64,000 bases of DNA from Sphingomonas sp. SUN019. GTDB lineage: Bacteria > Pseudomonadota > Alphaproteobacteria > Sphingomonadales > Sphingomonadaceae. This document shows, in pieces, positions 1-64,000 of the stretch. The notes beneath the pieces are model-generated. The model worked only from the letters and a program-made list of their open reading frames with translations, did no database searches and was not told the origin of the DNA. Each line of letters starts with the position of its first letter. The first letter of the stretch is position 1. Both the position numbers and the translations under genes were made by a program. The stretch is from positions 1,798,001 through 1,862,000 of the forward strand of contig NZ_CP096971.1 of NCBI RefSeq assembly GCF_024758705.1. The letters are read 5' to 3'.

Positions 1-1
1 G

Positions 2-64
2 ATCATCGACTGGATGCAGACATGCTTCGACATCTCGACGCCCGCCATGACCGCTTCGGCCTGA
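2..64 (+). CDS. 3' end of an upstream gene, possibly the DgcN (DUF1611) partner of dgcA
   Basis: The first 20 codons stay open in frame 2 and end at a TGA at 62-64, overlapping the start of the epimerase gene. Only the C-terminal tail is inside the window, so the sequence alone does not identify it. In many proteobacteria a DUF1611 protein (DgcN) sits directly before dgcA, which makes that the first guess. It could equally be a chance open frame at the edge. Confidence 0.35.
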   Translation: MIDWMQTCFDISTPAMTASA

Positions 65-1005
65 ACGCGCCGTTCCGCATTTCGCGCGGGGTCAAGACCG
101 CCGCAGATGTGGTGACCGTCACGATCCGGCAGGGCGACATGGCAGGTCGCGGCGAGGGCGTACCCTATGCGCGCTATGACGAGACGATCGACAGCGCGCT
201 GGCCGCTATCGCCGCAATCACGCCGCTGGTCGAGGCGGGGGCATCGCGCGAGGTCGTCGCGCAGTTCATGCCGCCCGGCGCAGCGCGCAACGCGGTCGAC
301 AATGCGTTGTGGGATCTGGAGGCGCGGCTCGGCAATACCAGTGTCGCGGCGCTCGCCGGGATCGCCGAAGCGGTCCCCGTGCCGTCCGCGATCACGATCG
401 GCATCGACTCGCCCGATGCGATGGCCGCCGCCGCCGCGCGCGTCGCCCGCGTGCCCTTGCTGAAGATCAAGGTCGACCGCGATCATGCCGAGGCGCAGAT
501 CGCCGCGGTCCGCGCCGCCGCGCCCGATCCGCGGCTGATCGTCGATCCCAACGAGGGCTGGGGAATCAACGATGTGGTGCGATTGCAGGATTTCCTGGTG
601 GCGCACCGCGTCGACCTGCTCGAACAACCGCTTCCAGCCGATGCGGACTGCGCATTGCGTAACATCGCGTCGCGCGTCCCGCTGTGCGCCGACGAATCGC
701 TGCACACCGCGGCCGATCTCGATCTGCTCGCCGGGCGCTATGCGTTCGTGAACGTGAAGCTCGACAAGACCGGCGGCTTGACCGAAGCCCTCGCCCTCGC
801 CGATGCGGCTAGGCGCAAGGGGTTCGGATTGATGGTGGGGTGCATGGTCTGTTCGTCGCTCGGCATCGCGCCTGCGCTGCTGCTCGCGGGGTCCGCCGAC
901 TTCGTCGATCTTGACGGGCCATTGTGGCTGTCGGAGGATCGCGGGGGCGGGGTTGTTGACCGTGACGGGATGCTGTCCCCGCCAGCGCCCGGTTTCTGGG
1001 GTTGA
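22..1005 (+). CDS. dgcA: Dipeptide epimerase / N-acyl-D-Glu racemase of the enolase superfamily
   Basis: The 327-residue product has the muconate-lactonizing/L-Ala-D/L-Glu epimerase layout: an N-terminal capping domain, then a barrel. The barrel carries KIKVD (catalytic Lys region), the metal ligands VDPNEGW, LLEQPLP and CADES, and the second catalytic Lys in VNVKLDKTGG. The family epimerises the Glu alpha carbon in L-Ala-Glu murein dipeptides or N-acyl-Glu in the cytoplasm. The next gene starts inside its stop codon (TTGA overlap) and is an acidic amino-acid symporter. With the D,D-peptidase and AmpG-like permease downstream, a murein-peptide or D-Glu salvage role fits. I cannot separate dipeptide epimerase from N-acetyl-D-Glu racemase by sequence alone. 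Confidence 0.8.
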   Translation: MLRHLDARHDRFGLNAPFRISRGVKTAADVVTVTIRQGDMAGRGEGVPYARYDETIDSALAAIAAITPLVEAGASREVVAQFMPPGAARNAVDNALWDLEARLGNTSVAALAGIAEAVPVPSAITIGIDSPDAMAAAAARVARVPLLKIKVDRDHAEAQIAAVRAAAPDPRLIVDPNEGWGINDVVRLQDFLVAHRVDLLEQPLPADADCALRNIASRVPLCADESLHTAADLDLLAGRYAFVNVKLDKTGGLTEALALADAARRKGFGLMVGCMVCSSLGIAPALLLAGSADFVDLDGPLWLSEDRGGGVVDRDGMLSPPAPGFWG

Positions 1006-2249
1006 AGCCCTTGCGCGCCTGGTTGGCGATTCCGCTGTGGAAGCGGGTCGTTGGCGGGCTGGTGATCGGTGTTCTGTTGGGGCTGTTGTGGCCGGAGGGG
1101 GCGGCGGCGATCAAGCTGGTCGGCGATCTGTTCGTCCGGCTCATCAAGATGCTGGTCGTTCCCGTCGTGCTCGTCACCATCGCTGCCGGGATCGCCTCGC
1201 TCGGCGACCCGCGGCGGCTGGGGTCGATCGGTGGTCGCACCGTCGCGCTGTTCGCGCTGACGACGCTGGTCGCGGTGTCGATCGGCATGGGGTTCGGGCT
1301 GCTGATCCGCCCCGGCGAGGGCATCGCGCTGGCCGGTATCGCCCCGCATGTGCTCGGCGCGCCCGTGTCGTCCGCCGACCAGTTGCTCGGCATCGTCCCC
1401 GCCAATATCGTCGAGGCGCTGGCGAAGGGCGATATGCTCGCAATCATCTTCGTCGCGATCCTGCTGGGCGTCGGCAGCGTCGTGTCCGGCGAAGCGGGCA
1501 AGCCCGTCGTCGCCCTGCTCCAGTCCGCCGCCGCGGTGCTGCTCCAGATCGTCCGCATCGTGATGGAGGTGACGCCGTTCGGCGTGCTGGCGCTGATCGC
1601 GAATGCCGTGGCTAGTGGCGGGATGGCGGTGTTCGTCAACGTCGGCTGGCTCGCTCTATGCGTTGTGCTCGCCTCTTTGGTGCAGATCACGGTGCACGCC
1701 GGGCTGATCCGGTTCGTCGCGCGGCTGCCGGTCGCGCGCTTCTTTCGCGGGATCGTCGATGCGCTGGCGGTCGCATTCTCGACCGCATCATCGTCGGCGA
1801 CGTTGCCGGTCGCGTTGCGGGTGGCGCAGGACAATCTGGGGATCGCGCGTCCGATCGCCTCCACCGTGCTGCCGCTGGGTGCGAGCATCGGGAAGGACGG
1901 GACCGCGATGTACGTCGGGCTGCTCGGTCAGTTCGCGCTGCAGGCGCTGGGCATCGTCCCCGATGCATGGATGCTCGGCGTCATGCTCCTGACCGGCGCG
2001 CTGGCCGCGTTCGGCACCGCGCCCGTCCCCTCGGCCTCGTTGTTCATGCTGGCGGCGATGCTGTCCGCGGTCGGGGTCGCGGCCGAACAGACCGCACTGG
2101 TCGTCGGGCTGGTGCTGCCGTTCGATCGCCTGCTGGACATGACGCGCACCGTGCCGTCGGCCTCGGCGAATCTGACGGTGGCGACATTGGTGGCGCGTTC
2201 CGAGGACGGGCTGGACGAAGCGCGATTCCGCGGGGGCGCGGTCGCGTGA
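1002..2249 (+). CDS. Dicarboxylate/amino acid:cation symporter (DAACS, GltP-like)
   Basis: This is a 415-residue inner-membrane protein with about eight hydrophobic helices and two re-entrant hairpins. DAACS hallmarks are the serine-rich TASSSATLPVAL, PLGASIGKDGTAMY and the C-terminal substrate motif DRLLDMTRTVPSASANL. Such carriers take up glutamate, aspartate or C4-dicarboxylates with Na+ or H+. The TTG start overlaps the dgcA stop by 4 bp, so the two are translationally coupled, and the LysR gene overlaps its own end by 4 bp. D- or L-glutamate made available by the epimerase is the natural guess for substrate. Confidence 0.85.
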   Translation: MKPLRAWLAIPLWKRVVGGLVIGVLLGLLWPEGAAAIKLVGDLFVRLIKMLVVPVVLVTIAAGIASLGDPRRLGSIGGRTVALFALTTLVAVSIGMGFGLLIRPGEGIALAGIAPHVLGAPVSSADQLLGIVPANIVEALAKGDMLAIIFVAILLGVGSVVSGEAGKPVVALLQSAAAVLLQIVRIVMEVTPFGVLALIANAVASGGMAVFVNVGWLALCVVLASLVQITVHAGLIRFVARLPVARFFRGIVDALAVAFSTASSSATLPVALRVAQDNLGIARPIASTVLPLGASIGKDGTAMYVGLLGQFALQALGIVPDAWMLGVMLLTGALAAFGTAPVPSASLFMLAAMLSAVGVAAEQTALVVGLVLPFDRLLDMTRTVPSASANLTVATLVARSEDGLDEARFRGGAVA

Positions 2250-3130
2250 ACCTGCGCCATATCGAGATTTTCCACGCGGTGTACGTGAACGGTTCGGTCA
2301 GCGCCGCGGCCCGCGCGCTCAACATCTCGCAGCCGTCGGTGTCGAAAACGCTGCGCCATGCCGAGACGATGCTGGGCTTCGAACTGTTTCAACGCGTGAA
2401 CAACCGCCTCGTCCCGACCGAGGATGCGCACGCCCTGTTCGGAGACGTCGCGGACATTCAGGAACGCGTCCGCGCGCTGCGCGAGGCGGGACGCAATTTA
2501 CGCGCCGGTGCGGGCACGACCTTGCGCATCTCCGCGCTCCCCAGCCTCGCGCTCAGCGCGCTGCCCGCGGCGGTGGCGCGCTTCCTTCAGGTACATCCGC
2601 AGGTGCGTTTCGACCTGCAGACGGTCCATCACGATGACCTGCTGCGCAAGCTGTACGAACGCGAGACCGACATCGCGATCGCCGCGGAGGTGCCGCGCGG
2701 CGCACCGCTGGGGCAGATATGGCTCGGCGAAGGCGAACTGGTGGTCCTCTATCGTGACACGGACATGCCCGACGCGCCGTCACGCGTCGAACTGTCGCGC
2801 CTTGCGGGCCACCCGTTCATCACGCTGGCGGCCAGCGGCCCGATTGGACAATTGTTCAGCACCGAACTCGAACGCCTGTCGCTAAATCTCGACGAGATCG
2901 CGTCCGCGCGCACCTTCTATATCGCCGCCGCATTGGTCCGAGCGGGCGTCGGACTGACCGTCGTCGACAGCTTTACCGCGGAGGCGTCGATGACCGAGGG
3001 CCTTGCGATGCGCTCGCTCCGGCCGCCGTTGACCTTCGACCTGCACGCCATGCACCTGCTCGATCGCCCGCCCAGCGCGCTGGCGAGCGAATTCCTGGCC
3101 GTGCTCAGCGACATCATCGAGGCCCCGTGA
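2246..3130 (+). CDS. LysR-family transcriptional regulator
   Basis: The product has 294 residues. It has an N-terminal winged HTH (NLRHIEIFHAVY, then SVSAAARALNISQPSVSKTLRHAE) and a LysR effector domain with ITLAASGPIGQ in the substrate-loop position. The GTG start at 2246 is chosen because it makes a 4-bp GTGA overlap with the symporter stop and begins exactly at the conserved LysR N-terminus. It lies co-directionally inside the dgcA-symporter-dacB string, so it probably controls this unit. The effector is unknown; an amino acid or muropeptide fragment is plausible. Confidence 0.85.
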   Translation: MNLRHIEIFHAVYVNGSVSAAARALNISQPSVSKTLRHAETMLGFELFQRVNNRLVPTEDAHALFGDVADIQERVRALREAGRNLRAGAGTTLRISALPSLALSALPAAVARFLQVHPQVRFDLQTVHHDDLLRKLYERETDIAIAAEVPRGAPLGQIWLGEGELVVLYRDTDMPDAPSRVELSRLAGHPFITLAASGPIGQLFSTELERLSLNLDEIASARTFYIAAALVRAGVGLTVVDSFTAEASMTEGLAMRSLRPPLTFDLHAMHLLDRPPSALASEFLAVLSDIIEAP

Positions 3131-4524
3131 TGCTCGTGCTTCTCGCCGCCCTGGTCGCGGCCGCACCATCCGCAGACCGCACCGTGCAGGACGCATTGGC
3201 TAGCGCCGGTCCCGGCACGCGGATCGGGCTGGTCGTGGCCGACGACCAGGGCCGGGAGATCGTCGCGATCCGCCCAGACGACCGCTTCGTGCCCGCGTCG
3301 AACACGAAGATGTTCACGACCGCTGCGGCCTTCGCCATGCTCGATACCGATGCGCCGGACGGCGGCGGCGGCGCGACGGTGCGGCTGGAGCGTCGCGACG
3401 TGGTACTCACAGGCCACGGCGACGCGCGGCTGTCGAGCGCCGCCGATTGCGTCGTCGATTGCCTGGCCGAACTGGCGCGCGCGGTGTCGGGGCGCGTGCG
3501 CACGGTGCGCGACGTGATCGGTGACGACAGCGCGTTCCCCGACGAACGCTGGCCGCAAGGCATGAGCTGGAACAACATCCCTACGCGCTACGGCACCGCG
3601 ATCTCCGCGCTGACGATCGACGACAATGTCATCCGGATCACGGTCGCGCCCGGTGTCGTACCGACTGTTACCGGCGATGGTTACTACCGGATCGACAACC
3701 GCGTGACGACGGGCGGGACGAAGGCGAACCTCGACATCGCGCGGATGCCGGCGAGCGACGTGGTGCGCGTGACGGGGGAGATTCCCGTCGGCCACGCACC
3801 CGAAACACTGACGATCGGCATCGACGACTCCGCGCATCGCGCCGCGTGGCGCCTCGCGTCAATGCTGCGCGGTCTTGGGGTCCGCGTGACGGGCAAGGTC
3901 AGCGTGCGTCACCGCCCGCTGTCCGCGTTCGACGACCCGGCGGTGCGCGGAAAGACCCCAGCGCCGCGCCCACCCGAACCGCCGGTGCTGGCGCGCCTGA
4001 CGCCGCCGCCGCTCGCCGAGGACCTGCGCGTCACGAACAAGGTCAGCCAGAATCTCCACGCCGAACTCCTGCTGCGGCGTGTCGGGGCGATCACGGGGAC
4101 AGGTTCGGTCGCCGACGGATCAGCCGCTGTCCGCACAATGCTGGATCAGGCTGGCGTGGACCGGCGCGCCTACGACTTCGCCGACGGCGCAGGCATGTCG
4201 AACTACAACCGCCTGTCCCCGCGCGCGGCGGTACGCTTTCTGCGCTGGACCCAGACCCAGCCCTGGGGAATGGCGTGGCGCGCGACGCTGCCGGTGGGCG
4301 GGGTGGACGGCACGCTCGCGCGGCGTTTCCGCGGTACGCCACTCGAGGGCAACGTGTTCGCCAAGACGGGATCGGTCAATGCGGCAAACGCGCTGTCGGG
4401 CTTCCTGACCACCGCCAGCGGCCGGACGCTCGCCTTTTCGGCGCTGGCCAACGACATGCCCGGCGACGCGTCGGCCACGGCGGCGGTGGACAAGGCGTTG
4501 CTCGCCGTGGCGGCGGCGAACTAG
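3127..4524 (+). CDS. dacB: D-alanyl-D-alanine carboxypeptidase/endopeptidase (PBP4/DacB family)
   Basis: This is a peptidase S13 family protein of about 465 residues. The three penicillin-binding motifs are visible: SNTK (S58-K61) after a conserved FVPA, SNYN as the SxN box, and KTGS near the C-terminus. A short hydrophobic N-terminus looks like a signal peptide for the periplasm. Such enzymes trim the terminal D-Ala or cut D-Ala-mDAP crosslinks in peptidoglycan. Start is GTG 3127 or ATG 3130; both overlap the LysR stop. The end meets the opposing serine hydrolase gene in a 4-bp CTAG overlap. Confidence 0.85.
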   Translation: MMLVLLAALVAAAPSADRTVQDALASAGPGTRIGLVVADDQGREIVAIRPDDRFVPASNTKMFTTAAAFAMLDTDAPDGGGGATVRLERRDVVLTGHGDARLSSAADCVVDCLAELARAVSGRVRTVRDVIGDDSAFPDERWPQGMSWNNIPTRYGTAISALTIDDNVIRITVAPGVVPTVTGDGYYRIDNRVTTGGTKANLDIARMPASDVVRVTGEIPVGHAPETLTIGIDDSAHRAAWRLASMLRGLGVRVTGKVSVRHRPLSAFDDPAVRGKTPAPRPPEPPVLARLTPPPLAEDLRVTNKVSQNLHAELLLRRVGAITGTGSVADGSAAVRTMLDQAGVDRRAYDFADGAGMSNYNRLSPRAAVRFLRWTQTQPWGMAWRATLPVGGVDGTLARRFRGTPLEGNVFAKTGSVNAANALSGFLTTASGRTLAFSALANDMPGDASATAAVDKALLAVAAAN

Positions 4525-5528
4525 CCCCGGTCGAACGCGGCGATCAGCGCGTCGCCGGTCGCCGGTCGCAGCGCGAAGATTCCGCTGTCGGAATGCCGCG
4601 TCGGATGAACCCGGTTGGTAAGGAGCGTCCAGGCGACGCCGCGATCGAAATCGACCCACAGCCCCGTGCCGGTGAAGCCGGTATGCCCGATCGCCGACGG
4701 CGAACACATCTGCCCGCCGGACCAGTCCGGGTGCCGGATTTCCCACCCCGCGGTGCGATGCCCCTCGATCGGGTTACGGATGTCGGCAAGCATCGCTGGC
4801 GGCGCATCGAGCAGCCCCTGCGCAAAGTCCAGCACCCCCGCGACCGTCCCGAACAATCCGGCGTGCCCGGTGCGCCCGCCCATCGCGGCGCAATTCTCGT
4901 CATGCACCTCGCCCTTCAACACACGACCGCGCCATTGGCAGAATTCGGTCGCGACCGCAGGGCCAGGCGGCGGTCCCCAGCTCAACCCATCCCCCAGCGG
5001 CAAGGCATCCAGCCCCGCTCCCGTCAGCCGTTCCACCACGATCCCGAGCAGGATGAAATTGATGTCCGAATAAACCGGCGGCCCATGCTGCCACGCGCGC
5101 TGTAGCACGAACGCCCGCAACCGCGCCGGATCGTCGCCGTAGGTGTAGATCGGCTCGACCGCGGGCAGGAAGGTGCGGTGCGCCAGGCAATCGCGAAACG
5201 TCAGCCGCCGCTCCGGCGCGTTCGCCACGTCATATTGGCGCAGGTCCGGTATCGCATCCGTCAACGGCCGGTCGAGGTCGATTCGGCCCTCGTGCGCCAA
5301 TCGCAACACGAACATCGTCGTCGCGATGACCTTGCTGACCGACGCCAGATCGAACCAGTGGGAAACGGTCAGCGGCTCGTGCGTCGGCACAATCTGGGCA
5401 TGGCCCGCCATGCGCACCGCCCGCGCGCCGTCCGCCGTGACGATGCCCAGAACCGCGCCGGGGATCTGCCCGCGCGCGACATGATCGGCGGCGGGCGCGA
5501 AGGCGGCGTTGGCGACGCGATCGATCAC
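4521..5528 (-). CDS. Serine hydrolase, beta-lactamase/class C-like family
   Basis: The 335-residue protein has the SxxK motif SVSK (S63-K66) and a YSD tyrosine motif (VYSDINF). It also has the usual family anchor GxIPGAVLGIV near residue 20. No convincing signal peptide is seen, so the cellular location is uncertain. Family members include D-aminopeptidases, esterases and muropeptide-trimming enzymes. It is co-oriented with, and overlaps by 4 bp, the AmpG-like permease gene upstream of it, so the pair probably forms one unit acting on imported peptidoglycan fragments. A true resistance beta-lactamase is unlikely. Confidence 0.75.
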   Translation of the reverse strand: MIDRVANAAFAPAADHVARGQIPGAVLGIVTADGARAVRMAGHAQIVPTHEPLTVSHWFDLASVSKVIATTMFVLRLAHEGRIDLDRPLTDAIPDLRQYDVANAPERRLTFRDCLAHRTFLPAVEPIYTYGDDPARLRAFVLQRAWQHGPPVYSDINFILLGIVVERLTGAGLDALPLGDGLSWGPPPGPAVATEFCQWRGRVLKGEVHDENCAAMGGRTGHAGLFGTVAGVLDFAQGLLDAPPAMLADIRNPIEGHRTAGWEIRHPDWSGGQMCSPSAIGHTGFTGTGLWVDFDRGVAWTLLTNRVHPTRHSDSGIFALRPATGDALIAAFDRG

Positions 5529-7030
5529 GCCGCATCCGTGCGCGGCACGATCCGCGACAGCGTGGGCACGAACACGATCGCCGCCAAGCTCAATATGCCC
5601 GACAGCACGAAGAAGCCGTCATAACCGATCACACCGACCATCGCCCCGCCGGCTCCCGCCAGCATCCGCGGCAGCAAGAACGCGAACCCGGTCAGAAAGG
5701 CGTATTGCGCGCCGGGATAGCGCGGGTTCACCAGCATCGAGAGATAGACGACGAACACCGCGCCCGCGAAACCGTTGCCGAACTGGTCGCACGCGGTCGC
5801 GAGGTAGAGCGTCGCTTCGGCAACGGGTTGATGCGCGAGCCAGACGAAGCCGAAATTGCCGATCGCGGCCACCACCGCCCCGATCGTCAACGTCCACGCC
5901 ATCGGCCAGCGCGTCACCAGCAACCCGCCCAACCCGACGCCTGCCATCCCGGCGATCAAGGCCACCATGCCGTCCGCCCGCCCGATCTGCGTCAGCGAAT
6001 AGCCAAGTTCCTTGATCATCGGCTTAGACAGGTTGAGCGCCAGTACGTCGCCCATCCGGTACAATGACACGAACGCCATCAGCAGAACCGCGGCGAAACC
6101 GTAACGCCAGAAGAAATCCACGTAAGGACCGATCAGCGGAGAGGTGCGGATCGCGGAATCCGCCGACGCGCGCCTGATCCGTGGCAGCGCCGCGGCCATC
6201 GCGACGAACGGCAGCATGCAGAGGCCCAGCACCCAGGGCGTCACGTTGCTGCCCGCGTCGATGCCCGCGCCGCTCGCCAGCGCGAGGGCGACCCATCCGA
6301 CCGCCGCCGCACCAGCGCCGACCGCGATCAGGATAGTGGCGCTCGCCAACAGGCCGGTCGCCAATGCCGTCCCGCGCTGTCCGCCGACGGCCGCGTCGGG
6401 GCGCATCGCCACTAATACGGGAAACGGCAGGAAAGCCGCCACTGCGACCAGCAGATAAGCCAACGTCCATCCACCGCTGTCGGCGACGATCAGCGCGCCG
6501 CTGCCCGCCGCGACCATCGCGCTGCGATATCCCCACAGGTTCGCGGTCACGATCGGCCCCTGCTGATCCTGTGTCGGGTACAGTTCGATCCGCCATGCGT
6601 CCGCCGCGATTTCCAGCGTGGTGGTCCAGAACGCGAGCAGGACCGCGAACAGCGCGGTGACCGCCAGGTTCGCGTCGCTCGACGTCAGCGCCATCGCCAC
6701 CATCGCGGTGAAGATGCCGATCTGCGCCAGCATGATCCACCCGCGCCGCTGCCCCCAGAAACGCGCGAAACCGGGGACGTCGTAGCGGTCGAGCAGCGGC
6801 GCCCAGACGAATTTCAGCGTCGGCAGCAACTGCACCCAGGCGATGAACCCCAGGATGGTCAAGGCGACGCCATGCGCCTGCAACCGCAGCACCAGCACGG
6901 TCGAGAACATGTAGAACGGCAGCCCCGCGGCGAAGCCGAGCAGCCCGTACAACGCCATGCCCCGGCGATCGGCGGCGACAGGTGCGTGAAGCAATGGCGG
7001 CCCGATGATCGCGGCGGCGTTCGTCATCAT
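5525..7030 (-). CDS. AmpG-like MFS permease
   Basis: The protein has 501 residues with 12 or more hydrophobic segments. The start GLLGFAAGLPFYMFSTVLVLRL resembles AmpG, where a short G-x-x-x-GLP stretch opens helix 1, and it is followed by a typical FVWAPLLDR cytoplasmic loop. AmpG imports GlcNAc-anhydroMurNAc peptides across the inner membrane for cell-wall recycling. Coupling to the serine hydrolase and proximity to DacB and the epimerase support that role. ATG 7030 or 7027 could be the start. Some AmpG-like MFS carriers move other cargo, so substrate is inferred. Confidence 0.75.
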   Translation of the reverse strand: MMTNAAAIIGPPLLHAPVAADRRGMALYGLLGFAAGLPFYMFSTVLVLRLQAHGVALTILGFIAWVQLLPTLKFVWAPLLDRYDVPGFARFWGQRRGWIMLAQIGIFTAMVAMALTSSDANLAVTALFAVLLAFWTTTLEIAADAWRIELYPTQDQQGPIVTANLWGYRSAMVAAGSGALIVADSGGWTLAYLLVAVAAFLPFPVLVAMRPDAAVGGQRGTALATGLLASATILIAVGAGAAAVGWVALALASGAGIDAGSNVTPWVLGLCMLPFVAMAAALPRIRRASADSAIRTSPLIGPYVDFFWRYGFAAVLLMAFVSLYRMGDVLALNLSKPMIKELGYSLTQIGRADGMVALIAGMAGVGLGGLLVTRWPMAWTLTIGAVVAAIGNFGFVWLAHQPVAEATLYLATACDQFGNGFAGAVFVVYLSMLVNPRYPGAQYAFLTGFAFLLPRMLAGAGGAMVGVIGYDGFFVLSGILSLAAIVFVPTLSRIVPRTDAA

Positions 7031-7131
7031 TCATCCGTGACTGAAAAGCGCGCAGCGTCGGCGGATCGTTTCAATCCGTCAACCGGATCTGTTTTGCCCA
7101 AGCATTTGCCGCGGACCGATTCACGCCCGTG

Positions 7132-7968
7132 TCAGTCCGGCGGGGCCATCGTCAACACGCGCAGCGCCTGCTCCAGGTGCAGCCGCTCGACCATCCGCCC
7201 GTCCAGCCGGATCGCCCCCTTGTCGCGGTTGGCGGGATCGTCGAACGCCGCCTTGACCGCTTTCGCCCACGCGATCTCGTCCGCGCCGGGGCTGAACGCG
7301 CGATTGCACGCGTCGATCTGGCTCGGATGGATCAGCGTTTTGCCATCGAAGCCGAACGTCACCGCCTGTGCGCATTCGCGGGCCAGCCCGTCAGCATCGT
7401 CGATCGCGTTGTAGACGCCGTCCAGCGCGACCAGACCATAAGCGTGCGCCGCCGCGACTGCGTTCGCGATGAAGCCCAGGAACGGCAGCCGGTCGCCGCC
7501 CGGCCGCATCCCGATCTCCTTGGCAAGGTCGTTCGTCCCCATCACGAAGCCAGCGACACCGGGGGCGGACGCGATCTCCTCCAGCCGCAGCACCGACCGC
7601 GCGGTCTCGATCATCACCCATAACGGCGTCGTTCCGCCCAGCGCGGTGACGCACGCCGCGATATCGCCCGCGCCGTCGATCTTGGGTGCCAGCACCGCAT
7701 CCGCCCCGGTGCCGCCAAGCGCCGCCAGATCGTCCGCGCCCCACGGCGTTGACAGCGCATTCGCCCGCACGACGACTTCCCGATCCCCAAACCCGCCCTC
7801 GCCCAGCGCCGCCAGCGCCTGCGCCCGCGCTGCGTCCTTCATCTCGGGCGCGACCGCGTCCTCCAGATCGAGGATCACGACGTCGCACGGCAACGTCCGC
7901 GCCTTGGCGATCGCTTTGGCGTTCGACGCCGGCATATACAGCGCGCTGCGGCGCGGACGGGCGGTCAT
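7132..7968 (-). CDS. CoA-ester lyase of the HpcH/HpaI (CitE-like) family
   Basis: The product has 278 residues. The CitE-like barrel motifs are PRRSALYMPASN at the N-terminus (CoA/phosphate Arg), VILDLEDAV (metal-binding Glu/Asp), VMIETARSV and LHPSQI. Related enzymes cleave malyl-, methylmalyl- or citramalyl-CoA. It is divergent from glcD with a 117-bp shared upstream region. A C5-type hydratase and a CaiB transferase lie at the far end of the facing operon, which together would make a mesaconate or itaconate route ending in citramalyl-CoA cleavage. The ATG at 7968 is chosen because it starts right before the conserved block. Confidence 0.8.
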   Translation of the reverse strand: MTARPRRSALYMPASNAKAIAKARTLPCDVVILDLEDAVAPEMKDAARAQALAALGEGGFGDREVVVRANALSTPWGADDLAALGGTGADAVLAPKIDGAGDIAACVTALGGTTPLWVMIETARSVLRLEEIASAPGVAGFVMGTNDLAKEIGMRPGGDRLPFLGFIANAVAAAHAYGLVALDGVYNAIDDADGLARECAQAVTFGFDGKTLIHPSQIDACNRAFSPGADEIAWAKAVKAAFDDPANRDKGAIRLDGRMVERLHLEQALRVLTMAPPD

Positions 7969-8085
7969 GTTCCGGCTTCTCCGATAGCGTCTCTTCCTTA
8001 GGCACAGGAGAAGTCCGCGCAACCCGATCGCTTGCAGCCGCGCGCCCCGCGTGCGAGCGAAGGTGCGCAACGTAGAGGTCCGTAG

Positions 8086-9579
8086 ATGTCGCTGACCATG
8101 CCCACGCCCGATGCGGCGGTGCTTGCGCGCCGTGCGGAGATCGTCGCGGCGTTGCGCGCGATCGTGCCGGGCGAGGGCGTGATCGACGATCCCGATCTGT
8201 TGCGGCCTTACGAATCGGACGGACTTACCGCGTATCGCCAGCCGCCGATGGTCGTCGTGCTGCCCGAAACCACCGCGCAAGTCTCCGCGATCCTCGCCTG
8301 GTGCCATGCCGCGGGCGTGAAGGTGGTGCCGCGCGGATCGGGCACGTCGCTGTCGGGCGGTGCGCTGCCGCTGGCCGATGGCGTGCTGCTGGGTCTGTCG
8401 AAGTTCAACCGCGTGCTGGACATCGACTATGACGATCGGATCGCCGTCGTGCAGCCCGGCGTAACCAACCTCTCCGTCACGCGCGCGGTGGAAGATCGCG
8501 GCTTCTATTACGCGCCCGATCCGTCGAGCCAGATCGCCTGTTCGATCGGCGGCAACGTCGCGGAGAATTCTGGCGGGGTGCATTGCCTGAAATACGGGCT
8601 GACCACGAACAACGTGCTGGGCGCGGAGATCGTGCTGATGGACGGCCAGGTGATCCGCATCGGCGGGCGGCAACTCGATCCCGCGGGCCTCGACCTGCTG
8701 GGGGTGATCGTCGGGTCCGAAGGGCTGCTGGCGGTCGTCACCGAGGTCACCGTCCGCATCCTGCCCAAACCCGAAACCGCGCGGGCGTTGCTGATCGGCT
8801 TCCCCACCGTCGAGGGCGCGGGGCAGTGCGTTGCGGACGTAATCGCAGGCGGCATCATCCCCGCGGGGATGGAGATGATGGACCGCCCCGCGATCCACGC
8901 CGCAGAGGCGTTCGTCCAGGTCGGCTATCCGCTGGACGTGGAAGCGTTGCTGATCGTCGAACTCGACGGTCCGGCGGCCGAATGCGATCATCTGCTGGAG
9001 CGGGTCGACGCGATCGCGCGGGCGAACGGCGCGGTGTCGTGCCGTGCGTCGGCGGACGAGGACGAACGAATCGCCTTCTGGGCCGGGCGCAAGGCGGCAT
9101 TCCCCGCGGTCGGACGGATCGCGCCCGATTATTATTGCATGGACGGCACGATCCCGCGCCGCCGCCTGCCCGAAGTGCTCGAGCGGATGGCGGTGCTCTC
9201 GGAGCAATACGGCCTGGGCGTCGCCAACGTCTTCCACGCGGGCGACGGCAACCTCCACCCGTTGATCCTGTACGACGCCAACCAGCCGGGCCAGCTCGAC
9301 CGCGCGGAGGCGTTCGGCAGCGACATTTTACGTTTGTGCGTTGAGGTCGGCGGCGTGCTGACCGGCGAACACGGCGTGGGCGTGGAGAAACGCGACCTGA
9401 TGCCGGTGATGTTCACCGACACCGACCTGAAGCAGCAGCAGCGCGTGAAATGGGCGTTCGATCCCGAATTGCTGCTCAATCCGGGCAAGGTGTTCCCGCA
9501 ACTCCACCGCTGCGCCGAACTCGGCCGCGTCCACGTCCACCGCGGACAGGTGGCGCATCCCGATCTGCCGCGGTTCTGA
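8086..9579 (+). CDS. glcD: Glycolate oxidase FAD subunit GlcD
   Basis: The 497-residue protein is an FAD-linked oxidase. It has a PCMH FAD-binding domain (VVPRGSGTSLSGGALP, then IACSIGGNVAENSGG) and a C-terminal domain with NVFHAGDGNLHP and the family TGEHGVGVEK. GlcD oxidises glycolate, and in relatives D-lactate or D-2-hydroxyacids, passing electrons to GlcE/GlcF and the respiratory chain. AGAGGT precedes the ATG at 8086. glcE follows after 2 bp. The substrate is inferred from the GlcDEF arrangement. Confidence 0.88.
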   Translation: MSLTMPTPDAAVLARRAEIVAALRAIVPGEGVIDDPDLLRPYESDGLTAYRQPPMVVVLPETTAQVSAILAWCHAAGVKVVPRGSGTSLSGGALPLADGVLLGLSKFNRVLDIDYDDRIAVVQPGVTNLSVTRAVEDRGFYYAPDPSSQIACSIGGNVAENSGGVHCLKYGLTTNNVLGAEIVLMDGQVIRIGGRQLDPAGLDLLGVIVGSEGLLAVVTEVTVRILPKPETARALLIGFPTVEGAGQCVADVIAGGIIPAGMEMMDRPAIHAAEAFVQVGYPLDVEALLIVELDGPAAECDHLLERVDAIARANGAVSCRASADEDERIAFWAGRKAAFPAVGRIAPDYYCMDGTIPRRRLPEVLERMAVLSEQYGLGVANVFHAGDGNLHPLILYDANQPGQLDRAEAFGSDILRLCVEVGGVLTGEHGVGVEKRDLMPVMFTDTDLKQQQRVKWAFDPELLLNPGKVFPQLHRCAELGRVHVHRGQVAHPDLPRF

Positions 9580-9581
9580 GC

Positions 9582-10724
9582 GTGGCGACGCTGCCCCTGC
9601 CGACGTGCGAGACCGATGTCGCCGACGCGATCGCGGACGCGGCGCGCGCGGGCGAGAAGCTGACGATTCGCGGCGGCGGGAGCAAGGCGATGATGGGCGC
9701 GGCCGTAGCGGCGCAAGCGCTCGATCTCGGCGGGCTGTCCGGCGTAGTCGATTACGATCCCGCAGAACTGGTGCTGACGCTGCGCCCCGGCACGCCGCTG
9801 AGCGAGGTGCAGGCGCTGGTCGCGGGCGAGCGGCAGATGCTGGCGTTCGATCCGTTCGATCATGCGCCGTTGTTCGGACAAGCGCCGGGCCAGGCGACGA
9901 TCGGCGGCGTGGTCGCCGCAGGGGTCGCGGGATCGCAGCGCGTGTCGGCGGGGTCCGCGCGCGACCATCTGCTCGGCTTTCGCGCGGTGTCGGGTCGCGG
10001 CGAGGTGTTCGTCGCTGGGGCGAAGGTGGTGAAGAACGTCACTGGCTATGACCTTCCGAAACTCGCCGCGGGAAGCTGGGGGCGGCTGTTCGGGCTGACC
10101 GAACTGACGCTGAAGGTGCTGCCGCGCCCCGAGGTGCGTACCACGCTGACCATTGAGGGACTGAGCCCGCGCGACGCGGTGGCGGCAATGGCGCGCGCGA
10201 TGGGCAGCCAGGCCGATGTCGCCGCCGCCGCGCACCTTCCTGCCGCGAACGACGGTAGCGCTGTTACGGCGCTGCGACTTCAGGGCTTCGGCCCATCGGT
10301 TGCGGCGCGCGCGACGATACTGACCGCGCTGCTTGCCGATCATGGCCCGGTCGTCCCACTGGATGAGGAGGCGGCCGACGCCTTGTGGGACGACCTCCGC
10401 ACGATCCGTCCGCTCGCGACACACGCCACGCTCTGGCGCATCAACGTGCCGCCAAGCCACGGCTGGCGCGTGGTCGAGAAGCTGGACGCCGCTTGGCTGT
10501 TCGACTGGGCGGGCGGGCTGGTGTGGATCGGCGACGGCGATCCGGCGGCGATCCGCGCCGCCGCGGAGGCCGCAGGTGGTCACGCGACGCTCGTCCGCGC
10601 GCCCGAAGCCGTCCGCAACAGCGTACCGATGTTCCATCCCGCCGCCGCCGGGCTCGCCGCGCTGGAGGCGCGTGTACGCCGCGCGTTCGATCCGGCGGGC
10701 GTGTTCGAGACGGGACGGTTCTGA
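9582..10724 (+). CDS. glcE: Glycolate oxidase FAD-binding subunit GlcE
   Basis: The product is 380 residues and has a short PCMH domain: IRGGGSK near the N-terminus, GQAPGQATIGGVVAAG and VKNVTGYDLPKLAAGSWG. The last block is typical of GlcE. The GTG at 9582, two bases after the glcD stop, is taken as start because the conserved FAD domain begins soon after. It overlaps glcF by one base (TGATG). It functions as the second flavin-fold subunit of the membrane-associated GlcDEF complex. Confidence 0.88.
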   Translation: MATLPLPTCETDVADAIADAARAGEKLTIRGGGSKAMMGAAVAAQALDLGGLSGVVDYDPAELVLTLRPGTPLSEVQALVAGERQMLAFDPFDHAPLFGQAPGQATIGGVVAAGVAGSQRVSAGSARDHLLGFRAVSGRGEVFVAGAKVVKNVTGYDLPKLAAGSWGRLFGLTELTLKVLPRPEVRTTLTIEGLSPRDAVAAMARAMGSQADVAAAAHLPAANDGSAVTALRLQGFGPSVAARATILTALLADHGPVVPLDEEAADALWDDLRTIRPLATHATLWRINVPPSHGWRVVEKLDAAWLFDWAGGLVWIGDGDPAAIRAAAEAAGGHATLVRAPEAVRNSVPMFHPAAAGLAALEARVRRAFDPAGVFETGRF

Positions 10725-11998
10725 TGCAGACCGGTTTCGCCCCCGCCCTGCTCGCCGATCCCGCGATGGCCGCGTCCGAGGCGATCATCCGCAAATGCGT
10801 CCATTGCGGCTTCTGCACCGCGACTTGCCCGACCTATGTCTTGCTCGGCGACGAACTCGATTCCCCGCGCGGGCGCATCTATCTGATGAAGGAGATGCTG
10901 GAGAACGAGCGGGCGCCGACCGCCGAGGTCGTCAAGCATATCGACCGCTGCCTGTCGTGCCTGTCGTGCATGACGACCTGCCCGTCGGGCGTTAACTATA
11001 TGCATCTGGTCGATCACGCGCGCGCCTATATCGAGGCGAACTATCGCCGCCCGTGGCGCGAACGGCTGATCCGCAGCCTGCTCGCCGCGGTCCTCCCCTA
11101 CCCCGGCCGCTTCCGCCTGGCGCTGGCGTTGGCGCGGCTCGCACGACCCGCGACGCCGCTGATCGCGCGCGTCCCCGCCTTGCGCGCCATGCTGGCGCTT
11201 GTCCCGACACACGCGGCACGCCGGCCAATCGAAGCGCCATCGACGAGCGGATCGAAAGGCCGCGTCGTCCTGCTGCAGGGCTGCGCCGAACCCGTCCTGC
11301 GCCCCGAAATCCGCGAAGCCACGGTCCGCCTGCTGACGCGTATCGGTTATGACGTCGCCTTCGCGAAGGGCGAAGGATGTTGCGGCGCGCTGGTCCATCA
11401 TCTTGGCAAGGAGGACGCCAGCCTCGCCGCCGCCCGCCGCAACGTCGACGCGTGGAGCGCGGAGATCGACGCCGGCCTCGATGCGATCGTCGTCACCGCG
11501 TCGGGCTGCGGCACGACGCTGAAGGACTACGGCTTCATGCTCCGCGACGATCCCGCCTACGCCGACCGCGCCGCGCGCGTATCGGCGCTGGTGCGCGACG
11601 TGAGCGAGTTCCTTGCGACCACCGTCGTGCCCCCCGGTGACGGGCGCGGGCTGGCGATCGCCTGGCACGCCGCCTGTTCGCTCCAGCACGGGCAAAATGT
11701 CACCGACGCCCCGAAACGCCTGCTCGCCGCCGCAGGCTACGTCGTGCGCACGCCGATCGAGGCGCATCTGTGCTGCGGCTCGGCCGGCACCTACAACATC
11801 CTGCAACCCGTCATCGCCGACCAGCTTGGCCAACGCAAAGCCGACCATCTCGCGCGCCTAGACGCGGACGCGATCGCCACCGGCAATATCGGCTGCGCAA
11901 CGCAGATCGCGCGTTTTGCACCGACGCCCGTCGTCCACATCGTCGAACTGCTCGACTGGGCTACCGGCGGCCCCGCCCCGGCCGGGCTGGACAGATGA
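10724..11998 (+). CDS. glcF: Glycolate oxidase iron-sulfur subunit GlcF
   Basis: The protein has 424 residues. Two 4Fe-4S motifs are clear: CVHCGFCTATCP (C25, C28, C31, C35) and CLSCLSCMTTCP (C76, C79, C82, C86). Two CCG-type domains follow (GEGCCGALVHH and LCCGSAGTYNI), as in heterodisulfide-reductase-like subunits. It takes electrons from GlcD/GlcE. The ATG sits in the glcE stop (TGATG). A long palindromic repeat follows the gene and probably ends or attenuates the transcript. Confidence 0.9.
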   Translation: MQTGFAPALLADPAMAASEAIIRKCVHCGFCTATCPTYVLLGDELDSPRGRIYLMKEMLENERAPTAEVVKHIDRCLSCLSCMTTCPSGVNYMHLVDHARAYIEANYRRPWRERLIRSLLAAVLPYPGRFRLALALARLARPATPLIARVPALRAMLALVPTHAARRPIEAPSTSGSKGRVVLLQGCAEPVLRPEIREATVRLLTRIGYDVAFAKGEGCCGALVHHLGKEDASLAAARRNVDAWSAEIDAGLDAIVVTASGCGTTLKDYGFMLRDDPAYADRAARVSALVRDVSEFLATTVVPPGDGRGLAIAWHAACSLQHGQNVTDAPKRLLAAAGYVVRTPIEAHLCCGSAGTYNILQPVIADQLGQRKADHLARLDADAIATGNIGCATQIARFAPTPVVHIVELLDWATGGPAPAGLDR

Positions 11999-12010
11999 AT
12001 AACCCAATCC

Positions 12011-12122
12011 CGCTCATCCTGAGGAGCCATTGAGCTTGTCGAAATGGCGTCACGAAGGACGCACCACGGACCGTCCTTCGTGACGTGGCTTCGGCAAGCT
12101 CAGCCACTCCTCAGGATGAGCG
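12011..12122. repeat. Palindromic intergenic repeat (REP doublet)
   Basis: Outer arms CGCTCATCCTGAGGAG (12011-12026) and CTCCTCAGGATGAGCG (12107-12122) are perfect inverted copies. The inner arms GTCACGAAGGACG (12049-12061) and CGTCCTTCGTGAC (12072-12084) also match. The transcript would fold into one long hairpin between glcF and the glcG-like gene. A single related arm recurs at 34838-34873. Confidence 0.85.
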
Positions 12123-12159
12123 GATAAGCTAAAAACCCCATCGCCTTAAGGACCAACCC

Positions 12160-12582
12160 ATGACGCTAGACCACGCCGACACGATCATCGCCGCCGCCTT
12201 CGACAAGGGCCGCGACCTCGGGCTGAAGCCGTTGAGCGTAGCGGTGCTCGATGCGGGCGGGCATCTAATCGCATTCCGGCGGCAGGACGGGGCGTCGACG
12301 CTGCGCCCGGAGATCGCGATCGGCAAGGCGGCAGGCGCGCTGGCGCTCGGCGTGTCGAGCCGCGCGATCGGCGCAATGGCAGCGGAACGGCCGGGCTTCA
12401 TCGCCTCACTTGGGGCCATCAGCCCGCACGGCGTGATCCCCGCGGCAGGCGGCGTGATCGTGGTCGATACGGAAGGACGCCCGATCGGTGCGGTCGGGAT
12501 GACCGGCGACACGTCCGACCGTGACGAGGAATGCGCGCTGGCCGGGATCGCCGCGGCAGGCCTGCGCGCGCAAGGCGCATGA
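12160..12582 (+). CDS. GlcG/HbpS family protein
   Basis: The 140-residue protein matches the GlcG/HbpS fold: LSVAVLDAGGHLIAFRRQDGAS, a central IGKAAGAL helix, then GVIPAAGGVIV and IGAVGMTGDTSDRDEECA. Members bind haem, cobalamin or small ligands, and many are of unknown function. They are commonly found beside glcDEF, as here. AAGGA precedes the ATG. The hydratase gene starts within its stop codon, so it is coupled to the CoA enzymes rather than to glcF, from which the palindromic repeat separates it. Confidence 0.75.
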   Translation: MTLDHADTIIAAAFDKGRDLGLKPLSVAVLDAGGHLIAFRRQDGASTLRPEIAIGKAAGALALGVSSRAIGAMAAERPGFIASLGAISPHGVIPAAGGVIVVDTEGRPIGAVGMTGDTSDRDEECALAGIAAAGLRAQGA

Positions 12583-13397
12583 GCGAGGTTACGATCGCTC
12601 ACGACCGCGTGACCCGCTCGGCGCTCGCCCGGCTCGCCGCGACGCTGGATCACGCGACCCCGCCGTGGCCCGCGGCGACGCTGCCGCCGCTCGGCCACTG
12701 GCTCGCCTTCCTGCCGGACGCGCCGCAATCGGCGATCGGCCCCGATGGCCACCCCGACCGCAGCGATTTCGCGCCCGCCGTGGGCCTGCCGCGACGAATG
12801 TGGGCAGGCAGCCGCCTGACCTTCCACCACCCGCTGCCGGTCGATGCCGCGATCGAACGCCGCACCACGGTCACGCGGATGGAGCGCAAGGAGGGGCGCA
12901 GCGGTACGTTGCTGTTCGTAACCTTCGACCACCGCATCCTGTCGGGCGGCGCAGAATGCATCGCCGAGGAACAGGATGTCGTGTTCCGCGCGCCGCCCAC
13001 GCCGGGGGTCGTGCAATCCCTGCCGCCGGGGAAGCCCGCCGAGACGACACCCGACTGGACGCGCACGATCGAACCGACCGAGCCGTTGCTGTTCCGCTAC
13101 AGCGCGCTGACCTTCAACGCGCACCGCATCCACATCGACCGTGATTACGTGCGGAATGTCGAGGGATACGCCGACCTCGTCGTCCACGGACCGTTGCTGG
13201 CGACATTGCTGGTCGACCTGTTCGTGCGCCACAACCCCCACGCGACCGTCCGTACCTTCGCCTTCCGCGCCGAACGCCCGATCCTCGCGCCGCGCGCTTT
13301 CCGGGTCTGCGGCATCCCGACCGATCGCGGCGCGACATTGTGGGCGGAGGACGCCGACGGCGCGGTCTGCCTGCGCGCCGAGTTGGAAACCGGCTGA
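12579..13397 (+). CDS. MaoC/HTD2-like acyl-CoA hydratase (mesaconyl- or itaconyl-CoA type)
   Basis: The product has 272 residues with two hot-dog halves. The second half holds LTFNAHRIHIDRDYVR, the hydratase-2 motif with catalytic Asp/His region, followed by YADLVVHGPL. Proteins of this double-length kind hydrate mesaconyl-C4-CoA in the 3-hydroxypropionate bicycle or itaconyl-CoA in itaconate breakdown. It overlaps the GlcG-like gene by 4 bp and the CoA transferase by 1 bp, so the three are a tight operon. Which C5 acid is used cannot be decided from sequence. Confidence 0.72.
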   Translation: MSEVTIAHDRVTRSALARLAATLDHATPPWPAATLPPLGHWLAFLPDAPQSAIGPDGHPDRSDFAPAVGLPRRMWAGSRLTFHHPLPVDAAIERRTTVTRMERKEGRSGTLLFVTFDHRILSGGAECIAEEQDVVFRAPPTPGVVQSLPPGKPAETTPDWTRTIEPTEPLLFRYSALTFNAHRIHIDRDYVRNVEGYADLVVHGPLLATLLVDLFVRHNPHATVRTFAFRAERPILAPRAFRVCGIPTDRGATLWAEDADGAVCLRAELETG

Positions 13398-14629
13398 TGT
13401 ACCCCTTGCTCACGCCGCTGCGCATCATCGAGGCGTCGTCGTTCGTCGCCTCGCCCACCGCCGGTCTGTATCTGTCGCAGATGGGCGCGGACGTGATCCG
13501 CGTCGACCAGATCGGCGGCGGCCCGGACTATCGTCGCTGGCCGAAGACCGATGCGGGCGCGAGCCTGTATTGGGAAGCGCTCAACAAGGGCAAACGATCG
13601 GTCGCGCTCGATCTGGCGAACCCGGAGGGTCGAGAACTGCTCGCCGCGCTCGCCACCGCGCCCGGCGACGACGCCGGGCTGTTCGTGACCAACTTTCCGG
13701 TCGACGGCTTCCTGTCGCACGAAACGCTGGCGAAGCGCCGAGCCGATCTGATCACCGTGCGCATCATGGGCCAAGCCGATGGCGGCCCCGCGCTGGACTA
13801 CACCGTCAATTGCGCGCTCGGTTATCCGCAACTGACCGGCCCGGCGTCGCTCGGGCGTACGCCCGTCAACCACGTTCTGCCCGCATGGGATCTGCTGACC
13901 GGGGCCTATGCCGCCTTCGCGTTGCTCGCCGCCGAGCGGCACCGGCGGCTGACCGGCGGCGGGCAGGAAGTGCGCATTCCGCTTTCCGATGTTGGCATCG
14001 CGACCGTCGCCAATCTCGGGATGCTGGCCGAGGTGCTGGAGACGGGCGCGGACCGCGAACGCCTCGGCAACGAGATATATGGCGCGTTCGGGCGCGATTT
14101 CCTTACGCGCGACGGCGAACGGCTGATGATCATGGCGATAACCCCGCGGCAATGGTCGGGGCTGGTCGCGGTGCTCGGCATCGGCGAGACGGTCGCAGAT
14201 ATCGAGGCGGCGCGGGGCGTGACCTTCGCCAGGGACGAAGGCGTGCGGTTCGAACACCGCGACGCGCTGTACCCGCTGGTCGAACGCGCGGTCGCGGTGC
14301 GAGACGCAGGCGAACTCGGCGCGGCGCTGGATGCGCGGCATTGCTGTTGGGGGCGTTATCAGCCGATGAGCGCGGCGGCGCACGATCCCGTGCTGGTCGG
14401 CGACAACCCGATCTTCGCCGATATCGACCACCCCAGCGGCCGCCGCTACCCCGCCCCCGGCGCGATGGCGACGCTGCCGGGCCTGCCGCGCCAGACCGCC
14501 GTTCGCGCGCCGCGACTGGGCGAACATAGCGACGCGGTGCTGGCGGATGTGCTGGGGCTCGGCTCGGGCGCGATCGGCGCGCTGCACGACCGGGGAATTG
14601 TCGCGGCTGCGATTGTTGCCGATAGCTAA
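13397..14629 (+). CDS. Family III (CaiB/BaiF) CoA transferase
   Basis: The protein is 410 residues. Family III features are PLRIIEASSFVASPTAGLYLSQMGADV at the N-terminus (split here only for description), the LNKGKRSVALDL block and a candidate catalytic Asp at D165 in HVLPAWDLLTG. It would move CoA between a donor thioester and a C5-dicarboxylate, or between the C1 and C4 carboxyls as mesaconyl-CoA transferase does. Its immediate partner is the hydratase. It converges on the acyl-CoA synthetase gene with only 22 bp between. Confidence 0.78.
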   Translation: MYPLLTPLRIIEASSFVASPTAGLYLSQMGADVIRVDQIGGGPDYRRWPKTDAGASLYWEALNKGKRSVALDLANPEGRELLAALATAPGDDAGLFVTNFPVDGFLSHETLAKRRADLITVRIMGQADGGPALDYTVNCALGYPQLTGPASLGRTPVNHVLPAWDLLTGAYAAFALLAAERHRRLTGGGQEVRIPLSDVGIATVANLGMLAEVLETGADRERLGNEIYGAFGRDFLTRDGERLMIMAITPRQWSGLVAVLGIGETVADIEAARGVTFARDEGVRFEHRDALYPLVERAVAVRDAGELGAALDARHCCWGRYQPMSAAAHDPVLVGDNPIFADIDHPSGRRYPAPGAMATLPGLPRQTAVRAPRLGEHSDAVLADVLGLGSGAIGALHDRGIVAAAIVADS

Positions 14630-14651
14630 ACATTTCTTTGCATTCGATCGA

Positions 14652-16772
14652 TCAGGTCGAGATCAGTGCGTCCAGCGCGATCGCGCCCTCTCCTTCTGGA
14701 TAGACCAGCACCGGGTTCAGATCGATCTCACTGACCGCAGGACTACTCAGCACCACCTCACCCATCGCGACGACGATCCGGGCGACCGCGTCCACGTCCA
14801 TCCTCGGCGCGCCGCGGAAACCGTCCAGCAGCGGGGCCATGCGCAGGCCGCGGATCGCGGTGACGATACGGTCGTGCGTCAGGCCCGCGGGCAGCAGACG
14901 GACATCGTGGAGCAGTTCCGCCGCGACGCCGCCGAAGCCGACCAGGATAACCGGACCCCACGCCGGATCGTTGCGCGCGCCGACGATCAACTCGACTCCG
15001 CGCGCCGCCATCGCCTCGACCAGCACGCCGTCCAGCGTCAGGCCGGGGCGCGCGCCGGCGATGTTGGTGTGGAGCCGGTCCCACCCCGCCGCCACCGCTG
15101 CCGTATCCGCCAGCTCGACGATCACCCCGCCCGCGTCGCTCTTGTGCGGCAGCGCCGCCGCTTGCGCCTTCAGGACGACCGGATAGCCAAGTCGCTCGGC
15201 CGCGGCCTGCGCCGCCTCCTTCGTCGTCGCGAGCACATGATCCGGAAACGCGATACCGCGTGCGCCGAGCAATTCCTTCGCGCGATACTCGGGGACGTTC
15301 GATCTCGCCCCGGGCAAGCCCTCCAGCGGCGCCCCAACCGCGCGCGCCGCATCGTCATGCACCGCCCGCCCGACGATCCGCGCCAGCGCCCGTACCGCGC
15401 GCTCCGCAGTCGGCAGATACGGCACTCCAAGCGCGCGCAAACGCGCAATGTCCTCGAGCCGCACGCCGCCGCCTTCGTCGACGCCTGCTACGATCACCGG
15501 CTTGGTTGCGCGCGCCTTCAGCGCGGAGGCGACCGCGTCGAACTTGATCCGCGAGGTGCCGATGTCGGTCTGGATCAGCGCCACCAGGATCGCGCCGATC
15601 CGAGCGTCCTCCATCAGCGCAGCAATAGTGCGGCCGTACATGCCGGGATCGACCAGCCCCTGCGCGGTCACGTCAAGCGGGTTGGAGACGGGGACGAAAT
15701 CGGGCAGCGCCGCGCGCAGCGCCGGGCTGTCGGCATCGCCCAGCGGCGGCAGCGGCAGGCCGATCTCGTCGGCCAGATCGAGCATCATCGCCTTGAACGC
15801 GCCCGATTCGGCGATGACCCCGGTCCCGCTCTCCGGCAGCGCCGCACAGCGCGTGGCGATCTCCACCACGTCGCCCAGTTCCTCCAGCGATTCGGCCAGG
15901 ATGACGCCCGCATGTTCGACATGGACGCGCATCACCGCATGATCGCCCGCCATCGCGCCGGTGTGCGTCGCCGCGCTCGCGGCACCCGCCGCGCTGCGGC
16001 CGGGATGGAGCAGCACGATCTGCTTGCCGGCCTTCCGCGCCGCCCGCGCCGCGGCCAGGAACCGTTGGGGCGCACGGAAATGCTCGACGATCAGCGCGAT
16101 CACCGCGGTGTCGGGGCTGTCGACCAGATGCGACAGGTAATCCTCGACCCCGCTCGCCGCCTCGTTCCCGGTCGAGATATAGCAACTGAGCGGCACGTCG
16201 CGCGCGATCATCGTCGTCGCCAGCACCGCCGCCATCGCGCCCGATTGCGACACGATCCCGACTCGCCGCGGCCCCTCTGCGCGCGCCTCCGGCATTTCGA
16301 TGAAGGTCAGCGACACGCGATCGATGAAATTGACCAGCCCCAGGCAGTTCGGCCCCTCGACCACCATCCCCGCGGCATCGGCGATCCGCGCGATCTCCTG
16401 CTGGTCCGCCAGCCCTTGCGGTCCGTCCTCGGCAAAGCCCGCCGCGAAGACCACCGCCGCGCCGACCTTGCGCCGCGCAAGCCCGCGGATCGCATCGAGC
16501 ACACCGACGCGCGGGATCGCCAGCACCGCGGCATCGACCCCCTCGGGCAGATCGTCGACCAACGCGACGCACGCCCGCCCGCCGATCTCGCTGCGTTTGG
16601 GATTGACGAGATGAATTGCGCCCTTGAACCCCTGCCGCTCCAGGTTGGCGAGCACCGATGCGCCCAGCGCGCCGGGCTTGTCCGACGCACCGACGATCGC
16701 GACCGAACGCGGCCGCAGCAACCGGCCGAGCGATCGCACCGCCGTTTCGCGCTCGATGACCAGATCGCCCAT
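14652..16772 (-). CDS. NDP-forming acyl-CoA synthetase (acetate-CoA ligase family; FerA-like)
   Basis: The protein has 706 residues, with domains in the order CoA-binding Rossmann (SVAIVGASDKPGALG near residue 26), succinyl-CoA-ligase-like with the phospho-His candidate in ATHTGAMAG, and ATP-grasp (YPVVLKAQAAALPHKSDAGG). Acid activation with ATP and CoA is expected. Sphingomonad feruloyl-CoA synthetase FerA belongs to this architecture and is controlled by a MarR protein, as this gene appears to be. No feruloyl-CoA hydratase/lyase is nearby, so the substrate stays open. The ATG at 16772 is 38 bp from an operator-like palindrome. Confidence 0.8.
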   Translation of the reverse strand: MGDLVIERETAVRSLGRLLRPRSVAIVGASDKPGALGASVLANLERQGFKGAIHLVNPKRSEIGGRACVALVDDLPEGVDAAVLAIPRVGVLDAIRGLARRKVGAAVVFAAGFAEDGPQGLADQQEIARIADAAGMVVEGPNCLGLVNFIDRVSLTFIEMPEARAEGPRRVGIVSQSGAMAAVLATTMIARDVPLSCYISTGNEAASGVEDYLSHLVDSPDTAVIALIVEHFRAPQRFLAAARAARKAGKQIVLLHPGRSAAGAASAATHTGAMAGDHAVMRVHVEHAGVILAESLEELGDVVEIATRCAALPESGTGVIAESGAFKAMMLDLADEIGLPLPPLGDADSPALRAALPDFVPVSNPLDVTAQGLVDPGMYGRTIAALMEDARIGAILVALIQTDIGTSRIKFDAVASALKARATKPVIVAGVDEGGGVRLEDIARLRALGVPYLPTAERAVRALARIVGRAVHDDAARAVGAPLEGLPGARSNVPEYRAKELLGARGIAFPDHVLATTKEAAQAAAERLGYPVVLKAQAAALPHKSDAGGVIVELADTAAVAAGWDRLHTNIAGARPGLTLDGVLVEAMAARGVELIVGARNDPAWGPVILVGFGGVAAELLHDVRLLPAGLTHDRIVTAIRGLRMAPLLDGFRGAPRMDVDAVARIVVAMGEVVLSSPAVSEIDLNPVLVYPEGEGAIALDALIST

Positions 16773-16809
16773 ATGCCCTCCCACCCGCTCATCTGTTATG
16801 GCATACGAT

Positions 16810-16826
16810 TGTGCGCCAAGCGTACA
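16810..16826. promoter_or_regulatory. Operator-like 17-mer upstream of the acyl-CoA synthetase gene
   Basis: The sequence TGTGCGCCAAGCGTACA lies just downstream of the marR stop, 38 bp before the synthetase ATG on the minus strand. It is the exact reverse complement of the 17-mer at 17310-17326 upstream of marR. Two identical inverted copies bracketing one regulator gene are what a self-regulating MarR protein would give. Confidence 0.7.
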
Positions 16827-16827
16827 G

Positions 16828-17283
16828 TTATGACAAGTCGCTCTCCGCACTGCGTCGTGCGCGCGCCGGGCCGATCTTGCGGAGCAGCCCGAACAACGTC
16901 TTGCGCTCGGCATCGCTCAGCCGCGCGCTCATCCGGTGATCCGAATCGCGCAGCACGTTCAGCAACTCGGCGATCTGATCCTCCCCGTGCGGCAGCAGAT
17001 GGAGCGCGTTGGTGCGCAGGTTGCGGCCCGCGCGGCGTTCGATCAGCCCGAGCGCGACCAGCACGTTGACCAGCTTCATCGCGCTCGACCGGTTGATGCT
17101 GAGCGCACGGCCCAGCGCGGTCTGGTCGCATCCCGGATTGGCGCGGATCAGCATCAATGCGGTCAGCTTTGCCGGCGTCAGGCCATGCGGTTCCAGCACG
17201 TCGCGCGCATCGCCGGTCATCGCCAGATCGGCGCGCTGCATCTGATAGCCGAGGAGGGTTTCGAGATCGCCGTCGTGCTTCAT
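16828..17283 (-). CDS. MarR-family transcriptional regulator
   Basis: The product has 151 residues with a winged HTH: LTPAKLTALMLI, GCDQTALGRALSINRSSAMKLVNVL, then LGLIERRAGRNLRTNALHL as the wing. Start ATG 17283 is chosen because upstream in-frame codons would run through the palindrome. Identical operator-like 17-mers sit 27 bp upstream of the start and just past the stop in the synthetase promoter. Autorepression and control of the synthetase, with a CoA thioester or phenolic acid as inducer as in FerC, is a reasonable inference. Confidence 0.82.
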   Translation of the reverse strand: MKHDGDLETLLGYQMQRADLAMTGDARDVLEPHGLTPAKLTALMLIRANPGCDQTALGRALSINRSSAMKLVNVLVALGLIERRAGRNLRTNALHLLPHGEDQIAELLNVLRDSDHRMSARLSDAERKTLFGLLRKIGPARARRSAESDLS

Positions 17284-17309
17284 TGTGGCCGATGCCGCCT
17301 TGCCATGAT

Positions 17310-17326
17310 TGTACGCTTGGCGCACA
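17310..17326. promoter_or_regulatory. Operator-like 17-mer upstream of marR
   Basis: TGTACGCTTGGCGCACA is the exact inverted copy of the site at 16810-16826. It lies 27 bp upstream of the marR start on the minus strand and 80 bp before the divergent aldehyde dehydrogenase start, so it could serve both directions. Confidence 0.7.
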
Positions 17327-17406
17327 AAGACGCCGACGCCGCCGGTTCTTCAGCATGACGGCGGCAAAGGCTAGATTAAAAGAAATCGATACGACCGAGG
17401 AGAGCG

Positions 17407-18828
17407 ATGATGGACCGTCAATTCCGTATGCTGATCGATGGTGAACTGGTGGATGGCGCCAGCACGTTCGATGTCGTGAATCCCGCCACCGCCGAATCTT
17501 TCGCCAGGTGCCCGAAGGCGGATGAAGCGCTAATCGATCGCGCCGTTGTCGCGGCGAAGCGCGCCTTCCCCGAATGGGCCGCGCGGCCGGTCGAGGAGCG
17601 CGCCGCGCTCGTATCGAAGATCGCCGACTCGCTGGAGGCACGCGCGGGCGAATTCGCCAGCCTGCTGACCAGCGAACAGGGCAAGCCGCTGGATCAGGCG
17701 ATGTACGAGGTGATGGGCAGCGTCTTTACGCTGCGCGCCTTCGCCGAGATGCGGATCGAGACGAAGACGCTGAAGGATGAAGGCGGTCATACGGTGATCG
17801 AGCACCGCACCCCGCTGGGCGTCGTCGCGGCGATCACGCCGTGGAACTTCCCGATCATCCTGGTGATGAACAAGATGGGTCCGGCGCTGGTCACCGGGAA
17901 CACGATGGTCATCAAGCCAGCGCCGACGACGCCGCTGACGACGTTGCTGCTCGGCGAAATCTGCGCCGAGGTGCTGCCCGCGGGCGTGGTGAACGTGGTG
18001 TGCGACCAGAACGATCTCGGCCACGTGCTGACCGGGCACCCCGACGTCGCCAAGGTCGCCTTCACCGGATCGACCGCAACCGGCAAGAAGGTGATGGCCG
18101 CCGCGGCAGCGGGCGTGAAACGTGTCACGCTGGAACTGGGCGGCAACGACGCCGCGATCGTGCTGGACGACGTCGATGCGAAATTCGCCGCGCAGAAGAT
18201 CTATGGCAGCGCGATGACCAACGCCGGCCAGATCTGCGTCGCGACGAAGCGCGCCTATGTTCCGCAAGCGATGTACGACGATTTCTGCGACGAAATCGCG
18301 AAGCTGGCGAACGCAGCGGTGGTCGACGACGGATCGAAGCAGGGAACCACGGTGGGGCCGATCCAGAACAAGATGCAGTATGACAAGGTGAACGCATTGC
18401 TGGACGACGCGCGGACCCGCGGCACCGTGATCGCGGGCGGGGAGCCGATCGACCGCCCCGGTTATTTCATCGCGCCGACGATCGTTCGCGATCTTGATGA
18501 CGATGCGCCATTGGTGCGCGAGGAGCAGTTCGGCCCGGTCCTGCCGGTGCTGAAATACACCGACATCGACGATGTTATCGCGCGCGCCAACGATACCGAC
18601 ATGGGTCTGGGCGGCACCGTGTGGGGCAAGGATCTGGCGCGCGCCAATGCGGTCGCGATGAGGATCGACACCGGCACCGTATGGGTGAACCAGTATCTCG
18701 CGATCGACGCCAACATCCCGTTCCGCGGCGCGAAGCAGTCCGGGCTGGGCGGCGAACTGGGCGAGGCTGGGCTGCACGAGTATACGCAGCCGCACATCAT
18801 CAATTCGGTCGCGCTCGAGGACGCGTAA
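17407..18828 (+). CDS. NAD(P)-dependent aldehyde dehydrogenase
   Basis: The 473-residue protein has the standard ALDH features: ITPWNFP, the NAD-binding FTGSTATGKKV, the general-base Glu in ELGGNDAAIV, and the nucleophile in NAGQICVATKR. The C-terminal PFRGAKQSGLGGELG is typical. GAGGAG lies before the ATG. It is divergent from marR with the palindrome between, so it may be in the same regulon. An aromatic aldehyde such as vanillin, or a side-chain aldehyde from a lignin dimer, is plausible, but the class has broad specificity. Confidence 0.85.
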   Translation: MMDRQFRMLIDGELVDGASTFDVVNPATAESFARCPKADEALIDRAVVAAKRAFPEWAARPVEERAALVSKIADSLEARAGEFASLLTSEQGKPLDQAMYEVMGSVFTLRAFAEMRIETKTLKDEGGHTVIEHRTPLGVVAAITPWNFPIILVMNKMGPALVTGNTMVIKPAPTTPLTTLLLGEICAEVLPAGVVNVVCDQNDLGHVLTGHPDVAKVAFTGSTATGKKVMAAAAAGVKRVTLELGGNDAAIVLDDVDAKFAAQKIYGSAMTNAGQICVATKRAYVPQAMYDDFCDEIAKLANAAVVDDGSKQGTTVGPIQNKMQYDKVNALLDDARTRGTVIAGGEPIDRPGYFIAPTIVRDLDDDAPLVREEQFGPVLPVLKYTDIDDVIARANDTDMGLGGTVWGKDLARANAVAMRIDTGTVWVNQYLAIDANIPFRGAKQSGLGGELGEAGLHEYTQPHIINSVALEDA

Positions 18829-18901
18829 CCCTTTCGCGTATATGATCTGTACATGATGACGAAATAACGGCATGGTTTCCCTACAAGACGGAGGGGACAC
18901 C

Positions 18902-20029
18902 ATGCCGATCGCCACGACCCATGTCGGCAGCCTGCCGCGCGGCCCCCAGCTCACCCCGGTGCTGCTCGCGCGCGATCACGGCGAGCCTTATGATGCCGAC
19001 GAGTTCGACACGTTGGTCCAGGCGGCAGTCGACGAGGCGGTTGCGGCGCAGGTGGCTGCGGGGGTCACGATCGTCAGCGACGGCGAACTCGGCAAGGTCG
19101 GATACTCGACCTACATGATCGAACGCCTGTCGGGCTTCGGCGGGCACAGCGAACGGATGTCCGCGCTCGATCTGGCCCCCCTGCCCGATCTGCGCGCGAA
19201 GCTGGCGCACATCATGGGCTCGCAGGAATTCACGCGCGCATCTTGCATCGGCGAGATCAAGCTGGTGAATTTGCAGCCGCTGCACGACGACATCCGCCGT
19301 TTCAGGGGGGCGCTCGACCGCCACGGCACGGGCACGCGCGCGTTCATGAATGCCGCCTCGCCGGGGCTGATCACGTCGTTCCAGAAGAACGCTTTCTACC
19401 CGAACCATGAGGCGTATCTCGCCGATCTGGTGACTGCGATGCGCCCCGAATATGAGGCGATTGTCGATGCCGGATTCGAGCTGCAGCTGGACTGCCCCGA
19501 CCTCGCGATGTCGCGCCACACCGGCTATCAGGAGATGGACGAGGCGCAGTTCCTCCGCACGATCGCGGCGAACGTCGAGGCGCTGAACGCCGCGACCGCG
19601 GGCATTCCGCCGGAAAAGATGCGGATGCACGTTTGCTGGGGCAATTACGAAGGCCCGCACGATCACGACATTCCGCTCGAACGGATCATCGATATCGTCA
19701 TCGGGGCGCGCCCCGCGACCATCCTGTTCGAGGCCGCCAATCCGCGCCACGAACACGAATGGATAGTCTGGCGTGACGCCGCGCTGCCCGATCACAAAGT
19801 CCTCGCGCCCGGCCTGATCGACACCTGTTCGAACTATCTCGAACATCCCGAACTGATCGCGCAGCGGATCGAACGCTTCGCGGCGATCGTCGGCGCGGAT
19901 CGCGTGATCGCCAGCACCGACTGCGGCTTCGGCACGTTCGCGGGGTACGGCAAGATCGACCCCGCGGTCACCTGGGCCAAGCTGCGCAACCTGCGCGAAG
20001 GCGCGGACCTCGCCGCCGCGCGGCTGTGA
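18902..20029 (+). CDS. MetE C-terminal-like cobalamin-independent methyltransferase
   Basis: The protein has 375 residues, about half of full-length MetE, and matches the MetE catalytic-barrel half: THVGSLPRG at the start, VSDGELGKVGY, HVCWGNYEGPHD as the likely zinc His-x-Cys, and STDCGFGTFAGYG with the second zinc Cys. GGAGGGG 8 bp upstream fixes ATG 18902. These short MetE-like proteins move methyl groups from methyl-tetrahydrofolate, or methylcobalamin, to a thiol. It may offload methyl-THF generated by aryl O-demethylation, given ligM and metF 2-4 kb away. The acceptor is not shown by sequence. Confidence 0.75.
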   Translation: MPIATTHVGSLPRGPQLTPVLLARDHGEPYDADEFDTLVQAAVDEAVAAQVAAGVTIVSDGELGKVGYSTYMIERLSGFGGHSERMSALDLAPLPDLRAKLAHIMGSQEFTRASCIGEIKLVNLQPLHDDIRRFRGALDRHGTGTRAFMNAASPGLITSFQKNAFYPNHEAYLADLVTAMRPEYEAIVDAGFELQLDCPDLAMSRHTGYQEMDEAQFLRTIAANVEALNAATAGIPPEKMRMHVCWGNYEGPHDHDIPLERIIDIVIGARPATILFEAANPRHEHEWIVWRDAALPDHKVLAPGLIDTCSNYLEHPELIAQRIERFAAIVGADRVIASTDCGFGTFAGYGKIDPAVTWAKLRNLREGADLAAARL

Positions 20030-20067
20030 CCTGCTGGCGGACGGCGCGCAGCGCGGTCTAGCGGCTC

Positions 20068-20335
20068 GAGTCTGTCTTGCTGGGATTGAAGCATCGTGAC
20101 GGAGCGGATTTTGGTTCAGGGCAAGAAGCGAGGAGCGGAGCGATGCTTTTGCATCGTGACCGACGAGCGACGCCGCCCTGGGGCAAAATCCGCCCGCCGC
20201 AAGGCGGTTGCCCTGTCGCGCCCGCCGGCTACGTCACGGCGCTTGCGCGTAGCGCCGCTACGCGCTGCACGCCGTTCCTTGCCGGACGAACACGACAGGG
20301 CAATCACGATGCTTCAATCCCAGCAAGACAGACTC
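20068..20335. repeat. 268-bp element with perfect 32-bp inverted ends
   Basis: The 32-bp arms at 20068-20099 and 20304-20335 are perfect reverse complements (core TCTGTCTTGCTGGGATTGAA). Inside are shorter repeats, such as GCATCGTGAC twice and a GCGCGTAGCGCCGCTACGCGC stem. No transposase is encoded. The right end stops 2 bp before the iclR ATG. Form and size suggest a non-autonomous mobile or REP-type element. It fills most of the 308-bp gap between the MetE-like gene and iclR. Confidence 0.75.
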
Positions 20336-20337
20336 TA

Positions 20338-21081
20338 ATGACCGACACCGCCGCAACCCCGGTAAAGTCCGCGCTCCGCACGCTCGACATCATCGAATAT
20401 GTGGTTGCGCGCGACCGGCCGGTGGTGGCGCAGGAGATCGCCGCCGCGCTGGTCATCCCGGTCAGCAGCCTGTCGTACCTGCTGAACACGCTCGCCGACC
20501 GCGGCTATTTGGCGCGCGACGGGCGGCGCTATACGCCGGGGCCGGGGCTGGCGCGGTTGCAGACCTCGGCGGGCGGCTTTGCGCTGGCCGATCGCGTCGC
20601 GCCGCTGGTGCGCGCGCTGCGCGTGCAACTCGGCGAAACCGCCTCGTTCTTCGTCCGCAAGGGGTGGGAGGTCGAGGCGCTGGTGACCGAGACCAGCGAA
20701 CATGCGCTGCGCTATGCGGTGCAAATGGGCACGCGCACCGCGCTGCACGGCTTCGCCGCGGGCAAGGCGATTCTCGCCGCGCTGCCCGATGCGGAGGTCG
20801 AGGCGTATCTGAGCGAAGCCGAACGCGTCGCCTTCACGCCAGCGACGATCACCTCGCCCGACGAACTGCGACGCGAGATCGCGACGATCCGCCAGACCGG
20901 GATCGCCCGCACGCGCGAGGAACATACGCCGGGCATTCAGGGCGTCGGCCGTGCGGTGATGGTGGCGGGCGAAACGCTGGGCGCGTTCAGCGTCGCGATC
21001 CCGACGGTGCGGTTTGACCCCGAGGTGGAGCGCCGCGCGGTAGAATTGCTGACGAAGACCGGCGCGCTGCTGGCGGCGTAA
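20338..21081 (+). CDS. IclR-family transcriptional regulator
   Basis: The product has 247 residues: a winged HTH (VAQEIAAALVIPVSSLSYLLN) and the IclR effector domain (LHGFAAGKAILAALPD, then REEHTPGIQGVGRAV and LGAFSVAIP). ATG 20338 is the natural family start. There is no usual Shine-Dalgarno because the repeat element ends 2 bp before it, and the frame is open further upstream through the element. Translation may therefore be weak, leaderless or begin inside the element. Its targets are unknown; the MetE-like gene and the nearby ligM region are candidates. Confidence 0.78.
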   Translation: MTDTAATPVKSALRTLDIIEYVVARDRPVVAQEIAAALVIPVSSLSYLLNTLADRGYLARDGRRYTPGPGLARLQTSAGGFALADRVAPLVRALRVQLGETASFFVRKGWEVEALVTETSEHALRYAVQMGTRTALHGFAAGKAILAALPDAEVEAYLSEAERVAFTPATITSPDELRREIATIRQTGIARTREEHTPGIQGVGRAVMVAGETLGAFSVAIPTVRFDPEVERRAVELLTKTGALLAA

Positions 21082-21507
21082 CGAACACGATATCCGATGC
21101 GGAAGGTTAGGCTAAGGTTAGGCCAAGAAAGCATCCGGCGCGTCCCCGAAAGTCACGATAAAGTCGCACCTGCGCACGCGCGTCGGGTGCGGTCTGCCAT
21201 GATCCAGCGATCAGGAACGATCATCGGCCAGCGCGCGGCCGAGGGGCGTACGCCCGCGAATGTTGAGAATGTTGAGACGCTGGCGGTTTTTTCTGTCGCA
21301 CCATCGAGCGAGCAGATTGGCGCGCTCGCGGAGCAAAGGGATCGACAAGGTGAAAGAGCGTTCGGCAGTCGGCAAGCCTTACCAGATCGGCATCGTGTAG
21401 GAAAATGCAGGTGACCGCTTCCGCCCAGTTGTTGCCGTTCAGTAGGGTGCGGTGCTTGCCCGTAAGCCGCCGGTGGTTCAGGCTAACTTACTAACCGGGG
21501 GCGTGCC
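21082..21507. other. Gene-poor intergenic stretch
   Basis: These 426 bp hold no convincing gene. A short tandem pair of 11-mers (AAGGTTAGGCT/AAGGTTAGGCC) lies at 21103-21124, and AATGTTGAG is repeated twice near 21260. No tRNA, clear hairpin or conserved coding pattern was found. Confidence 0.5.
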
Positions 21508-21873
21508 GTGGGTGAATTGCTTTGGTCGGCCTTTTCCCATCCCAGCGCCATCGCCGGACCGGGTGATGCTTCGTTCATAGTCATCGGAGCGATGGCAGCG
21601 GCGCTGCTGACTTTCGCCTTTATGGCGACGGCGGGAAGACGCATCGCGTCTAAAAGCCGGACGGTAGCAGTTTTAGCTGGCACAGCGTTTTTGCCCGTCT
21701 GTGGCATTGCAATCGCCTACGCGCTGCTCGCCTCCGCGCCAGAAGGTCCGCCGCCGAATGACGGCTCAGCGATGTTGTTTATGGCCCTGATTGTTTTGTC
21801 GATCTGCACCACACCCATCAGTTTTTTCACGAGTGCCGCGTATATCGTTCGTCGTTACAAGAATGGCGGTTAA
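21508..21873 (+). CDS. Small hypothetical membrane protein
   Basis: The 121-residue frame starts with GTG and has three strongly hydrophobic segments (about residues 22-42, 53-75 and 88-112), a basic loop RRIASKSRT and a basic tail IVRRYKNGG. I do not recognise a family. It stands alone between iclR and ligM, which is on the other strand. The codon pattern is less biased toward G/C at third positions than its neighbours, so it may be recently acquired or be a marginal gene. Confidence 0.5.
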   Translation: MGELLWSAFSHPSAIAGPGDASFIVIGAMAAALLTFAFMATAGRRIASKSRTVAVLAGTAFLPVCGIAIAYALLASAPEGPPPNDGSAMLFMALIVLSICTTPISFFTSAAYIVRRYKNGG

Positions 21874-21977
21874 GACTGACCTCGGTCCCAATAGCCGTTA
21901 TTCGGCTAACCACCAATTCCAGTCACGCCCTTCAGCCGATCGACCGGGCGCGGCCCGCTGCCGCGCCCAGGTCCGCG

Positions 21978-23375
21978 TCACGCGCTTTGCTTGGTTCGCC
22001 AGCTTTCGGCATAGGCGTCGCGCGCGACCTCCGAGTACGGCACCGACGCCACGACCGCCTTGATCTCGGTCTGGACGTGCTTTTCGACGGTCGGCTTCTT
22101 CGTGCCGCCGTCGGGTTCGCCCCATAGCAACGTTACTTCGGTCCCCGGCTCGGCGATATCGGCGTCCAGCATCGCCAGCGTCAGCATGCGGCCCTCGTTC
22201 GCGCTGTAGCCGATCCAGGTCGACAGTCCGACCAGTTTCCCGTCCTTCAGCACCTGATCGTATGGGTGCATCGAATAGACCGCCGACGGAAATTCCATGT
22301 ATTTCGCGCGGTCGCCCTTCGTGAATTGCGAGCTGACGACGCGCATCAAATCCTCATTGTCCAGCGCCAGCGTCACCTTGCGGCGATGTGGCTGCCCCGC
22401 CATCCGCTCCAATGCATCGCGGCCGACGAAGTCGTGGTCGAACTTCACGAACGGGCCGTAACCCAGATCCCACGGCGTCAGGTAGTAACCCTCGACATTG
22501 TCGGGAACGTAGCTGCCGCCGATCGACGCCTTCGCCTCATAGGAATTGGTCGTCAGCCATTCGCGGAAGCCGCGCGTCCCCTCCCCCGTGTAGGTCGCGG
22601 GCAGGGGTGACGGAATCCAGCCCGATTCGATCGTGTTCGACGAATAGGTGCGCCCCCCGACCAGCGCGAGGCCGAAGTCTTTCCCCGCCTCGATCAGCGC
22701 GTTGCGGACGGTATCGTAATCTTCCCACGGCCCGAACAATTCGTATCCCGGCTGTCCCGCCATCCCGTGACGCAACGCGCGCACCTTCGCGCCCGCGACG
22801 TCGAGCGTCGTCATGTGGAAGAACTTCAGGTCCGGCGGGGTCTGCCCCATCGCCTTTTCCAGCGTCTTCATTGCGTTCGGCCCTTGCAGCTGGAACCGGT
22901 AGTTGCGGCGGTTTTCCGGATCGGGGCGCACCGCCGTACGCTCGTCGCGCGTGACCGTGACGTCCCAGTCGCCGGTCGCGGCGTGATATTCGATCCACTC
23001 AATCACCGGCGCGCGGCCGACCAGGTTGAAGCTGTTTTCCGCCAGATAGAACAGGATCACGTCGCCGATGACATAGCCGTCGGGCGTGACCGGCACGAAC
23101 TGCTTCGCGCGATCGGGCACGAAGCCCTTGAAGCTGTTGACGCCCAGATGGTTGAGCATCGCGAACGCGTCCGGCCCCTCGACCGCCAGATCGACCATGT
23201 GAAACGACTGATTGAACAGGACGCAGGTGTTCGCCCACGCCTGCTGTTCGGCGCGCCAGTTGGAATATTCCGCGGGCACACCGGGATAGGCGTTCGGCCC
23301 GGTCTGCTGGTTGCGCAGCAACGTGACGATATCGCCGCTGGCGTCGAGCATCTGTTGCAGGGTCTTGTCGGTCAT
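21978..23375 (-). CDS. ligM: Tetrahydrofolate-dependent aryl O-demethylase (LigM/DesA family)
   Basis: The 465-residue protein has the GcvT fold and the length of LigM (about 470). Motif GGRTYSSNTIESGWIPSP is the family signature. Y30, H59, R121 and Y244 line up, within one to three residues, with positions reported as functional in LigM. The enzyme moves the methoxyl methyl of vanillate or 3-O-methylgallate (or of syringate for DesA) to tetrahydrofolate, giving protocatechuate or gallate. Its start overlaps the hydrolase stop (ATGA). metF, purU and folD just across the divergent promoter would process the methyl-THF. Choice of LigM over DesA is from context. Confidence 0.85.
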   Translation of the reverse strand: MTDKTLQQMLDASGDIVTLLRNQQTGPNAYPGVPAEYSNWRAEQQAWANTCVLFNQSFHMVDLAVEGPDAFAMLNHLGVNSFKGFVPDRAKQFVPVTPDGYVIGDVILFYLAENSFNLVGRAPVIEWIEYHAATGDWDVTVTRDERTAVRPDPENRRNYRFQLQGPNAMKTLEKAMGQTPPDLKFFHMTTLDVAGAKVRALRHGMAGQPGYELFGPWEDYDTVRNALIEAGKDFGLALVGGRTYSSNTIESGWIPSPLPATYTGEGTRGFREWLTTNSYEAKASIGGSYVPDNVEGYYLTPWDLGYGPFVKFDHDFVGRDALERMAGQPHRRKVTLALDNEDLMRVVSSQFTKGDRAKYMEFPSAVYSMHPYDQVLKDGKLVGLSTWIGYSANEGRMLTLAMLDADIAEPGTEVTLLWGEPDGGTKKPTVEKHVQTEIKAVVASVPYSEVARDAYAESWRTKQSA

Positions 23376-24130
23376 CGAACCTCTCCTTTTGTCATTACGT
23401 CTGATGGGACCGGCCGTTCGAGCCAGTCGGTAATAGCGGCATTCAGCGCATCGGGCGCTTCGCGCGGGAGCATGTGCCCCGACCCTTCGACCACGACGAG
23501 CCGCGCGTTGGGGATCAGCGCGGCCATCGCGGCGTGCTGATCGGGCGGGCTCCATTGGTCTTCGCTTCCGGTCGCGACCAGCACCGGACAGTTGAGGCGC
23601 GGCAGCAGGCTTTCGACCTCGGGCCGGTTCAGCAGCGCACGCACTTGCGCCTCGAACCGCGGAAGCCCGGCATCGATGCACATCGCGCGCAGCGGGGCCA
23701 TGAACGCCGCATCGTCGCGGCGCGCGGGCGCGACCATTGGCGGCAGCCACGCGTCGACCAGCGCCGCCATGCCCTGCGCGCGCCCGATATCGCGCAACGC
23801 ATGGCGCTTCGCGGCCTCCCCCGGATCGGGCAGATGCACGCCGGTGCTGATCAGCGCGAGTCGCGTCACGCGCTGCGGCGCACGGCGGATGATTTCCAGC
23901 GCCACGCGCGCGCCCATCGAATGGCCGAGCAATGCGAATTGCGACGGCGCGGCGGCGAGGACGCGATCGGCCATCGCGCCGAGATCGTCCGCGTCGCCGT
24001 AATCGGCGGCCGCGACGGCGGTATCAAAAGCCGCGACCTGCGGCGCGAAGATGCGCGAATCGCAGATGAGGCCGGGCAACAGGAGCAACTGCTCGCCGTC
24101 TTCGGCCCTCCTCTCATAGTTCGCGTCCAT
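23372..24130 (-). CDS. Alpha/beta hydrolase
   Basis: The product is 252 residues, with LLPGLICDSRIF at the oxyanion strand, the nucleophile elbow GHSMG, an acidic residue in ATGSEDQWSP and the catalytic His in GSGHMLPRE. It is the first gene of a two-gene unit with ligM, overlapping it by 4 bp. A feruloyl, vanilloyl or other aromatic ester hydrolase feeding LigM is one possibility. Sequence alone gives no substrate. Confidence 0.75.
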   Translation of the reverse strand: MDANYERRAEDGEQLLLLPGLICDSRIFAPQVAAFDTAVAAADYGDADDLGAMADRVLAAAPSQFALLGHSMGARVALEIIRRAPQRVTRLALISTGVHLPDPGEAAKRHALRDIGRAQGMAALVDAWLPPMVAPARRDDAAFMAPLRAMCIDAGLPRFEAQVRALLNRPEVESLLPRLNCPVLVATGSEDQWSPPDQHAAMAALIPNARLVVVEGSGHMLPREAPDALNAAITDWLERPVPSDVMTKGEVR

Positions 24131-24215
24131 GAAGATTTCATCTATACGAATTGCCGTGGTCGCGCTAGAGACAATTCGTCGAAGCGGCGCACGACCGCAT
24201 GTTTGCGAGAGGGCA

Positions 24216-25091
24216 ATGATGACCATCCCCGCCATTCATCCCAATTGGTCGCGCTCCCCGATCGGCATGACCGACGGCTATTCGCTTGAAATGACGGCGA
24301 AGGATCGTCCTGCGCTGCGCGAGGCGGCGGCGGGCATCGCGCCCGAAACACCGGTCGCGATCACCTTCCTGCCCGGCGAATCGATCGACGCGCGGATCGC
24401 GGCGGCGGCCGACGTCCGCGAACTCGGGCTGGAGCCGATGCCGCATCTGTCCGCGCGCCGGATCGCGTCGCACGAGGAGCTGGAGCAAACCGTGCGGCGC
24501 ACCGTCGCCGAGGCGGGGGCGCGGCGGATGTTCCTGGTCGCGGGCGATCCGCCGGTGCCCGCCGGGCCGTTCGCCGACACGATGGCGATGCTGCAAACCG
24601 GCATCTTCGAGGCAAACGGCATCACCGCGATCGGCATCGCGGGGCATCCCGAGGGGCATCCGGCGATGGACGAAGCGGCGTGCTGGACCGCGCTGGAGAC
24701 CAAGCGCGACGAGATCACGCGGCGCGGCATGGCGACGTTGATCGTCACCCAGTTCGGTTTCGACGCCGATCCCTTCATCGCATGGCTAGAGGCTTTGCGC
24801 GCGCGCGGGATCGATGCGCCGGTGCGGATCGGCGTCCCGGGCCCTGCGGGGATCAAGACATTGCTGCGCTTCGCCGCGCATTGCGGCGTCGGCGCATCGA
24901 CATCGGTGCTGACGAAATACGGCATCTCGATCACCAAGCTGCTGGGCACCGCCGGTCCCGATGCGCTGGTCGACCGGCTCGCCGCGCGGCTTACCCCGGC
25001 GCATGGCCCGGTCCGGCTCCATTTCTACCCGTTCGGCGGGCTCGTCCGCACCGTCGAATGGATCAACGCTTACGAGGCGCGCGACCAATGA
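24216..25091 (+). CDS. metF: Methylenetetrahydrofolate reductase family protein
   Basis: The 291-residue protein fits Met[10 protein letters not shown], the conserved [36 protein letters not shown] and [14 protein letters not shown]. MetF interconverts methyl- and methylene-THF with FAD and NAD(P)H. Beside an O-demethylase it would run in the oxidative direction, from methyl-THF to methylene-THF. Start is ATG 24216 or 24219, with GAGAGGG upstream. purU overlaps its end by 4 bp. A metF next to ligM is also known in SYK-6. Confidence 0.85.
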
Positions 25092-25942
25092 CCGATACAT
25101 TGACGCTCCGCCTGTCGTGCGACGACCGCCCCGGCCTGGTCGCGAAGGTCGCGGGGTTCCTTGCCGGTGAAGGCGGCAACATCATCGATGCGCAGCAGTT
25201 CGACGACCGGCTGACCGGACGCTTCTTCATGCGCGTGGTGTTCGAGATCGGCGGCGACGCGACCGCGGACAGCTTCCGCGCCGCCTTCACGCCGGTCGCC
25301 GAAGCGATGGGCGCGGAGTGGACGCTGCGTGGCAGTGGGGAGCGGCCGCGGGTGCTGTTGCTGGTGTCGAAGTTCGATCATTGCCTGGGCGACCTGCTCT
25401 ATCGTTACCGCATCGGCGAGCTGGACATGGACGTGGTCGGGATCGTTTCCAACCATCCGCAGCGGTCACTCCACATCACGATGATCGGCGACATCCCGTT
25501 CCATCACCTGCCGGTGACGAAGGAGACGAAGGCCGAGCAGGAGGCGCAGATCAAGCGCGTGGTGGAGGAATCGGGCGCCGACCTCGTCGTGCTCGCGCGC
25601 TATATGCAGATCCTGTCGGACGATCTGGCGGGGTTCCTGTCGGGGCGCTGCATCAACATCCACCATAGCTTCCTGCCGGGCTTCAAGGGTGCGAAACCCT
25701 ATCATCAGGCGCACGACCGGGGCGTGAAGATGATCGGCGCGACCGCGCATTACGTGACCGCCGACCTCGACGAAGGACCGATCATCGCGCAGGACGCGGA
25801 GTTCATCACGCACGCCGACACGCCCGAAGACCTTGTCCGCAAGGGGCGTGATATCGAGCGGCGCGTGCTGGCGCAGGCGGTGACGTATCACCTGCAGGAT
25901 CGCGTGCTGCTGAACGGATCGCGCACCGTCGTGTTTCGGTAG
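25088..25942 (+). CDS. purU: Formyltetrahydrofolate deformylase
   Basis: The 284-residue protein has an N-terminal ACT domain ([19 protein letters not shown]) and a formyltransferase-like domain. The latter has [28 protein letters not shown] with the catalytic His/Asn set, and [14 protein letters not shown]. PurU hydrolyses 10-formyl-THF to formate and THF and so regenerates the free THF that LigM needs. ATG 25088 overlaps the metF stop. Its membership in a catabolic operon rather than a purine locus is the notable point. Confidence 0.92.
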
Positions 25943-25952
25943 GGCTTTGGCG

Positions 25953-26798
25953 ATGACCCCGATCGACGGACGCGCGATGGCGCGGGCGCTGTCGCAGCGT
26001 ACTGCGGCCGAGGTCGCCGACCTGATCGCGCGCGGCACGCCGCCGGGGCTGGCGGTCGTGCTGGTCGGGGAGAATCCGGCGAGCGAGGTCTATGTCGCGC
26101 GGAAAATGGCGGAATCGGCGCGGGTCGGGATCACCTCGTTCGAACATCGCCTGCCGGTCGAAACGAGCGAGGCGGTGCTGCTCGCGCTGATCGACATGCT
26201 CAACGCCGACCCCCGCGTCCACGGCATCCTGGTCCAGCTGCCGTTGCCCGAGCAGATCGACGCCGGGCGCGTGCTGGACGCGATCGCGCCGGGCAAGGAT
26301 GTCGACGGCTTCCATCCGGTCAACGTCGGCCGCCTGTCGACCGGGACGGGCGGGCTGGTGCCGTGCACCCCGCTGGGGTGCATGATGCTGCTCGACAGCG
26401 TGATCGACGATTATCGCGGGCTGGCGGCGGTGGTGATCGGCAAATCGAACATCGTCGGGAAACCGGTCGCGATGCTGCTGCTGGAACGCGAATGCACCGT
26501 CACGGTCACGCATATCGCGACGCGCGGCCTGCCCGAGATCGTGTGCACCGCCGATATCGTCGTCGCCGCCGCGGGCGCGCCGCGGCTGGTGCGGGGCGAC
26601 TGGGTGAAGCCCGGCGCGGTGGTGATCGACGTCGGCATCACGCGTCAGACCGATACCGACGGCCGGACGAAGCTGGTCGGCGATGCTGCGTTCGACGAGA
26701 TGGCGCACGCGCGCGCCGTGACGCCGGTGCCGGGCGGAGTCGGACCGATGACGATCGCGTGTTTGCTGGCTAACACCGTGCGGGCGGCGGGGCGCTGA
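25953..26798 (+). CDS. folD: Methylene-THF dehydrogenase/methenyl-THF cyclohydrolase
   Basis: The 281-residue FolD shows [14 protein letters not shown] with the catalytic Lys, [36 protein letters not shown] for NADP binding and [11 protein letters not shown]. It converts methylene-THF to 10-formyl-THF, linking MetF to PurU. ATG 25953 is preferred; a TTG two codons upstream is possible. folB starts in its stop codon. Together metF-folD-purU form a full path from methyl-THF to formate. Confidence 0.92.
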
Positions 26799-27175
26799 TG
26801 GCGATGGTCGTCCATGTCGACGATCTGACGCTGTCGGCGCGGATCGGGATCAATCCGGACGAGCAGGATCGCCGCCAGCCGCTGGTCATTTCAGTCGAGC
26901 TGACGCTGCGCGACGATGCGGTCGAGAGCATAATGGACAGCGTCGATTATCGCCGCATCGTCGCCGAGGCGGAGACGATCGCGGATCGCCACACCGGCAT
27001 GATCGAGGTGTTCGCGCGCCAACTGGCCGAACGCTGCCTTGCGCTCGGCCCGGTCGCGGATGTCACGGTGCGCGTGGCGAAGCCGCAGGCGTTGTCGCGC
27101 GGACTCGCGTCGGTGCGGGTCACGCTCGAGGCCGCTCAGGCGATGCCGCGCGCGGTCGCCCTCGCCGCCTTGTAG
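26798..27175 (+). CDS. folB: Dihydroneopterin aldolase
   Basis: The 125-residue protein carries FolB features: LTLSARIGINPDEQDRRQPLVI, DSVDYRRIVAEAE and a C-terminal VTVRVAKPQAL. It acts in folate biosynthesis, so it may raise the folate pool for O-demethylation. It overlaps folD by one base, and its 3' end overlaps the convergent SDR gene by 40 bp, an unusually deep tail-to-tail overlap here. Confidence 0.85.
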   Translation: MAMVVHVDDLTLSARIGINPDEQDRRQPLVISVELTLRDDAVESIMDSVDYRRIVAEAETIADRHTGMIEVFARQLAERCLALGPVADVTVRVAKPQALSRGLASVRVTLEAAQAMPRAVALAAL

Positions 27176-28038
27176 CTGTCGCGCCGCCCCTGTTCGAACC
27201 CGACCCGTTCGGCGAAGCCCGGATCCTCGGGATAGTCGCGAAATTCGCCCACGATCTCGTCGAACAGCGCGCGCAACTCGTCACGGAATTCGGGGTGGGA
27301 GAAGATGTAGAAGCGGTTCGCCTCGATCGCCTCGATCACCCGCGCGGCGATCACGTTGGGCTCCATCCCGACCTGGTGCAGCTGTTCCAGCCGGCCGACC
27401 ATCTCGCTATTCACAGGTTTTGCGCCCGCCTTCAGATCGTCGGGCCGCACTTCGTCGCTAGCGTAGATGTGGCTCTTCACCAGCCCCGGACACAGCACCG
27501 ACACGCCGATTCCGTGCGGCGCAAGGCTGTATCGAAGCGATTCGCTCATCCCGCGCACCGCGAACTTGGTAGTGTTGTAGATGCCGGGCGCGGGGCCGCA
27601 CAGGAAACTGGCCATCGATGCGGTGTTGACGACGTGCCCGCCGTTCCCCCGCGCCTTCATCCGCGGGACGAAGGTCATCACGCCGTTGACGACGCCGTGC
27701 AGATTGACCCCCATCACCCAGTCCCAGTCGTCGAACGACGAATCGTCGATCGTCTGGAAGAGATTGATCCCGGCGTTGTTGAACAACAGGCTGACTGGTC
27801 CGAGCCGATCCTCCACCTCGTCCGCCGCCGCCGCGAACCCCGCGCGTGACGACACGTCGAGCGTGACGCCTATCGCGTGCTGGTTGTCGAGCGTCTTCAG
27901 TGCCGCCGCGATCGCATCCTCGCGGATGTCGGCGATCGCCACCTTGCACCCTTGGTCCAGCAACGCGCGCGCCAGGCCTAGGCCGATCCCATTCGCCCCG
28001 CCGGTGACGAAGGCCGTGCGGCCCGCAAAGTCTTTCAT
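27136..28038 (-). CDS. SDR oxidoreductase, LigD/LigL-like C-alpha dehydrogenase family
   Basis: The 300-residue protein has MKDFAGRTAFVTGGANGIG at the N-terminus (NAD motif TGxxxGIG), NNAG, catalytic Ser in NTASMAS and YNTTK. GVNLHGVVNGVMTFVPRMKARG and the tail YIFSHPEFRDEL closely recall the LigD/LigL/LigN/LigO group that oxidises the alpha-hydroxyl of beta-aryl ether dimers. An operator-like palindrome lies 55 bp upstream, shared with the divergent MFS gene. The exact dimer is not known. A close paralogue is at 51614-52528. Confidence 0.8.
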   Translation of the reverse strand: MKDFAGRTAFVTGGANGIGLGLARALLDQGCKVAIADIREDAIAAALKTLDNQHAIGVTLDVSSRAGFAAAADEVEDRLGPVSLLFNNAGINLFQTIDDSSFDDWDWVMGVNLHGVVNGVMTFVPRMKARGNGGHVVNTASMASFLCGPAPGIYNTTKFAVRGMSESLRYSLAPHGIGVSVLCPGLVKSHIYASDEVRPDDLKAGAKPVNSEMVGRLEQLHQVGMEPNVIAARVIEAIEANRFYIFSHPEFRDELRALFDEIVGEFRDYPEDPGFAERVGFEQGRRDSYKAARATARGIA

Positions 28039-28092
28039 GCCGTCTCTCCTGTCGTCCGGCGCGCGACGGCACCGATTTCATTTGCCTCCGAT

Positions 28093-28109
28093 TGTATCTA
28101 ACGCATACA
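28093..28109. promoter_or_regulatory. Operator-like palindrome between SDR and MFS genes
   Basis: TGTATCTAACGCATACA lies in the 133-bp divergent gap. Its TGTAT...ATACA half-sites match those of the other five sites of the same kind in the window. Confidence 0.6.
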
Positions 28110-28171
28110 GTTTGCCAACCGAAAACGACGCGCCGCGGATGATGGCGCGCGATCAGGCAAGAGGATGACGG

Positions 28172-29608
28172 ATGGCGATCGCCCCCGCGGCTGCAGCACC
28201 CGAAATGGTCGGCGAGATGCTGGCGTGCGAGGACCGCGTCGACGCGGCCGGCGTCGCAGTCCCGGCGCGCGAATGGCCCTCCACGGGTGCGGCGTATTGG
28301 GCGCTGTTCGTCATCGTGCTGGCGACATTCCTGACCTTCTTCGACCAGGTCGTGTTCGGAATGCTGGCGCAGCGCATCAAGACCGATTTCGGCCTGACCG
28401 ATTCGCAGCTCGGCTTCCTGGCGGGGCCTGCCAGCATCATCTGCTATCTGTTCGTCGGTATCCCGCTGGCGCGCCTCGCCGACATCTTTCCGCGCAAATA
28501 CGTGCTGGGCGGCGGGGTAGCGGTGATCGGGGTCATCACCGCGCTGGGCGGGATCGCGCAGACCTTCGCGCAATTCGTCGGCTCGCGCGTGTTCCTGGCG
28601 GCGGGCGGCTCGGCACACGCGCCGTCGGCCTATTCGCTGCTCGCCGACGCCTTTCCCCCGCGCACGCTGACCCGCGCATTCGCATTGCTGCAATTCGGCT
28701 TCATCGGCGGGACCACATTGGGGCCGATCATCGGCGGGATGCTGATCGGCATGACCGCGGACTGGGGGCCGTCGCAGGTCGCGGGGCTGCACATCTTCGG
28801 CTGGCAGTGGATCATGATCTGGGTCGGGCTGCCCGGCATCCTGGTCGCATTGCTGTTCCTGACCGTGAAGGAGCCGCCGCGTGTCGCACCGCTCGCCGAT
28901 GCGCCGCAACCGCCACGTGACGCACCGCTCGGCCGCCGCATCCTGACCTTCACCGGACTCGACGCGGTAAAGGCGATCCATGCCAAGCGCCGCGTCTATT
29001 ATCCGTTGTTCGCGGGCCTCGCGCTCAGCGCGATCGAGACGTTCGGCCTGCAATTCTGGCGCGTGCCGTTCATGATCCGCAGCTTCGGCTGGAACGAGGC
29101 GCAGATTGGCGCGGTGATGGGCAGCATGTTCCTGGTCGCCTCGCTGACGGGGCTGCTGCTGGGTGGCATCTTCGTCGAATGGATGGCGAAACGGTACAAG
29201 GACGCCAACGTCCGCAGCGCCGCGATCCTGTTCGGCTGCACCACCGTCTGCGCGATCAGTTCGCCGCTGATGCCGAACGGTTACCTCTCGCTCGGCGTTA
29301 TGGCGCTAGGCGCGATGTTCGGGATCGCCGGCGCGGTGCCGCAGAACGCCGCGATCCAGCGCGTCGCGCCGAATGCGATGCGCGGACAGGTGACCGCGAT
29401 CTATCTGTTCATGTTCACCTTCTTCGGCGCGATGGGCAGCTTCGTCGTGGGGCTGGTGCAGGATCTGGTGATCGGGGTCGAGGCCGATCTGTGGAAGGCG
29501 CTGGTGCTGACCGCCAGCATCCTCCTGCCGCTGGCCACGCTCTGCATGGTGCGCGCGATACGACCATATCGCGAGGAGGTCGAGGCGCTGGAGGCGCAGG
29601 GCAGATAG
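28172..29608 (+). CDS. MFS permease, probable lignin-aromatic transporter
   Basis: The 478-residue protein has 12 predicted membrane helices and a 45-residue cytoplasmic N-terminus. MFS loop signatures include GIPLARLADIFPRKY (loop 2-3), and helix 1 contains the charged FFDQVVFGML. The gene begins 62 bp past an operator-like palindrome and is followed after 65 bp by the NTF2-type gene, which has its own palindrome. Uptake of an aromatic dimer or acid is inferred from neighbours only. Confidence 0.78.
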   Translation: MAIAPAAAAPEMVGEMLACEDRVDAAGVAVPAREWPSTGAAYWALFVIVLATFLTFFDQVVFGMLAQRIKTDFGLTDSQLGFLAGPASIICYLFVGIPLARLADIFPRKYVLGGGVAVIGVITALGGIAQTFAQFVGSRVFLAAGGSAHAPSAYSLLADAFPPRTLTRAFALLQFGFIGGTTLGPIIGGMLIGMTADWGPSQVAGLHIFGWQWIMIWVGLPGILVALLFLTVKEPPRVAPLADAPQPPRDAPLGRRILTFTGLDAVKAIHAKRRVYYPLFAGLALSAIETFGLQFWRVPFMIRSFGWNEAQIGAVMGSMFLVASLTGLLLGGIFVEWMAKRYKDANVRSAAILFGCTTVCAISSPLMPNGYLSLGVMALGAMFGIAGAVPQNAAIQRVAPNAMRGQVTAIYLFMFTFFGAMGSFVVGLVQDLVIGVEADLWKALVLTASILLPLATLCMVRAIRPYREEVEALEAQGR

Positions 29609-29641
29609 AGGCGTTGACAGCCGCTCCGGGGCGGCGCAGAT

Positions 29642-29658
29642 TGTACGCAAAGCATACA
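29642..29658. promoter_or_regulatory. Operator-like palindrome before the NTF2-type gene
   Basis: TGTACGC-AAA-GCATACA is the most symmetric of the six sites, with 7-bp arms differing at one position. It ends 15 bp before the ATG at 29674, so a bound repressor would block transcription or translation start. Confidence 0.65.
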
Positions 29659-29673
29659 GTTGGGAGAGAAGAA

Positions 29674-30444
29674 ATGGCCGACGCCGATCGTATCGCGCAG
29701 CTCGAACAGACCGTCGAACAGCTCGCACGCCGCATCCAGCAGCGTGAGGACGAACTCGACGTGCGCAAGCTGCAGCACCTGTACGGCTATCTGATCGACA
29801 AATGCCTGTACAACGAGACGGTCGACCTGTTCACCGATGACGGCGAGGTGCGGTTCTTCGGCGGCGTCTGGCGCGGCAAGGAGGGCATCCGCCGCCTGTA
29901 TGTCGAACGGTTCCAGAAGCGCTTCACGCACGGCGTCAACGGCCCGATCGACGGATTCCTGCTCGATCATCCGCAATTGCAGGACATCATCGACATCGCG
30001 CCGGACGGCGAGATCGCCTATGGCCGTGCGCGGTCGATGATGCAGGCCGGACGGCACAAGGATTATGCCGACCCGGCGAATCCGATGCTCGGCGCGCGCC
30101 AATGGTGGGAAGGCGGCATCTACGAGAACACCTATCAGAAGGTGGACGGGGTCTGGCGGATCAAGGTGCTGAACTATATGCCGCAATGGCACGCCGATTT
30201 CGACAGCGGCTGGATGAACACCAAGCCCGAATACGTCCCCTTCCCCTCGGTCACCTACCCCGAAGACCCGACCGGCCCGGATGCGCTGATCGAGGATCAC
30301 TGGCTGTGGCCGACGCATAAGGTGGTGCCGTTCCACATGAAGCATCCGGTGACCGGGCAGGAGATCGTGCCCGAACGCTGGCAGGGCGACATCGATCGCG
30401 AGGCGGCGGCGAAGGCGGACAAGCTGGCCGCGGCGGAAGCGTGA
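29674..30444 (+). CDS. NTF2-fold (SnoaL-like) protein, candidate gamma-formaldehyde lyase (LdpA/LsdE/PcfL type)
   Basis: The 256-residue protein starts with a coiled-coil helix (residues 5-30) and then an NTF2/SnoaL-4-like domain: HLYGYLIDKCLYNETVDLF, VWRGKEGIRRLY, DGFLLDHPQLQDIIDIAPDG, WWEGGIYENTYQK and LNYMPQWHADF. In sphingomonads, NTF2-superfamily proteins LdpA/LsdE (diarylpropane) and PcfL (phenylcoumaran) remove formaldehyde to make stilbenes. A stilbene dioxygenase lies 7 kb away, which makes that role likely. A paralogue is at 50833-51546. GGGAGAGAAG precedes the ATG. The identity needs a biochemical test. Confidence 0.72.
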   Translation: MADADRIAQLEQTVEQLARRIQQREDELDVRKLQHLYGYLIDKCLYNETVDLFTDDGEVRFFGGVWRGKEGIRRLYVERFQKRFTHGVNGPIDGFLLDHPQLQDIIDIAPDGEIAYGRARSMMQAGRHKDYADPANPMLGARQWWEGGIYENTYQKVDGVWRIKVLNYMPQWHADFDSGWMNTKPEYVPFPSVTYPEDPTGPDALIEDHWLWPTHKVVPFHMKHPVTGQEIVPERWQGDIDREAAAKADKLAAAEA

Positions 30445-30449
30445 TTGTC

Positions 30450-30625
30450 CTCTCCCCGTCGGGGCGCATCAGGTCGGCCATGCCCCCGGCATGGCCTGAA
30501 CAGCGCCGGGCGCTGTTCACCTGATGCGGGTGGCCGAACGTAGCGAGGTCGGGAGAGGGGCTGTGAGACTCACGAAGTTCGTGGCGCTGCCCCTCTCCCC
30601 GACCCTCTCCCCGGAGGGGAGAGGG
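30450..30625. repeat. Complex palindromic intergenic repeat
   Basis: Nested inverted pairs are GCATCAGGT (30466-30474) with ACCTGATGC (30519-30527), GGCCATGCC (30476-30484) with GGCATGGCC (30488-30496), and AACAGCGCC with GGCGCTGTT at 30499-30517. CTCTCCCC-type arms lie at both ends, finishing in a CTCTCCCCGGAGGGGAGAG hairpin at 30605-30623. It fills the gap before the aldehyde dehydrogenase, and its last purine run is close to that gene's start. Confidence 0.75.
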
Positions 30626-30639
30626 AGATTGAGGAACCG

Positions 30640-32067
30640 ATGACCTATCCCGATCTGCACATGGTGATCGACGGCGAGCGCGTTTCGGGCGGCGGGCGGC
30701 GCACGCACGCGGTCGTCAATCCGGCGACCGGGGAGACGCTGGCCGACCTGCCGCTGGCCGACGCCGCCGACCTCGATCGCGCGCTGGAGACCGCCGCGCG
30801 CGGGTTTCGCCTATGGCGCGATTCGACCCCGCAACAGCGCGCCGCCGTGCTGCAGGGCGCGGCGCGGCTGATGCTGGAACGGCAGGAGGAACTCGCGTGC
30901 GTCGCGACGCTGGAGGAAGGCAAGCCGATCGCCGAGGCGCGGATCGAAGTGCTGATGAACGTCGGGCTGTTCAATTTCTATGCGGGCGAAGTGTTTCGCC
31001 TGTACGGTCGGACACTCGTCCGCCCGGCGGGTCAGCGCTCGACGATCAGCAAGGAGCCGGTCGGCCCGGTCGCCGCCTTCGCACCGTGGAATTTCCCGCT
31101 CGGCAATCCCGGACGCAAGCTGGGCGCGCCGATCGCGGCGGGGTGTTCGGTGATCCTGAAGGCGGCGGAGGAAGCCCCCGCCTCCGCGCTGGGCGTGCTG
31201 CAATGCCTGTACGATGCGGGGCTGCCGAAGGAGGTCGCGCAGGCGGTGTTCGGCGTGCCCGACGAGGTGTCGCGCCACCTGCTCGGATCGCCGATCATTC
31301 GCAAGCTGAGCTTCACCGGGTCGACCGTCGTCGGCAAGCATCTGGCGAAGCTGGCGGCGGACGATTGCAAGCGCACGACGATGGAACTGGGCGGGCACGG
31401 GCCGGTGCTGGTATTCGACGATGTGGATGTCGATCAGGTGCTGGATGTGATGGTGCCGGGCAAATACCGCAACGCCGGGCAGGTCTGCGTGTCGCCCACT
31501 CGCTTTATTGTGCAGGAGGATGTGTTCGAACGGTTTCGCGATGGTTTCGCCGACCGCGCGAGGCGGATCGTGGTCGGCGACGGGCTGGATGCGGCGACGC
31601 AGATGGGCCCGATGGCCAATCCGCGTCGTCCCGATGCGATGGAGCGGCTGATCGGTGATGCGACCGCGAAAGGCGCGACGCTGCACACCGGCGGAGAACG
31701 CATTGGCAATCGCGGGTTTTTCTATCAGCCGAGCGTCCTGTCCGGCGTGCCGCTGGACGCCGCGATCATGAATGAGGAGCCGTTCGGTCCGGTCGCACTG
31801 ATCAATCCCTTCGCCGGCGAAGACGCGATGATCGCCGAGGCCAACCGCCTCCCCTATGGGCTGGCCGCCTACGCCTGGACCCGCGATGCGAAGCGTCAGC
31901 GCCGGCTGGGACGTGAGATCGAGAGCGGGATGGTCGGCATCAACACCAACTTGATCGGTGGTGCCGATGCGCCGTTCGGCGGGGTGAAATGGTCCGGCCA
32001 CGGATCGGAGGACGGACCCGAGGGGGTCGAAGCGTGCCTGGTCACCAAGGCGGTGCACGAGGGTTAG
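30640..32067 (+). CDS. NAD(P)-dependent aldehyde dehydrogenase
   Basis: The 475-residue ALDH has FAPWNFPLGNPGRKL, FTGSTVVGKHLAKLA, the general base in MELGGHGPVL and the nucleophile in NAGQVCVSP. The tail PFGGVKWSGHGSEDG resembles semialdehyde dehydrogenases. It lies between an NTF2-type lyase gene and a VAO-type oxidase gene, the latter 29 bp downstream. Oxidation of an aromatic or side-chain aldehyde made by these neighbours is plausible. It is not a close copy of the ALDH at 17407. Confidence 0.83.
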   Translation: MTYPDLHMVIDGERVSGGGRRTHAVVNPATGETLADLPLADAADLDRALETAARGFRLWRDSTPQQRAAVLQGAARLMLERQEELACVATLEEGKPIAEARIEVLMNVGLFNFYAGEVFRLYGRTLVRPAGQRSTISKEPVGPVAAFAPWNFPLGNPGRKLGAPIAAGCSVILKAAEEAPASALGVLQCLYDAGLPKEVAQAVFGVPDEVSRHLLGSPIIRKLSFTGSTVVGKHLAKLAADDCKRTTMELGGHGPVLVFDDVDVDQVLDVMVPGKYRNAGQVCVSPTRFIVQEDVFERFRDGFADRARRIVVGDGLDAATQMGPMANPRRPDAMERLIGDATAKGATLHTGGERIGNRGFFYQPSVLSGVPLDAAIMNEEPFGPVALINPFAGEDAMIAEANRLPYGLAAYAWTRDAKRQRRLGREIESGMVGINTNLIGGADAPFGGVKWSGHGSEDGPEGVEACLVTKAVHEG

Positions 32068-32096
32068 AACGCACCGGGGCTGAGAGGAGAGAGACG

Positions 32097-33665
32097 ATGC
32101 TGGACGTGATGGATGCTCCCGCGGCGGCGATCGACGCGGCGCTGAAGGAACTCGGCGATATTCTAGGGACCGACGGGCTGACCGTCGACGAGGGCAAGGT
32201 CGCCGAATTCCGCGATCCCTTCGCGCCGCCGACCGGCCGATGGTACGAACCCGGCGCGGTGCTGATGCCGGCCAGCGTCGAGCAGGTGCAGGAGGTGCTG
32301 CGCGTCGCCAACGCGTACAAGACGCCGCTGTGGACCAACGGTCAGGGCCGCAACAACGGCTATGGCGGTCCGGCGCCGCGCGTGTCGGGATCGTTCATGC
32401 TGTCGATGCGGCGGATGAACCGCGTGCTGGAGGTCGACGAGGATTCGGCCTGGGCGCTGGTCGAACCCGGCGTCAGCTTCTTCGATCTGCACGCGCACCT
32501 GAAATCGAGCGGATCGAAACTGTGGATGTCGGTGCCCGATCTCGGCTGGGGCAGCATCGTCGGCAATGCGCTGGAACACGGCGTCGGCTACACCCCACTG
32601 GGCGATCATTTCGACGCGAAGTGCGGGATGGAGGTGGTGCTGGCCAACGGCGACGTGCTGCGCACGGGCCTTGGCGGGCTGGAGAATCCGCGCGCGTGGC
32701 ACGTGTATAAACACGGCTGCGGCCCGACGCTGGACGGGCTGTTCACGCAATCGAACTTCGGGGTGGTGACGAAGATGGGAACGTGGCTGATGCCCGCGCC
32801 CGATTGCTACATGCCGGGCTGGCTGACGCTGAAGAACGACAGCGATCTGGAGGTGATGCTGGAACGCCTCCGTCCGCTGATGATGAACGGCACGATCCCG
32901 AACCAGCCGATGATCATCAACGCGGTCTGCGCGGCGTCGGCGTTCTGGCAGCGCGACCATTGGTACACCGGCGACGGGCCGATCCCCGAGGACGTGATCG
33001 AGCGGATCGCCGAAACGCCCGGTTTCGGGCGCTGGGTGATGCGCTTCGCGCTGTACGGCGACGAGCGCATCGTCGAGCGCCAGCGCGAGATCGTGTCGGA
33101 CGCGCTTGGCACGATTCCCGGCGCGACGATCACATTCGACAAGTTCGACGGGCACGACCTGCCCGAGTTCGAGAACCCGCATCAGCGCGTGCAGGCGGGC
33201 ATCCCGAGCGTCGCGCTGGACAGCATGACGCGGTGGTACGGCGGCGAGAACGGCGGGCACATCGGATTTTCGTCGGCCACGCCGATCACCGGGCGCGACG
33301 GCGGCGCGATCCGCGATCTGGTGCGCGACCAGCTCCACGCCGCGGGGCTCGATTACAGCGGGGTTTTCATCGTGGGCAAGCGCAGCCTGATCCATGTCGG
33401 GCTGGTGGTGTTCGACACCGCGGACGATGCGCAGACCCGCGCCGCTTATGCCGCGTGCCGGACGATGGTGGAGACCGCGGCGCGCCAAGGGTATGGCGAA
33501 TATCGTTCGCACCTGGATTTCATGGACCTGGTCGCGGACCAGTACAGTTTCGGCGACCACGCGCAGCGCCGCTTCGCCGAGACGATCAAGGACTGCGTCG
33601 ATCCGAACGGCATCCTCTCCCCCGGAAAGCAGGGCATCTGGCCCAAAGCGTATCGAACCGACTGA
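32097..33665 (+). CDS. VAO/4-cresol dehydrogenase-type FAD oxidase
   Basis: The 522-residue protein is close in length to eugenol oxidase. It has the FAD motif GQGRNNGYGGPAPRVSGS (residues 82-99), PDLGWGS with D148 at the position of the catalytic Asp of vanillyl-alcohol oxidase, GVGYTPLGDH, YKHGCGPTLDGLFTQSNFG, and GGHIGFSS as the likely covalent-FAD His region. Such enzymes oxidise para-alkyl phenols or para-hydroxybenzyl alcohols through a quinone methide. GAGAGGAGAGAG precedes ATG 32097. It likely attacks a 4-hydroxyphenyl side chain of a lignin fragment. Confidence 0.82.
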   Translation: MLDVMDAPAAAIDAALKELGDILGTDGLTVDEGKVAEFRDPFAPPTGRWYEPGAVLMPASVEQVQEVLRVANAYKTPLWTNGQGRNNGYGGPAPRVSGSFMLSMRRMNRVLEVDEDSAWALVEPGVSFFDLHAHLKSSGSKLWMSVPDLGWGSIVGNALEHGVGYTPLGDHFDAKCGMEVVLANGDVLRTGLGGLENPRAWHVYKHGCGPTLDGLFTQSNFGVVTKMGTWLMPAPDCYMPGWLTLKNDSDLEVMLERLRPLMMNGTIPNQPMIINAVCAASAFWQRDHWYTGDGPIPEDVIERIAETPGFGRWVMRFALYGDERIVERQREIVSDALGTIPGATITFDKFDGHDLPEFENPHQRVQAGIPSVALDSMTRWYGGENGGHIGFSSATPITGRDGGAIRDLVRDQLHAAGLDYSGVFIVGKRSLIHVGLVVFDTADDAQTRAAYAACRTMVETAARQGYGEYRSHLDFMDLVADQYSFGDHAQRRFAETIKDCVDPNGILSPGKQGIWPKAYRTD

Positions 33666-33671
33666 CCCCCA

Positions 33672-33683
33672 CCCCCCCCCCCC
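33672..33683. repeat. 12-C homopolymer tract
   Basis: Twelve consecutive C bases follow CCCCCA just after the stop of the VAO-type gene and directly abut the next palindromic repeat. Such tracts vary in length by slippage and can be assembly-sensitive. Confidence 0.8.
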
Positions 33684-33746
33684 GTTCGCCCTGAGCGAAG
33701 TCGAAGGGCATGTGTCCCAGGTGCTTCGACTTCGCTCAGCACGAAC
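33684..33746. repeat. Palindromic repeat (REP type)
   Basis: A 23-bp left arm starting GTTCGCCCTGAGCGAAG (33684-33706) pairs with a right arm ending CTTCGCTCAGCACGAAC (33724-33746) with one mismatch. It would form a strong hairpin between the VAO-type gene and ligW. Confidence 0.85.
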
Positions 33747-33768
33747 GGTTTTTGGAAGCACTGTTCCA

Positions 33769-34821
33769 ATGACCCACGAATTGAAGACCGGCGGCGATCG
33801 CGGCTATCTGCGCATCGCCACGGAAGAAGCGTTCGCCACGCGCGAGCAGATCGATGCGTATCTGCGGATGGTGGCGGACGGCAGCGCGGACAAGGGGATG
33901 ACCTCGCTATGGGGGTTCTACGCCCGGTCGCCGTCCGAGCGCGCGACCGAGATTATCGACCGGCTGCTCGATCTGGGCGACCGCCGCATCGCCGACATGG
34001 ACGCGACCGGCATCGACGTTGCGATCCTTTCGCTGACTTCCCCCGGCGTGCAGCCGTTGACCGATGCGGACGAGGCGAAGGCGATGGTGACCCGCGCCAA
34101 CGATTATCTGGCCGAACGCTGCGCGGCGCATCCGACGCGCTTCGTCGGCATGACCTCGATCGCGCCGCAGGATCCCGCATGGTCGGCGGCGGAGATCAGG
34201 CGTGGCGCGGACCTCGGGTTCAGGGGCGTGATGGTCAACAGCCATACGCAGGGGCATTATCTCGACGAACCGCAGTTCGATCCGATCTTCCGCGCGCTCG
34301 CCGACACCGGGCAGCCGCTCTATATTCACCCGCAGACGTTGCCCGACGCCTATATCGGCGGGATGATCGACGCCGGGCTGGACGGCGCGATCTTCGGGTT
34401 CGGGGTGGAGACGGGGATGCACCTGCTGCGCCTGATCACCACCGGCATCTTCGATCGTTATCCCGATTTGCAGATCGCGGTCGGGCATGGTGGGGAGGCG
34501 ATCCCGTACTGGCTGTACCGCATCGATTACATGCACAAGGCGGGCGTGCGGTCGGAGCGTTACGACCGGCTGAAACCGCTGAAGAAGGACATCGTGACCT
34601 GCCTGCGCGAAAACGTGCTGGCGACGACCAGCGGCCTGCCGTTCGCGCCCGCGATCAAGCTGATGATCGAGGTGATGGGCGAGGATCGCGTGATGTACGC
34701 GATGGATTATCCTTACGAATATGTGCCCGACGAGGTGCGGACGCACGACCTGCTCGACATCAGCGACGCGGCGAAGAAGAAGCTGATGCAGACCAACGCC
34801 GAGCGCGTATTCGGGTTGTGA
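33769..34821 (+). CDS. ligW: 5-carboxyvanillate decarboxylase
   Basis: The 350-residue amidohydrolase-superfamily protein matches LigW nearly end to end: LKTGGDRGYLRIATEEAF, DLGDRRIADMDATGID, SHTQGHYLDE, GFGVETGMHLLRLI and YAMDYPYEY. Metal and active-site residues E19, H187, H240 and D313 match LigW E19, H188, H241 and D314 allowing for one gap. The enzyme decarboxylates 5-carboxyvanillate to vanillate using Mn2+, the last step of 5,5'-biphenyl dimer breakdown. LigX, LigY and LigZ are not in the window. The MFS gene follows on the same strand. Confidence 0.93.
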   Translation: MTHELKTGGDRGYLRIATEEAFATREQIDAYLRMVADGSADKGMTSLWGFYARSPSERATEIIDRLLDLGDRRIADMDATGIDVAILSLTSPGVQPLTDADEAKAMVTRANDYLAERCAAHPTRFVGMTSIAPQDPAWSAAEIRRGADLGFRGVMVNSHTQGHYLDEPQFDPIFRALADTGQPLYIHPQTLPDAYIGGMIDAGLDGAIFGFGVETGMHLLRLITTGIFDRYPDLQIAVGHGGEAIPYWLYRIDYMHKAGVRSERYDRLKPLKKDIVTCLRENVLATTSGLPFAPAIKLMIEVMGEDRVMYAMDYPYEYVPDEVRTHDLLDISDAAKKKLMQTNAERVFGL

Positions 34822-34837
34822 GCGCCCTTCGAGACGG

Positions 34838-34873
34838 CATTTCGACAGGCTCAATGCCTCCTCAGCATGAGCG
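34838..34873. repeat. Single REP arm
   Basis: The stretch CATTTCGACAGGCTCAATG followed by CCTCCTCAGCATGAGCG resembles the right arm of the doublet at 12011-12122. It sits between ligW and the MFS gene, and an in-frame ATG at 34854 lies inside it. Confidence 0.6.
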
Positions 34874-34883
34874 GGGAAGTGGG

Positions 34884-36476
34884 GTGAACGCGGCGCCAAG
34901 CCCTATACCCAAAGGCGCGCGGTACGCGCTGGCGCTGGTGGCGCTGACCAATGCGGTCAGCTTGCTCGACCGGCAGATACTCGCGATCCTGGCGCCCGCG
35001 ATCAAGCGCGACCTGAACGTAGGCGATGCCGAGATGGGGCTGTTGTTCGGCACCGTCTTTGCGTTGTTCTACGCCTTGTTTTCGCTCCCGCTCGGGCGAT
35101 TGGCGGATGGATGGGTGCGCACGCGGCTGCTGTCGCTGTCGCTGCTGTTCTGGTCCGCGGCGACCGCGCTGGGCGGGTTTGCGAACAGTTTCGCGGTCCT
35201 CGCCGTCTCACGCCTCGGCGTCGGGATCGGCGAGGCGGCGAGCCAACCGGCGGGCACGAGTCTCATCTACGATTACTGGCCGAAGCACCGGCGCGGTTTG
35301 GTGATGGCGGTGCTGGCGTCGGCGATCGCGCTCGGGATCGGCGGGTCGCTGGCGCTCGGCGGGCTGGCGGCGAACTGGTGGGACGGGCTGGCGAAGTCGG
35401 GCCAGGCGCCGGTCGCGCTGCATGGCTGGCAGTTCGCACTGATCGTCGCCGCGCTGCCCGGATTCGTCCTGTCGCTATTGATGTGGCGGCTGCGGGAGCC
35501 GGTGCGCGGCGGCATGGACGGGATCGACACCGCGCCCGATCCGCATCCGTTCGCGGCGAGCGGCGGGGTGCTGGCGGCGGTGCTGCCGGGGTTGCACTGG
35601 GCCGTCTTCGCCAGACGCGGCGCGCCGCGCGCGACCTGGGTGTTCAACATCGCCGCGCTGGTGGTGATCGTGGCGGCGATGGCGACGCTGACGCACATCG
35701 CGAACGGCCTGTCGCCGCGGCCGCCGATGACGCTCATGGGCCTGACGTTCAGCGCGCATGCGCTGCAATGGGGGGTGATCGGCTTCGGGTTGCTGGTGAT
35801 CGTCAACCTGATGCAGTCGATGCGCATTGCGGACCGTCAGGCGTTTGCGGTCATCACGAAATCGCCTACGCTGATGATGGCGATGGCGGTCGGCGCGCTG
35901 CAATCGGTGATCAATTACGGGATGATGGCGTTCAACCCCAGCTTCATCATCCGATACTACGACCAGTCGATGGCGGAGACCGCGTGGCAGTTCGGGCTGC
36001 TGGCGGCGGCGATGGGGATCGTCGGCCCGTTGGCCTGGGGGCCGCTGTCCGATGCGCTGCAGCGGCGCTTTCCGGGGGCCGGGCGGGCGTATGTCGCGCT
36101 GTTCGCGATGGGACTGTCGCCGATCCTGTCGTTCTGGGTCTACCTCGCGCCGACGGCGGGCGATTTCTATCTCCGCTTCATCCCCTACAGCCTGGTGCTG
36201 ACCGGCTGGCTGCCGCCGCTGTACGCGATCATCTACGATCAGGTGCTGCCGCGGATGCGCGGGATGACGTCGAGCGTGTATCTGCTGGTGATGACGATCC
36301 TCGGCCTCGGCACCGGTCCTTATGTCGTCGGACTGTTGTCAGACGCGACGGGCGACCTGCGTTGGTCGATGCTGAGCATCAACGCGGTCGGCGTGCCGAT
36401 CGTGATCCTGATGCTGCTGATCGCCCGGCGAGCGCAGCGCGATGAGGATGCGCTGGTGGAGCGGGCGGGGATTTGA
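34884..36476 (+). CDS. MFS permease, spinster-like
   Basis: The 530-residue protein has 12 helices with an extended middle loop (about residues 195-280) that looks partly membrane-embedded. Helix 1 reads LVALTNAVSLLDRQILAILAP, and FSLPLGRLADGWVRTR forms loop 2-3. The GTG at 34884 with GGGGAAG upstream is preferred over ATG 34854, which lies in a repeat. It follows ligW on the same strand, so carboxyvanillate, vanillate or a biphenyl acid is a candidate cargo. Confidence 0.75.
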   Translation: MNAAPSPIPKGARYALALVALTNAVSLLDRQILAILAPAIKRDLNVGDAEMGLLFGTVFALFYALFSLPLGRLADGWVRTRLLSLSLLFWSAATALGGFANSFAVLAVSRLGVGIGEAASQPAGTSLIYDYWPKHRRGLVMAVLASAIALGIGGSLALGGLAANWWDGLAKSGQAPVALHGWQFALIVAALPGFVLSLLMWRLREPVRGGMDGIDTAPDPHPFAASGGVLAAVLPGLHWAVFARRGAPRATWVFNIAALVVIVAAMATLTHIANGLSPRPPMTLMGLTFSAHALQWGVIGFGLLVIVNLMQSMRIADRQAFAVITKSPTLMMAMAVGALQSVINYGMMAFNPSFIIRYYDQSMAETAWQFGLLAAAMGIVGPLAWGPLSDALQRRFPGAGRAYVALFAMGLSPILSFWVYLAPTAGDFYLRFIPYSLVLTGWLPPLYAIIYDQVLPRMRGMTSSVYLLVMTILGLGTGPYVVGLLSDATGDLRWSMLSINAVGVPIVILMLLIARRAQRDEDALVERAGI

Positions 36477-36483
36477 GCCTTGC

Positions 36484-36507
36484 ATCCTCCCCTTGGCGGG
36501 AGAGGAT
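36484..36507. terminator. Hairpin between convergent genes
   Basis: ATCCTCCCC pairs imperfectly with GGAGAGGAT across a short loop in the 40-bp gap between the MFS stop and the DUF3237 stop. It could terminate transcripts from both sides. No strong T-run follows. Confidence 0.45.
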
Positions 36508-36516
36508 TGGAAGAAG

Positions 36517-36975
36517 CTACGTCACGCGCCACACCCACAATTTGATTGACAGCGCATAACGCGCGCCGGCGCAGATGAAGATGCTGCGGTTGAGCCAGTC
36601 GTATTTGCCGGTCGGCGCGACGAATTCGGGGACGGTGCGGAAATAATAATCGGCCGGATCGACATCCTCGCCGCGCGCCAGACGCTGCATCACATCGGGC
36701 CGGCCGTGGCGCAGGCCGCGGTTTCGGATCTGGATCACCACGCCGTCGTCGGTTTCCAGCGCGTAGGTCGCGTCCGCCAGCGTCACGCCGTCGGGGCGCG
36801 TCACCTGCCAGTCCGCCCCCTGCCCCAACAACCGCCCCTTGATCCGCGGCCCTTCGACCGGGCCGGAAAAGATCGGGATGATCCGCCGCGTCCCGTCATA
36901 GGTGTCGCCGATCGGGATCGCCTCGCCGAGCGCACCGCCCGCTTCATACACGAACTCCAGACCGGGTTGGATCAT
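36517..36975 (-). CDS. DUF3237 family protein
   Basis: The 152-residue protein fits DUF3237: LEFVYEAGGALGEAIPIGDTYDGTRRIIPI, GPRIKGRLLGQGADWQ, and a tail WLNRSIFICAGARY. The family forms a small beta-barrel of uncertain function and is often found in aromatic degradation clusters. Its ATG overlaps the lignostilbene dioxygenase stop (ATGA), so the two are translationally coupled. Handling or isomerising the dioxygenase product, or binding its hydrophobic substrate, are guesses. Confidence 0.75.
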   Translation of the reverse strand: MIQPGLEFVYEAGGALGEAIPIGDTYDGTRRIIPIFSGPVEGPRIKGRLLGQGADWQVTRPDGVTLADATYALETDDGVVIQIRNRGLRHGRPDVMQRLARGEDVDPADYYFRTVPEFVAPTGKYDWLNRSIFICAGARYALSIKLWVWRVT

Positions 36976-38441
36976 GCCGCCAGCCCGATCTCCGCCGCGG
37001 TCGCCCAGTTGCCGTGCAACCCGAAGCGCAGCCGTATGGGCAAGCGGATTTCGGCGATCGGGCCCTTTTCGATCTCGAGCGCATCGAACAGCAACAGGTC
37101 GGAGCGATGCTCCTCCAGCCGGTTGCAGACTTGCACGATCCAGCCGTCGCCCTCGGGCGCATCCGCCGAACGCGGGATGAAGCATGGTTCCTGCAGCGAC
37201 GACACCGGGCCGCACCACCACTTCTGCTCCGCGCCGGTCTGATGATCGATCAGGCCGAGCGTGTTCATCACCAATCCGCCCGCGCTGCCGCCCTTCATCT
37301 CGACCGGCTTGGTCGGGTCGATCACCAGCATCCAGCCGTAGCGATAGGGCAGCCCCGTGCGTCGTTCGTCGATGCGCGGGAATTCGCCCATCGTGTTCGT
37401 CAGCCGTTCGGTCCGTTCGAACGCGTCCGAATTGGACGCCATGTCCACCGTCCAGCGCGTCAGGAAACTGGCCGATTCCGGCCCGTTGAACGGCGCGCCG
37501 TGGATATCGGGGAAGAACGGGAACATATTGTTCTTCGCCTCGGGCGTGTCGAAGTGGATCATCGACCCTTCCTGAAACGCGTTCATCACATGGCTGGCGA
37601 AGCAATTGTCGCGTTTGAACCAGCGGATGTCCTCCGCGGTCGCGTCCGTCCGGCGCGGGAGTACGCCGAGATAGACCGGCAGGGTCGTGTCGAACCCGAA
37701 ATGCGGCAGCCCCGCCTCCAGCCGTTCCCAGTTCGACGTGCTCGGCACGACATGGAACAAGGCGTAATCGGGCGTGATCGCGAAATCGTGCATCATCGCG
37801 TAATAGGGCAGTTCGAACCACAATTCCTGTTTCAGCTCGCCGTCGGGCGAGACGACGTAATAGGTCATGTCCTTCGTCAGCACGCCCTTTGCGGCGTAGC
37901 CGAACGCGATCATGTCGCCGGTGTCGGGATCGACCTTCGGATGCGCGGTGAAGGTCTGTCCGGTCATCGCGCCGTTGAACCAGGTATAGCCCTCGGTCTC
38001 CAGCGTCGCCGGGTCCATCACCAGCGCGGGGGAATCCTCCTTCAAAGCATAGAGTTTGCCACCATAGATGAAGGCGTTGGTGTTGGCGGTCCCGCGGATC
38101 TTGCCCTGCACGCGCTCGTCGTCGGTCAGCGGGTTGCGGTATGCGCCGAACAGCGCGTGCCCCGCGTCATGCTCCAGCTTCCATTTGTCGGTCTGCGCCC
38201 AGCGCTGCTTGAAATCGACCTGACCGTCATGGAAGCGGAACATGGTGATCATGCCGTCGCCGTTGAACGATATGTCGTCGCCCAGCCGCGGCGGGTGCTG
38301 CGGATCGGGCTGCACGCGGTAGAATGCGCCGTCGAGTTCACGCGGCACCGCGCCCGTCATGTCGAGATCGGCGATGTCCGCCTCGATCCGCGACGGCGTG
38401 TTGAAGCCGGTGAACGCGGGGGTGTCGGGAAACTGCGCCAC
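36972..38441 (-). CDS. lsdA: Lignostilbene alpha,beta-dioxygenase
   Basis: The 489-residue carotenoid-cleavage-superfamily protein has iron ligands H167, H218, H284 and H476. It also has F59, Y101 and K134 at the substrate-determining positions described in LsdA and NOV1; the last two contact the 4-hydroxyl. Blocks FGAYRNPLTDDERVQG and FPFFPDIHGAPF are typical. It splits 4-hydroxystilbenes to two aromatic aldehydes such as vanillin. The GTG at 38441 has GAGAGGA 9 bp upstream. An operator-like site lies 35 bp upstream, next to a divergent marR. In SYK-6 lsdA follows ligI, and here it also lies beyond ligI. Confidence 0.92.
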   Translation of the reverse strand: MAQFPDTPAFTGFNTPSRIEADIADLDMTGAVPRELDGAFYRVQPDPQHPPRLGDDISFNGDGMITMFRFHDGQVDFKQRWAQTDKWKLEHDAGHALFGAYRNPLTDDERVQGKIRGTANTNAFIYGGKLYALKEDSPALVMDPATLETEGYTWFNGAMTGQTFTAHPKVDPDTGDMIAFGYAAKGVLTKDMTYYVVSPDGELKQELWFELPYYAMMHDFAITPDYALFHVVPSTSNWERLEAGLPHFGFDTTLPVYLGVLPRRTDATAEDIRWFKRDNCFASHVMNAFQEGSMIHFDTPEAKNNMFPFFPDIHGAPFNGPESASFLTRWTVDMASNSDAFERTERLTNTMGEFPRIDERRTGLPYRYGWMLVIDPTKPVEMKGGSAGGLVMNTLGLIDHQTGAEQKWWCGPVSSLQEPCFIPRSADAPEGDGWIVQVCNRLEEHRSDLLLFDALEIEKGPIAEIRLPIRLRFGLHGNWATAAEIGLAA

Positions 38442-38475
38442 GGCCGATCCTCTCGTCTTTTTATATCGCGGACAT

Positions 38476-38492
38476 TGTATGCAAGACGAACA
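38476..38492. promoter_or_regulatory. Operator-like site between lsdA and marR
   Basis: TGTATGC-AAG-ACGAACA lies 35 bp upstream of the lsdA start and 55 bp before the divergent marR start. The core TGTATGCAAGAC recurs exactly at 51566-51577. Confidence 0.62.
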
Positions 38493-38546
38493 TTTATTCA
38501 AGCGCGCGGATTGACGCTCGATCGCCGAAGCCGCAAAGCTGTTAGT

Positions 38547-39011
38547 ATGGATTACCCGGTTGGAACGATCGATCAGCCCCCGACGGCCGACGACGACATC
38601 GGCGACATCGACCACATCGTCGGCTTCCACATCCGGCTGGCGCACGGCGCGGTCTATCGCCATTTCACCGAGACCTTCGCCGATCTCGATCTGACGCAGA
38701 AGCAGGTATCGGTGCTGTGGCTGATCGACGATCATCCCGATATCGCGCAGGCCGATATCGGGCGGCGGCTGCAGATGGATCGTGCGACCGTGATGGCGAT
38801 CGTCAACCGGTTGCAGAAGCGCGGCTTCGTCGAACGCGGCGCATCCACCGCGGATCGTCGGCGGCAGACGTTGCATTTGACCACCACCGGGCATGAGGCG
38901 CTGGTTCAGGCGCGCGAGAGCATTCTGGAGCATGAGGCTTGGCTGAAATCGCGCTTCTCGCCACGTGAAACCGCGCAACTGGTCAACCTGCTGCGCCGCA
39001 TCCACGAATAG
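38547..39011 (+). CDS. MarR-family transcriptional regulator
   Basis: The 154-residue protein has a winged HTH: LDLTQKQVSVLWLI, IAQADIGRRLQMDRATVMAIVNRLQKRGFVERG and STADRRRQTLHLTTTG. It is divergent from lsdA with the operator-like site between. The shared TGTATGCAAGAC core before the second NTF2/SDR pair suggests it may control that unit too. The inducer may be a stilbene or aromatic acid. No clear Shine-Dalgarno precedes ATG 38547. Confidence 0.83.
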   Translation: MDYPVGTIDQPPTADDDIGDIDHIVGFHIRLAHGAVYRHFTETFADLDLTQKQVSVLWLIDDHPDIAQADIGRRLQMDRATVMAIVNRLQKRGFVERGASTADRRRQTLHLTTTGHEALVQARESILEHEAWLKSRFSPRETAQLVNLLRRIHE

Positions 39012-39018
39012 GCGCGGG

Positions 39019-40944
<1,926 letters not shown>

Positions 40945-40952
<8 letters not shown>

Positions 40953-41619
40953 ATTTCAGCCCCAGCGCCGCGAGCTTGCCGCGCATGTCGTAGATGTCGA
41001 GACCGAGTTCGCCCGCCGCTAGCCGCTGGCGTTTCGATTCCTCGTTCGCCTCGCGCGCCTGCGCCGCCGCCAGGACGGTCGCCGCGTCGGCGCGTTTCGC
41101 CGCGCATACCCCGTCATCGTCCGCCACGATCACATCGCCCGGCTCGATCGCGGCCCCCGCGCAGACGATCGGAACGTTGACGCTGCCGAGCGTCGCCTTG
41201 ACCGTGCCTTGCGCGAAGACCGCCTTCGACCAGACCGGAAAACCCATCCTGGTCAGGTCGCGCACGTCGCGCACCCCCGCGTCGATCACCAGCCCGCGAC
41301 ATCCGCGGGCCATCGCCGAGGTGGCGAGGAGGTCGCCGAAATAGCCGTCCTCGCAGGGGCTGGTCGGCGCGAGCACCAGGATGTCGCCCTCCTGCAATTG
41401 TTCGATCGCGACATGCACCATCCAATTGTCGCCGGGCGGGGCGGAGATCGTGACCGCCGATCCCGCAATCCGCGCGCCGGGATAGATCGGCCGCATCCTG
41501 CTGCCGAGCAAGCCGATCCGCCCCTGCGCCTCGTGCACGGTCGCGACCCCGGCCGACGCCAGCCCGTCGATCACGCGCAGATCGGCCCGTTCGATGTTGC
41601 GGACGACACGTCCCGCCAT
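40945..41619 (-). CDS. ligK: 4-Carboxy-4-hydroxy-2-oxoadipate aldolase/oxaloacetate decarboxylase
   Basis: The 224-residue RraA-like fold protein shows [35 protein letters not shown], the active-site [11 protein letters not shown] and VIDAGVRD, and [10 protein letters not shown]. LigK splits CHA to pyruvate and oxaloacetate, the final step. It is first in its operon, divergent from the LysR gene across a 92-bp region holding a candidate operator. Confidence 0.95.
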
Positions 41620-41675
41620 GGTCGCTCTCCTTCTTGAGGCACGGCTAGCGATGCGTATCGCGCCGCCCCAATCGA

Positions 41676-41693
41676 TATTGCGCCACGGCGATA
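41676..41693. promoter_or_regulatory. Candidate LysR operator in the ligK-ligR gap
   Basis: TATTGC-N6-GCGATA is an imperfect inverted pair with the T-N11-A form typical of LysR sites. It is 57 bp from the ligK start and 19 bp from the regulator start. Confidence 0.4.
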
Positions 41694-41711
41694 AGATTTT
41701 GCTATGTCCGA

Positions 41712-42926
41712 ATGATGGAGCCGCATCCGTTCGATCTCAACCTGCGTCATTTGCGATCGCTGTCCGCGGTCGTCGAGCATGGGACGTTGAGCGCGGCGGC
41801 GGCGCGGATCGGGCTGTCGCAGCCCGCGCTGACGCAGGGCCTGTCGAAGCTGGAACGGCAATTGGGGGCGGCGCTGTTCGACCGGCGGCCCGACGGGCTG
41901 GCCGCGACGGCGGCGGGTAAGGCGATGGCCGACCGCGCCGCCGCCGCCTTTCGCCAGCTTGCCACCGCCAGCCGCGGCGGTCCGGCGGGCGGACGCGGTT
42001 TCTCGCGTCCCGACCAGTTGATGACCGCGACCCAGCTCGACGCTTTCCTGCGCGTCGCCGATGCCGGGGGGTTCGCGGGTGCCGCAGCGGCGAGCGGCCT
42101 GTCGCAACCCGCGCTGCACCGGGCGGTGCGCGATCTGGAGCAGGTCACCGGCTTGCCGCTGGTCGAGCGGCGCGGACGCGGCGTCGCGTTGACCGACCAC
42201 GGCCACCGCATGGCGCGCGGCGTGCGGCTGGCGCACCGCGAGATCGCCGCGGGGATCGCCGAACTGTCGGCCGATCCTGCGGGCACCGGCCGGATCGCGG
42301 TCGGCGCGATGCCGCTGTCGCGCGCATTGGTCCTGCCGCGCGCGCTCGCCGCCTTCACCCGCGCCGCGCCGGGCGTAGTGATCGACGTGATCGAGGGATC
42401 GTGGCGCGAACTGGTCGATCCGTTGCGCGACGGCGTGATCGACCTGATGGTCGGCGCGCTGCGCGACACGGCCCTGCCCGATCTGGACCAGCGCGCGTTG
42501 TTCACCGATCGCCTGGCAGTGATCGCGCGCGCGGGGCACCCGCTGGCCGGGGTGGCGCGGCCAACGCTCGAACAGCTTGCGGCCTATCCGTGGATCGTCG
42601 GATCGGCGGCGACGCCGCTCAGCGGCCAGTGGCAGGCGTTGTTCGCGGGACGCGCGCCGCCGCCCGCCCCGATCGAATGCGGATCTGTGATGGTGATCCG
42701 CGGTCTACTGCGCGACTCCGACCTGCTGACGTTGCTGTCGCCCGATCAGGTCGCGCTGGAGGTCGATGCCGGGATGCTCGCGGTGATCGGCGCACGGCTG
42801 GCGGACAGCGTGCGCACGATCGGCCTGACGACACGCGCCGGATGGCGGCCGAGCGCCGCGCAGCAACGGTTGGTCGAGCTGATCGAGCGCGCATCCGAAA
42901 CGGTCGGAATTCCGGAAAACGAATAA
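41712..42926 (+). CDS. ligR: LysR-family regulator with two HTH domains, probable LigR
   Basis: The 404-residue protein is about 100 residues longer than usual because two LysR-type winged helices lie in tandem. The first is at about residues 10-65 ([24 protein letters not shown]) and the second at about 106-165 ([24 protein letters not shown]). The effector domain follows. It lies between ligK-ligU-ligI and ligJAB-ligC, the position and role of LigR, the activator of both operons in SYK-6. The tandem HTH may allow binding of two half-sites per subunit. ATG 41712 or 41715 may start it. Confidence 0.8.
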
Positions 42927-42980
42927 GATCGCGTCCTTTCCGATTGGCGGACGCGACGGGCGGGCGCGTACCGTTACGGC

Positions 42981-43847
42981 ATGGAGAGAAACGTCGCCTT
43001 CATCGGTTTTGGCGAGGCGGCGATGGCGTTCGCCGACCCCGGCGCGCGCGGCTATGACCTGAAACTCGATGATCCTGCGACCCGTGCGCGGAAACTGGCG
43101 GACTTTGCGCGCTGCGACGTGACGCCGTGCGACAGCGCTACCGCCGCACTGATCGGCGCGCGCATGATCCTGTCGCTCGTCACGGCAGATCAGGCGCTGG
43201 CCGTGGCGCGCGGCGCGGCGGCAGCGATCGAGCCGGACGCGCTGTGGCTCGACATGAATTCGGTCGCGCCCGAAACGAAACGCGCCGCCGCCGCCGAGAT
43301 CGATCGCACCGGGCGCTACGTGGACGTCGCCGTCATGGCGCCCGCCCAGCCCGGCGGCCGCGACGTGCCGTTGCTCGTCTCCGGCCCGTATGCGGCGGAG
43401 GGCGCAGCGGCGCTACGCGCCTGCGGCTTCACCAGCGTCCGCATCGTGGGAACCGCGATCGGCGACGCGTCCGCGATCAAGATGATCCGGTCGGTGATGA
43501 TCAAGGGGATCGAGGCGTTGAGCGCCGAATGCGTGCTGGCGGCCGAAGCCGCGGGCGTGCGCGACGAAGTGACCGCCTCGCTCGATCTGACCTGGCCGGG
43601 CGCGGACTGGAAGCGCCGATTCGACTATAGTCTCGATCGCATGATGATCCACGGCGAGCGCCGCGCGGCCGAGATGGAGGAGGTTGTGACGACGCTGGAC
43701 GCGCTGGGCACCAGTTCGACGATGAGCCGCGCCACGGTCGAGTTGCACTATGCGATCGGTTCACTTTGCGCGATGCCGCCCAGCGGGCTGTCGGCGAAAC
43801 TCCGCGTGCTGCTGCCGTTCCTGACGCGACTGGAGAAAGCCGCGTGA
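42981..43847 (+). CDS. 6-Phosphogluconate-dehydrogenase-like NAD(P) oxidoreductase with DUF1932
   Basis: The 288-residue protein starts with a Rossmann motif, VAFIGFGEAAMAF, then SLVTADQALAVARGA and DMNSVAPETK. The C-terminal helical DUF1932 domain has AIKMIRSVMIKGIEAL, where the Lys is the likely catalytic residue of the beta-hydroxyacid dehydrogenase family. It is the first gene of the ligJ-ligA-ligB operon, overlapping ligJ by 4 bp. No step of the known protocatechuate 4,5-pathway requires it, so its function here is open. Confidence 0.78.
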   Translation: MERNVAFIGFGEAAMAFADPGARGYDLKLDDPATRARKLADFARCDVTPCDSATAALIGARMILSLVTADQALAVARGAAAAIEPDALWLDMNSVAPETKRAAAAEIDRTGRYVDVAVMAPAQPGGRDVPLLVSGPYAAEGAAALRACGFTSVRIVGTAIGDASAIKMIRSVMIKGIEALSAECVLAAEAAGVRDEVTASLDLTWPGADWKRRFDYSLDRMMIHGERRAAEMEEVVTTLDALGTSSTMSRATVELHYAIGSLCAMPPSGLSAKLRVLLPFLTRLEKAA

Positions 43848-44865
43848 CGCTGATCATCGATTGCCACGGCCATTATACGACCGCGCCGGCCGCGCATAAC
43901 GACTGGCGTGACGCGCAGAAGGCTGCGTTCAAGGCGGGGACCGACGCGCCGCCCTACCCCGCGATCGGCGACGACGAGATCCGCGAGACGCTGGAGGCGA
44001 ACCAGCTTCGTCTGTTGCGCGAGCGCGGCGCGGACATGACGATTTTCTCCCCGCGCGCCTCCGCGATGGCGCCGCACGTCGGCGACGAAGCCGTCGCGAT
44101 CGGCTGGGCGCGCGCCAACAACGACCTGATCGCGCGCTGCGTCGATCTGTATCCCGAAACGTTCGCGGGCGTTTGTATGCTGCCCCAGTCGCCAAAGGCC
44201 GACATGGCGGGATCGATCGCCGAGCTGGAACGCTGCGTGAGCGAACTCGGCTTCATCGGCTGCAACCTCAATCCCGATCCGGGCGGCGGACGGTTCGAAC
44301 ACCCGCCGCTGACCGATAGTTACTGGTATCCGTTTTACGAAAAGATGGTCGAACTGGACGTCCCCGCGATGATCCACGTGTCGGGCAGCTGCAACCCTGC
44401 CCTCCACGCGACGGGAGCCTATTACATCGCCGCCGACACGATCGCGTTCATGCAGTTGATCGAGGGCGATTTGTTCGCGGATTTCCCCACGCTCAGGTTC
44501 ATCATCCCGCATGGCGGCGGCGCGGTTCCCTATCATTGGGGGCGTTACCGCGGGCTGGCCGATATGCTGAAGAAGCCCGCGCTCGACGGGCATGTGATGA
44601 ACAACGTATACTTCGACACCTGCGTCTATCACCAGCCGGGCGTCGACCTGCTGGCGGACGTGATCGACACGAAGAACATCCTGTTCGGCAGCGAGATGGT
44701 CGGCGCGGTGCGCGGGATCGATCCGACGACGGGCGAGTATTTCGACGACACCAAACGCTATGTCGACGCGCTGCCGATCAGCGCGGACCAACGCCACGCG
44801 ATCTTCGAGGGCAATTCGCGCCGCGTGTTCCCCCGGCTCGACGCGAAATTGAAGGAGAGAGGGCT

Positions 44866-44869
<4 letters not shown>
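43844..44869 (+). CDS. ligJ: 4-Oxalomesaconate hydratase
   Basis: The 341-residue amidohydrolase-superfamily protein is nearly the LigJ length. It has IIDCHGHYTT (metal His pair H8/H10), ADMTIFSPRASAMAPHVGD, GCNLNPDPGGG, MIHVSGSCNPALHATGAYY, IPHGGGAVPYHWGR and ILFGSEMVGAVRG. It hydrates the enol form of oxalomesaconate to CHA. The GTG at 43844 overlaps the upstream stop by 4 bp and begins at the conserved N-terminus. It overlaps ligA by 4 bp. Confidence 0.95.
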
Positions 44870-46172
<1,303 letters not shown>

Positions 46173-46180
46173 ACTTGATG

Positions 46181-46284
46181 AAGCCCCTCCCCTTCAGGGG
46201 AGGGGTTGGGGGTGGGGTTTATCCGCGAGCAGATCGCTTGAGGCGCCACCCCACCCCAACCCCTCCCCTGAAGGGGAGGGGCTT
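46181..46284. repeat. Palindromic repeat between ligB and ligC
   Basis: A 31-bp arm starting AAGCCCCTCCCCTTCAGG at 46181 pairs with an arm ending CCTGAAGGGGAGGGGCTT at 46284, and each arm itself holds a smaller hairpin. It may attenuate the transcript between ligJAB and ligC-pobA. Confidence 0.88.
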
Positions 46285-46298
46285 AGAAAGGAAGAACC

Positions 46299-47246
46299 AT
46301 GACCCTGCGCATTGCGCTCGCCGGCGCCGGCGCGTTCGGCGAGAAGCATCTCGACGGGCTGAAGAACATCGACGGCGTAAAGGTGACCAGCCTCGTCGGA
46401 CGGCGGCTCGAACCGACGCAGGCGATCGCCGCGAAATACGGCATCGGCCACGCCTGCACCGACCTGGCCGACAGCTTGTCGCGCGACGATGTCGATGCGG
46501 TGATCCTGTGCACCCCGACTCAGATGCACGCGGCGCAGACGCTGCAATGCATGGACGCGGGAAAGCACGTGCAGGTCGAAATCCCGCTGGCCGACAGCTT
46601 GGCCGATGCCGAATCTGTGCTGGCGAAGCAGCGGGAGACCGGCCTGGTCTGCATGGTCGGCCACACCCGTCGCTTCAATCCGAGCCATCAGTATCTGCAC
46701 CGGAAGTTCGCCAGCGGCGAGGCGAGCGTGCAGCAGATGGACGTCCAGACCTATTTCTTCCGGCGCAAGAACATGAATGCGAAGGGTGAGGCGCGGTCGT
46801 GGACCGATCACCTGTTGTGGCATCATGCGGCGCATACCGTCGATCTGTTCGCGTATCAGGCCGGGCCCATCGTCGCCGCGAACGCGGTGCAGGGGCCGCT
46901 GCATCCCGATCTCGGCATCGCGATGGATATGTCGATCCAGTTGAAGGCGGAGAGCGGCGCGATCTGCACTTTGTCGCTGTCATTCAACAACGACGGACCG
47001 CTGGGCACGTTCTTCCGCTACATCTGCGACAACGGCACGTGGATCGCGCGCTACGACGATCTGGTGACGGGCAAGGAAGAACCGGTGGACCTGACCGGCG
47101 TCGCCGTGTCTTCGAACGGAATCGAATTGCAGGATCGTGAGTTTATCGCGGCGATCCGCGAGGGACGCGAGCCGAACAGCTCGGTCGCGCAGGTGCTGCC
47201 CTGTTACCGCGTGCTCGATCAGCTGGAGCGGCAGCTTTCGGCGTGA
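46299..47246 (+). CDS. ligC: 4-Carboxy-2-hydroxymuconate-6-semialdehyde dehydrogenase
   Basis: The 315-residue Gfo/Idh/MocA-fold protein equals LigC in length. It has the NADP Rossmann IALAGAGAFGEKHLDGL, VILCTPTQMHA, GHTRRFNPSHQYLHRK, NMNAKGEARSWTDHLLWHHAAHTV (split here; includes the catalytic-region His) and SFNNDGPLGTFFRYI. It oxidises the CHMS hemiacetal to PDC. GGAAG precedes ATG 46299, just past the repeat. pobA overlaps its stop. Confidence 0.96.
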   Translation: MTLRIALAGAGAFGEKHLDGLKNIDGVKVTSLVGRRLEPTQAIAAKYGIGHACTDLADSLSRDDVDAVILCTPTQMHAAQTLQCMDAGKHVQVEIPLADSLADAESVLAKQRETGLVCMVGHTRRFNPSHQYLHRKFASGEASVQQMDVQTYFFRRKNMNAKGEARSWTDHLLWHHAAHTVDLFAYQAGPIVAANAVQGPLHPDLGIAMDMSIQLKAESGAICTLSLSFNNDGPLGTFFRYICDNGTWIARYDDLVTGKEEPVDLTGVAVSSNGIELQDREFIAAIREGREPNSSVAQVLPCYRVLDQLERQLSA

Positions 47247-48424
47247 ATGCGACTTACAAGACGCAGGTCGCGATCGTCGGCGGCGGTCCTGCCGGGCTGC
47301 TGCTCGGCCATCTGCTGCGCGCCGAGGGGATCGATTGCGTGATCGTCGAGCGGCAGACGCGGGCGCACGTTGAAAGTCGGATCAGAGCGGGCGTGCTGGA
47401 GGCGGGCACGACCGATCTGTTGCGCCGGATCGGCATCGACGCGCGGCTGAACGCCGAGGGAATGATCGAGAACGGGCTGAACCTCGGGACGCCGGACGGG
47501 TTGATCCGGATCGACATCAAGGCGCTGACCGGCAACCACGCGACCGTCTATGGCCAGACCGAGGTCACCCGCGACCTGATCGATGCCGCCCCGGCGCGCG
47601 GACTGGAGATCGTGTTCGAGGCGCACGATGTTGCGCTCCACGATGTCGACAGCGCGCAGCCTTCGGTGACCTATACCAAGGACGGCGCGGACCATCGGAT
47701 CGAGGCCGATTTCATCGCCGGGTGCGACGGATCGCACGGCCCGTCGCGCCGAGCGATTCCGGCACACGCGGTGCGCGAATATGCGCGCGATTACCCGTTC
47801 GGCTGGCTCGGCATATTGGCGGATGTGCCGCCGTGCCATGACGAATTGATCTATGCGACCGGCAACGACGGCTTCGCGCTCGCCTCGATGCGTTCACCCA
47901 CGCGCAGCCGTTACTACATCCAGGTTCCGTTGACCGAGCGGCTGGAGGACTGGCCCGCCGATCGTCTGTGGGATGTCCTGGACGCGCGCTTCGCGGGGCT
48001 GGCCAGCCGACCGATCGCGCGCGGGCCGGCGCTGGAGATGTCGATCGCGCCGCTGCGATCGTACGTGTTCGAAGCGATGCATTATGGTCGGCTGTTCCTG
48101 GCCGGGGACGCCGCGCATATCGTGCCGCCGACCGGTGCGAAGGGTCTGAACCTGGCCGCCGCCGACGTCGCCTACCTCGCCGATGCGATGATCGCGCATT
48201 ACCGGCGCGGCGACCAAGCGGGCTTGGACGGGTATCAGACGAAGGCGCTGGCGCGGGTGTGGAAGACCGAGCGGTTCAGCTGGTATCTGACCGAACTGCT
48301 GCATCTTTTCCCCGACCAGGGCGATTTCAAGCGGCGGATGCAGATCGCCGAGCTTGACTACATCGCGGGATCGGAGGCGATGCAGCGCGCGATCGCCGAA
48401 CAATTCGTGGGACTTCCCTTATGA
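47243..48424 (+). CDS. pobA: 4-Hydroxybenzoate 3-monooxygenase
   Basis: The 393-residue class A flavoprotein hydroxylase has GGGPAGLLLGHLL, the second motif GCDGSHGPSRR (DG motif), and GRLFLAGDAAHIVPPTGAKGLNLA for FAD ribityl binding. The length and the ARDYPFGWLGILADVPP block are those of PobA. It makes protocatechuate from 4-hydroxybenzoate with NADPH. The GTG start overlaps the ligC stop by 4 bp, so 4-hydroxybenzoate entry is hard-wired into the ring-cleavage operon. Confidence 0.94.
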   Translation: MNATYKTQVAIVGGGPAGLLLGHLLRAEGIDCVIVERQTRAHVESRIRAGVLEAGTTDLLRRIGIDARLNAEGMIENGLNLGTPDGLIRIDIKALTGNHATVYGQTEVTRDLIDAAPARGLEIVFEAHDVALHDVDSAQPSVTYTKDGADHRIEADFIAGCDGSHGPSRRAIPAHAVREYARDYPFGWLGILADVPPCHDELIYATGNDGFALASMRSPTRSRYYIQVPLTERLEDWPADRLWDVLDARFAGLASRPIARGPALEMSIAPLRSYVFEAMHYGRLFLAGDAAHIVPPTGAKGLNLAAADVAYLADAMIAHYRRGDQAGLDGYQTKALARVWKTERFSWYLTELLHLFPDQGDFKRRMQIAELDYIAGSEAMQRAIAEQFVGLPL

Positions 48425-49431
48425 CCCTACCGACCCGCCGGATCGGCCCGTTCACCGTGTCGGCGATTGGGCTGGGCTGCATGAACCTCAGCCATGCGTA
48501 CGGTGCGCCGGTGTCGGAGGATGACGGTGCGGCGTTGCTGAACCGCGCGCTCGATTCTGGCGTGACGTTCCTCGATACCGCCGCGCTATATGGCGGCGGG
48601 AACAACGAACGGTTGCTGGCGAAGGCGGTGATGCACCGGCGCGGCGAGTTTACGCTGGCGTCCAAATGCGTGCTCGACATGATCGACGGCAAGCGCGCGC
48701 TGGACGGGTCGCCAGCGGCGATCGCGAAGACGCTGGACGGCGCGCTGACGCGGCTCGGGACCGACCATATCGATCTATATTATCTGCACCGGCTCGACCG
48801 CCGCGTGCCGATCGAGGATTCGGTCGGCGCGATGGTGCGGGCCATCGACGCGGGCAAGATCAGCGCGATCGGCCTGTCCGAGATGTCGGCGGCGACGATC
48901 CGCCGTGCGTATGCGGTCCATCCGGTGGCCGCGGTGCAGAGCGAATATTCGCCGGTCGTCCGCAATCCCGAAATCGCGGTGCTCGATACATGCCGCGAAC
49001 TCGGGATCGGCTTCGTCGCGTTTTCGCCGGTCGCGCGCGGATTGCTGTGCGACGCGGTGCGCGACGATGCGTATGAGAACGAGCATGACATCCGCCGCGG
49101 GATGCCGCGCTTTAACGGCGACAATCTGCGGCACAATCTGATCGCGGTCGATGCGTATGACGCCCTCGCCCGCCGCGTCGGCGCGACGCCAGCACAACTC
49201 GCGCTCGCCTGGGTGCTGGCGCGCGGCGACCATGTCGTGCCTATCCCCGGCACGCGCAGTATCGCGCATCTGGAGGAAGACCTCGGCGCGCTGGCGCTGT
49301 TGCTCGACGCCAGCGTGTTCGACGCGGTCGACGCGATCTTCGCAGGCGGCGCGATCCGCGGTGCGCGCTATTCCGCCGCGATGCAGGCGCAGATCGATAC
49401 CGAAACGTTCCCTGACGAGGAGCTGGCCTAA
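48421..49431 (+). CDS. Aldo/keto reductase
   Basis: The 336-residue AKR barrel has IGLGCMNLSHAYGAP, the catalytic Asp/Tyr in DTAALYGGGNNERLL, Lys in LASKC, His in YYLHRLDRRVPIED, and VPIPGTRSIAHLEED for NADPH binding. It overlaps pobA by 4 bp at the start and the convergent AAHS gene by 4 bp at the end. As the last gene of the ligC-pobA unit it may reduce an aromatic aldehyde or ketone. No specific substrate is evident. Confidence 0.85.
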   Translation: MTLPTRRIGPFTVSAIGLGCMNLSHAYGAPVSEDDGAALLNRALDSGVTFLDTAALYGGGNNERLLAKAVMHRRGEFTLASKCVLDMIDGKRALDGSPAAIAKTLDGALTRLGTDHIDLYYLHRLDRRVPIEDSVGAMVRAIDAGKISAIGLSEMSAATIRRAYAVHPVAAVQSEYSPVVRNPEIAVLDTCRELGIGFVAFSPVARGLLCDAVRDDAYENEHDIRRGMPRFNGDNLRHNLIAVDAYDALARRVGATPAQLALAWVLARGDHVVPIPGTRSIAHLEEDLGALALLLDASVFDAVDAIFAGGAIRGARYSAAMQAQIDTETFPDEELA

Positions 49432-50771
49432 GCTGGAATGGCTTCGGGCTCGTCCACGCCGTGCGTCACGTCGGCGATACGCAGCCGGGTGAACGCCAGC
49501 GCGGCGAGCGACACCAACGACCCGCACGCCATGACGATCGCGACTCCGCCCAGGCCCACGCCGCCCGCGAACAGGAACCCTGCGAGCATCGGGGAGAGCG
49601 CCGCCCCGCCCCGCCCCACCCCGATCGCGAAGCCGGTTCCGGTGGCGCGGACGTGTGACGGAAAGGCGCGGGCGAAGATGGTGTAATAGCCGACGATCGC
49701 GGCGTTCGTGAAGAAGCCCGACAGGCACGCGAGCGCCGACAGCATCATGAGCGTCGATGCGCCCGACGCGCCGAACAGCGCAACCGTCAGGCTGGACACG
49801 GCGAGCGTGAACAGGGTCAGCCGCTTCAGGTCGAACTTCTGCGCCAGCAACCCGAAGATCGCGCCGCCGGTCGCGCCGCCGACATTGGTCCACACCAGCA
49901 CCCCGGCCGCGGAACTGGGATCGAACCCCAGATCGACAATGATCTTCGGCGACCATTTCAGGATGAAGTAGAAGGTCACGGCGTGCGCGAAATAGCCGAG
50001 CGTGACCAGGATCGTCGTGCGCAGCAAGGCGGGGCTGAAGATGTCGGTGATCGACCTTTTCTCCTCAGCCGCGGTCAACGTCGGCAGTACGTCGATCGCG
50101 GGGTGCTGCATCCGCGTGAGCGTCGCGTTGATCCGCGCAAGCGCGCCTGCGGGCCGCCGATCGACCAGATAATGCACCGATTCGGGGATGAAGAACCACA
50201 CCAACGGAATGAAGCAGGCGGTGACGATCGCGCCGAATTCGAACACCGCGCGCCAGTCCCCTCCCTTCAACAGCAGCGCCGCGACCGACCCGCCGATCAC
50301 CGCGCCGATCGGATAGCCGATCGTCATCAGCGCGAGGCAGATGTTGCGCCGCCGCGCATTGGCGAACTCCGCGGTCACCGCGTTGACAGTCGCGAGCATC
50401 CCGCCGATGCCGAGGCCGGTCAGCACGCGCCACACCGACAGGTCGCCGATCCCGCTCGCGCGGCTGGCCATGAACATTCCGGTCAGCATCGTGACGAGGC
50501 AGCCGAGCATCATCTTGCGCCGCCCGATGCGGTCGGCGAGCCCGCCCAGCAGGACCGATCCCACCGCCATGCCGATCAACTCCATCGACAGAACCACGCC
50601 CAGCGCGGCGCGCTCCACGCCCCATTCGGCGGCGATGCCGGGCGAGGCGAAGCTGATCGACAGCACGTCGAACCCGTCGAGCGCGTTCAGCCCGACGGTG
50701 ATCGCGACCGCCGCGATCTGCAGGCGGCTCATCGGCGCATCGTCGATGATCGCGCGCGGGTCTCGGTTCAT
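49428..50771 (-). CDS. Aromatic acid:H+ symporter (AAHS family MFS)
   Basis: The 447-residue protein has 12 helices and AAHS marks: the acidic pair in helix 1, NALDGFDVLSISFASP, the loop GGLADRIGRRKMM, and RVLTGLGIGGMLATVNAV in helix 4. PcaK-, VanK- and BenK-type carriers in this family move protocatechuate, 4-hydroxybenzoate or vanillate. It faces the pobA operon, so 4-hydroxybenzoate or protocatechuate is the likely cargo. The NTF2-type gene lies 61 bp upstream on the same strand. Confidence 0.85.
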   Translation of the reverse strand: MNRDPRAIIDDAPMSRLQIAAVAITVGLNALDGFDVLSISFASPGIAAEWGVERAALGVVLSMELIGMAVGSVLLGGLADRIGRRKMMLGCLVTMLTGMFMASRASGIGDLSVWRVLTGLGIGGMLATVNAVTAEFANARRRNICLALMTIGYPIGAVIGGSVAALLLKGGDWRAVFEFGAIVTACFIPLVWFFIPESVHYLVDRRPAGALARINATLTRMQHPAIDVLPTLTAAEEKRSITDIFSPALLRTTILVTLGYFAHAVTFYFILKWSPKIIVDLGFDPSSAAGVLVWTNVGGATGGAIFGLLAQKFDLKRLTLFTLAVSSLTVALFGASGASTLMMLSALACLSGFFTNAAIVGYYTIFARAFPSHVRATGTGFAIGVGRGGAALSPMLAGFLFAGGVGLGGVAIVMACGSLVSLAALAFTRLRIADVTHGVDEPEAIPA

Positions 50772-50832
50772 TCAAACATCCTCTTTTTCGCCGACCTAGC
50801 CGAGCGATCTGCGCAGGTCATCCCGCGGAACT

Positions 50833-51546
50833 TCATCGCGGTTCCTGCCCGGCAAGCAACGCACCGAACCGGGGGTGCGCGAAATGCATCGGCACGTCCT
50901 GCCGGTGCGGCCATGTCTGGCGCACCTGTTCGGCGGGCAGGATCACGTCGGGACCGAGCGGGTCTTCCGGATACAGCACCGCCGCGGGCTGAAGATGCGC
51001 GACGGTATGCGCCAGGCCGGTTTCGTAATCGCCCTGCCACTGCATCATGTAATCGAGTCGCTTGATCTTCCACGCGCCGTCTTCGCGAACGTAATCATTC
51101 TCGTAGATGCCCGCTTCCCAGAATTGCTGCGGCATGAAATCGGGTTTCCGGTCGATCACGCTGTCATGCCAGCCGCCGAGCAGCATCCCGCGGAACCGGC
51201 CCTTGGCGCTCTGCCGGTCGGGGGCTATAGTGATGATGTCCTGCATCTGGAAATGATCGAGCACCAGCCCGTCGACCGGCCCCGGCCGCCCTTGCGTGAA
51301 ACGGCCCGCGATCCAGTCCCCATACAGCCGCTTCACCCCGGCATGGCCGTGATATTCGCCCGACAGGAACACGACGACGCCGTCGCGTGCGAACAGTTCG
51401 GCGACGTCGTCGGGACGGTTGAAATCGATGTAGTAACCGTAGGCCCAGTGGAGCCGGCGGATCGCGTTCATATCCTCGAGTTCGCCGACGCGATTCTCCA
51501 GCGCTTCGAGCCGTGCGGTCGCGTTGGGATCCATTTCTGGCATCAT
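50833..51546 (-). CDS. NTF2-fold (SnoaL-like) protein, candidate gamma-formaldehyde lyase
   Basis: The 237-residue protein has an N-terminal helix (residues 7-30), then RLHWAYGYYIDFNRPDDVAELF, YHGHAGVKRLYGDW, VDGLVLDHFQMQDIITIAPD, FWEAGIYENDYVREDG and LDYMMQWQGDYETG. It is clearly homologous to the protein at 29674-30444. Characterised sphingomonad relatives (LdpA, LsdE, PcfL) eject the gamma-carbon of lignin dimers as formaldehyde. It is divergent from an SDR with an operator-like site 20 bp upstream. Confidence 0.72.
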   Translation of the reverse strand: MMPEMDPNATARLEALENRVGELEDMNAIRRLHWAYGYYIDFNRPDDVAELFARDGVVVFLSGEYHGHAGVKRLYGDWIAGRFTQGRPGPVDGLVLDHFQMQDIITIAPDRQSAKGRFRGMLLGGWHDSVIDRKPDFMPQQFWEAGIYENDYVREDGAWKIKRLDYMMQWQGDYETGLAHTVAHLQPAAVLYPEDPLGPDVILPAEQVRQTWPHRQDVPMHFAHPRFGALLAGQEPR

Positions 51547-51565
51547 CCGATCTCCTGCTCTATTT

Positions 51566-51582
51566 TGTATGCAAGACTAACG
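51566..51582. promoter_or_regulatory. Operator-like site between NTF2-type and SDR genes
   Basis: TGTATGC-AAG-ACTAACG shares the first 12 bases with the lsdA/marR site at 38476. It lies in a 67-bp divergent gap, so a bound regulator would affect both genes. Confidence 0.58.
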
Positions 51583-51613
51583 GATAATCGATCCGTGGCG
51601 AGAGGAAAATCGG

Positions 51614-52528
51614 ATGGGCTGGGATGGCAAGGTCGCATTCGTCACGGGCGGGGTTTCCGGCATCGGCTTTGGCATCGCGCGCGCGTTTGCCGCGGCCGGT
51701 ATGCGGCTGATCCTGTCCTATCGCGACGAAACGCACCGGGCCGCTGCCGAACGCTGGTTCGTGGACGCGGGATATGTCGCGCCGGTGTTCGTGAAGCTGG
51801 ACGTGACCGATCGCGCGCGCTTCGCCGAGGTCGCGCACGAGATCGATGCGCGGTTCGGGCGGCTAGACGTGCTGGTGAACAATGCCGGGGTCAGCGTGTT
51901 CGGGCCGACCGACGAGGCCGCCCACGCCGACTATGACTGGATCATGGGCGTGAATTTCGGCGGAGTCGCGAACGGGCTCGTCGCATTGTTGCCGCTGGTG
52001 AAGCGCGGCGGTCCGGGTGGGCACGTCGTCAACGTCGCGTCGATGGCGGCGTATCTGTCGGGACCGCAGGCGGGGATCTATACCGCCAGCAAATTCGCCG
52101 TGCGCGGCCTGACCGAATGCCTGCGCTACAATCTGGCCCCCTATGGCATCGGCTGTTCGCTGATGTGCCCCGGCCTGACGCGCACCAACGCCTGGGACAG
52201 CGCGCTGAAGCGCCCGGACGATTTCGCCGAATCGGGCTTTGCGGCGGTCGATCGCGCCGAGCTGGAGACGTTCGGCGCGGCGTTCGACGCTGGAATGGAC
52301 CCGTTCGAGGTGGGCGGAAAGACGCTGGCGGGCATGACCCGCAACGACGCGGTGATCTTCACCCATCCCGAATTCGCCGAGGATTTCCGCGAGATCTACG
52401 ACGCCAGCATCGCAGCGCTGCCCGACGAACCGGTGCCCGAAGGCCGCCAGGAGATCGAACGCCTGCGCCGCGCCGCCGCCCGCGACGCCGCGGCGGGCAA
52501 GGCGATCGGGCTGGCTGATCTGATCTAG
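51614..52528 (+). CDS. SDR oxidoreductase, LigD/LigL-like
   Basis: The 304-residue SDR has VAFVTGGVSGIGFGIA, NNAGVSVFGPTDE, GVNFGGVANGLVALLP, Ser in NVASMAAYLSG and YTASK. It is a close relative of the SDR at 27136-28038, sharing ASKFAVRGL/TTKFAVRGM and the FTHPEFAEDF/FSHPEFRDEL tail. Oxidation of the benzylic alcohol of a lignin dimer is the expected role. It is divergent from a candidate formaldehyde lyase and ends in a 4-bp overlap with the CmcJ/NvfI-type gene. Confidence 0.8.
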   Translation: MGWDGKVAFVTGGVSGIGFGIARAFAAAGMRLILSYRDETHRAAAERWFVDAGYVAPVFVKLDVTDRARFAEVAHEIDARFGRLDVLVNNAGVSVFGPTDEAAHADYDWIMGVNFGGVANGLVALLPLVKRGGPGGHVVNVASMAAYLSGPQAGIYTASKFAVRGLTECLRYNLAPYGIGCSLMCPGLTRTNAWDSALKRPDDFAESGFAAVDRAELETFGAAFDAGMDPFEVGGKTLAGMTRNDAVIFTHPEFAEDFREIYDASIAALPDEPVPEGRQEIERLRRAAARDAAAGKAIGLADLI

Positions 52529-53316
52529 AACCAATAGGCGATCGCCCGCATTTCGATCGACGCGCGGGGTGGCGCGTCCGCGGGGCAATCGGGATCGTCG
52601 AAGGCGACATGCGGGACCGAATGCGCGCGTTCGGGGTCGCTGTCGTTGGTCTTGAACATGATCACCTCGTCGCGGTCGAGGTCGCCGAACCAGTGCCAGC
52701 GGTGCGTGGGGGAGTGCGCGACGACGAGGCCCTCGAACGACCATTCGTCGACGCCGTCGCGGTCGAAGATGGCATCGGCAGGCAGCAGGTCGGCGGTCGC
52801 GACGCTGCGCGCGTCGCATAGCGCCAGCGGCACGTCCTGCGGTGCGGGCGAGATTGCGCGCCAGACGTTGTAATGTGCGGTGCGTCGCGGTTGATGTCTT
52901 CCCTCCGGCAACGACCGCGCCGAGAAAATCGCGGCGGTCGAATCTGAAACGTCGACATGCGCGAATCGCGCGGGCCGCGAATTATCGAGCGCACCCGACA
53001 GCGCGGAGCGTTCGGCAAAGCGCAGGACGCCGGCCCCGGTCACCGACACCGCATCCGCGCCGGTCACCTGCTGCACAAGCGCGGCGATCTCTTCAGGGTG
53101 GACCGCCGCCACCGCGGCGGCGTCGGCGAAATCGGCGACGGCGCTGCGATGCGGCATCAGGGCGAACCCCTCGCAATCAAGCGACGTACCCGAAGTGCGC
53201 GACTCGGCGATCGGCATCGGCTCGGGCGCGATGACGACGGTGTCGCGGCTGGAGTCGTTCGCGAAATAGCGCATCCTTTCGTGCCCGCGCGCGACATAGT
53301 TGATCATCGCCTGCAT
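52525..53316 (-). CDS. CmcJ/NvfI-family oxidoreductase
   Basis: The 263-residue protein has the motif HVDVS (H120, D122) and a distal AHSVPHVAF (H232 or H236), consistent with the HxD...H iron site of NvfI-type Fe(II)/2-oxoglutarate enzymes. Other family marks are WRAISPAPQDVPLALCD, HSPTHRWHWF and MFKTNDSD. CmcJ works in cephamycin 7-alpha-methoxylation and NvfI forms an endoperoxide. In a lignin cluster a hydroxylase or dealkylase acting on a dimer is possible. ATG 53316 is chosen for the AGAGGA 9 bp upstream. Confidence 0.68.
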   Translation of the reverse strand: MQAMINYVARGHERMRYFANDSSRDTVVIAPEPMPIAESRTSGTSLDCEGFALMPHRSAVADFADAAAVAAVHPEEIAALVQQVTGADAVSVTGAGVLRFAERSALSGALDNSRPARFAHVDVSDSTAAIFSARSLPEGRHQPRRTAHYNVWRAISPAPQDVPLALCDARSVATADLLPADAIFDRDGVDEWSFEGLVVAHSPTHRWHWFGDLDRDEVIMFKTNDSDPERAHSVPHVAFDDPDCPADAPPRASIEMRAIAYWF

Positions 53317-53547
53317 CGCCGCCGTTCCTCTCCGCATCACGTCCGTCTGCGCATGATGTTGCGCAGCATCGCCGCAGCACGCAACTGTCAACAATTCATG
53401 CTGGCAGCGCCGATGGTGGTAGTTTTGGTACTTCTTGTGCCGCGGCTTTTCGTATGTCTTACTGACAATGAACCCGACAGTTTCGCGGTTCGGGAAGGGG
53501 TCACGTTCCGGCGAAGGACGGGCCTAATATTCAGGGGAGGAGCTTCG

Positions 53548-56070
53548 ATGCACGATATTGTCCACACGCGGCGGATCGCGCGCTTGCTGGCGTCAGCCTC
53601 GGCCGCGGGCCTGGCGATGGCGACGCCGGCGCTGGCGCAGGACCAGACGCCACCCGCCACAATCACACCGCCCACCGCCCCGCCCACCACAGCGGCGCAA
53701 GGACCGGAGGGGGCGGAGTTCGGCGCGACGCAGGATATCGTCGTCACCGCGCAGTTCCGTCAACAGAAGCTGCAAGACATCCCGATCGCGATCACCGCGG
53801 TCAATTCGGCCGAGCTGGAGGCGAAGAACCAGACCAATCTGGCGCAAGTCGCGGACAATGCCCCGAACGTGTCGCTGAAGCCGCAGGGCGCGTCGTTCGG
53901 ACCGTCGGTCGTCGCGTCGATCCGCGGCGTCGGGCAGAACGATTTCAACCCGGCGTACGAACCCGGCGTCGGCATCTACATCGACGACGTCTATTACCCG
54001 CAATTGACCGGCGCGGTGTTCGACCTCCTCGACCTCGACCGCGTCGAAATCCTGCGCGGGCCGCAGGGCACGCTGGCGGGGCGCAATTCCGAAGGCGGCG
54101 CGATCAAGCTGTATTCGAAGAAGCCGACCGGCGAGGGCGGCGGCTTCGTCGAGGTGAGCTATGGTTCGCGCAACCGCATCGGCGTGCGCGGCGCGGCCGA
54201 TTTCAAAATCACCGACACGCTGTTCGGCCGTATCTCAGGCGTGGCCAAGCAGCAGGAGGGCTTCGTCGACCGGATCGATTTCGGTTGCGCCAACCCGTCG
54301 AGCGGCATCCCCGCGACGCAATCGGGCGGCGACTGCACGATCAGCAAGCTGGGCGGCATCGGCTATCAGGCGATCCGCGGCATCCTGCGCTGGCAGCCGA
54401 CCGACGCGCTGGAGGTGAACGTCATCGGCGATTATACGCATGACGAACATACGATCGCGGGCGAAGTGCTGCTGGCGACATCGCCGATCAATTCGCCGAA
54501 CGTGAACCCCGTGCCTGGCGTGCCGTATGACGATCGCTTCCTCTGCGGGCGGTTCTGCAACTACATCACCACCGGCCAGCCTGCGGCGACATGGGTGCCC
54601 CCGATCCCGGTCGACCCGCTGGGCGCAGCGGGCACGCCGCTGGCGGCGACGACCGGCAACGATCGCAGCCTGTACGACGGCTGGGGCGTGTCGGGGCAGA
54701 TCAACTATCAGGTGAACGACACGATCGCGCTGACATCGATCACCGGATACCGCGAGTTCGATACGCGGTTCGATTCGGATGACGATCTGTCGCCAGCCAA
54801 TGTCGGGTTCGGCAAGAACCATCTGACCAACTGGAGCTTCAGCCAGGAGTTGCGCGCCAACGCGCAGCTAACCGATGCGCTGAACCTGACGATCGGGGCC
54901 TATTACTTCAAGCAGGAGTCGCTCTACGATTCGCTGCAGGACATCCGCTACGTGCCGGTGTTTCCGCTGCAGTTTCGCCAGCCGGACCCCACAAAGGCCG
55001 ACGCGAAGGCCGTCTTCGCACAGGCGTCGTTCAACCCGTTCGAGGGGTTCACGCTCAGCGGCGGGCTGCGCTACACTGACGAATCCAAGGATCAGCAATA
55101 TTTCCGCCTGAACCTGGACGGCACGGTCAACCGCTTCCTCGATCCCGTCGGCGCGGTGTACGGCGTCGGTTATTCCGGGCCGGATACGCAGGGGTTGTTC
55201 GGCGGCGGGACGGTCACCGCGCTGTCCGGGCTGATCGCGAAATACAGTGCGAAGCGGGTCGATTACCGGCTGGCGGCAGATTATCGCTTCTCGCCCGAAC
55301 TGCTGGTGTACGCGTCGTTCTCGACCGGGTTCAAGGGCGGCGGTTCGAACCCGCGGCCGTTCAACGCGCAACAGGTGATCCCGTTCGCGCCGGAACAGCT
55401 GAATGCGTATGAAGTCGGGCTGAAGAGCGACTTTTTCGACCGGAAGGCCCGTTTCAACCTGTCGGCGTTCATCAACGACTATAAGGATATCCAGATTCCG
55501 GTCAGCACCTGTCCGGGCGCGCCGTGCGCGGCGCGGCTGAATGCGGGCGAGGGCCAGATCAAGGGGTTCGAGGCCGAATTGTCGGTGTTCCCGGTGCCGG
55601 GCCTCGCGATCGACGCGTCGCTCAGCTATCTGACGTTCAAATACAACGCCGACAGCCTGAACCCGTCGGCGACATTCCCGACCAATCCAGGCGGCGTGGT
55701 GGCGAACGATCCGCCGACCGTGCCGCCGTGGAAGTTCGGCCTGGGCGCGCAGTACAAGGCCGATCTGGGCAATGCGGGCAGCATCACGCCGCGCTTCGAC
55801 GTCAATTACCAGGACAAGCAATATACCGGGCCGACCGTGCTGAACGGCACGCGCATCCGCAACTTCATCCCGGCCTATACGCTGGTCAATGCGCGGCTGA
55901 CGTGGACAAATGCGAACGAGGATCTCGACATCTCGCTGGAGGCGCTGAACCTGCTCGACAAATATTATCTGCTGACGATTTTCGACCTGCGCGGCGCGGG
56001 CGCGGGGTTCCGCAAAGGGCGCCCGGGCAGCCCGCAGGAGTTCGCGCTGACCGTGAAGAAGAAGTTCTGA
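53548..56070 (+). CDS. TonB-dependent outer-membrane receptor
   Basis: The 840-residue protein has a signal peptide ending ALA before residue 32, a proline-rich spacer, TonB-box-like QDIVVTAQ and a plug domain (QDIPIAITAV, RGVGQNDFNPAYEPGVGIYID, EILRGPQGTLAGRNSEGGAIK). A beta-barrel follows, ending in the aromatic KKKF. Sphingomonads use such receptors for lignin-derived biaryls, for example DdvT. GGGGAGGAG precedes the ATG. It heads the co-directional GST-GST-ligase-PQQ gene run, which suggests it imports that pathway's substrate. Confidence 0.88.
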   Translation: MHDIVHTRRIARLLASASAAGLAMATPALAQDQTPPATITPPTAPPTTAAQGPEGAEFGATQDIVVTAQFRQQKLQDIPIAITAVNSAELEAKNQTNLAQVADNAPNVSLKPQGASFGPSVVASIRGVGQNDFNPAYEPGVGIYIDDVYYPQLTGAVFDLLDLDRVEILRGPQGTLAGRNSEGGAIKLYSKKPTGEGGGFVEVSYGSRNRIGVRGAADFKITDTLFGRISGVAKQQEGFVDRIDFGCANPSSGIPATQSGGDCTISKLGGIGYQAIRGILRWQPTDALEVNVIGDYTHDEHTIAGEVLLATSPINSPNVNPVPGVPYDDRFLCGRFCNYITTGQPAATWVPPIPVDPLGAAGTPLAATTGNDRSLYDGWGVSGQINYQVNDTIALTSITGYREFDTRFDSDDDLSPANVGFGKNHLTNWSFSQELRANAQLTDALNLTIGAYYFKQESLYDSLQDIRYVPVFPLQFRQPDPTKADAKAVFAQASFNPFEGFTLSGGLRYTDESKDQQYFRLNLDGTVNRFLDPVGAVYGVGYSGPDTQGLFGGGTVTALSGLIAKYSAKRVDYRLAADYRFSPELLVYASFSTGFKGGGSNPRPFNAQQVIPFAPEQLNAYEVGLKSDFFDRKARFNLSAFINDYKDIQIPVSTCPGAPCAARLNAGEGQIKGFEAELSVFPVPGLAIDASLSYLTFKYNADSLNPSATFPTNPGGVVANDPPTVPPWKFGLGAQYKADLGNAGSITPRFDVNYQDKQYTGPTVLNGTRIRNFIPAYTLVNARLTWTNANEDLDISLEALNLLDKYYLLTIFDLRGAGAGFRKGRPGSPQEFALTVKKKF

Positions 56071-56088
56071 CCACGTTTTAGGGGGCGC

Positions 56089-56118
56089 GGCGGGAATGGC
56101 CTGACGGCTGTTCCCGCC
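56089..56118. terminator. Hairpin after the TonB receptor gene
   Basis: GGCGGGAA (56089-56096) pairs with TTCCCGCC (56111-56118) across a 14-nt loop in the 73-bp gap before the first GST gene. With no U-run after it, partial termination or mRNA stabilisation is more likely than a full stop. Confidence 0.5.
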
Positions 56119-56143
56119 CTGCCCACCCCCGAGGAAATACCGC

Positions 56144-56920
56144 ATGACCGACACCGACCGCGTAACGCTCTATCACTGGGAGCCGAACGCCAATTCGGGC
56201 AAGCCGATGCTGACCCTATTCGAGAAGGGCGTCGCGTTCGACAGCCACTATCTCGATCTGCTGGCCTTCGATCAGCACAAGCCCGAGTATCTGGCGGTCA
56301 ACCCACTCGGCACGATCCCGGCGATGACGCACGGTGACCTGGTGCTGACCGAATCGACCGCGATCATGGAATATGTCGACGAGGCGTTCGCGGGTCCGAA
56401 GCTTATGCCCGAGGATCCGGTCGACGCATGGCGCGTGCGCTGGTGGATGAAGTTCATGGACCAGTGGCTCGCCCCCAGCTTCTCGATGATCGGGTGGAGC
56501 GTGTTCGTCGGGCCATCGGTGCGGCAGCGCGACCCGGCTGAGCTCGACGCCGCGATCGAACGCATCCCGATGCCCGAGCGCCGTGTGGCGTGGCGGAAAG
56601 CGATCAGCGGCGCGTTCTCGGCCGAGGAAATGGCGGAATCGCAGCGCCGCGTGGCGATCGGCATCGGGTTTCTGGAGGAGGCGCTGGGGAAGCGCGAATG
56701 GCTGGCGTCGGACAGCTACAGTCTGGCCGACATCAACGGCTTCAACCTCGGCTATGCGCTGCCGCTGTCGCAGCCGCACCTGTCGAACGACGATCTGACC
56801 CCGAACATCATGCGCTGGCTGCGCGCGATCTACGCCCGGCCCGCGACGCGCGCGTGCTGGGCGATGGGGCGCACCGACATGGCGAAGCGCGTCAGCATCC
56901 TGGAAAGCGAAGCCGCATGA
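56144..56920 (+). CDS. Glutathione S-transferase, LigF-type beta-etherase candidate
   Basis: The 258-residue protein has the thioredoxin-fold half with PNANSGKP (Ser/Asn pair at the LigF GSH-activating position), cis-Pro in GTIPAMTHGD and the GSH gamma-Glu motif LTESTAIMEYVDEAF. The helical C-half has SYSLADINGFNLG. LigF-type enzymes displace the beta-aryl group of lignin beta-ketoethers with GSH. The insert-bearing length (257 in LigF) fits. It overlaps the next GST by 4 bp. Confidence 0.78.
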   Translation: MTDTDRVTLYHWEPNANSGKPMLTLFEKGVAFDSHYLDLLAFDQHKPEYLAVNPLGTIPAMTHGDLVLTESTAIMEYVDEAFAGPKLMPEDPVDAWRVRWWMKFMDQWLAPSFSMIGWSVFVGPSVRQRDPAELDAAIERIPMPERRVAWRKAISGAFSAEEMAESQRRVAIGIGFLEEALGKREWLASDSYSLADINGFNLGYALPLSQPHLSNDDLTPNIMRWLRAIYARPATRACWAMGRTDMAKRVSILESEAA

Positions 56921-57666
56921 ACGGCATCCTGTATCACGGCGAACCGAACGGGCCGTCGCTGACCGTGCTGGCGGCGGCGTTCGAAAAGGGTGTCGAGTTG
57001 ACGCTGGAGCGGATCGATCTGGTCGCGGGCGAACGCCACGGCGCGCGGGCGCCGCATGCGTTCGAGGTCGAACAGTCGATCGAGGGCGAAGGGCCGGTGC
57101 TGGTGGTGGACGGCGTCGCGATGGCGGACAGCGTGTTCGTCGCCTGCTATCTCGACGATACCGGCGACGGACCCGCGCTGCGGCCGGCTGATCCCTATGC
57201 GCGGTGGCAGGCGATGGCGTGGTGCCGCTACGTGATCGAACGCATCGCGCCCGCCGCATCGTATCTGGGGCTGAGCGCCGCGCCGCCGGCCGCGGTTCCA
57301 GCGGGAATCGCGAGCCAGGATCTGGCCGATCGCTGGCGCGAGGCGGTGGAGGGGCGGTTCGACGCCGCCAAGCTGGACGACAGCCGGGCGAAGATCGCGC
57401 AAGGGGTCGAGAAGGTCGAGGCGCAACTGGCCGACGGGCGCGCGTGGCTGATGGGCGATTTCGGGATTGCCGATCTGGAAAGCTACTCTTGGCTGGCGGG
57501 AATGCCCGCGCTGCACCCGGATGCCTTCGCCGACAGACCGCGCACCGCGGCGTGGCTCGATCGCGTGAGGACGAGGCCGTCGGTCTCGCGCGCGCTGGCG
57601 CTGGCGACCGTCGCCGAACCGTCCGCGGTGTGGGCGCCGGGGCCTGAAATCAACCGCTGGGGTTAG
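56917..57666 (+). CDS. Divergent glutathione S-transferase
   Basis: The 249-residue protein keeps GST order: a start YHGEPNGPSLTVLAAAFEKG, cis-Pro in GEGPVLVVDG, MADSVFVACYLDD where ES is DS, and a helical domain ending ADLESYSWLAGMPALHPDAF. It is weakly conserved against its neighbour, lacks the ANS pair and has a long insert rich in Ala/Pro. It may be the partner of a heterodimer or the glutathione-removing step. It overlaps the preceding GST gene by 4 bp. Confidence 0.7.
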   Translation: MNGILYHGEPNGPSLTVLAAAFEKGVELTLERIDLVAGERHGARAPHAFEVEQSIEGEGPVLVVDGVAMADSVFVACYLDDTGDGPALRPADPYARWQAMAWCRYVIERIAPAASYLGLSAAPPAAVPAGIASQDLADRWREAVEGRFDAAKLDDSRAKIAQGVEKVEAQLADGRAWLMGDFGIADLESYSWLAGMPALHPDAFADRPRTAAWLDRVRTRPSVSRALALATVAEPSAVWAPGPEINRWG

Positions 57667-57675
57667 GACGACAGG

Positions 57676-59238
57676 ATGCGATCGATCGACTATTTCGACC
57701 GCGGGCATGACCGCGATCCGGCCCATACCGCGCTGGTCGATGTCGCCAGCGGGGAGCGGCACACGTTCGCCGAGGTCAGGGCACGCACCGTGGCGATCGC
57801 GGCGGCGATGTACGCGTCGGGGTTCCGGAACCAGCAGTCGGTCGCGCTGTACGGCCCAAACAGCGCGGCGATCATGATCGCATTGCTCGCGATCTGGCGC
57901 GCCAACGGGCGCTGGGTGCCGGTCAACACGCGCAACGCGATCGACGCCAATGCGGCCTATCTGTCCTACGTGCGGTGCGGGTGGATGTTCTATCATTCGA
58001 GCATGGCGGAGGATGTCGCGGCGCTTAGGGCGCGGACCGCGACGCTGACGCATTTCGTATGTCTGGACCGGCGGATGGGCGACGATCCGTCGCTGGACGA
58101 GTTCGTCGCCGCCGCACCGCACGCGACGCTGCCCGATTTCTCCGATCCGTTCGGCGCGCCGGACGATGTCGTCGGGCTGTTCCCGACCGGCGGGACGACC
58201 GGACCGTCGAAGGGGGTGGTCGTCACCAACCTGGGCTGGAGCACGATGCTGGAGACGCTGGGCGAGGCGGTCGGGCGCGGCGTGTCCGATCCTGTATCTC
58301 TGGTGGTCGCACCGATCACCCATGCCGCGGGGCCTGTCGCGCTCGGCACGATGGCGCTGGGTGCGACACAGGTGATCCTGCCGGGCTTCGACGCCGACCG
58401 CGTGCTGCGCACGATCGCCGAACACCGCGTGACGCACATGTATCTGCCGCCGACCGCGCTGTACGGCCTGCTCGGCTCGCCCGAACTGGGGCGGCAGGAC
58501 GTGTCGTCGCTGCGCTATTTCATCCTGGTCGGATCGCCCGTGTCGCCCGAAAAGCTGCGCCAGGCGGTCGAGGCGTTCGGGCCGTGCATGTGCCAGGCGT
58601 ATGGTCAGGTCGAATCGCCGATGATCACGACGTGGCTGACCCCCGAGGTGGTCGCGGCGGCGGCGGCGGGCGACCATCCCGAGCGGCTGGCGAGTTGCGG
58701 AAAACCGACCCGATCGGTGCAGGTCGGGATCATGGACGACGACGGCAATCTGCTGCCTGATGGCGAACGCGGCGAGATCGTGGTGCGCGGCGTGCTGGTG
58801 TCGAAGGAGTATTTCGAGCTGCCCGACGCGACGGCGGAGGCGCGCGCATTCGGCTGGCACCATACCGGCGACGTCGCCTATCGCGACGAGCATGGCTTCC
58901 TGTTCATCGTCGATCGCAAGAAGGACATGGTGGTAACCGGCGGCTTCAACGTCTTCACCGCCGAGGTCGAGGCGGCGGTGACCGAATTGGCGCAGGTCCG
59001 CGAATGCGCGGTGATCGGCGTGCCGCACGAGAAATGGGGCGAGCAGGTCCATGCGGTCGTCGTTGCCGACGGGATCGACGACGCAACGATCATCGCGCAC
59101 GCCAAGGCGCGGCTGGGCGGCGTGAAGGCGCCGAAGAGCGTCGCCTTCGTCGCCTCCATCCCGCGCACCGCGGCGGGCAAGATGGACAAGAAGGCGCTGC
59201 GAGCCGACCATTGGCGCGGCGACCGGCTGGTGAATTGA
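57676..59238 (+). CDS. AMP-forming acyl-CoA synthetase
   Basis: The 520-residue ANL-superfamily ligase has P-loop FPTGGTTGPSKGVV, the A5-like QAYGQVESP, the adenylate motif WHHTGDVAYRDEHGF, hinge DRKKDMVVTGGFNV and C-terminal Lys region PRTAAGKMDKKALR. It activates a carboxylic acid, perhaps an aromatic or phenylpropanoid acid released in this pathway. It is 9 bp after the second GST gene and 10 bp before the PQQ dehydrogenase gene, so it is in the same operon. Confidence 0.85.
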   Translation: MRSIDYFDRGHDRDPAHTALVDVASGERHTFAEVRARTVAIAAAMYASGFRNQQSVALYGPNSAAIMIALLAIWRANGRWVPVNTRNAIDANAAYLSYVRCGWMFYHSSMAEDVAALRARTATLTHFVCLDRRMGDDPSLDEFVAAAPHATLPDFSDPFGAPDDVVGLFPTGGTTGPSKGVVVTNLGWSTMLETLGEAVGRGVSDPVSLVVAPITHAAGPVALGTMALGATQVILPGFDADRVLRTIAEHRVTHMYLPPTALYGLLGSPELGRQDVSSLRYFILVGSPVSPEKLRQAVEAFGPCMCQAYGQVESPMITTWLTPEVVAAAAAGDHPERLASCGKPTRSVQVGIMDDDGNLLPDGERGEIVVRGVLVSKEYFELPDATAEARAFGWHHTGDVAYRDEHGFLFIVDRKKDMVVTGGFNVFTAEVEAAVTELAQVRECAVIGVPHEKWGEQVHAVVVADGIDDATIIAHAKARLGGVKAPKSVAFVASIPRTAAGKMDKKALRADHWRGDRLVN

Positions 59239-59248
59239 AAGAGCATAT

Positions 59249-61393
59249 ATGACGAAGTCGCAAGGTTGGCTGGTCCTGTTGGCGGGGGCCGCGTTCGCGC
59301 TGAGCGCGTGCAGTGCGGCGACCGGTTCGGACAGCGCCCCGACAGCGGGCGGGGTAGACGCGGCGCGCATCGCGGCTGCGGCGCCGGGCGAATGGCTGTC
59401 GACCGGGCGTACCTATGACGAGCAACGCTTCAGTCCGCTGGAAAAGTTGAACCAGTCCAATGTCGCGGGGCTCGGGCTCGCCTGGTTCGCCGATCTCGAC
59501 ACCGCGCGCGGGCAGGAAGCGACGCCGCTGATGATCGACGGCGTGCTCTATGTCTCGACCGCATGGAGCATGGTGAAGGCGTATGACGCGCGCACGGGCA
59601 AACCGCTCTGGTCCTACGACCCGCAGGTGCCGCGCGAGACATTGGTCAAGGCGTGCTGCGATGCGGTCAACCGCGGCGTCGCGGCGTGGGGCGACCGGCT
59701 GTTCGTCGGCACGCTCGACGGCCGCCTGATCGCGCTCGATCGCCGGACGGGAAAGCCGGTGTGGAGTGTCGTCACGCTCGACCAGAAGGGCAATGGCACG
59801 ATCACCGGCGCGCCGCGCGTCATCAACGGCATGGTGATGATCGGCAACGGCGGCGCGGAGTTCGGCGCGCGCGGCTATGTCACCGCATACGATGCCGCGA
59901 CCGGCAAGCAACGCTGGCGATTCTACACCGTCCCCGCGCAGCCGGGAAAGGAGAACGAACCCGCGTATCTGAAGACCGCGGCGCAGACCTGGGCCGGCGA
60001 ATGGTGGAAGCAGGGCGGCGGTGGCACGGTGTGGGACGCCATGGCGTATGACCCTGCACTCGACCTGTTGTACATCGGGGTCGGCAACGGCAGTCCGTGG
60101 AACCATCTGTACCGCTCGCAGGGCAAGGGCGACAATTTGTACCTTTCGTCGATCGTCGCGATCCACGCGAAGACCGGCGACTATGCCTGGCATTACCAGA
60201 CGACGCCCGGCGACAGCTGGGACTTCACCGCCACGCAGCACATCATCCTGGCCGATGTGACGATCGACGGGAAACCGCGCAAGGTGCTGATGCAGGCGCC
60301 GAAGAACGGATTCTTCTATGTACTCGACCGGACCGACGGGAAGCTGATCTCGGCGAAGAACTTCGTGCCGACGAACTGGGCGACCGACATCGACATGAAG
60401 ACCGGGCGACCGATCGAGACGCCGGAAGCGCGTTACTACAAGACCGGCAAGCCGTTCATCGGATCGCCCGGTGCGACCGGTGCGCATAGCTGGCACCCGA
60501 TGGCGTTCGATCCGAAATCGGGGCTGGTGTTCATCCCCGCCAACCTCGCCGCTTTCCCGTACATCCCCGATCCGGCGTGGAAGCCCGCCAAGCTCGGCTT
60601 CAACGTCGGCGTCGACATGGGCAAGGCGGCGATGCCCGCGATCCCCGCCGTCCGCAACGGCGCGCTGGCGGCGACGACCGGCGCGCTGATCGCGTGGGAT
60701 CCGGTCGCGCAGAAGGAGCGTTGGCGCGTGTCCTACAAGGGGCCGTGGAATGGCGGACTGCTGGCGACCGGCGGCGGCGTCGTGTTTCAGGGCAATGCGA
60801 CGGGCGAATTCGCCGCTTATGCCACGGCCGACGGGCGGAAACTCTGGTCGTTCCCCGCCCAGACCGGCGTGGTCGCCGCGCCGATCAGCTATGAACTGGA
60901 CGGTGAGCAATATGTCGCGGTGCTGGCGGGCTGGGGCGGCGTGTGGGCGCTCGCGCCGGGCGTACTGATCGACAAGAGCGGCCCGGCGCGCAACATCAGC
61001 CGGCTGCTGGTGTTCAAGGTCGGCGGCAAGGCGACACTGCCCCCCGCCCCGCCGCTGGAAAAGCTAACGCTCGATCCACCCGCCTCCACCGCGACGCCGC
61101 AGGTGATCGCTGCGGGGGGCGAGCGGTTCGGTCGCTTCTGCGGCGCGTGCCACGGCGACGCCGCGGTCGGCGGCAGCCTGGTCCCCGATCTGCGCCGCAG
61201 CGGGGCGCTGAACGACGCGGCGACGTGGCAGCAGATCGTCCACGGCGGGGCGCTGAAGGACAATGGCATGGTCAGTTTCGCGCCGGTGATGAGCGCGGAC
61301 GCGATCGAGACCGTCCGCCAGTATGTCATCGCGCGCGCGAACGAGGACAAGGCGCTGGAGCAAGGCGGCGGCGCCGTCAGGAAGGCGAAGTAA
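59249..61393 (+). CDS. PQQ-dependent quinohemoprotein alcohol dehydrogenase
   Basis: The 714-residue protein has an 8-bladed PQQ propeller and a C-terminal cytochrome c (CGACHGD, then Met in NGMVSFAPVMS). Vicinal cysteines in VKACCDAVNRG form the PQQ disulfide. Catalytic Asp lies in DSWDFTATQ; the position two residues on is Thr, so it looks calcium- not lanthanide-type. The N-terminus has a lipobox LSAC with C21, so it may be a periplasmic lipoprotein. It would oxidise an alcohol in the periplasm, plausibly the side chain of lignin oligomers. Overlaps the amidohydrolase by one base. Confidence 0.87.
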   Translation: MTKSQGWLVLLAGAAFALSACSAATGSDSAPTAGGVDAARIAAAAPGEWLSTGRTYDEQRFSPLEKLNQSNVAGLGLAWFADLDTARGQEATPLMIDGVLYVSTAWSMVKAYDARTGKPLWSYDPQVPRETLVKACCDAVNRGVAAWGDRLFVGTLDGRLIALDRRTGKPVWSVVTLDQKGNGTITGAPRVINGMVMIGNGGAEFGARGYVTAYDAATGKQRWRFYTVPAQPGKENEPAYLKTAAQTWAGEWWKQGGGGTVWDAMAYDPALDLLYIGVGNGSPWNHLYRSQGKGDNLYLSSIVAIHAKTGDYAWHYQTTPGDSWDFTATQHIILADVTIDGKPRKVLMQAPKNGFFYVLDRTDGKLISAKNFVPTNWATDIDMKTGRPIETPEARYYKTGKPFIGSPGATGAHSWHPMAFDPKSGLVFIPANLAAFPYIPDPAWKPAKLGFNVGVDMGKAAMPAIPAVRNGALAATTGALIAWDPVAQKERWRVSYKGPWNGGLLATGGGVVFQGNATGEFAAYATADGRKLWSFPAQTGVVAAPISYELDGEQYVAVLAGWGGVWALAPGVLIDKSGPARNISRLLVFKVGGKATLPPAPPLEKLTLDPPASTATPQVIAAGGERFGRFCGACHGDAAVGGSLVPDLRRSGALNDAATWQQIVHGGALKDNGMVSFAPVMSADAIETVRQYVIARANEDKALEQGGGAVRKAK

Positions 61394-62265
61394 TGCCGAT
61401 CGATCCCAACAAGGTCGTCGCGATCGACGTCCACGTCCATGCCGAGGTGTCGTGCCACGATCCCGAAGATCCGGTAATGGCGAAATATTTCGACGCTGCA
61501 TCGGCCTATTTCAAGGCCGACCGGAAACGCCCGACGATCCCCGAGACGATCGACTATTATCGCGAACGCAACATCGCCTTCTGCCTGTTCACGGTCGATG
61601 CCGAATGCGGCATGGGAACGAAACGGATCAGCAATTACGAGGTGGCGGACATCGCCGCCGAGCATGACGATATCGTGATCCCGTTCGCGTCGATCGATCC
61701 GCACAAGGGCAAATTGGGTGCGCGAGAGGCGCGCGACCTGGTCGAGAATCACGGGGTGAAGGGCTTCAAATTCCATGGCATCGCGCAGAACGCGCATCCC
61801 GCCGATCGCATGGCGTATCCGATCTACGAAGTGATCGCGGAATATAAGCTGCCCGCGATCTTCCACACCGGCCATTCGGGGATGGGCACGGGAATGCCGG
61901 GCGGCGGCGGGCTGCGGCTGAAATATGGGCAGCCGATGCTGATCGACGATGTCGCGGTCGATTTCCCCGACATGAAGTTCATCCTGGCGCATCCGAGCTG
62001 GCCGTGGACCGACGAAAGCCTGTCGATGGCGCTGCACAAGGACAATGTGTACATTGACCTCAGCGGCTGGTCGCCCAAATATTTCCCGAAGCAGGTGATC
62101 CAATACGCCAACACGCAACTGAAGCATAAGATGATGTTCGGCAGCGACTGGCCGCTGATCCGCCCCGAAAAATGGATCGACGCGGCGAAAGAAGCGGGCT
62201 TTCGCGACGAGGTGCTGCCGCTGATCATGAAGGACAATGCGGTGAAGCTGCTGGGGTTGGGGTGA
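61393..62265 (+). CDS. Amidohydrolase-2 family enzyme (ACMSD/LigW-like fold)
   Basis: The 290-residue protein has IDVHVHAE (metal HxH), GFKFHGIAQN, the metal His in IFHTGHSG, LAHPSWPW and the metal Asp in MFGSDWPLI. The family includes decarboxylases, hydratases and lactonases of aromatic pathways. It lies in the PQQ-dehydrogenase operon. A decarboxylation or hydrolysis after ligase action is possible. No closer match to LigW or LigI is seen. Confidence 0.82.
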   Translation: MPIDPNKVVAIDVHVHAEVSCHDPEDPVMAKYFDAASAYFKADRKRPTIPETIDYYRERNIAFCLFTVDAECGMGTKRISNYEVADIAAEHDDIVIPFASIDPHKGKLGAREARDLVENHGVKGFKFHGIAQNAHPADRMAYPIYEVIAEYKLPAIFHTGHSGMGTGMPGGGGLRLKYGQPMLIDDVAVDFPDMKFILAHPSWPWTDESLSMALHKDNVYIDLSGWSPKYFPKQVIQYANTQLKHKMMFGSDWPLIRPEKWIDAAKEAGFRDEVLPLIMKDNAVKLLGLG

Positions 62266-62280
62266 GCGCGCTTTTCGGCG

Positions 62281-62400
62281 ATCCTCCCCTGCAAGGGGAG
62301 GTGGCAGCCCGGAGGGCTGACGGAGGGGTGTCGCCCTATCCGGATACCGGGACACCCCTCCGTATCGCTGCGCGAGCCACCTCCCCTTGCAGGGGAGGAT
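62281..62400. repeat. Palindromic repeat before the SDR gene
   Basis: A 25-bp arm starting ATCCTCCCCTGCAAGGGGAG (62281-62305) and an arm ending CTTGCAGGGGAGGAT (62376-62400) are perfect inverted copies. The final GGGGAGGAT lies 5 bp before the next ATG and so doubles as its ribosome binding site. Confidence 0.88.
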
Positions 62401-62404
62401 TCAG

Positions 62405-63154
62405 ATGAGCGATTTCACCGGGCATCACATCGTCGTCACCGGCGCGTCGTCGGGGATCGGGCGCGCGACCGCGCTGCTGCTGGCGAGCCGGGGCGCAAAA
62501 ATGTCGTTGATCGCGCGGCGTGCTGAGACGCTGGCGGCAGTGCGCGAATTGGCGGGCGGCGAAACGTTCGCCGCACCCGCCGACGTATCCGACCGCGCGG
62601 CGTTACTCGGCGCGATCGACGCGGCGGAGGCGGCGTTGGGCCCGATCGACGGCCTGTTCGCCAACGCCGGGACGGGCGGCACGTTCGCCGCCTTTACCGA
62701 ATACGACGATGCGGTGTTCGAAGACGTTCTGCGCACCAACCTGCTCTCCCCGTTCTGGGCGATGAAGCGCGTCTTGCCCGGCATGATCGAACGACGCCGC
62801 GGCGCGATTCTGGTTACCGGCAGTCTGGCGAGCGAGCGCGGGATGGCGCGCAATCCGGGCTATGTCGCGTCGAAGCACGGCGTGCTGGGCCTTGCCCGCG
62901 CAGCCGCGCTGGAAGTCGCGCCGCACGGTGTTCGCGTCAACTGCATCGTGCCCGGCTTTGTAGAAACCGAGATGCTCGCGAACATCCCCTACGAAGCCCG
63001 CGCGACGATGGCGGCGCGGGTGCCGCAACGCCGTACCGGCAGCGCGGAGGAAGTCGCGGAGGTCGCGGCCTTCATGTTGTCCGACGCCGCCGCGCACGTC
63101 ACCGGCCAGTCCTGGGCGGTCGATGGCGGCATCCTGAATACGCTGACCGTCTGA
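62405..63154 (+). CDS. SDR oxidoreductase
   Basis: The 249-residue classical SDR has VVTGASSGIGRATALL, NAGTGGTF, Ser in VTGSLASERG, YVASK, and the family tail AAHVTGQSWAVDGG. It is less related to LigD than the two other SDRs. It is followed after 11 bp by a LigF-type GST, so it may make the ketone on which the GST acts. Its Shine-Dalgarno comes from the palindromic repeat. Confidence 0.85.
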   Translation: MSDFTGHHIVVTGASSGIGRATALLLASRGAKMSLIARRAETLAAVRELAGGETFAAPADVSDRAALLGAIDAAEAALGPIDGLFANAGTGGTFAAFTEYDDAVFEDVLRTNLLSPFWAMKRVLPGMIERRRGAILVTGSLASERGMARNPGYVASKHGVLGLARAAALEVAPHGVRVNCIVPGFVETEMLANIPYEARATMAARVPQRRTGSAEEVAEVAAFMLSDAAAHVTGQSWAVDGGILNTLTV

Positions 63155-63165
63155 AGGGCTGCGCC

Positions 63166-63930
63166 ATGACGCTGAAATACTATCACGCCGAACCGCTCGC
63201 CAATTCGCTGAAGTCGATGGCGCCGCTGTTCGAAAAGGGGCTGGCGTTCGAGAGCGTGTACGTGAACCTGCACAAGTTCGAACAGCACGAACCGTGGTTC
63301 GTCGCGATCAATCCCGAGGGACAGGTGCCCGTGCTGGACCACGACGGCGCGATCATCACGCAGACGACCGTCATCAACGAATATCTCGAAGACGCCTTTC
63401 CCGACACGCCGCCGCTGCGACCCGCCACGCCGGAGGGCAAGGCGCGGATGCGATATTGGAACAAGTTCGTCGACGAACACGTGATGAACCACGTGTCGAT
63501 GCATGGCTGGCACCGAATGGTCGGCGTCATCGCGCGAGGGATCGAAAGCGGCGCGTTCGAGGAGATCATGGCGCGCATTCCGTTGCCCGATCAGCGCGCG
63601 AAGTGGAAGGCGGCGCGATCGGGCTTTTCCGACGAGCAACTGGCGCACGCGACCGGGAAGATCGACTATGCGCTGGACAAGGTCGAGGCGCAGCTTTCGC
63701 GAACGTCTTGGCTGGCGGGTGACGACTACACGCTAGCCGACATCAATTTCTATGCGCATTGCGGGATGATGGTGGAGCGGATGTTCCCCGACCTGAACGT
63801 CGCCGCGCGTTTTCCGCGGCTAATCGACTGGCGCGACCGCGTGACCGCACGGCCCGCGATGCAGCAGGCGCTCGCGATGCCGGACCACACCGAACCGGGG
63901 CTGCGGACGTGGTCGGGCGAGGTGCGTTAA
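63166..63930 (+). CDS. Glutathione S-transferase, LigF-type beta-etherase candidate
   Basis: The 254-residue protein resembles LigF at its N-terminus: LKYYHAEPLANSLKSMAPLFEKGLAFE has the ANSLK pair and EKGL(A/E)FE, then LHKFEQHEPWFVAINPEGQVPVLDHDG with cis-Pro. GSH motif is ITQTTVINEYLED (ES replaced by QT). The C-half contains WNKFVDEHVMNHVSMHGW, IPLPDQRAKWKAARSGF and YTLADINFYAH. A beta-etherase role is likely. Its end overlaps a convergent VOC gene by 4 bp. Confidence 0.82.
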   Translation: MTLKYYHAEPLANSLKSMAPLFEKGLAFESVYVNLHKFEQHEPWFVAINPEGQVPVLDHDGAIITQTTVINEYLEDAFPDTPPLRPATPEGKARMRYWNKFVDEHVMNHVSMHGWHRMVGVIARGIESGAFEEIMARIPLPDQRAKWKAARSGFSDEQLAHATGKIDYALDKVEAQLSRTSWLAGDDYTLADINFYAHCGMMVERMFPDLNVAARFPRLIDWRDRVTARPAMQQALAMPDHTEPGLRTWSGEVR

Positions 63931-64000
63931 CCGCCAAAGAAATTCAGTTCCAGCAGCACGCCGTCGGGATCGGTGACGAAGATCTGCCGCAGGCCCGCGG
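63927..64000 (-). CDS. C-terminal end of a VOC/glyoxalase-fold protein (partial)
   Basis: On the minus strand the frame ends LRQIFVTDPDGVLLELNFFGG and stop. DPDGxxLEL is the closing signature of vicinal-oxygen-chelate proteins, with the metal Glu in LEL. The rest lies outside the window. It could be a lactoylglutathione-lyase-like partner of the GST or an unrelated VOC enzyme. Confidence 0.7.
   Translation of the reverse strand, partial: AGLRQIFVTDPDGVLLELNFFGG

Follow-up and report, generated by a model that had tools for sequence, protein, structure and literature searches.

A conserved operon, found mostly in sphingomonads, on balance probably links the ether cleavage of beta-O-4 lignin dimers with C3 side-chain removal. 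The operon was analysed in Sphingomonas sp. SUN019, within a stretch of 64,000 nucleotides (NZ_CP096971.1, positions 1,798,001 to 1,862,000; hereafter the window). It is real and conserved, and its neighbourhood is more than a chance arrangement. The new part is the company of baeAB, in which an acyl-CoA ligase, a PQQ-cytochrome c dehydrogenase and an amidohydrolase lie beside a known etherase pair.

Table 1. Features of the operon and its 3' flank, in window coordinates.
Feature	Position	Strand	Basis
TonB-dependent receptor	53548..56070	+	Plug + beta-barrel domains
baeA, predicted catalytic subunit of BaeAB beta(R)-etherase	56144..56920	+	85% to L028 copy, Asn-Ser motif
baeB, predicted partner subunit of BaeAB	56917..57666	+	72% to L028 copy, Pro replaces catalytic Asn
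AMP-forming acyl-CoA ligase; proposed vanilloylacetate (beta-keto acid) CoA ligase	57676..59238	+	PF00501/PF13193
Type II quinohemoprotein alcohol dehydrogenase (PQQ + cytochrome c), lipobox; proposed HPV gamma-alcohol dehydrogenase	59249..61393	+	TIGR03075
HpeF/CouO-kind amidohydrolase; proposed aryl-beta-ketoacyl-CoA hydrolase	61393..62265	+	PF04909 (Amidohydro_2)
Inverted repeat, intergenic, 139 nt, amidohydrolase/SDR gap	62266..62404	.	Bases inspected
Short-chain dehydrogenase (SDR), FabG-like	62405..63154	+	PF13561/PF00106
LigF2-type GST (NaLigF2/DesD position); candidate beta(S)-etherase or ring-cleavage isomerase	63166..63930	+	Best PDB match LigF
Convergent gene labelled VOC in the preliminary description	63927..~64349 (L001:11927-12349), runs past window end 64000	-	

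The preliminary description had proposed a beta-aryl-ether catabolic operon, which was borne out, and the order that it gave from the receptor to the third GST was confirmed, with all eight genes on the plus strand. The VOC gene was removed from the operon, being on the minus strand and convergent with the third GST; its label is that of the preliminary description, and no NCBIfam family was matched at 1e-20. Spacings of 4 to 11 bp had also been claimed. These hold for the gaps from baeB to the ligase (9 nt), from the ligase to the PQQ gene (10 nt) and from the SDR to the third GST (11 nt), but not for those from the receptor to baeA (73 nt) and from the amidohydrolase to the SDR (139 nt), nor for the overlaps of baeA with baeB (4 nt, 56917-56920) and of the PQQ gene with the amidohydrolase (1 nt). 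The repeat in the 139-nt gap may split the operon and was counted against the preferred reading, as was the absence of an aldehyde dehydrogenase (ALDH) gene from the operon within the window. Scans for promoters and terminators were not above shuffled sequences (promoter-like, 2 versus a mean of 1.6; terminator-like, 5 versus 6.2).

The first two GSTs are, by sequence, orthologues of BaeAB, a published heterodimeric beta(R)-etherase, and the earlier reading of an undescribed etherase pair was rejected on this ground (PMC6369299). Relative to the Sphingobium xenophagum NBRC 107872 pair (L028), which was taken from strain and gene order to be the one assayed in that paper, identities were 85% (baeA) and 72% (baeB). 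The catalytic Asn and Ser are kept in baeA; baeB has Pro/Ser instead, and its Asn position is Pro or Ala in 92/92 rows (81/81 distinct). baeA formed a single clade of 98 rows, with subunits A and B in clades of their own, and its overlapping position immediately 5' of baeB is that expected of a BaeAB pair. Cleavage of beta(R)-MPHPV by the heterodimer is published for the orthologues and predicted for the pair in the window. The same source reports that baeAB and ligF2 share a gene cluster and that GGE induces baeAB approximately 3-fold.

Neighbours of baeA were counted in 60 loci, mostly of sphingomonads, with at least 9.5 kb of downstream sequence. The PQQ gene was a same-strand partner in 48/60, the amidohydrolase in 48/60 and the ligase in 38/60, and at least one of the three stood beside baeAB in 55/60. 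Counted against the preferred reading were the 5/60 loci with none of these partners and the 12/60 in which the amidohydrolase was missing within 9.5 kb. baeB was directly 3' of baeA in 76/80 named loci, and in 31/60 loci the 6 kb preceding baeA contained a receptor match (identity 40% or more). At one locus (L032) the receptor, baeA, baeB, ligase, PQQ gene, Nu-like GST, ALDH, amidohydrolase, SDR and LigF2-type GST all lie on one strand. Among the 148 other genomes of the family, the amidohydrolase was found in 12/13 with baeA versus 14/135 without (Fisher p 7.8e-10), and ligase orthologues (at least 58% identity) were found in seven, six of them baeA-positive. Eight of the 14 amidohydrolase-positive, baeA-negative loci had a same-strand PQQ gene within 5.1 kb, with an ALDH gene between the two in seven of those eight. 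Because they are kept together there, the PQQ, ALDH and amidohydrolase genes appear to form a unit of their own. Genes nearby matched the families of LigM (925.7 bits against a cut-off of 580), of an extradiol dioxygenase beta subunit (531.8 against 317) and of PobA (577 against 538.7).

The amidohydrolase, to which the preliminary description gave no role, is the most informative gene. It is 61% identical to that of an hpe-like operon (L122), and 55% (L121) and 56% (L123) to relatives in cou-like operons; a relative at 55% is annotated as 4-hydroxyphenyl-beta-ketoacyl-CoA hydrolase. Homology was full-length, and the His/Asp motifs were conserved across seven aligned sequences. It is therefore proposed as an aryl-beta-ketoacyl-CoA hydrolase of the HpeF/CouO kind, the comparison having been made with proteins of hpe-like and cou-like operons rather than with CouO and HpeF themselves. 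CouO is described as a member of the amidohydrolase superfamily that carries out the last step of side-chain removal, with an aromatic acid as product (PMC4737184). The ligase was 27% identical to the one adjoining a Rhodococcus amidohydrolase (L120) and matched none of the L121, L122 and L123 ligases at 1e-10. A ligase of hpe or cou type was rejected accordingly, so that only the amidohydrolase ties the operon to operons of those types, and this was counted against the preferred reading.

The best PDB match of the third GST was LigF (E 2.5e-57). Its Asn-Ser motif was present in 37/37 rows, and it formed its own clade, separate from that of the genome's LigF-like protein (46% identity). It is classed as LigF2-type (NaLigF2/DesD in N. 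aromaticivorans), with putative beta(S)-MPHPV cleavage. The SDR had no PDB match at 1e-40 and was 33% identical to a 3-hydroxyacyl-CoA dehydrogenase encoded in L121, a cou-like locus.

The PQQ dehydrogenase scored 631.6 bits on TIGR03075 and matched 1kv9 best in the PDB (785 bits). A PQQ propeller, a C-terminal cytochrome c and a vicinal Cys pair mark it as a type II quinohemoprotein, and it carries a CGACH haem site and an LSAC lipobox. PQQ dehydrogenases are widespread in the family (98/149 genomes at E 1e-150). This was counted against the preferred reading, and specificity of PQQ genes as such was rejected on this ground. Of the best ten matches to this enzyme in other genomes, eight were inside amidohydrolase loci.

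The pathway that we propose would begin with dimer uptake, perhaps via the TonB receptor (step 1), and oxidation at C-alpha to MPHPV by nearby SDRs resembling C-alpha-dehydrogenases (step 2). BaeAB, as published for its orthologues, would then cleave beta(R)-MPHPV with glutathione, and the beta(S) form may fall either to the LigF2-type GST or to the LigF-like protein encoded separately (step 3). Glutathione would be removed by the Nu-like or LigG-like GST (step 4). The PQQ-cytochrome c dehydrogenase, placed in the periplasm by its lipobox, would oxidise the primary alcohol of hydroxypropiovanillone (HPV) to vanilloyl acetaldehyde (step 5), and an ALDH, whose gene in many relatives, although not here, separates the PQQ gene from that of the amidohydrolase, would yield vanilloyl acetate (step 6). 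The AMP-forming ligase would make the CoA thioester (step 7), and the amidohydrolase, judged by homology and context, would split it to vanillate and acetyl-CoA (step 8). LigM and extradiol ring cleavage, with family matches close by, would complete degradation (step 9). The roles of the PQQ enzyme, ligase and amidohydrolase are thus proposed from sequence and context.

Two published observations bear on step 5. An evolved N. aromaticivorans strain is reported to have lost the ability to grow in minimal medium on HPV once hpvY, a predicted choline dehydrogenase 39% identical to HpvZ, was deleted (PMC11837543); a PQQ enzyme is thus not sufficient there in that medium, which counts against the PQQ step. 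Saro_2870, which by gene order is the same PQQ gene as that of the window, was called a putative PQQ-dependent ALDH and tested with PQQ on dehydrodiconiferyl compounds, and it is not among the actives reported (PMC11323797), which was likewise counted against the preferred reading.

The preliminary description placed PQQ oxidation first, with the gamma-alcohol of the intact dimer oxidised in the periplasm, the oxidised dimer cleaved by the GSTs and the acid activated with CoA. Imported dimers would indeed first encounter a PQQ enzyme of lipoprotein type, and the receptor gene is directly upstream. BaeAB orthologues, however, are reported to cleave MPHPV with the gamma-alcohol intact (PMC6369299), so prior oxidation is not needed and cleavage first fits better; the PQQ-ALDH-amidohydrolase unit also occurs without baeA, in 7/14 such loci. 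We regard the oxidation-first order as very unlikely. Somewhat less improbable, though still doubtful, is a mixed operon in which BaeAB is a beta-etherase while the amidohydrolase, SDR and LigF2-type GST (as the ring-cleavage isomerase DesD) serve another aromatic route and the PQQ enzyme has other aromatic alcohols as substrates. More recent papers (PMC8091115, PMC12997858) use the name DesD for Saro_2865, the amidohydrolase, SDR and LigF2-type GST occur together in 6/14 loci without baeA, and LigM and a gene labelled by eye as alpha/beta hydrolase-like are downstream. Against this, the same Saro_2865 (NaLigF2) is listed among the beta(S)-etherases with in vitro characterisation (PMC6369299), and co-occurrence of the ligase and amidohydrolase with baeA is far above background.

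The substrate of the receptor may be an aromatic dimer or PQQ, both being candidates. Its best-scoring paralogue in its own genome was 35% identical over residues 9-457, with shorter pieces of others up to 44%. A review stating that no transporter has so far been implicated for uncharged dimers of this kind (PMC12997858) was counted against receptor-mediated uptake. Import of PQQ rather than lignin fragments, as partner of the PQQ dehydrogenase, would suit the pqqC results below, and in 5/8 baeA-negative loci with a PQQ gene, a receptor match shared the strand of that gene and lay no more than ~7 kb from the amidohydrolase. The receptor scored only 22.9 bits on the PqqU model (cut-off 1200), and other receptors of the genome scored higher (best stretch 64.4). 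Its identification as PqqU itself was rejected, and a role in PQQ import is considered unlikely.

Searches of the host genome yielded no gene for PQQ synthesis, so PQQ may be scavenged. The pqqC model gave no match there or in 35/37 named baeA genomes searched (completeness not stated), and exceeded its cut-off in 3/149 relatives. The pqqE search returned a single protein, at 61.8 bits against a cut-off of 381.35; since the same model also matched all 14 controls, this result carries little weight. Nothing useful on PQQ auxotrophy in sphingomonads was found among the best 10 of 17 literature matches. A more speculative extension, which we hold to be improbable, is that the baeAB operon is a cofactor-gated lignin pathway: the HPV dehydrogenase needs PQQ, the hosts mostly seem unable to make it, and complete use of beta-O-4 dimers would depend on PQQ from neighbours. 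HPV or phenylpropanone accumulates in cultures of etherase-bearing sphingomonads (N. aromaticivorans, Novosphingobium MBES04), and if the extension were true, such build-up in pure cultures would be an artefact of PQQ-free medium. PQQ supply offers a simple cofactor test for HPV accumulation.

The etherase step is well known; what becomes of the released C3 monomer in N. aromaticivorans is not yet settled. That species is described as being without VceA/VceB homologues, and its enzymes after vanilloyl acetate as still to be discovered, in a 2025 paper (PMC11837543); the operon would name candidates for these steps, conserved beside the etherase, which together with the cofactor test is of direct relevance to the engineering of lignin funnelling. 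Its BaeAB cluster (Saro_2873/2872, Saro_2865) is alike in the GST pair, the overlap, the residue pattern and the downstream LigF2-type GST. Counting the tags down from Saro_2873 along the gene order seen in N. subterraneum (L083), on which these correspondences rest since N. aromaticivorans was absent by name from the best 120 protein matches listed, gives the PQQ gene as 2870, the ALDH as 2869 and LigF2 as 2865, in agreement with the annotations of the papers. Unlike that cluster, the window has a receptor directly upstream and is without an ALDH between the PQQ gene and the amidohydrolase. No published beta-O-4 role was found for the non-GST members of the N. aromaticivorans cluster.

The joining of PQQ oxidation and CoA activation to etherases had been called undescribed. 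This stands in so far as no beta-aryl-ether role was described for the PQQ dehydrogenase or this ligase among the best literature matches listed; it does not stand for CoA activation as such, because VceA/VceB provide a CoA step downstream of the etherases in SYK-6 (PMC11837543, PMC9618137). Uptake of a lignin aromatic across the outer membrane by a TonB-type system is known from DdvT of SYK-6 (PMC6874591; named DdvT in PMC12997858), to which the receptor is alike by type, the DdvT substrate being dehydrodivanillate. The hpe (acetovanillone) and cou (hydroxycinnamate) operons likewise pair a CoA ligase with an amidohydrolase on aryl-beta-ketoacyl-CoA. Theirs are fed by carboxylation or beta-oxidation, whereas here the beta-keto acid would come from the oxidised etherase product, and the ligase is not close. 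The SYK-6 pathway (LigD/L/N/O, LigE/F/P, LigG/Q, HpvZ, ALDH, VceA, VceB) also leads from GGE to vanillate and includes a CoA step once the side chain has been oxidised (PMC11837543), and its VceA/VceB are described as analogous, not homologous, to HpeE/HpeF (PMC9618137). Compared with its published description, a PQQ-cytochrome c dehydrogenase would replace HpvZ in the operon, and the ligase and HpeF/CouO-like amidohydrolase would replace VceA/VceB.

The eight-gene order on the forward strand proposed in the preliminary description was borne out by open reading frames and domains (table below). The gene it had called VOC on the same strand lies on the minus strand and runs out of the window. 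Most gaps are indeed short, but the receptor and first GST genes are 73 nt apart and the amidohydrolase and SDR genes 139 nt, rather than the 4 to 11 bp described. The latter gap is filled by an inverted repeat, possibly a mobile intergenic element or an attenuator. The host genome is a single contig of 3.81 Mb.

Features of the operon, its surroundings and related loci
Location	Strand	Content
Window 45276-48424	+	Upstream: extradiol dioxygenase beta subunit, Gfo/Idh-type dehydrogenase, PobA
Window 51614-52528		SDR strongly matching C-alpha dehydrogenases of solved structure (4ya6, 4yae, 4y98)
Window 53548-63930	+	TonB receptor, GST, GST, AMP-forming ligase, PQQ/cytochrome c dehydrogenase, Amidohydro_2, SDR, GST
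Window 62266-62404		Inverted repeat, mirror-image GC-rich arms
L002:782-3177 (host genome, beyond window)	+ / -	LigF-like and LigG-like tandem (+); divergent Nu-like GST (-)
L083:4600-9742 (Novosphingobium subterraneum)		Just upstream of baeA: PQQ paralogue, frame resembling a VAO-type flavoprotein (by eye), cytochrome-like frame
G111:C1:2944892-2947012 (drawn family genome carrying baeA)		PQQ gene match with two in-frame stops (TAG, TAA)

On sequence, the first two GSTs are BaeA and BaeB, being 85% and 72% identical to the S. xenophagum NBRC 107872 pair, for which cleavage of beta(R)-MPHPV, the ketone form of the beta-O-4 dimer, is reported (PMC6369299). A quick tree was built from 234 rows, of which 208 differ, and in it long outgroup rows may group falsely. 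The B, third-GST and LigF-like groups each formed one side of a branch with support of 99-100. The A group required two changes, solely because a second-copy row (L089_GSTA_10763) fell beside B. The Asn reported as critical in BaeA (PMC6369299) was kept in every A row but one (98 of 99), again the L089 row, and its position held Pro (75) or Ala (17) in all 92 B rows; the neighbouring Ser was retained in all A and B rows. After identical rows were collapsed, Asn was found in 86/87 A rows and 35/35 third-GST rows and was absent from 81/81 B rows. The pattern in A and B matches the published split into catalytic and partner subunits. The third GST of the window retains Asn-Ser and is 46% identical to a LigF-like protein of its own genome.

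The host genome has two GST loci for beta-ether chemistry, the other cluster lying approximately 8 kb past the third GST. In all, the proteins encoded beyond the window include LigM, near the operon; a C-alpha-dehydrogenase-like SDR (4ya6, 354 bits); a GST near disulfide-bond oxidoreductases, which we take to be the Nu-like one; the LigF-like protein; and a protein with best PDB match 4g10/4yap/4yav (394 bits), presumably the LigG-like one. The upstream Gfo/Idh-type dehydrogenase, assumed here to be LigC, was matched weakly by inositol dehydrogenase models and by no other model.

The survey of baeA neighbourhoods covered 80 loci whose records carry titles. These are the best of 142 and hence biased toward close relatives; a few are MAGs labelled Gammaproteobacteria, or Hyphomonadaceae/Parvularcula. 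Neighbours were scored by tblastn with fixed distance and identity rules at the 60 loci with at least 9.5 kb downstream, and the 20 with shorter downstream sequence were excluded. Downstream of baeA were baeB (59), PQQ (48), amidohydrolase (48), ligase (38), SDR (28), ALDH (25), third GST (24) and Nu-like GST (5) genes; the TonB receptor was upstream in 31/60. At least one of ligase, PQQ and amidohydrolase genes was near baeA at 55 loci and none of the three at 5. The fullest set (L032) lies on a single strand, with the receptor preceding baeA by approximately 4.7 kb. The baeAB genes of Marinicaulis flavus and of a Parvularcula MAG (L053, L054) had no adjoining ligase or amidohydrolase gene, and a PQQ gene lay several kb upstream.

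Co-occurrence was assessed in 149 independently drawn family genomes, the window's own and 148 others, calling baeA at ≥59% identity, amidohydrolase at E 1e-60 or better and ligase at ≥58% identity. Carriers among the 148 numbered 13, 26 and 7, respectively. With shared ancestry ignored, the amidohydrolase was present in 12/13 genomes with baeA versus 14/135 without (p 7.8e-10), and the ligase in 6/13 versus 1/135 (p 8.7e-7). Of the 12 genomes having both baeA and amidohydrolase, 10 carried the two no more than 10 kb apart on a single contig and the remaining two were fragmented assemblies; baeA and ligase were close together in 4 of 6.

The PQQ, ALDH and amidohydrolase genes are a separate module. 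At 14 amidohydrolase loci without baeA, a same-strand PQQ gene lay within 5.1 kb in 8, with ALDH between in 7 of these; SDR and third GST were present at 6, and at 3 loci (one on a 6.6-kb contig) PQQ gene, ALDH, SDR and third GST were all absent beside the amidohydrolase. Of the PQQ matches outside the host genome, 8 of the top 10 fell in amidohydrolase loci.

The PQQ enzyme is a type II quinohemoprotein (1kv9, 785 bits) with one CxxCH and a lipobox, because of which it is probably periplasmic. A family model search found no pqqC match in the host genome; the search works, since the same model scored above cut-off in 3/149 family genomes. None of the 13 drawn baeA genomes was among these and a fourth with a match below cut-off. 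Among 37 baeA genomes searched from the 80 named loci, 35 had no pqqC match and two did, S. limneticum (L025) and S. cupriresistens (L027). PQQ dehydrogenase matches at E 1e-150 occurred in 98/149 family genomes; the enzyme without pqqC is common in the family and therefore not peculiar to the operon, and Sphingomonadaceae may as a rule scavenge PQQ.

MPHPV cleavage by BaeAB is the step shown elsewhere, for orthologues. The hydroxypropiovanillone (HPV) released would then be oxidised by the PQQ dehydrogenase, activated with CoA by the ligase and cleaved by the amidohydrolase; the substrate of the TonB receptor is likewise putative. None of the top matches among open-licence papers assigned a PQQ dehydrogenase any part in the catabolism of beta-ethers. 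In N. aromaticivorans the reported HPV oxidase is HpvY, without which there is no growth on HPV, and VceA/VceB homologues are described as absent (PMC11837543). The hpvY result counts against PQQ oxidation of HPV, unless the PQQ enzyme lacked its cofactor in that medium. A review states that no transporter has so far been implicated for uncharged dimers (PMC12997858), which argues against a dimer role for the TonB receptor.

N. aromaticivorans probably has the same operon, judging from the N. subterraneum gene order (L083: baeA, baeB, ligase, PQQ, ALDH, amidohydrolase, a 153-aa frame, SDR, third GST) and published tags. Counted down from Saro_2873, this order places PQQ at Saro_2870, ALDH at Saro_2869 and GST at Saro_2865, in agreement with the papers' annotations (PMC6369299, PMC11323797, PMC12997858). 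The S. xenophagum and N. subterraneum proteins are 70.2% (BaeA) and 54.7% (BaeB) identical, close to the 70% and 52% published for S. xenophagum and N. aromaticivorans (PMC6369299). The stretch upstream of baeA in L083 resembles the published order Saro_2875-2877 (pinVWX) beside Saro_2873. The dimer GGE is reported to induce baeAB about 3-fold (PMC6369299); Saro_2869 is reported active on a dimer aldehyde, and Saro_2870 is in neither the active-ADH nor the active-ALDH list of that source (PMC11323797).

Likeness to the hpe and cou operons was read through relatives of the amidohydrolase in loci resembling such operons, and the His/Asp motifs align with these relatives over full length. One plasmid relative (61%, Pseudomonas putida YC-AE1) adjoins acetoacetate-CoA ligase, biotin carboxylase parts and HAD hydrolase, a locus read as an hpe-like operon; another (55%), annotated as 4-hydroxyphenyl-beta-ketoacyl-CoA hydrolase, adjoins feruloyl-CoA synthase and enoyl-CoA hydratase. 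Downstream of a further relative, from Rhodococcus opacus (51%), come an AMP-binding protein, an SDR and a MaoC dehydratase. CouO and HpeF are reported to catalyse the last step of side-chain removal, from aryl-beta-ketoacyl-CoA (PMC4737184, PMC9618137). The ligases of these operons are not closely like that of the window, which is 27% identical to the R. opacus locus ligase and had no match at 1e-10 to those of the three hpe-like or cou-like loci. The operon was rated a variant of the known beta-aryl-ether pathway.
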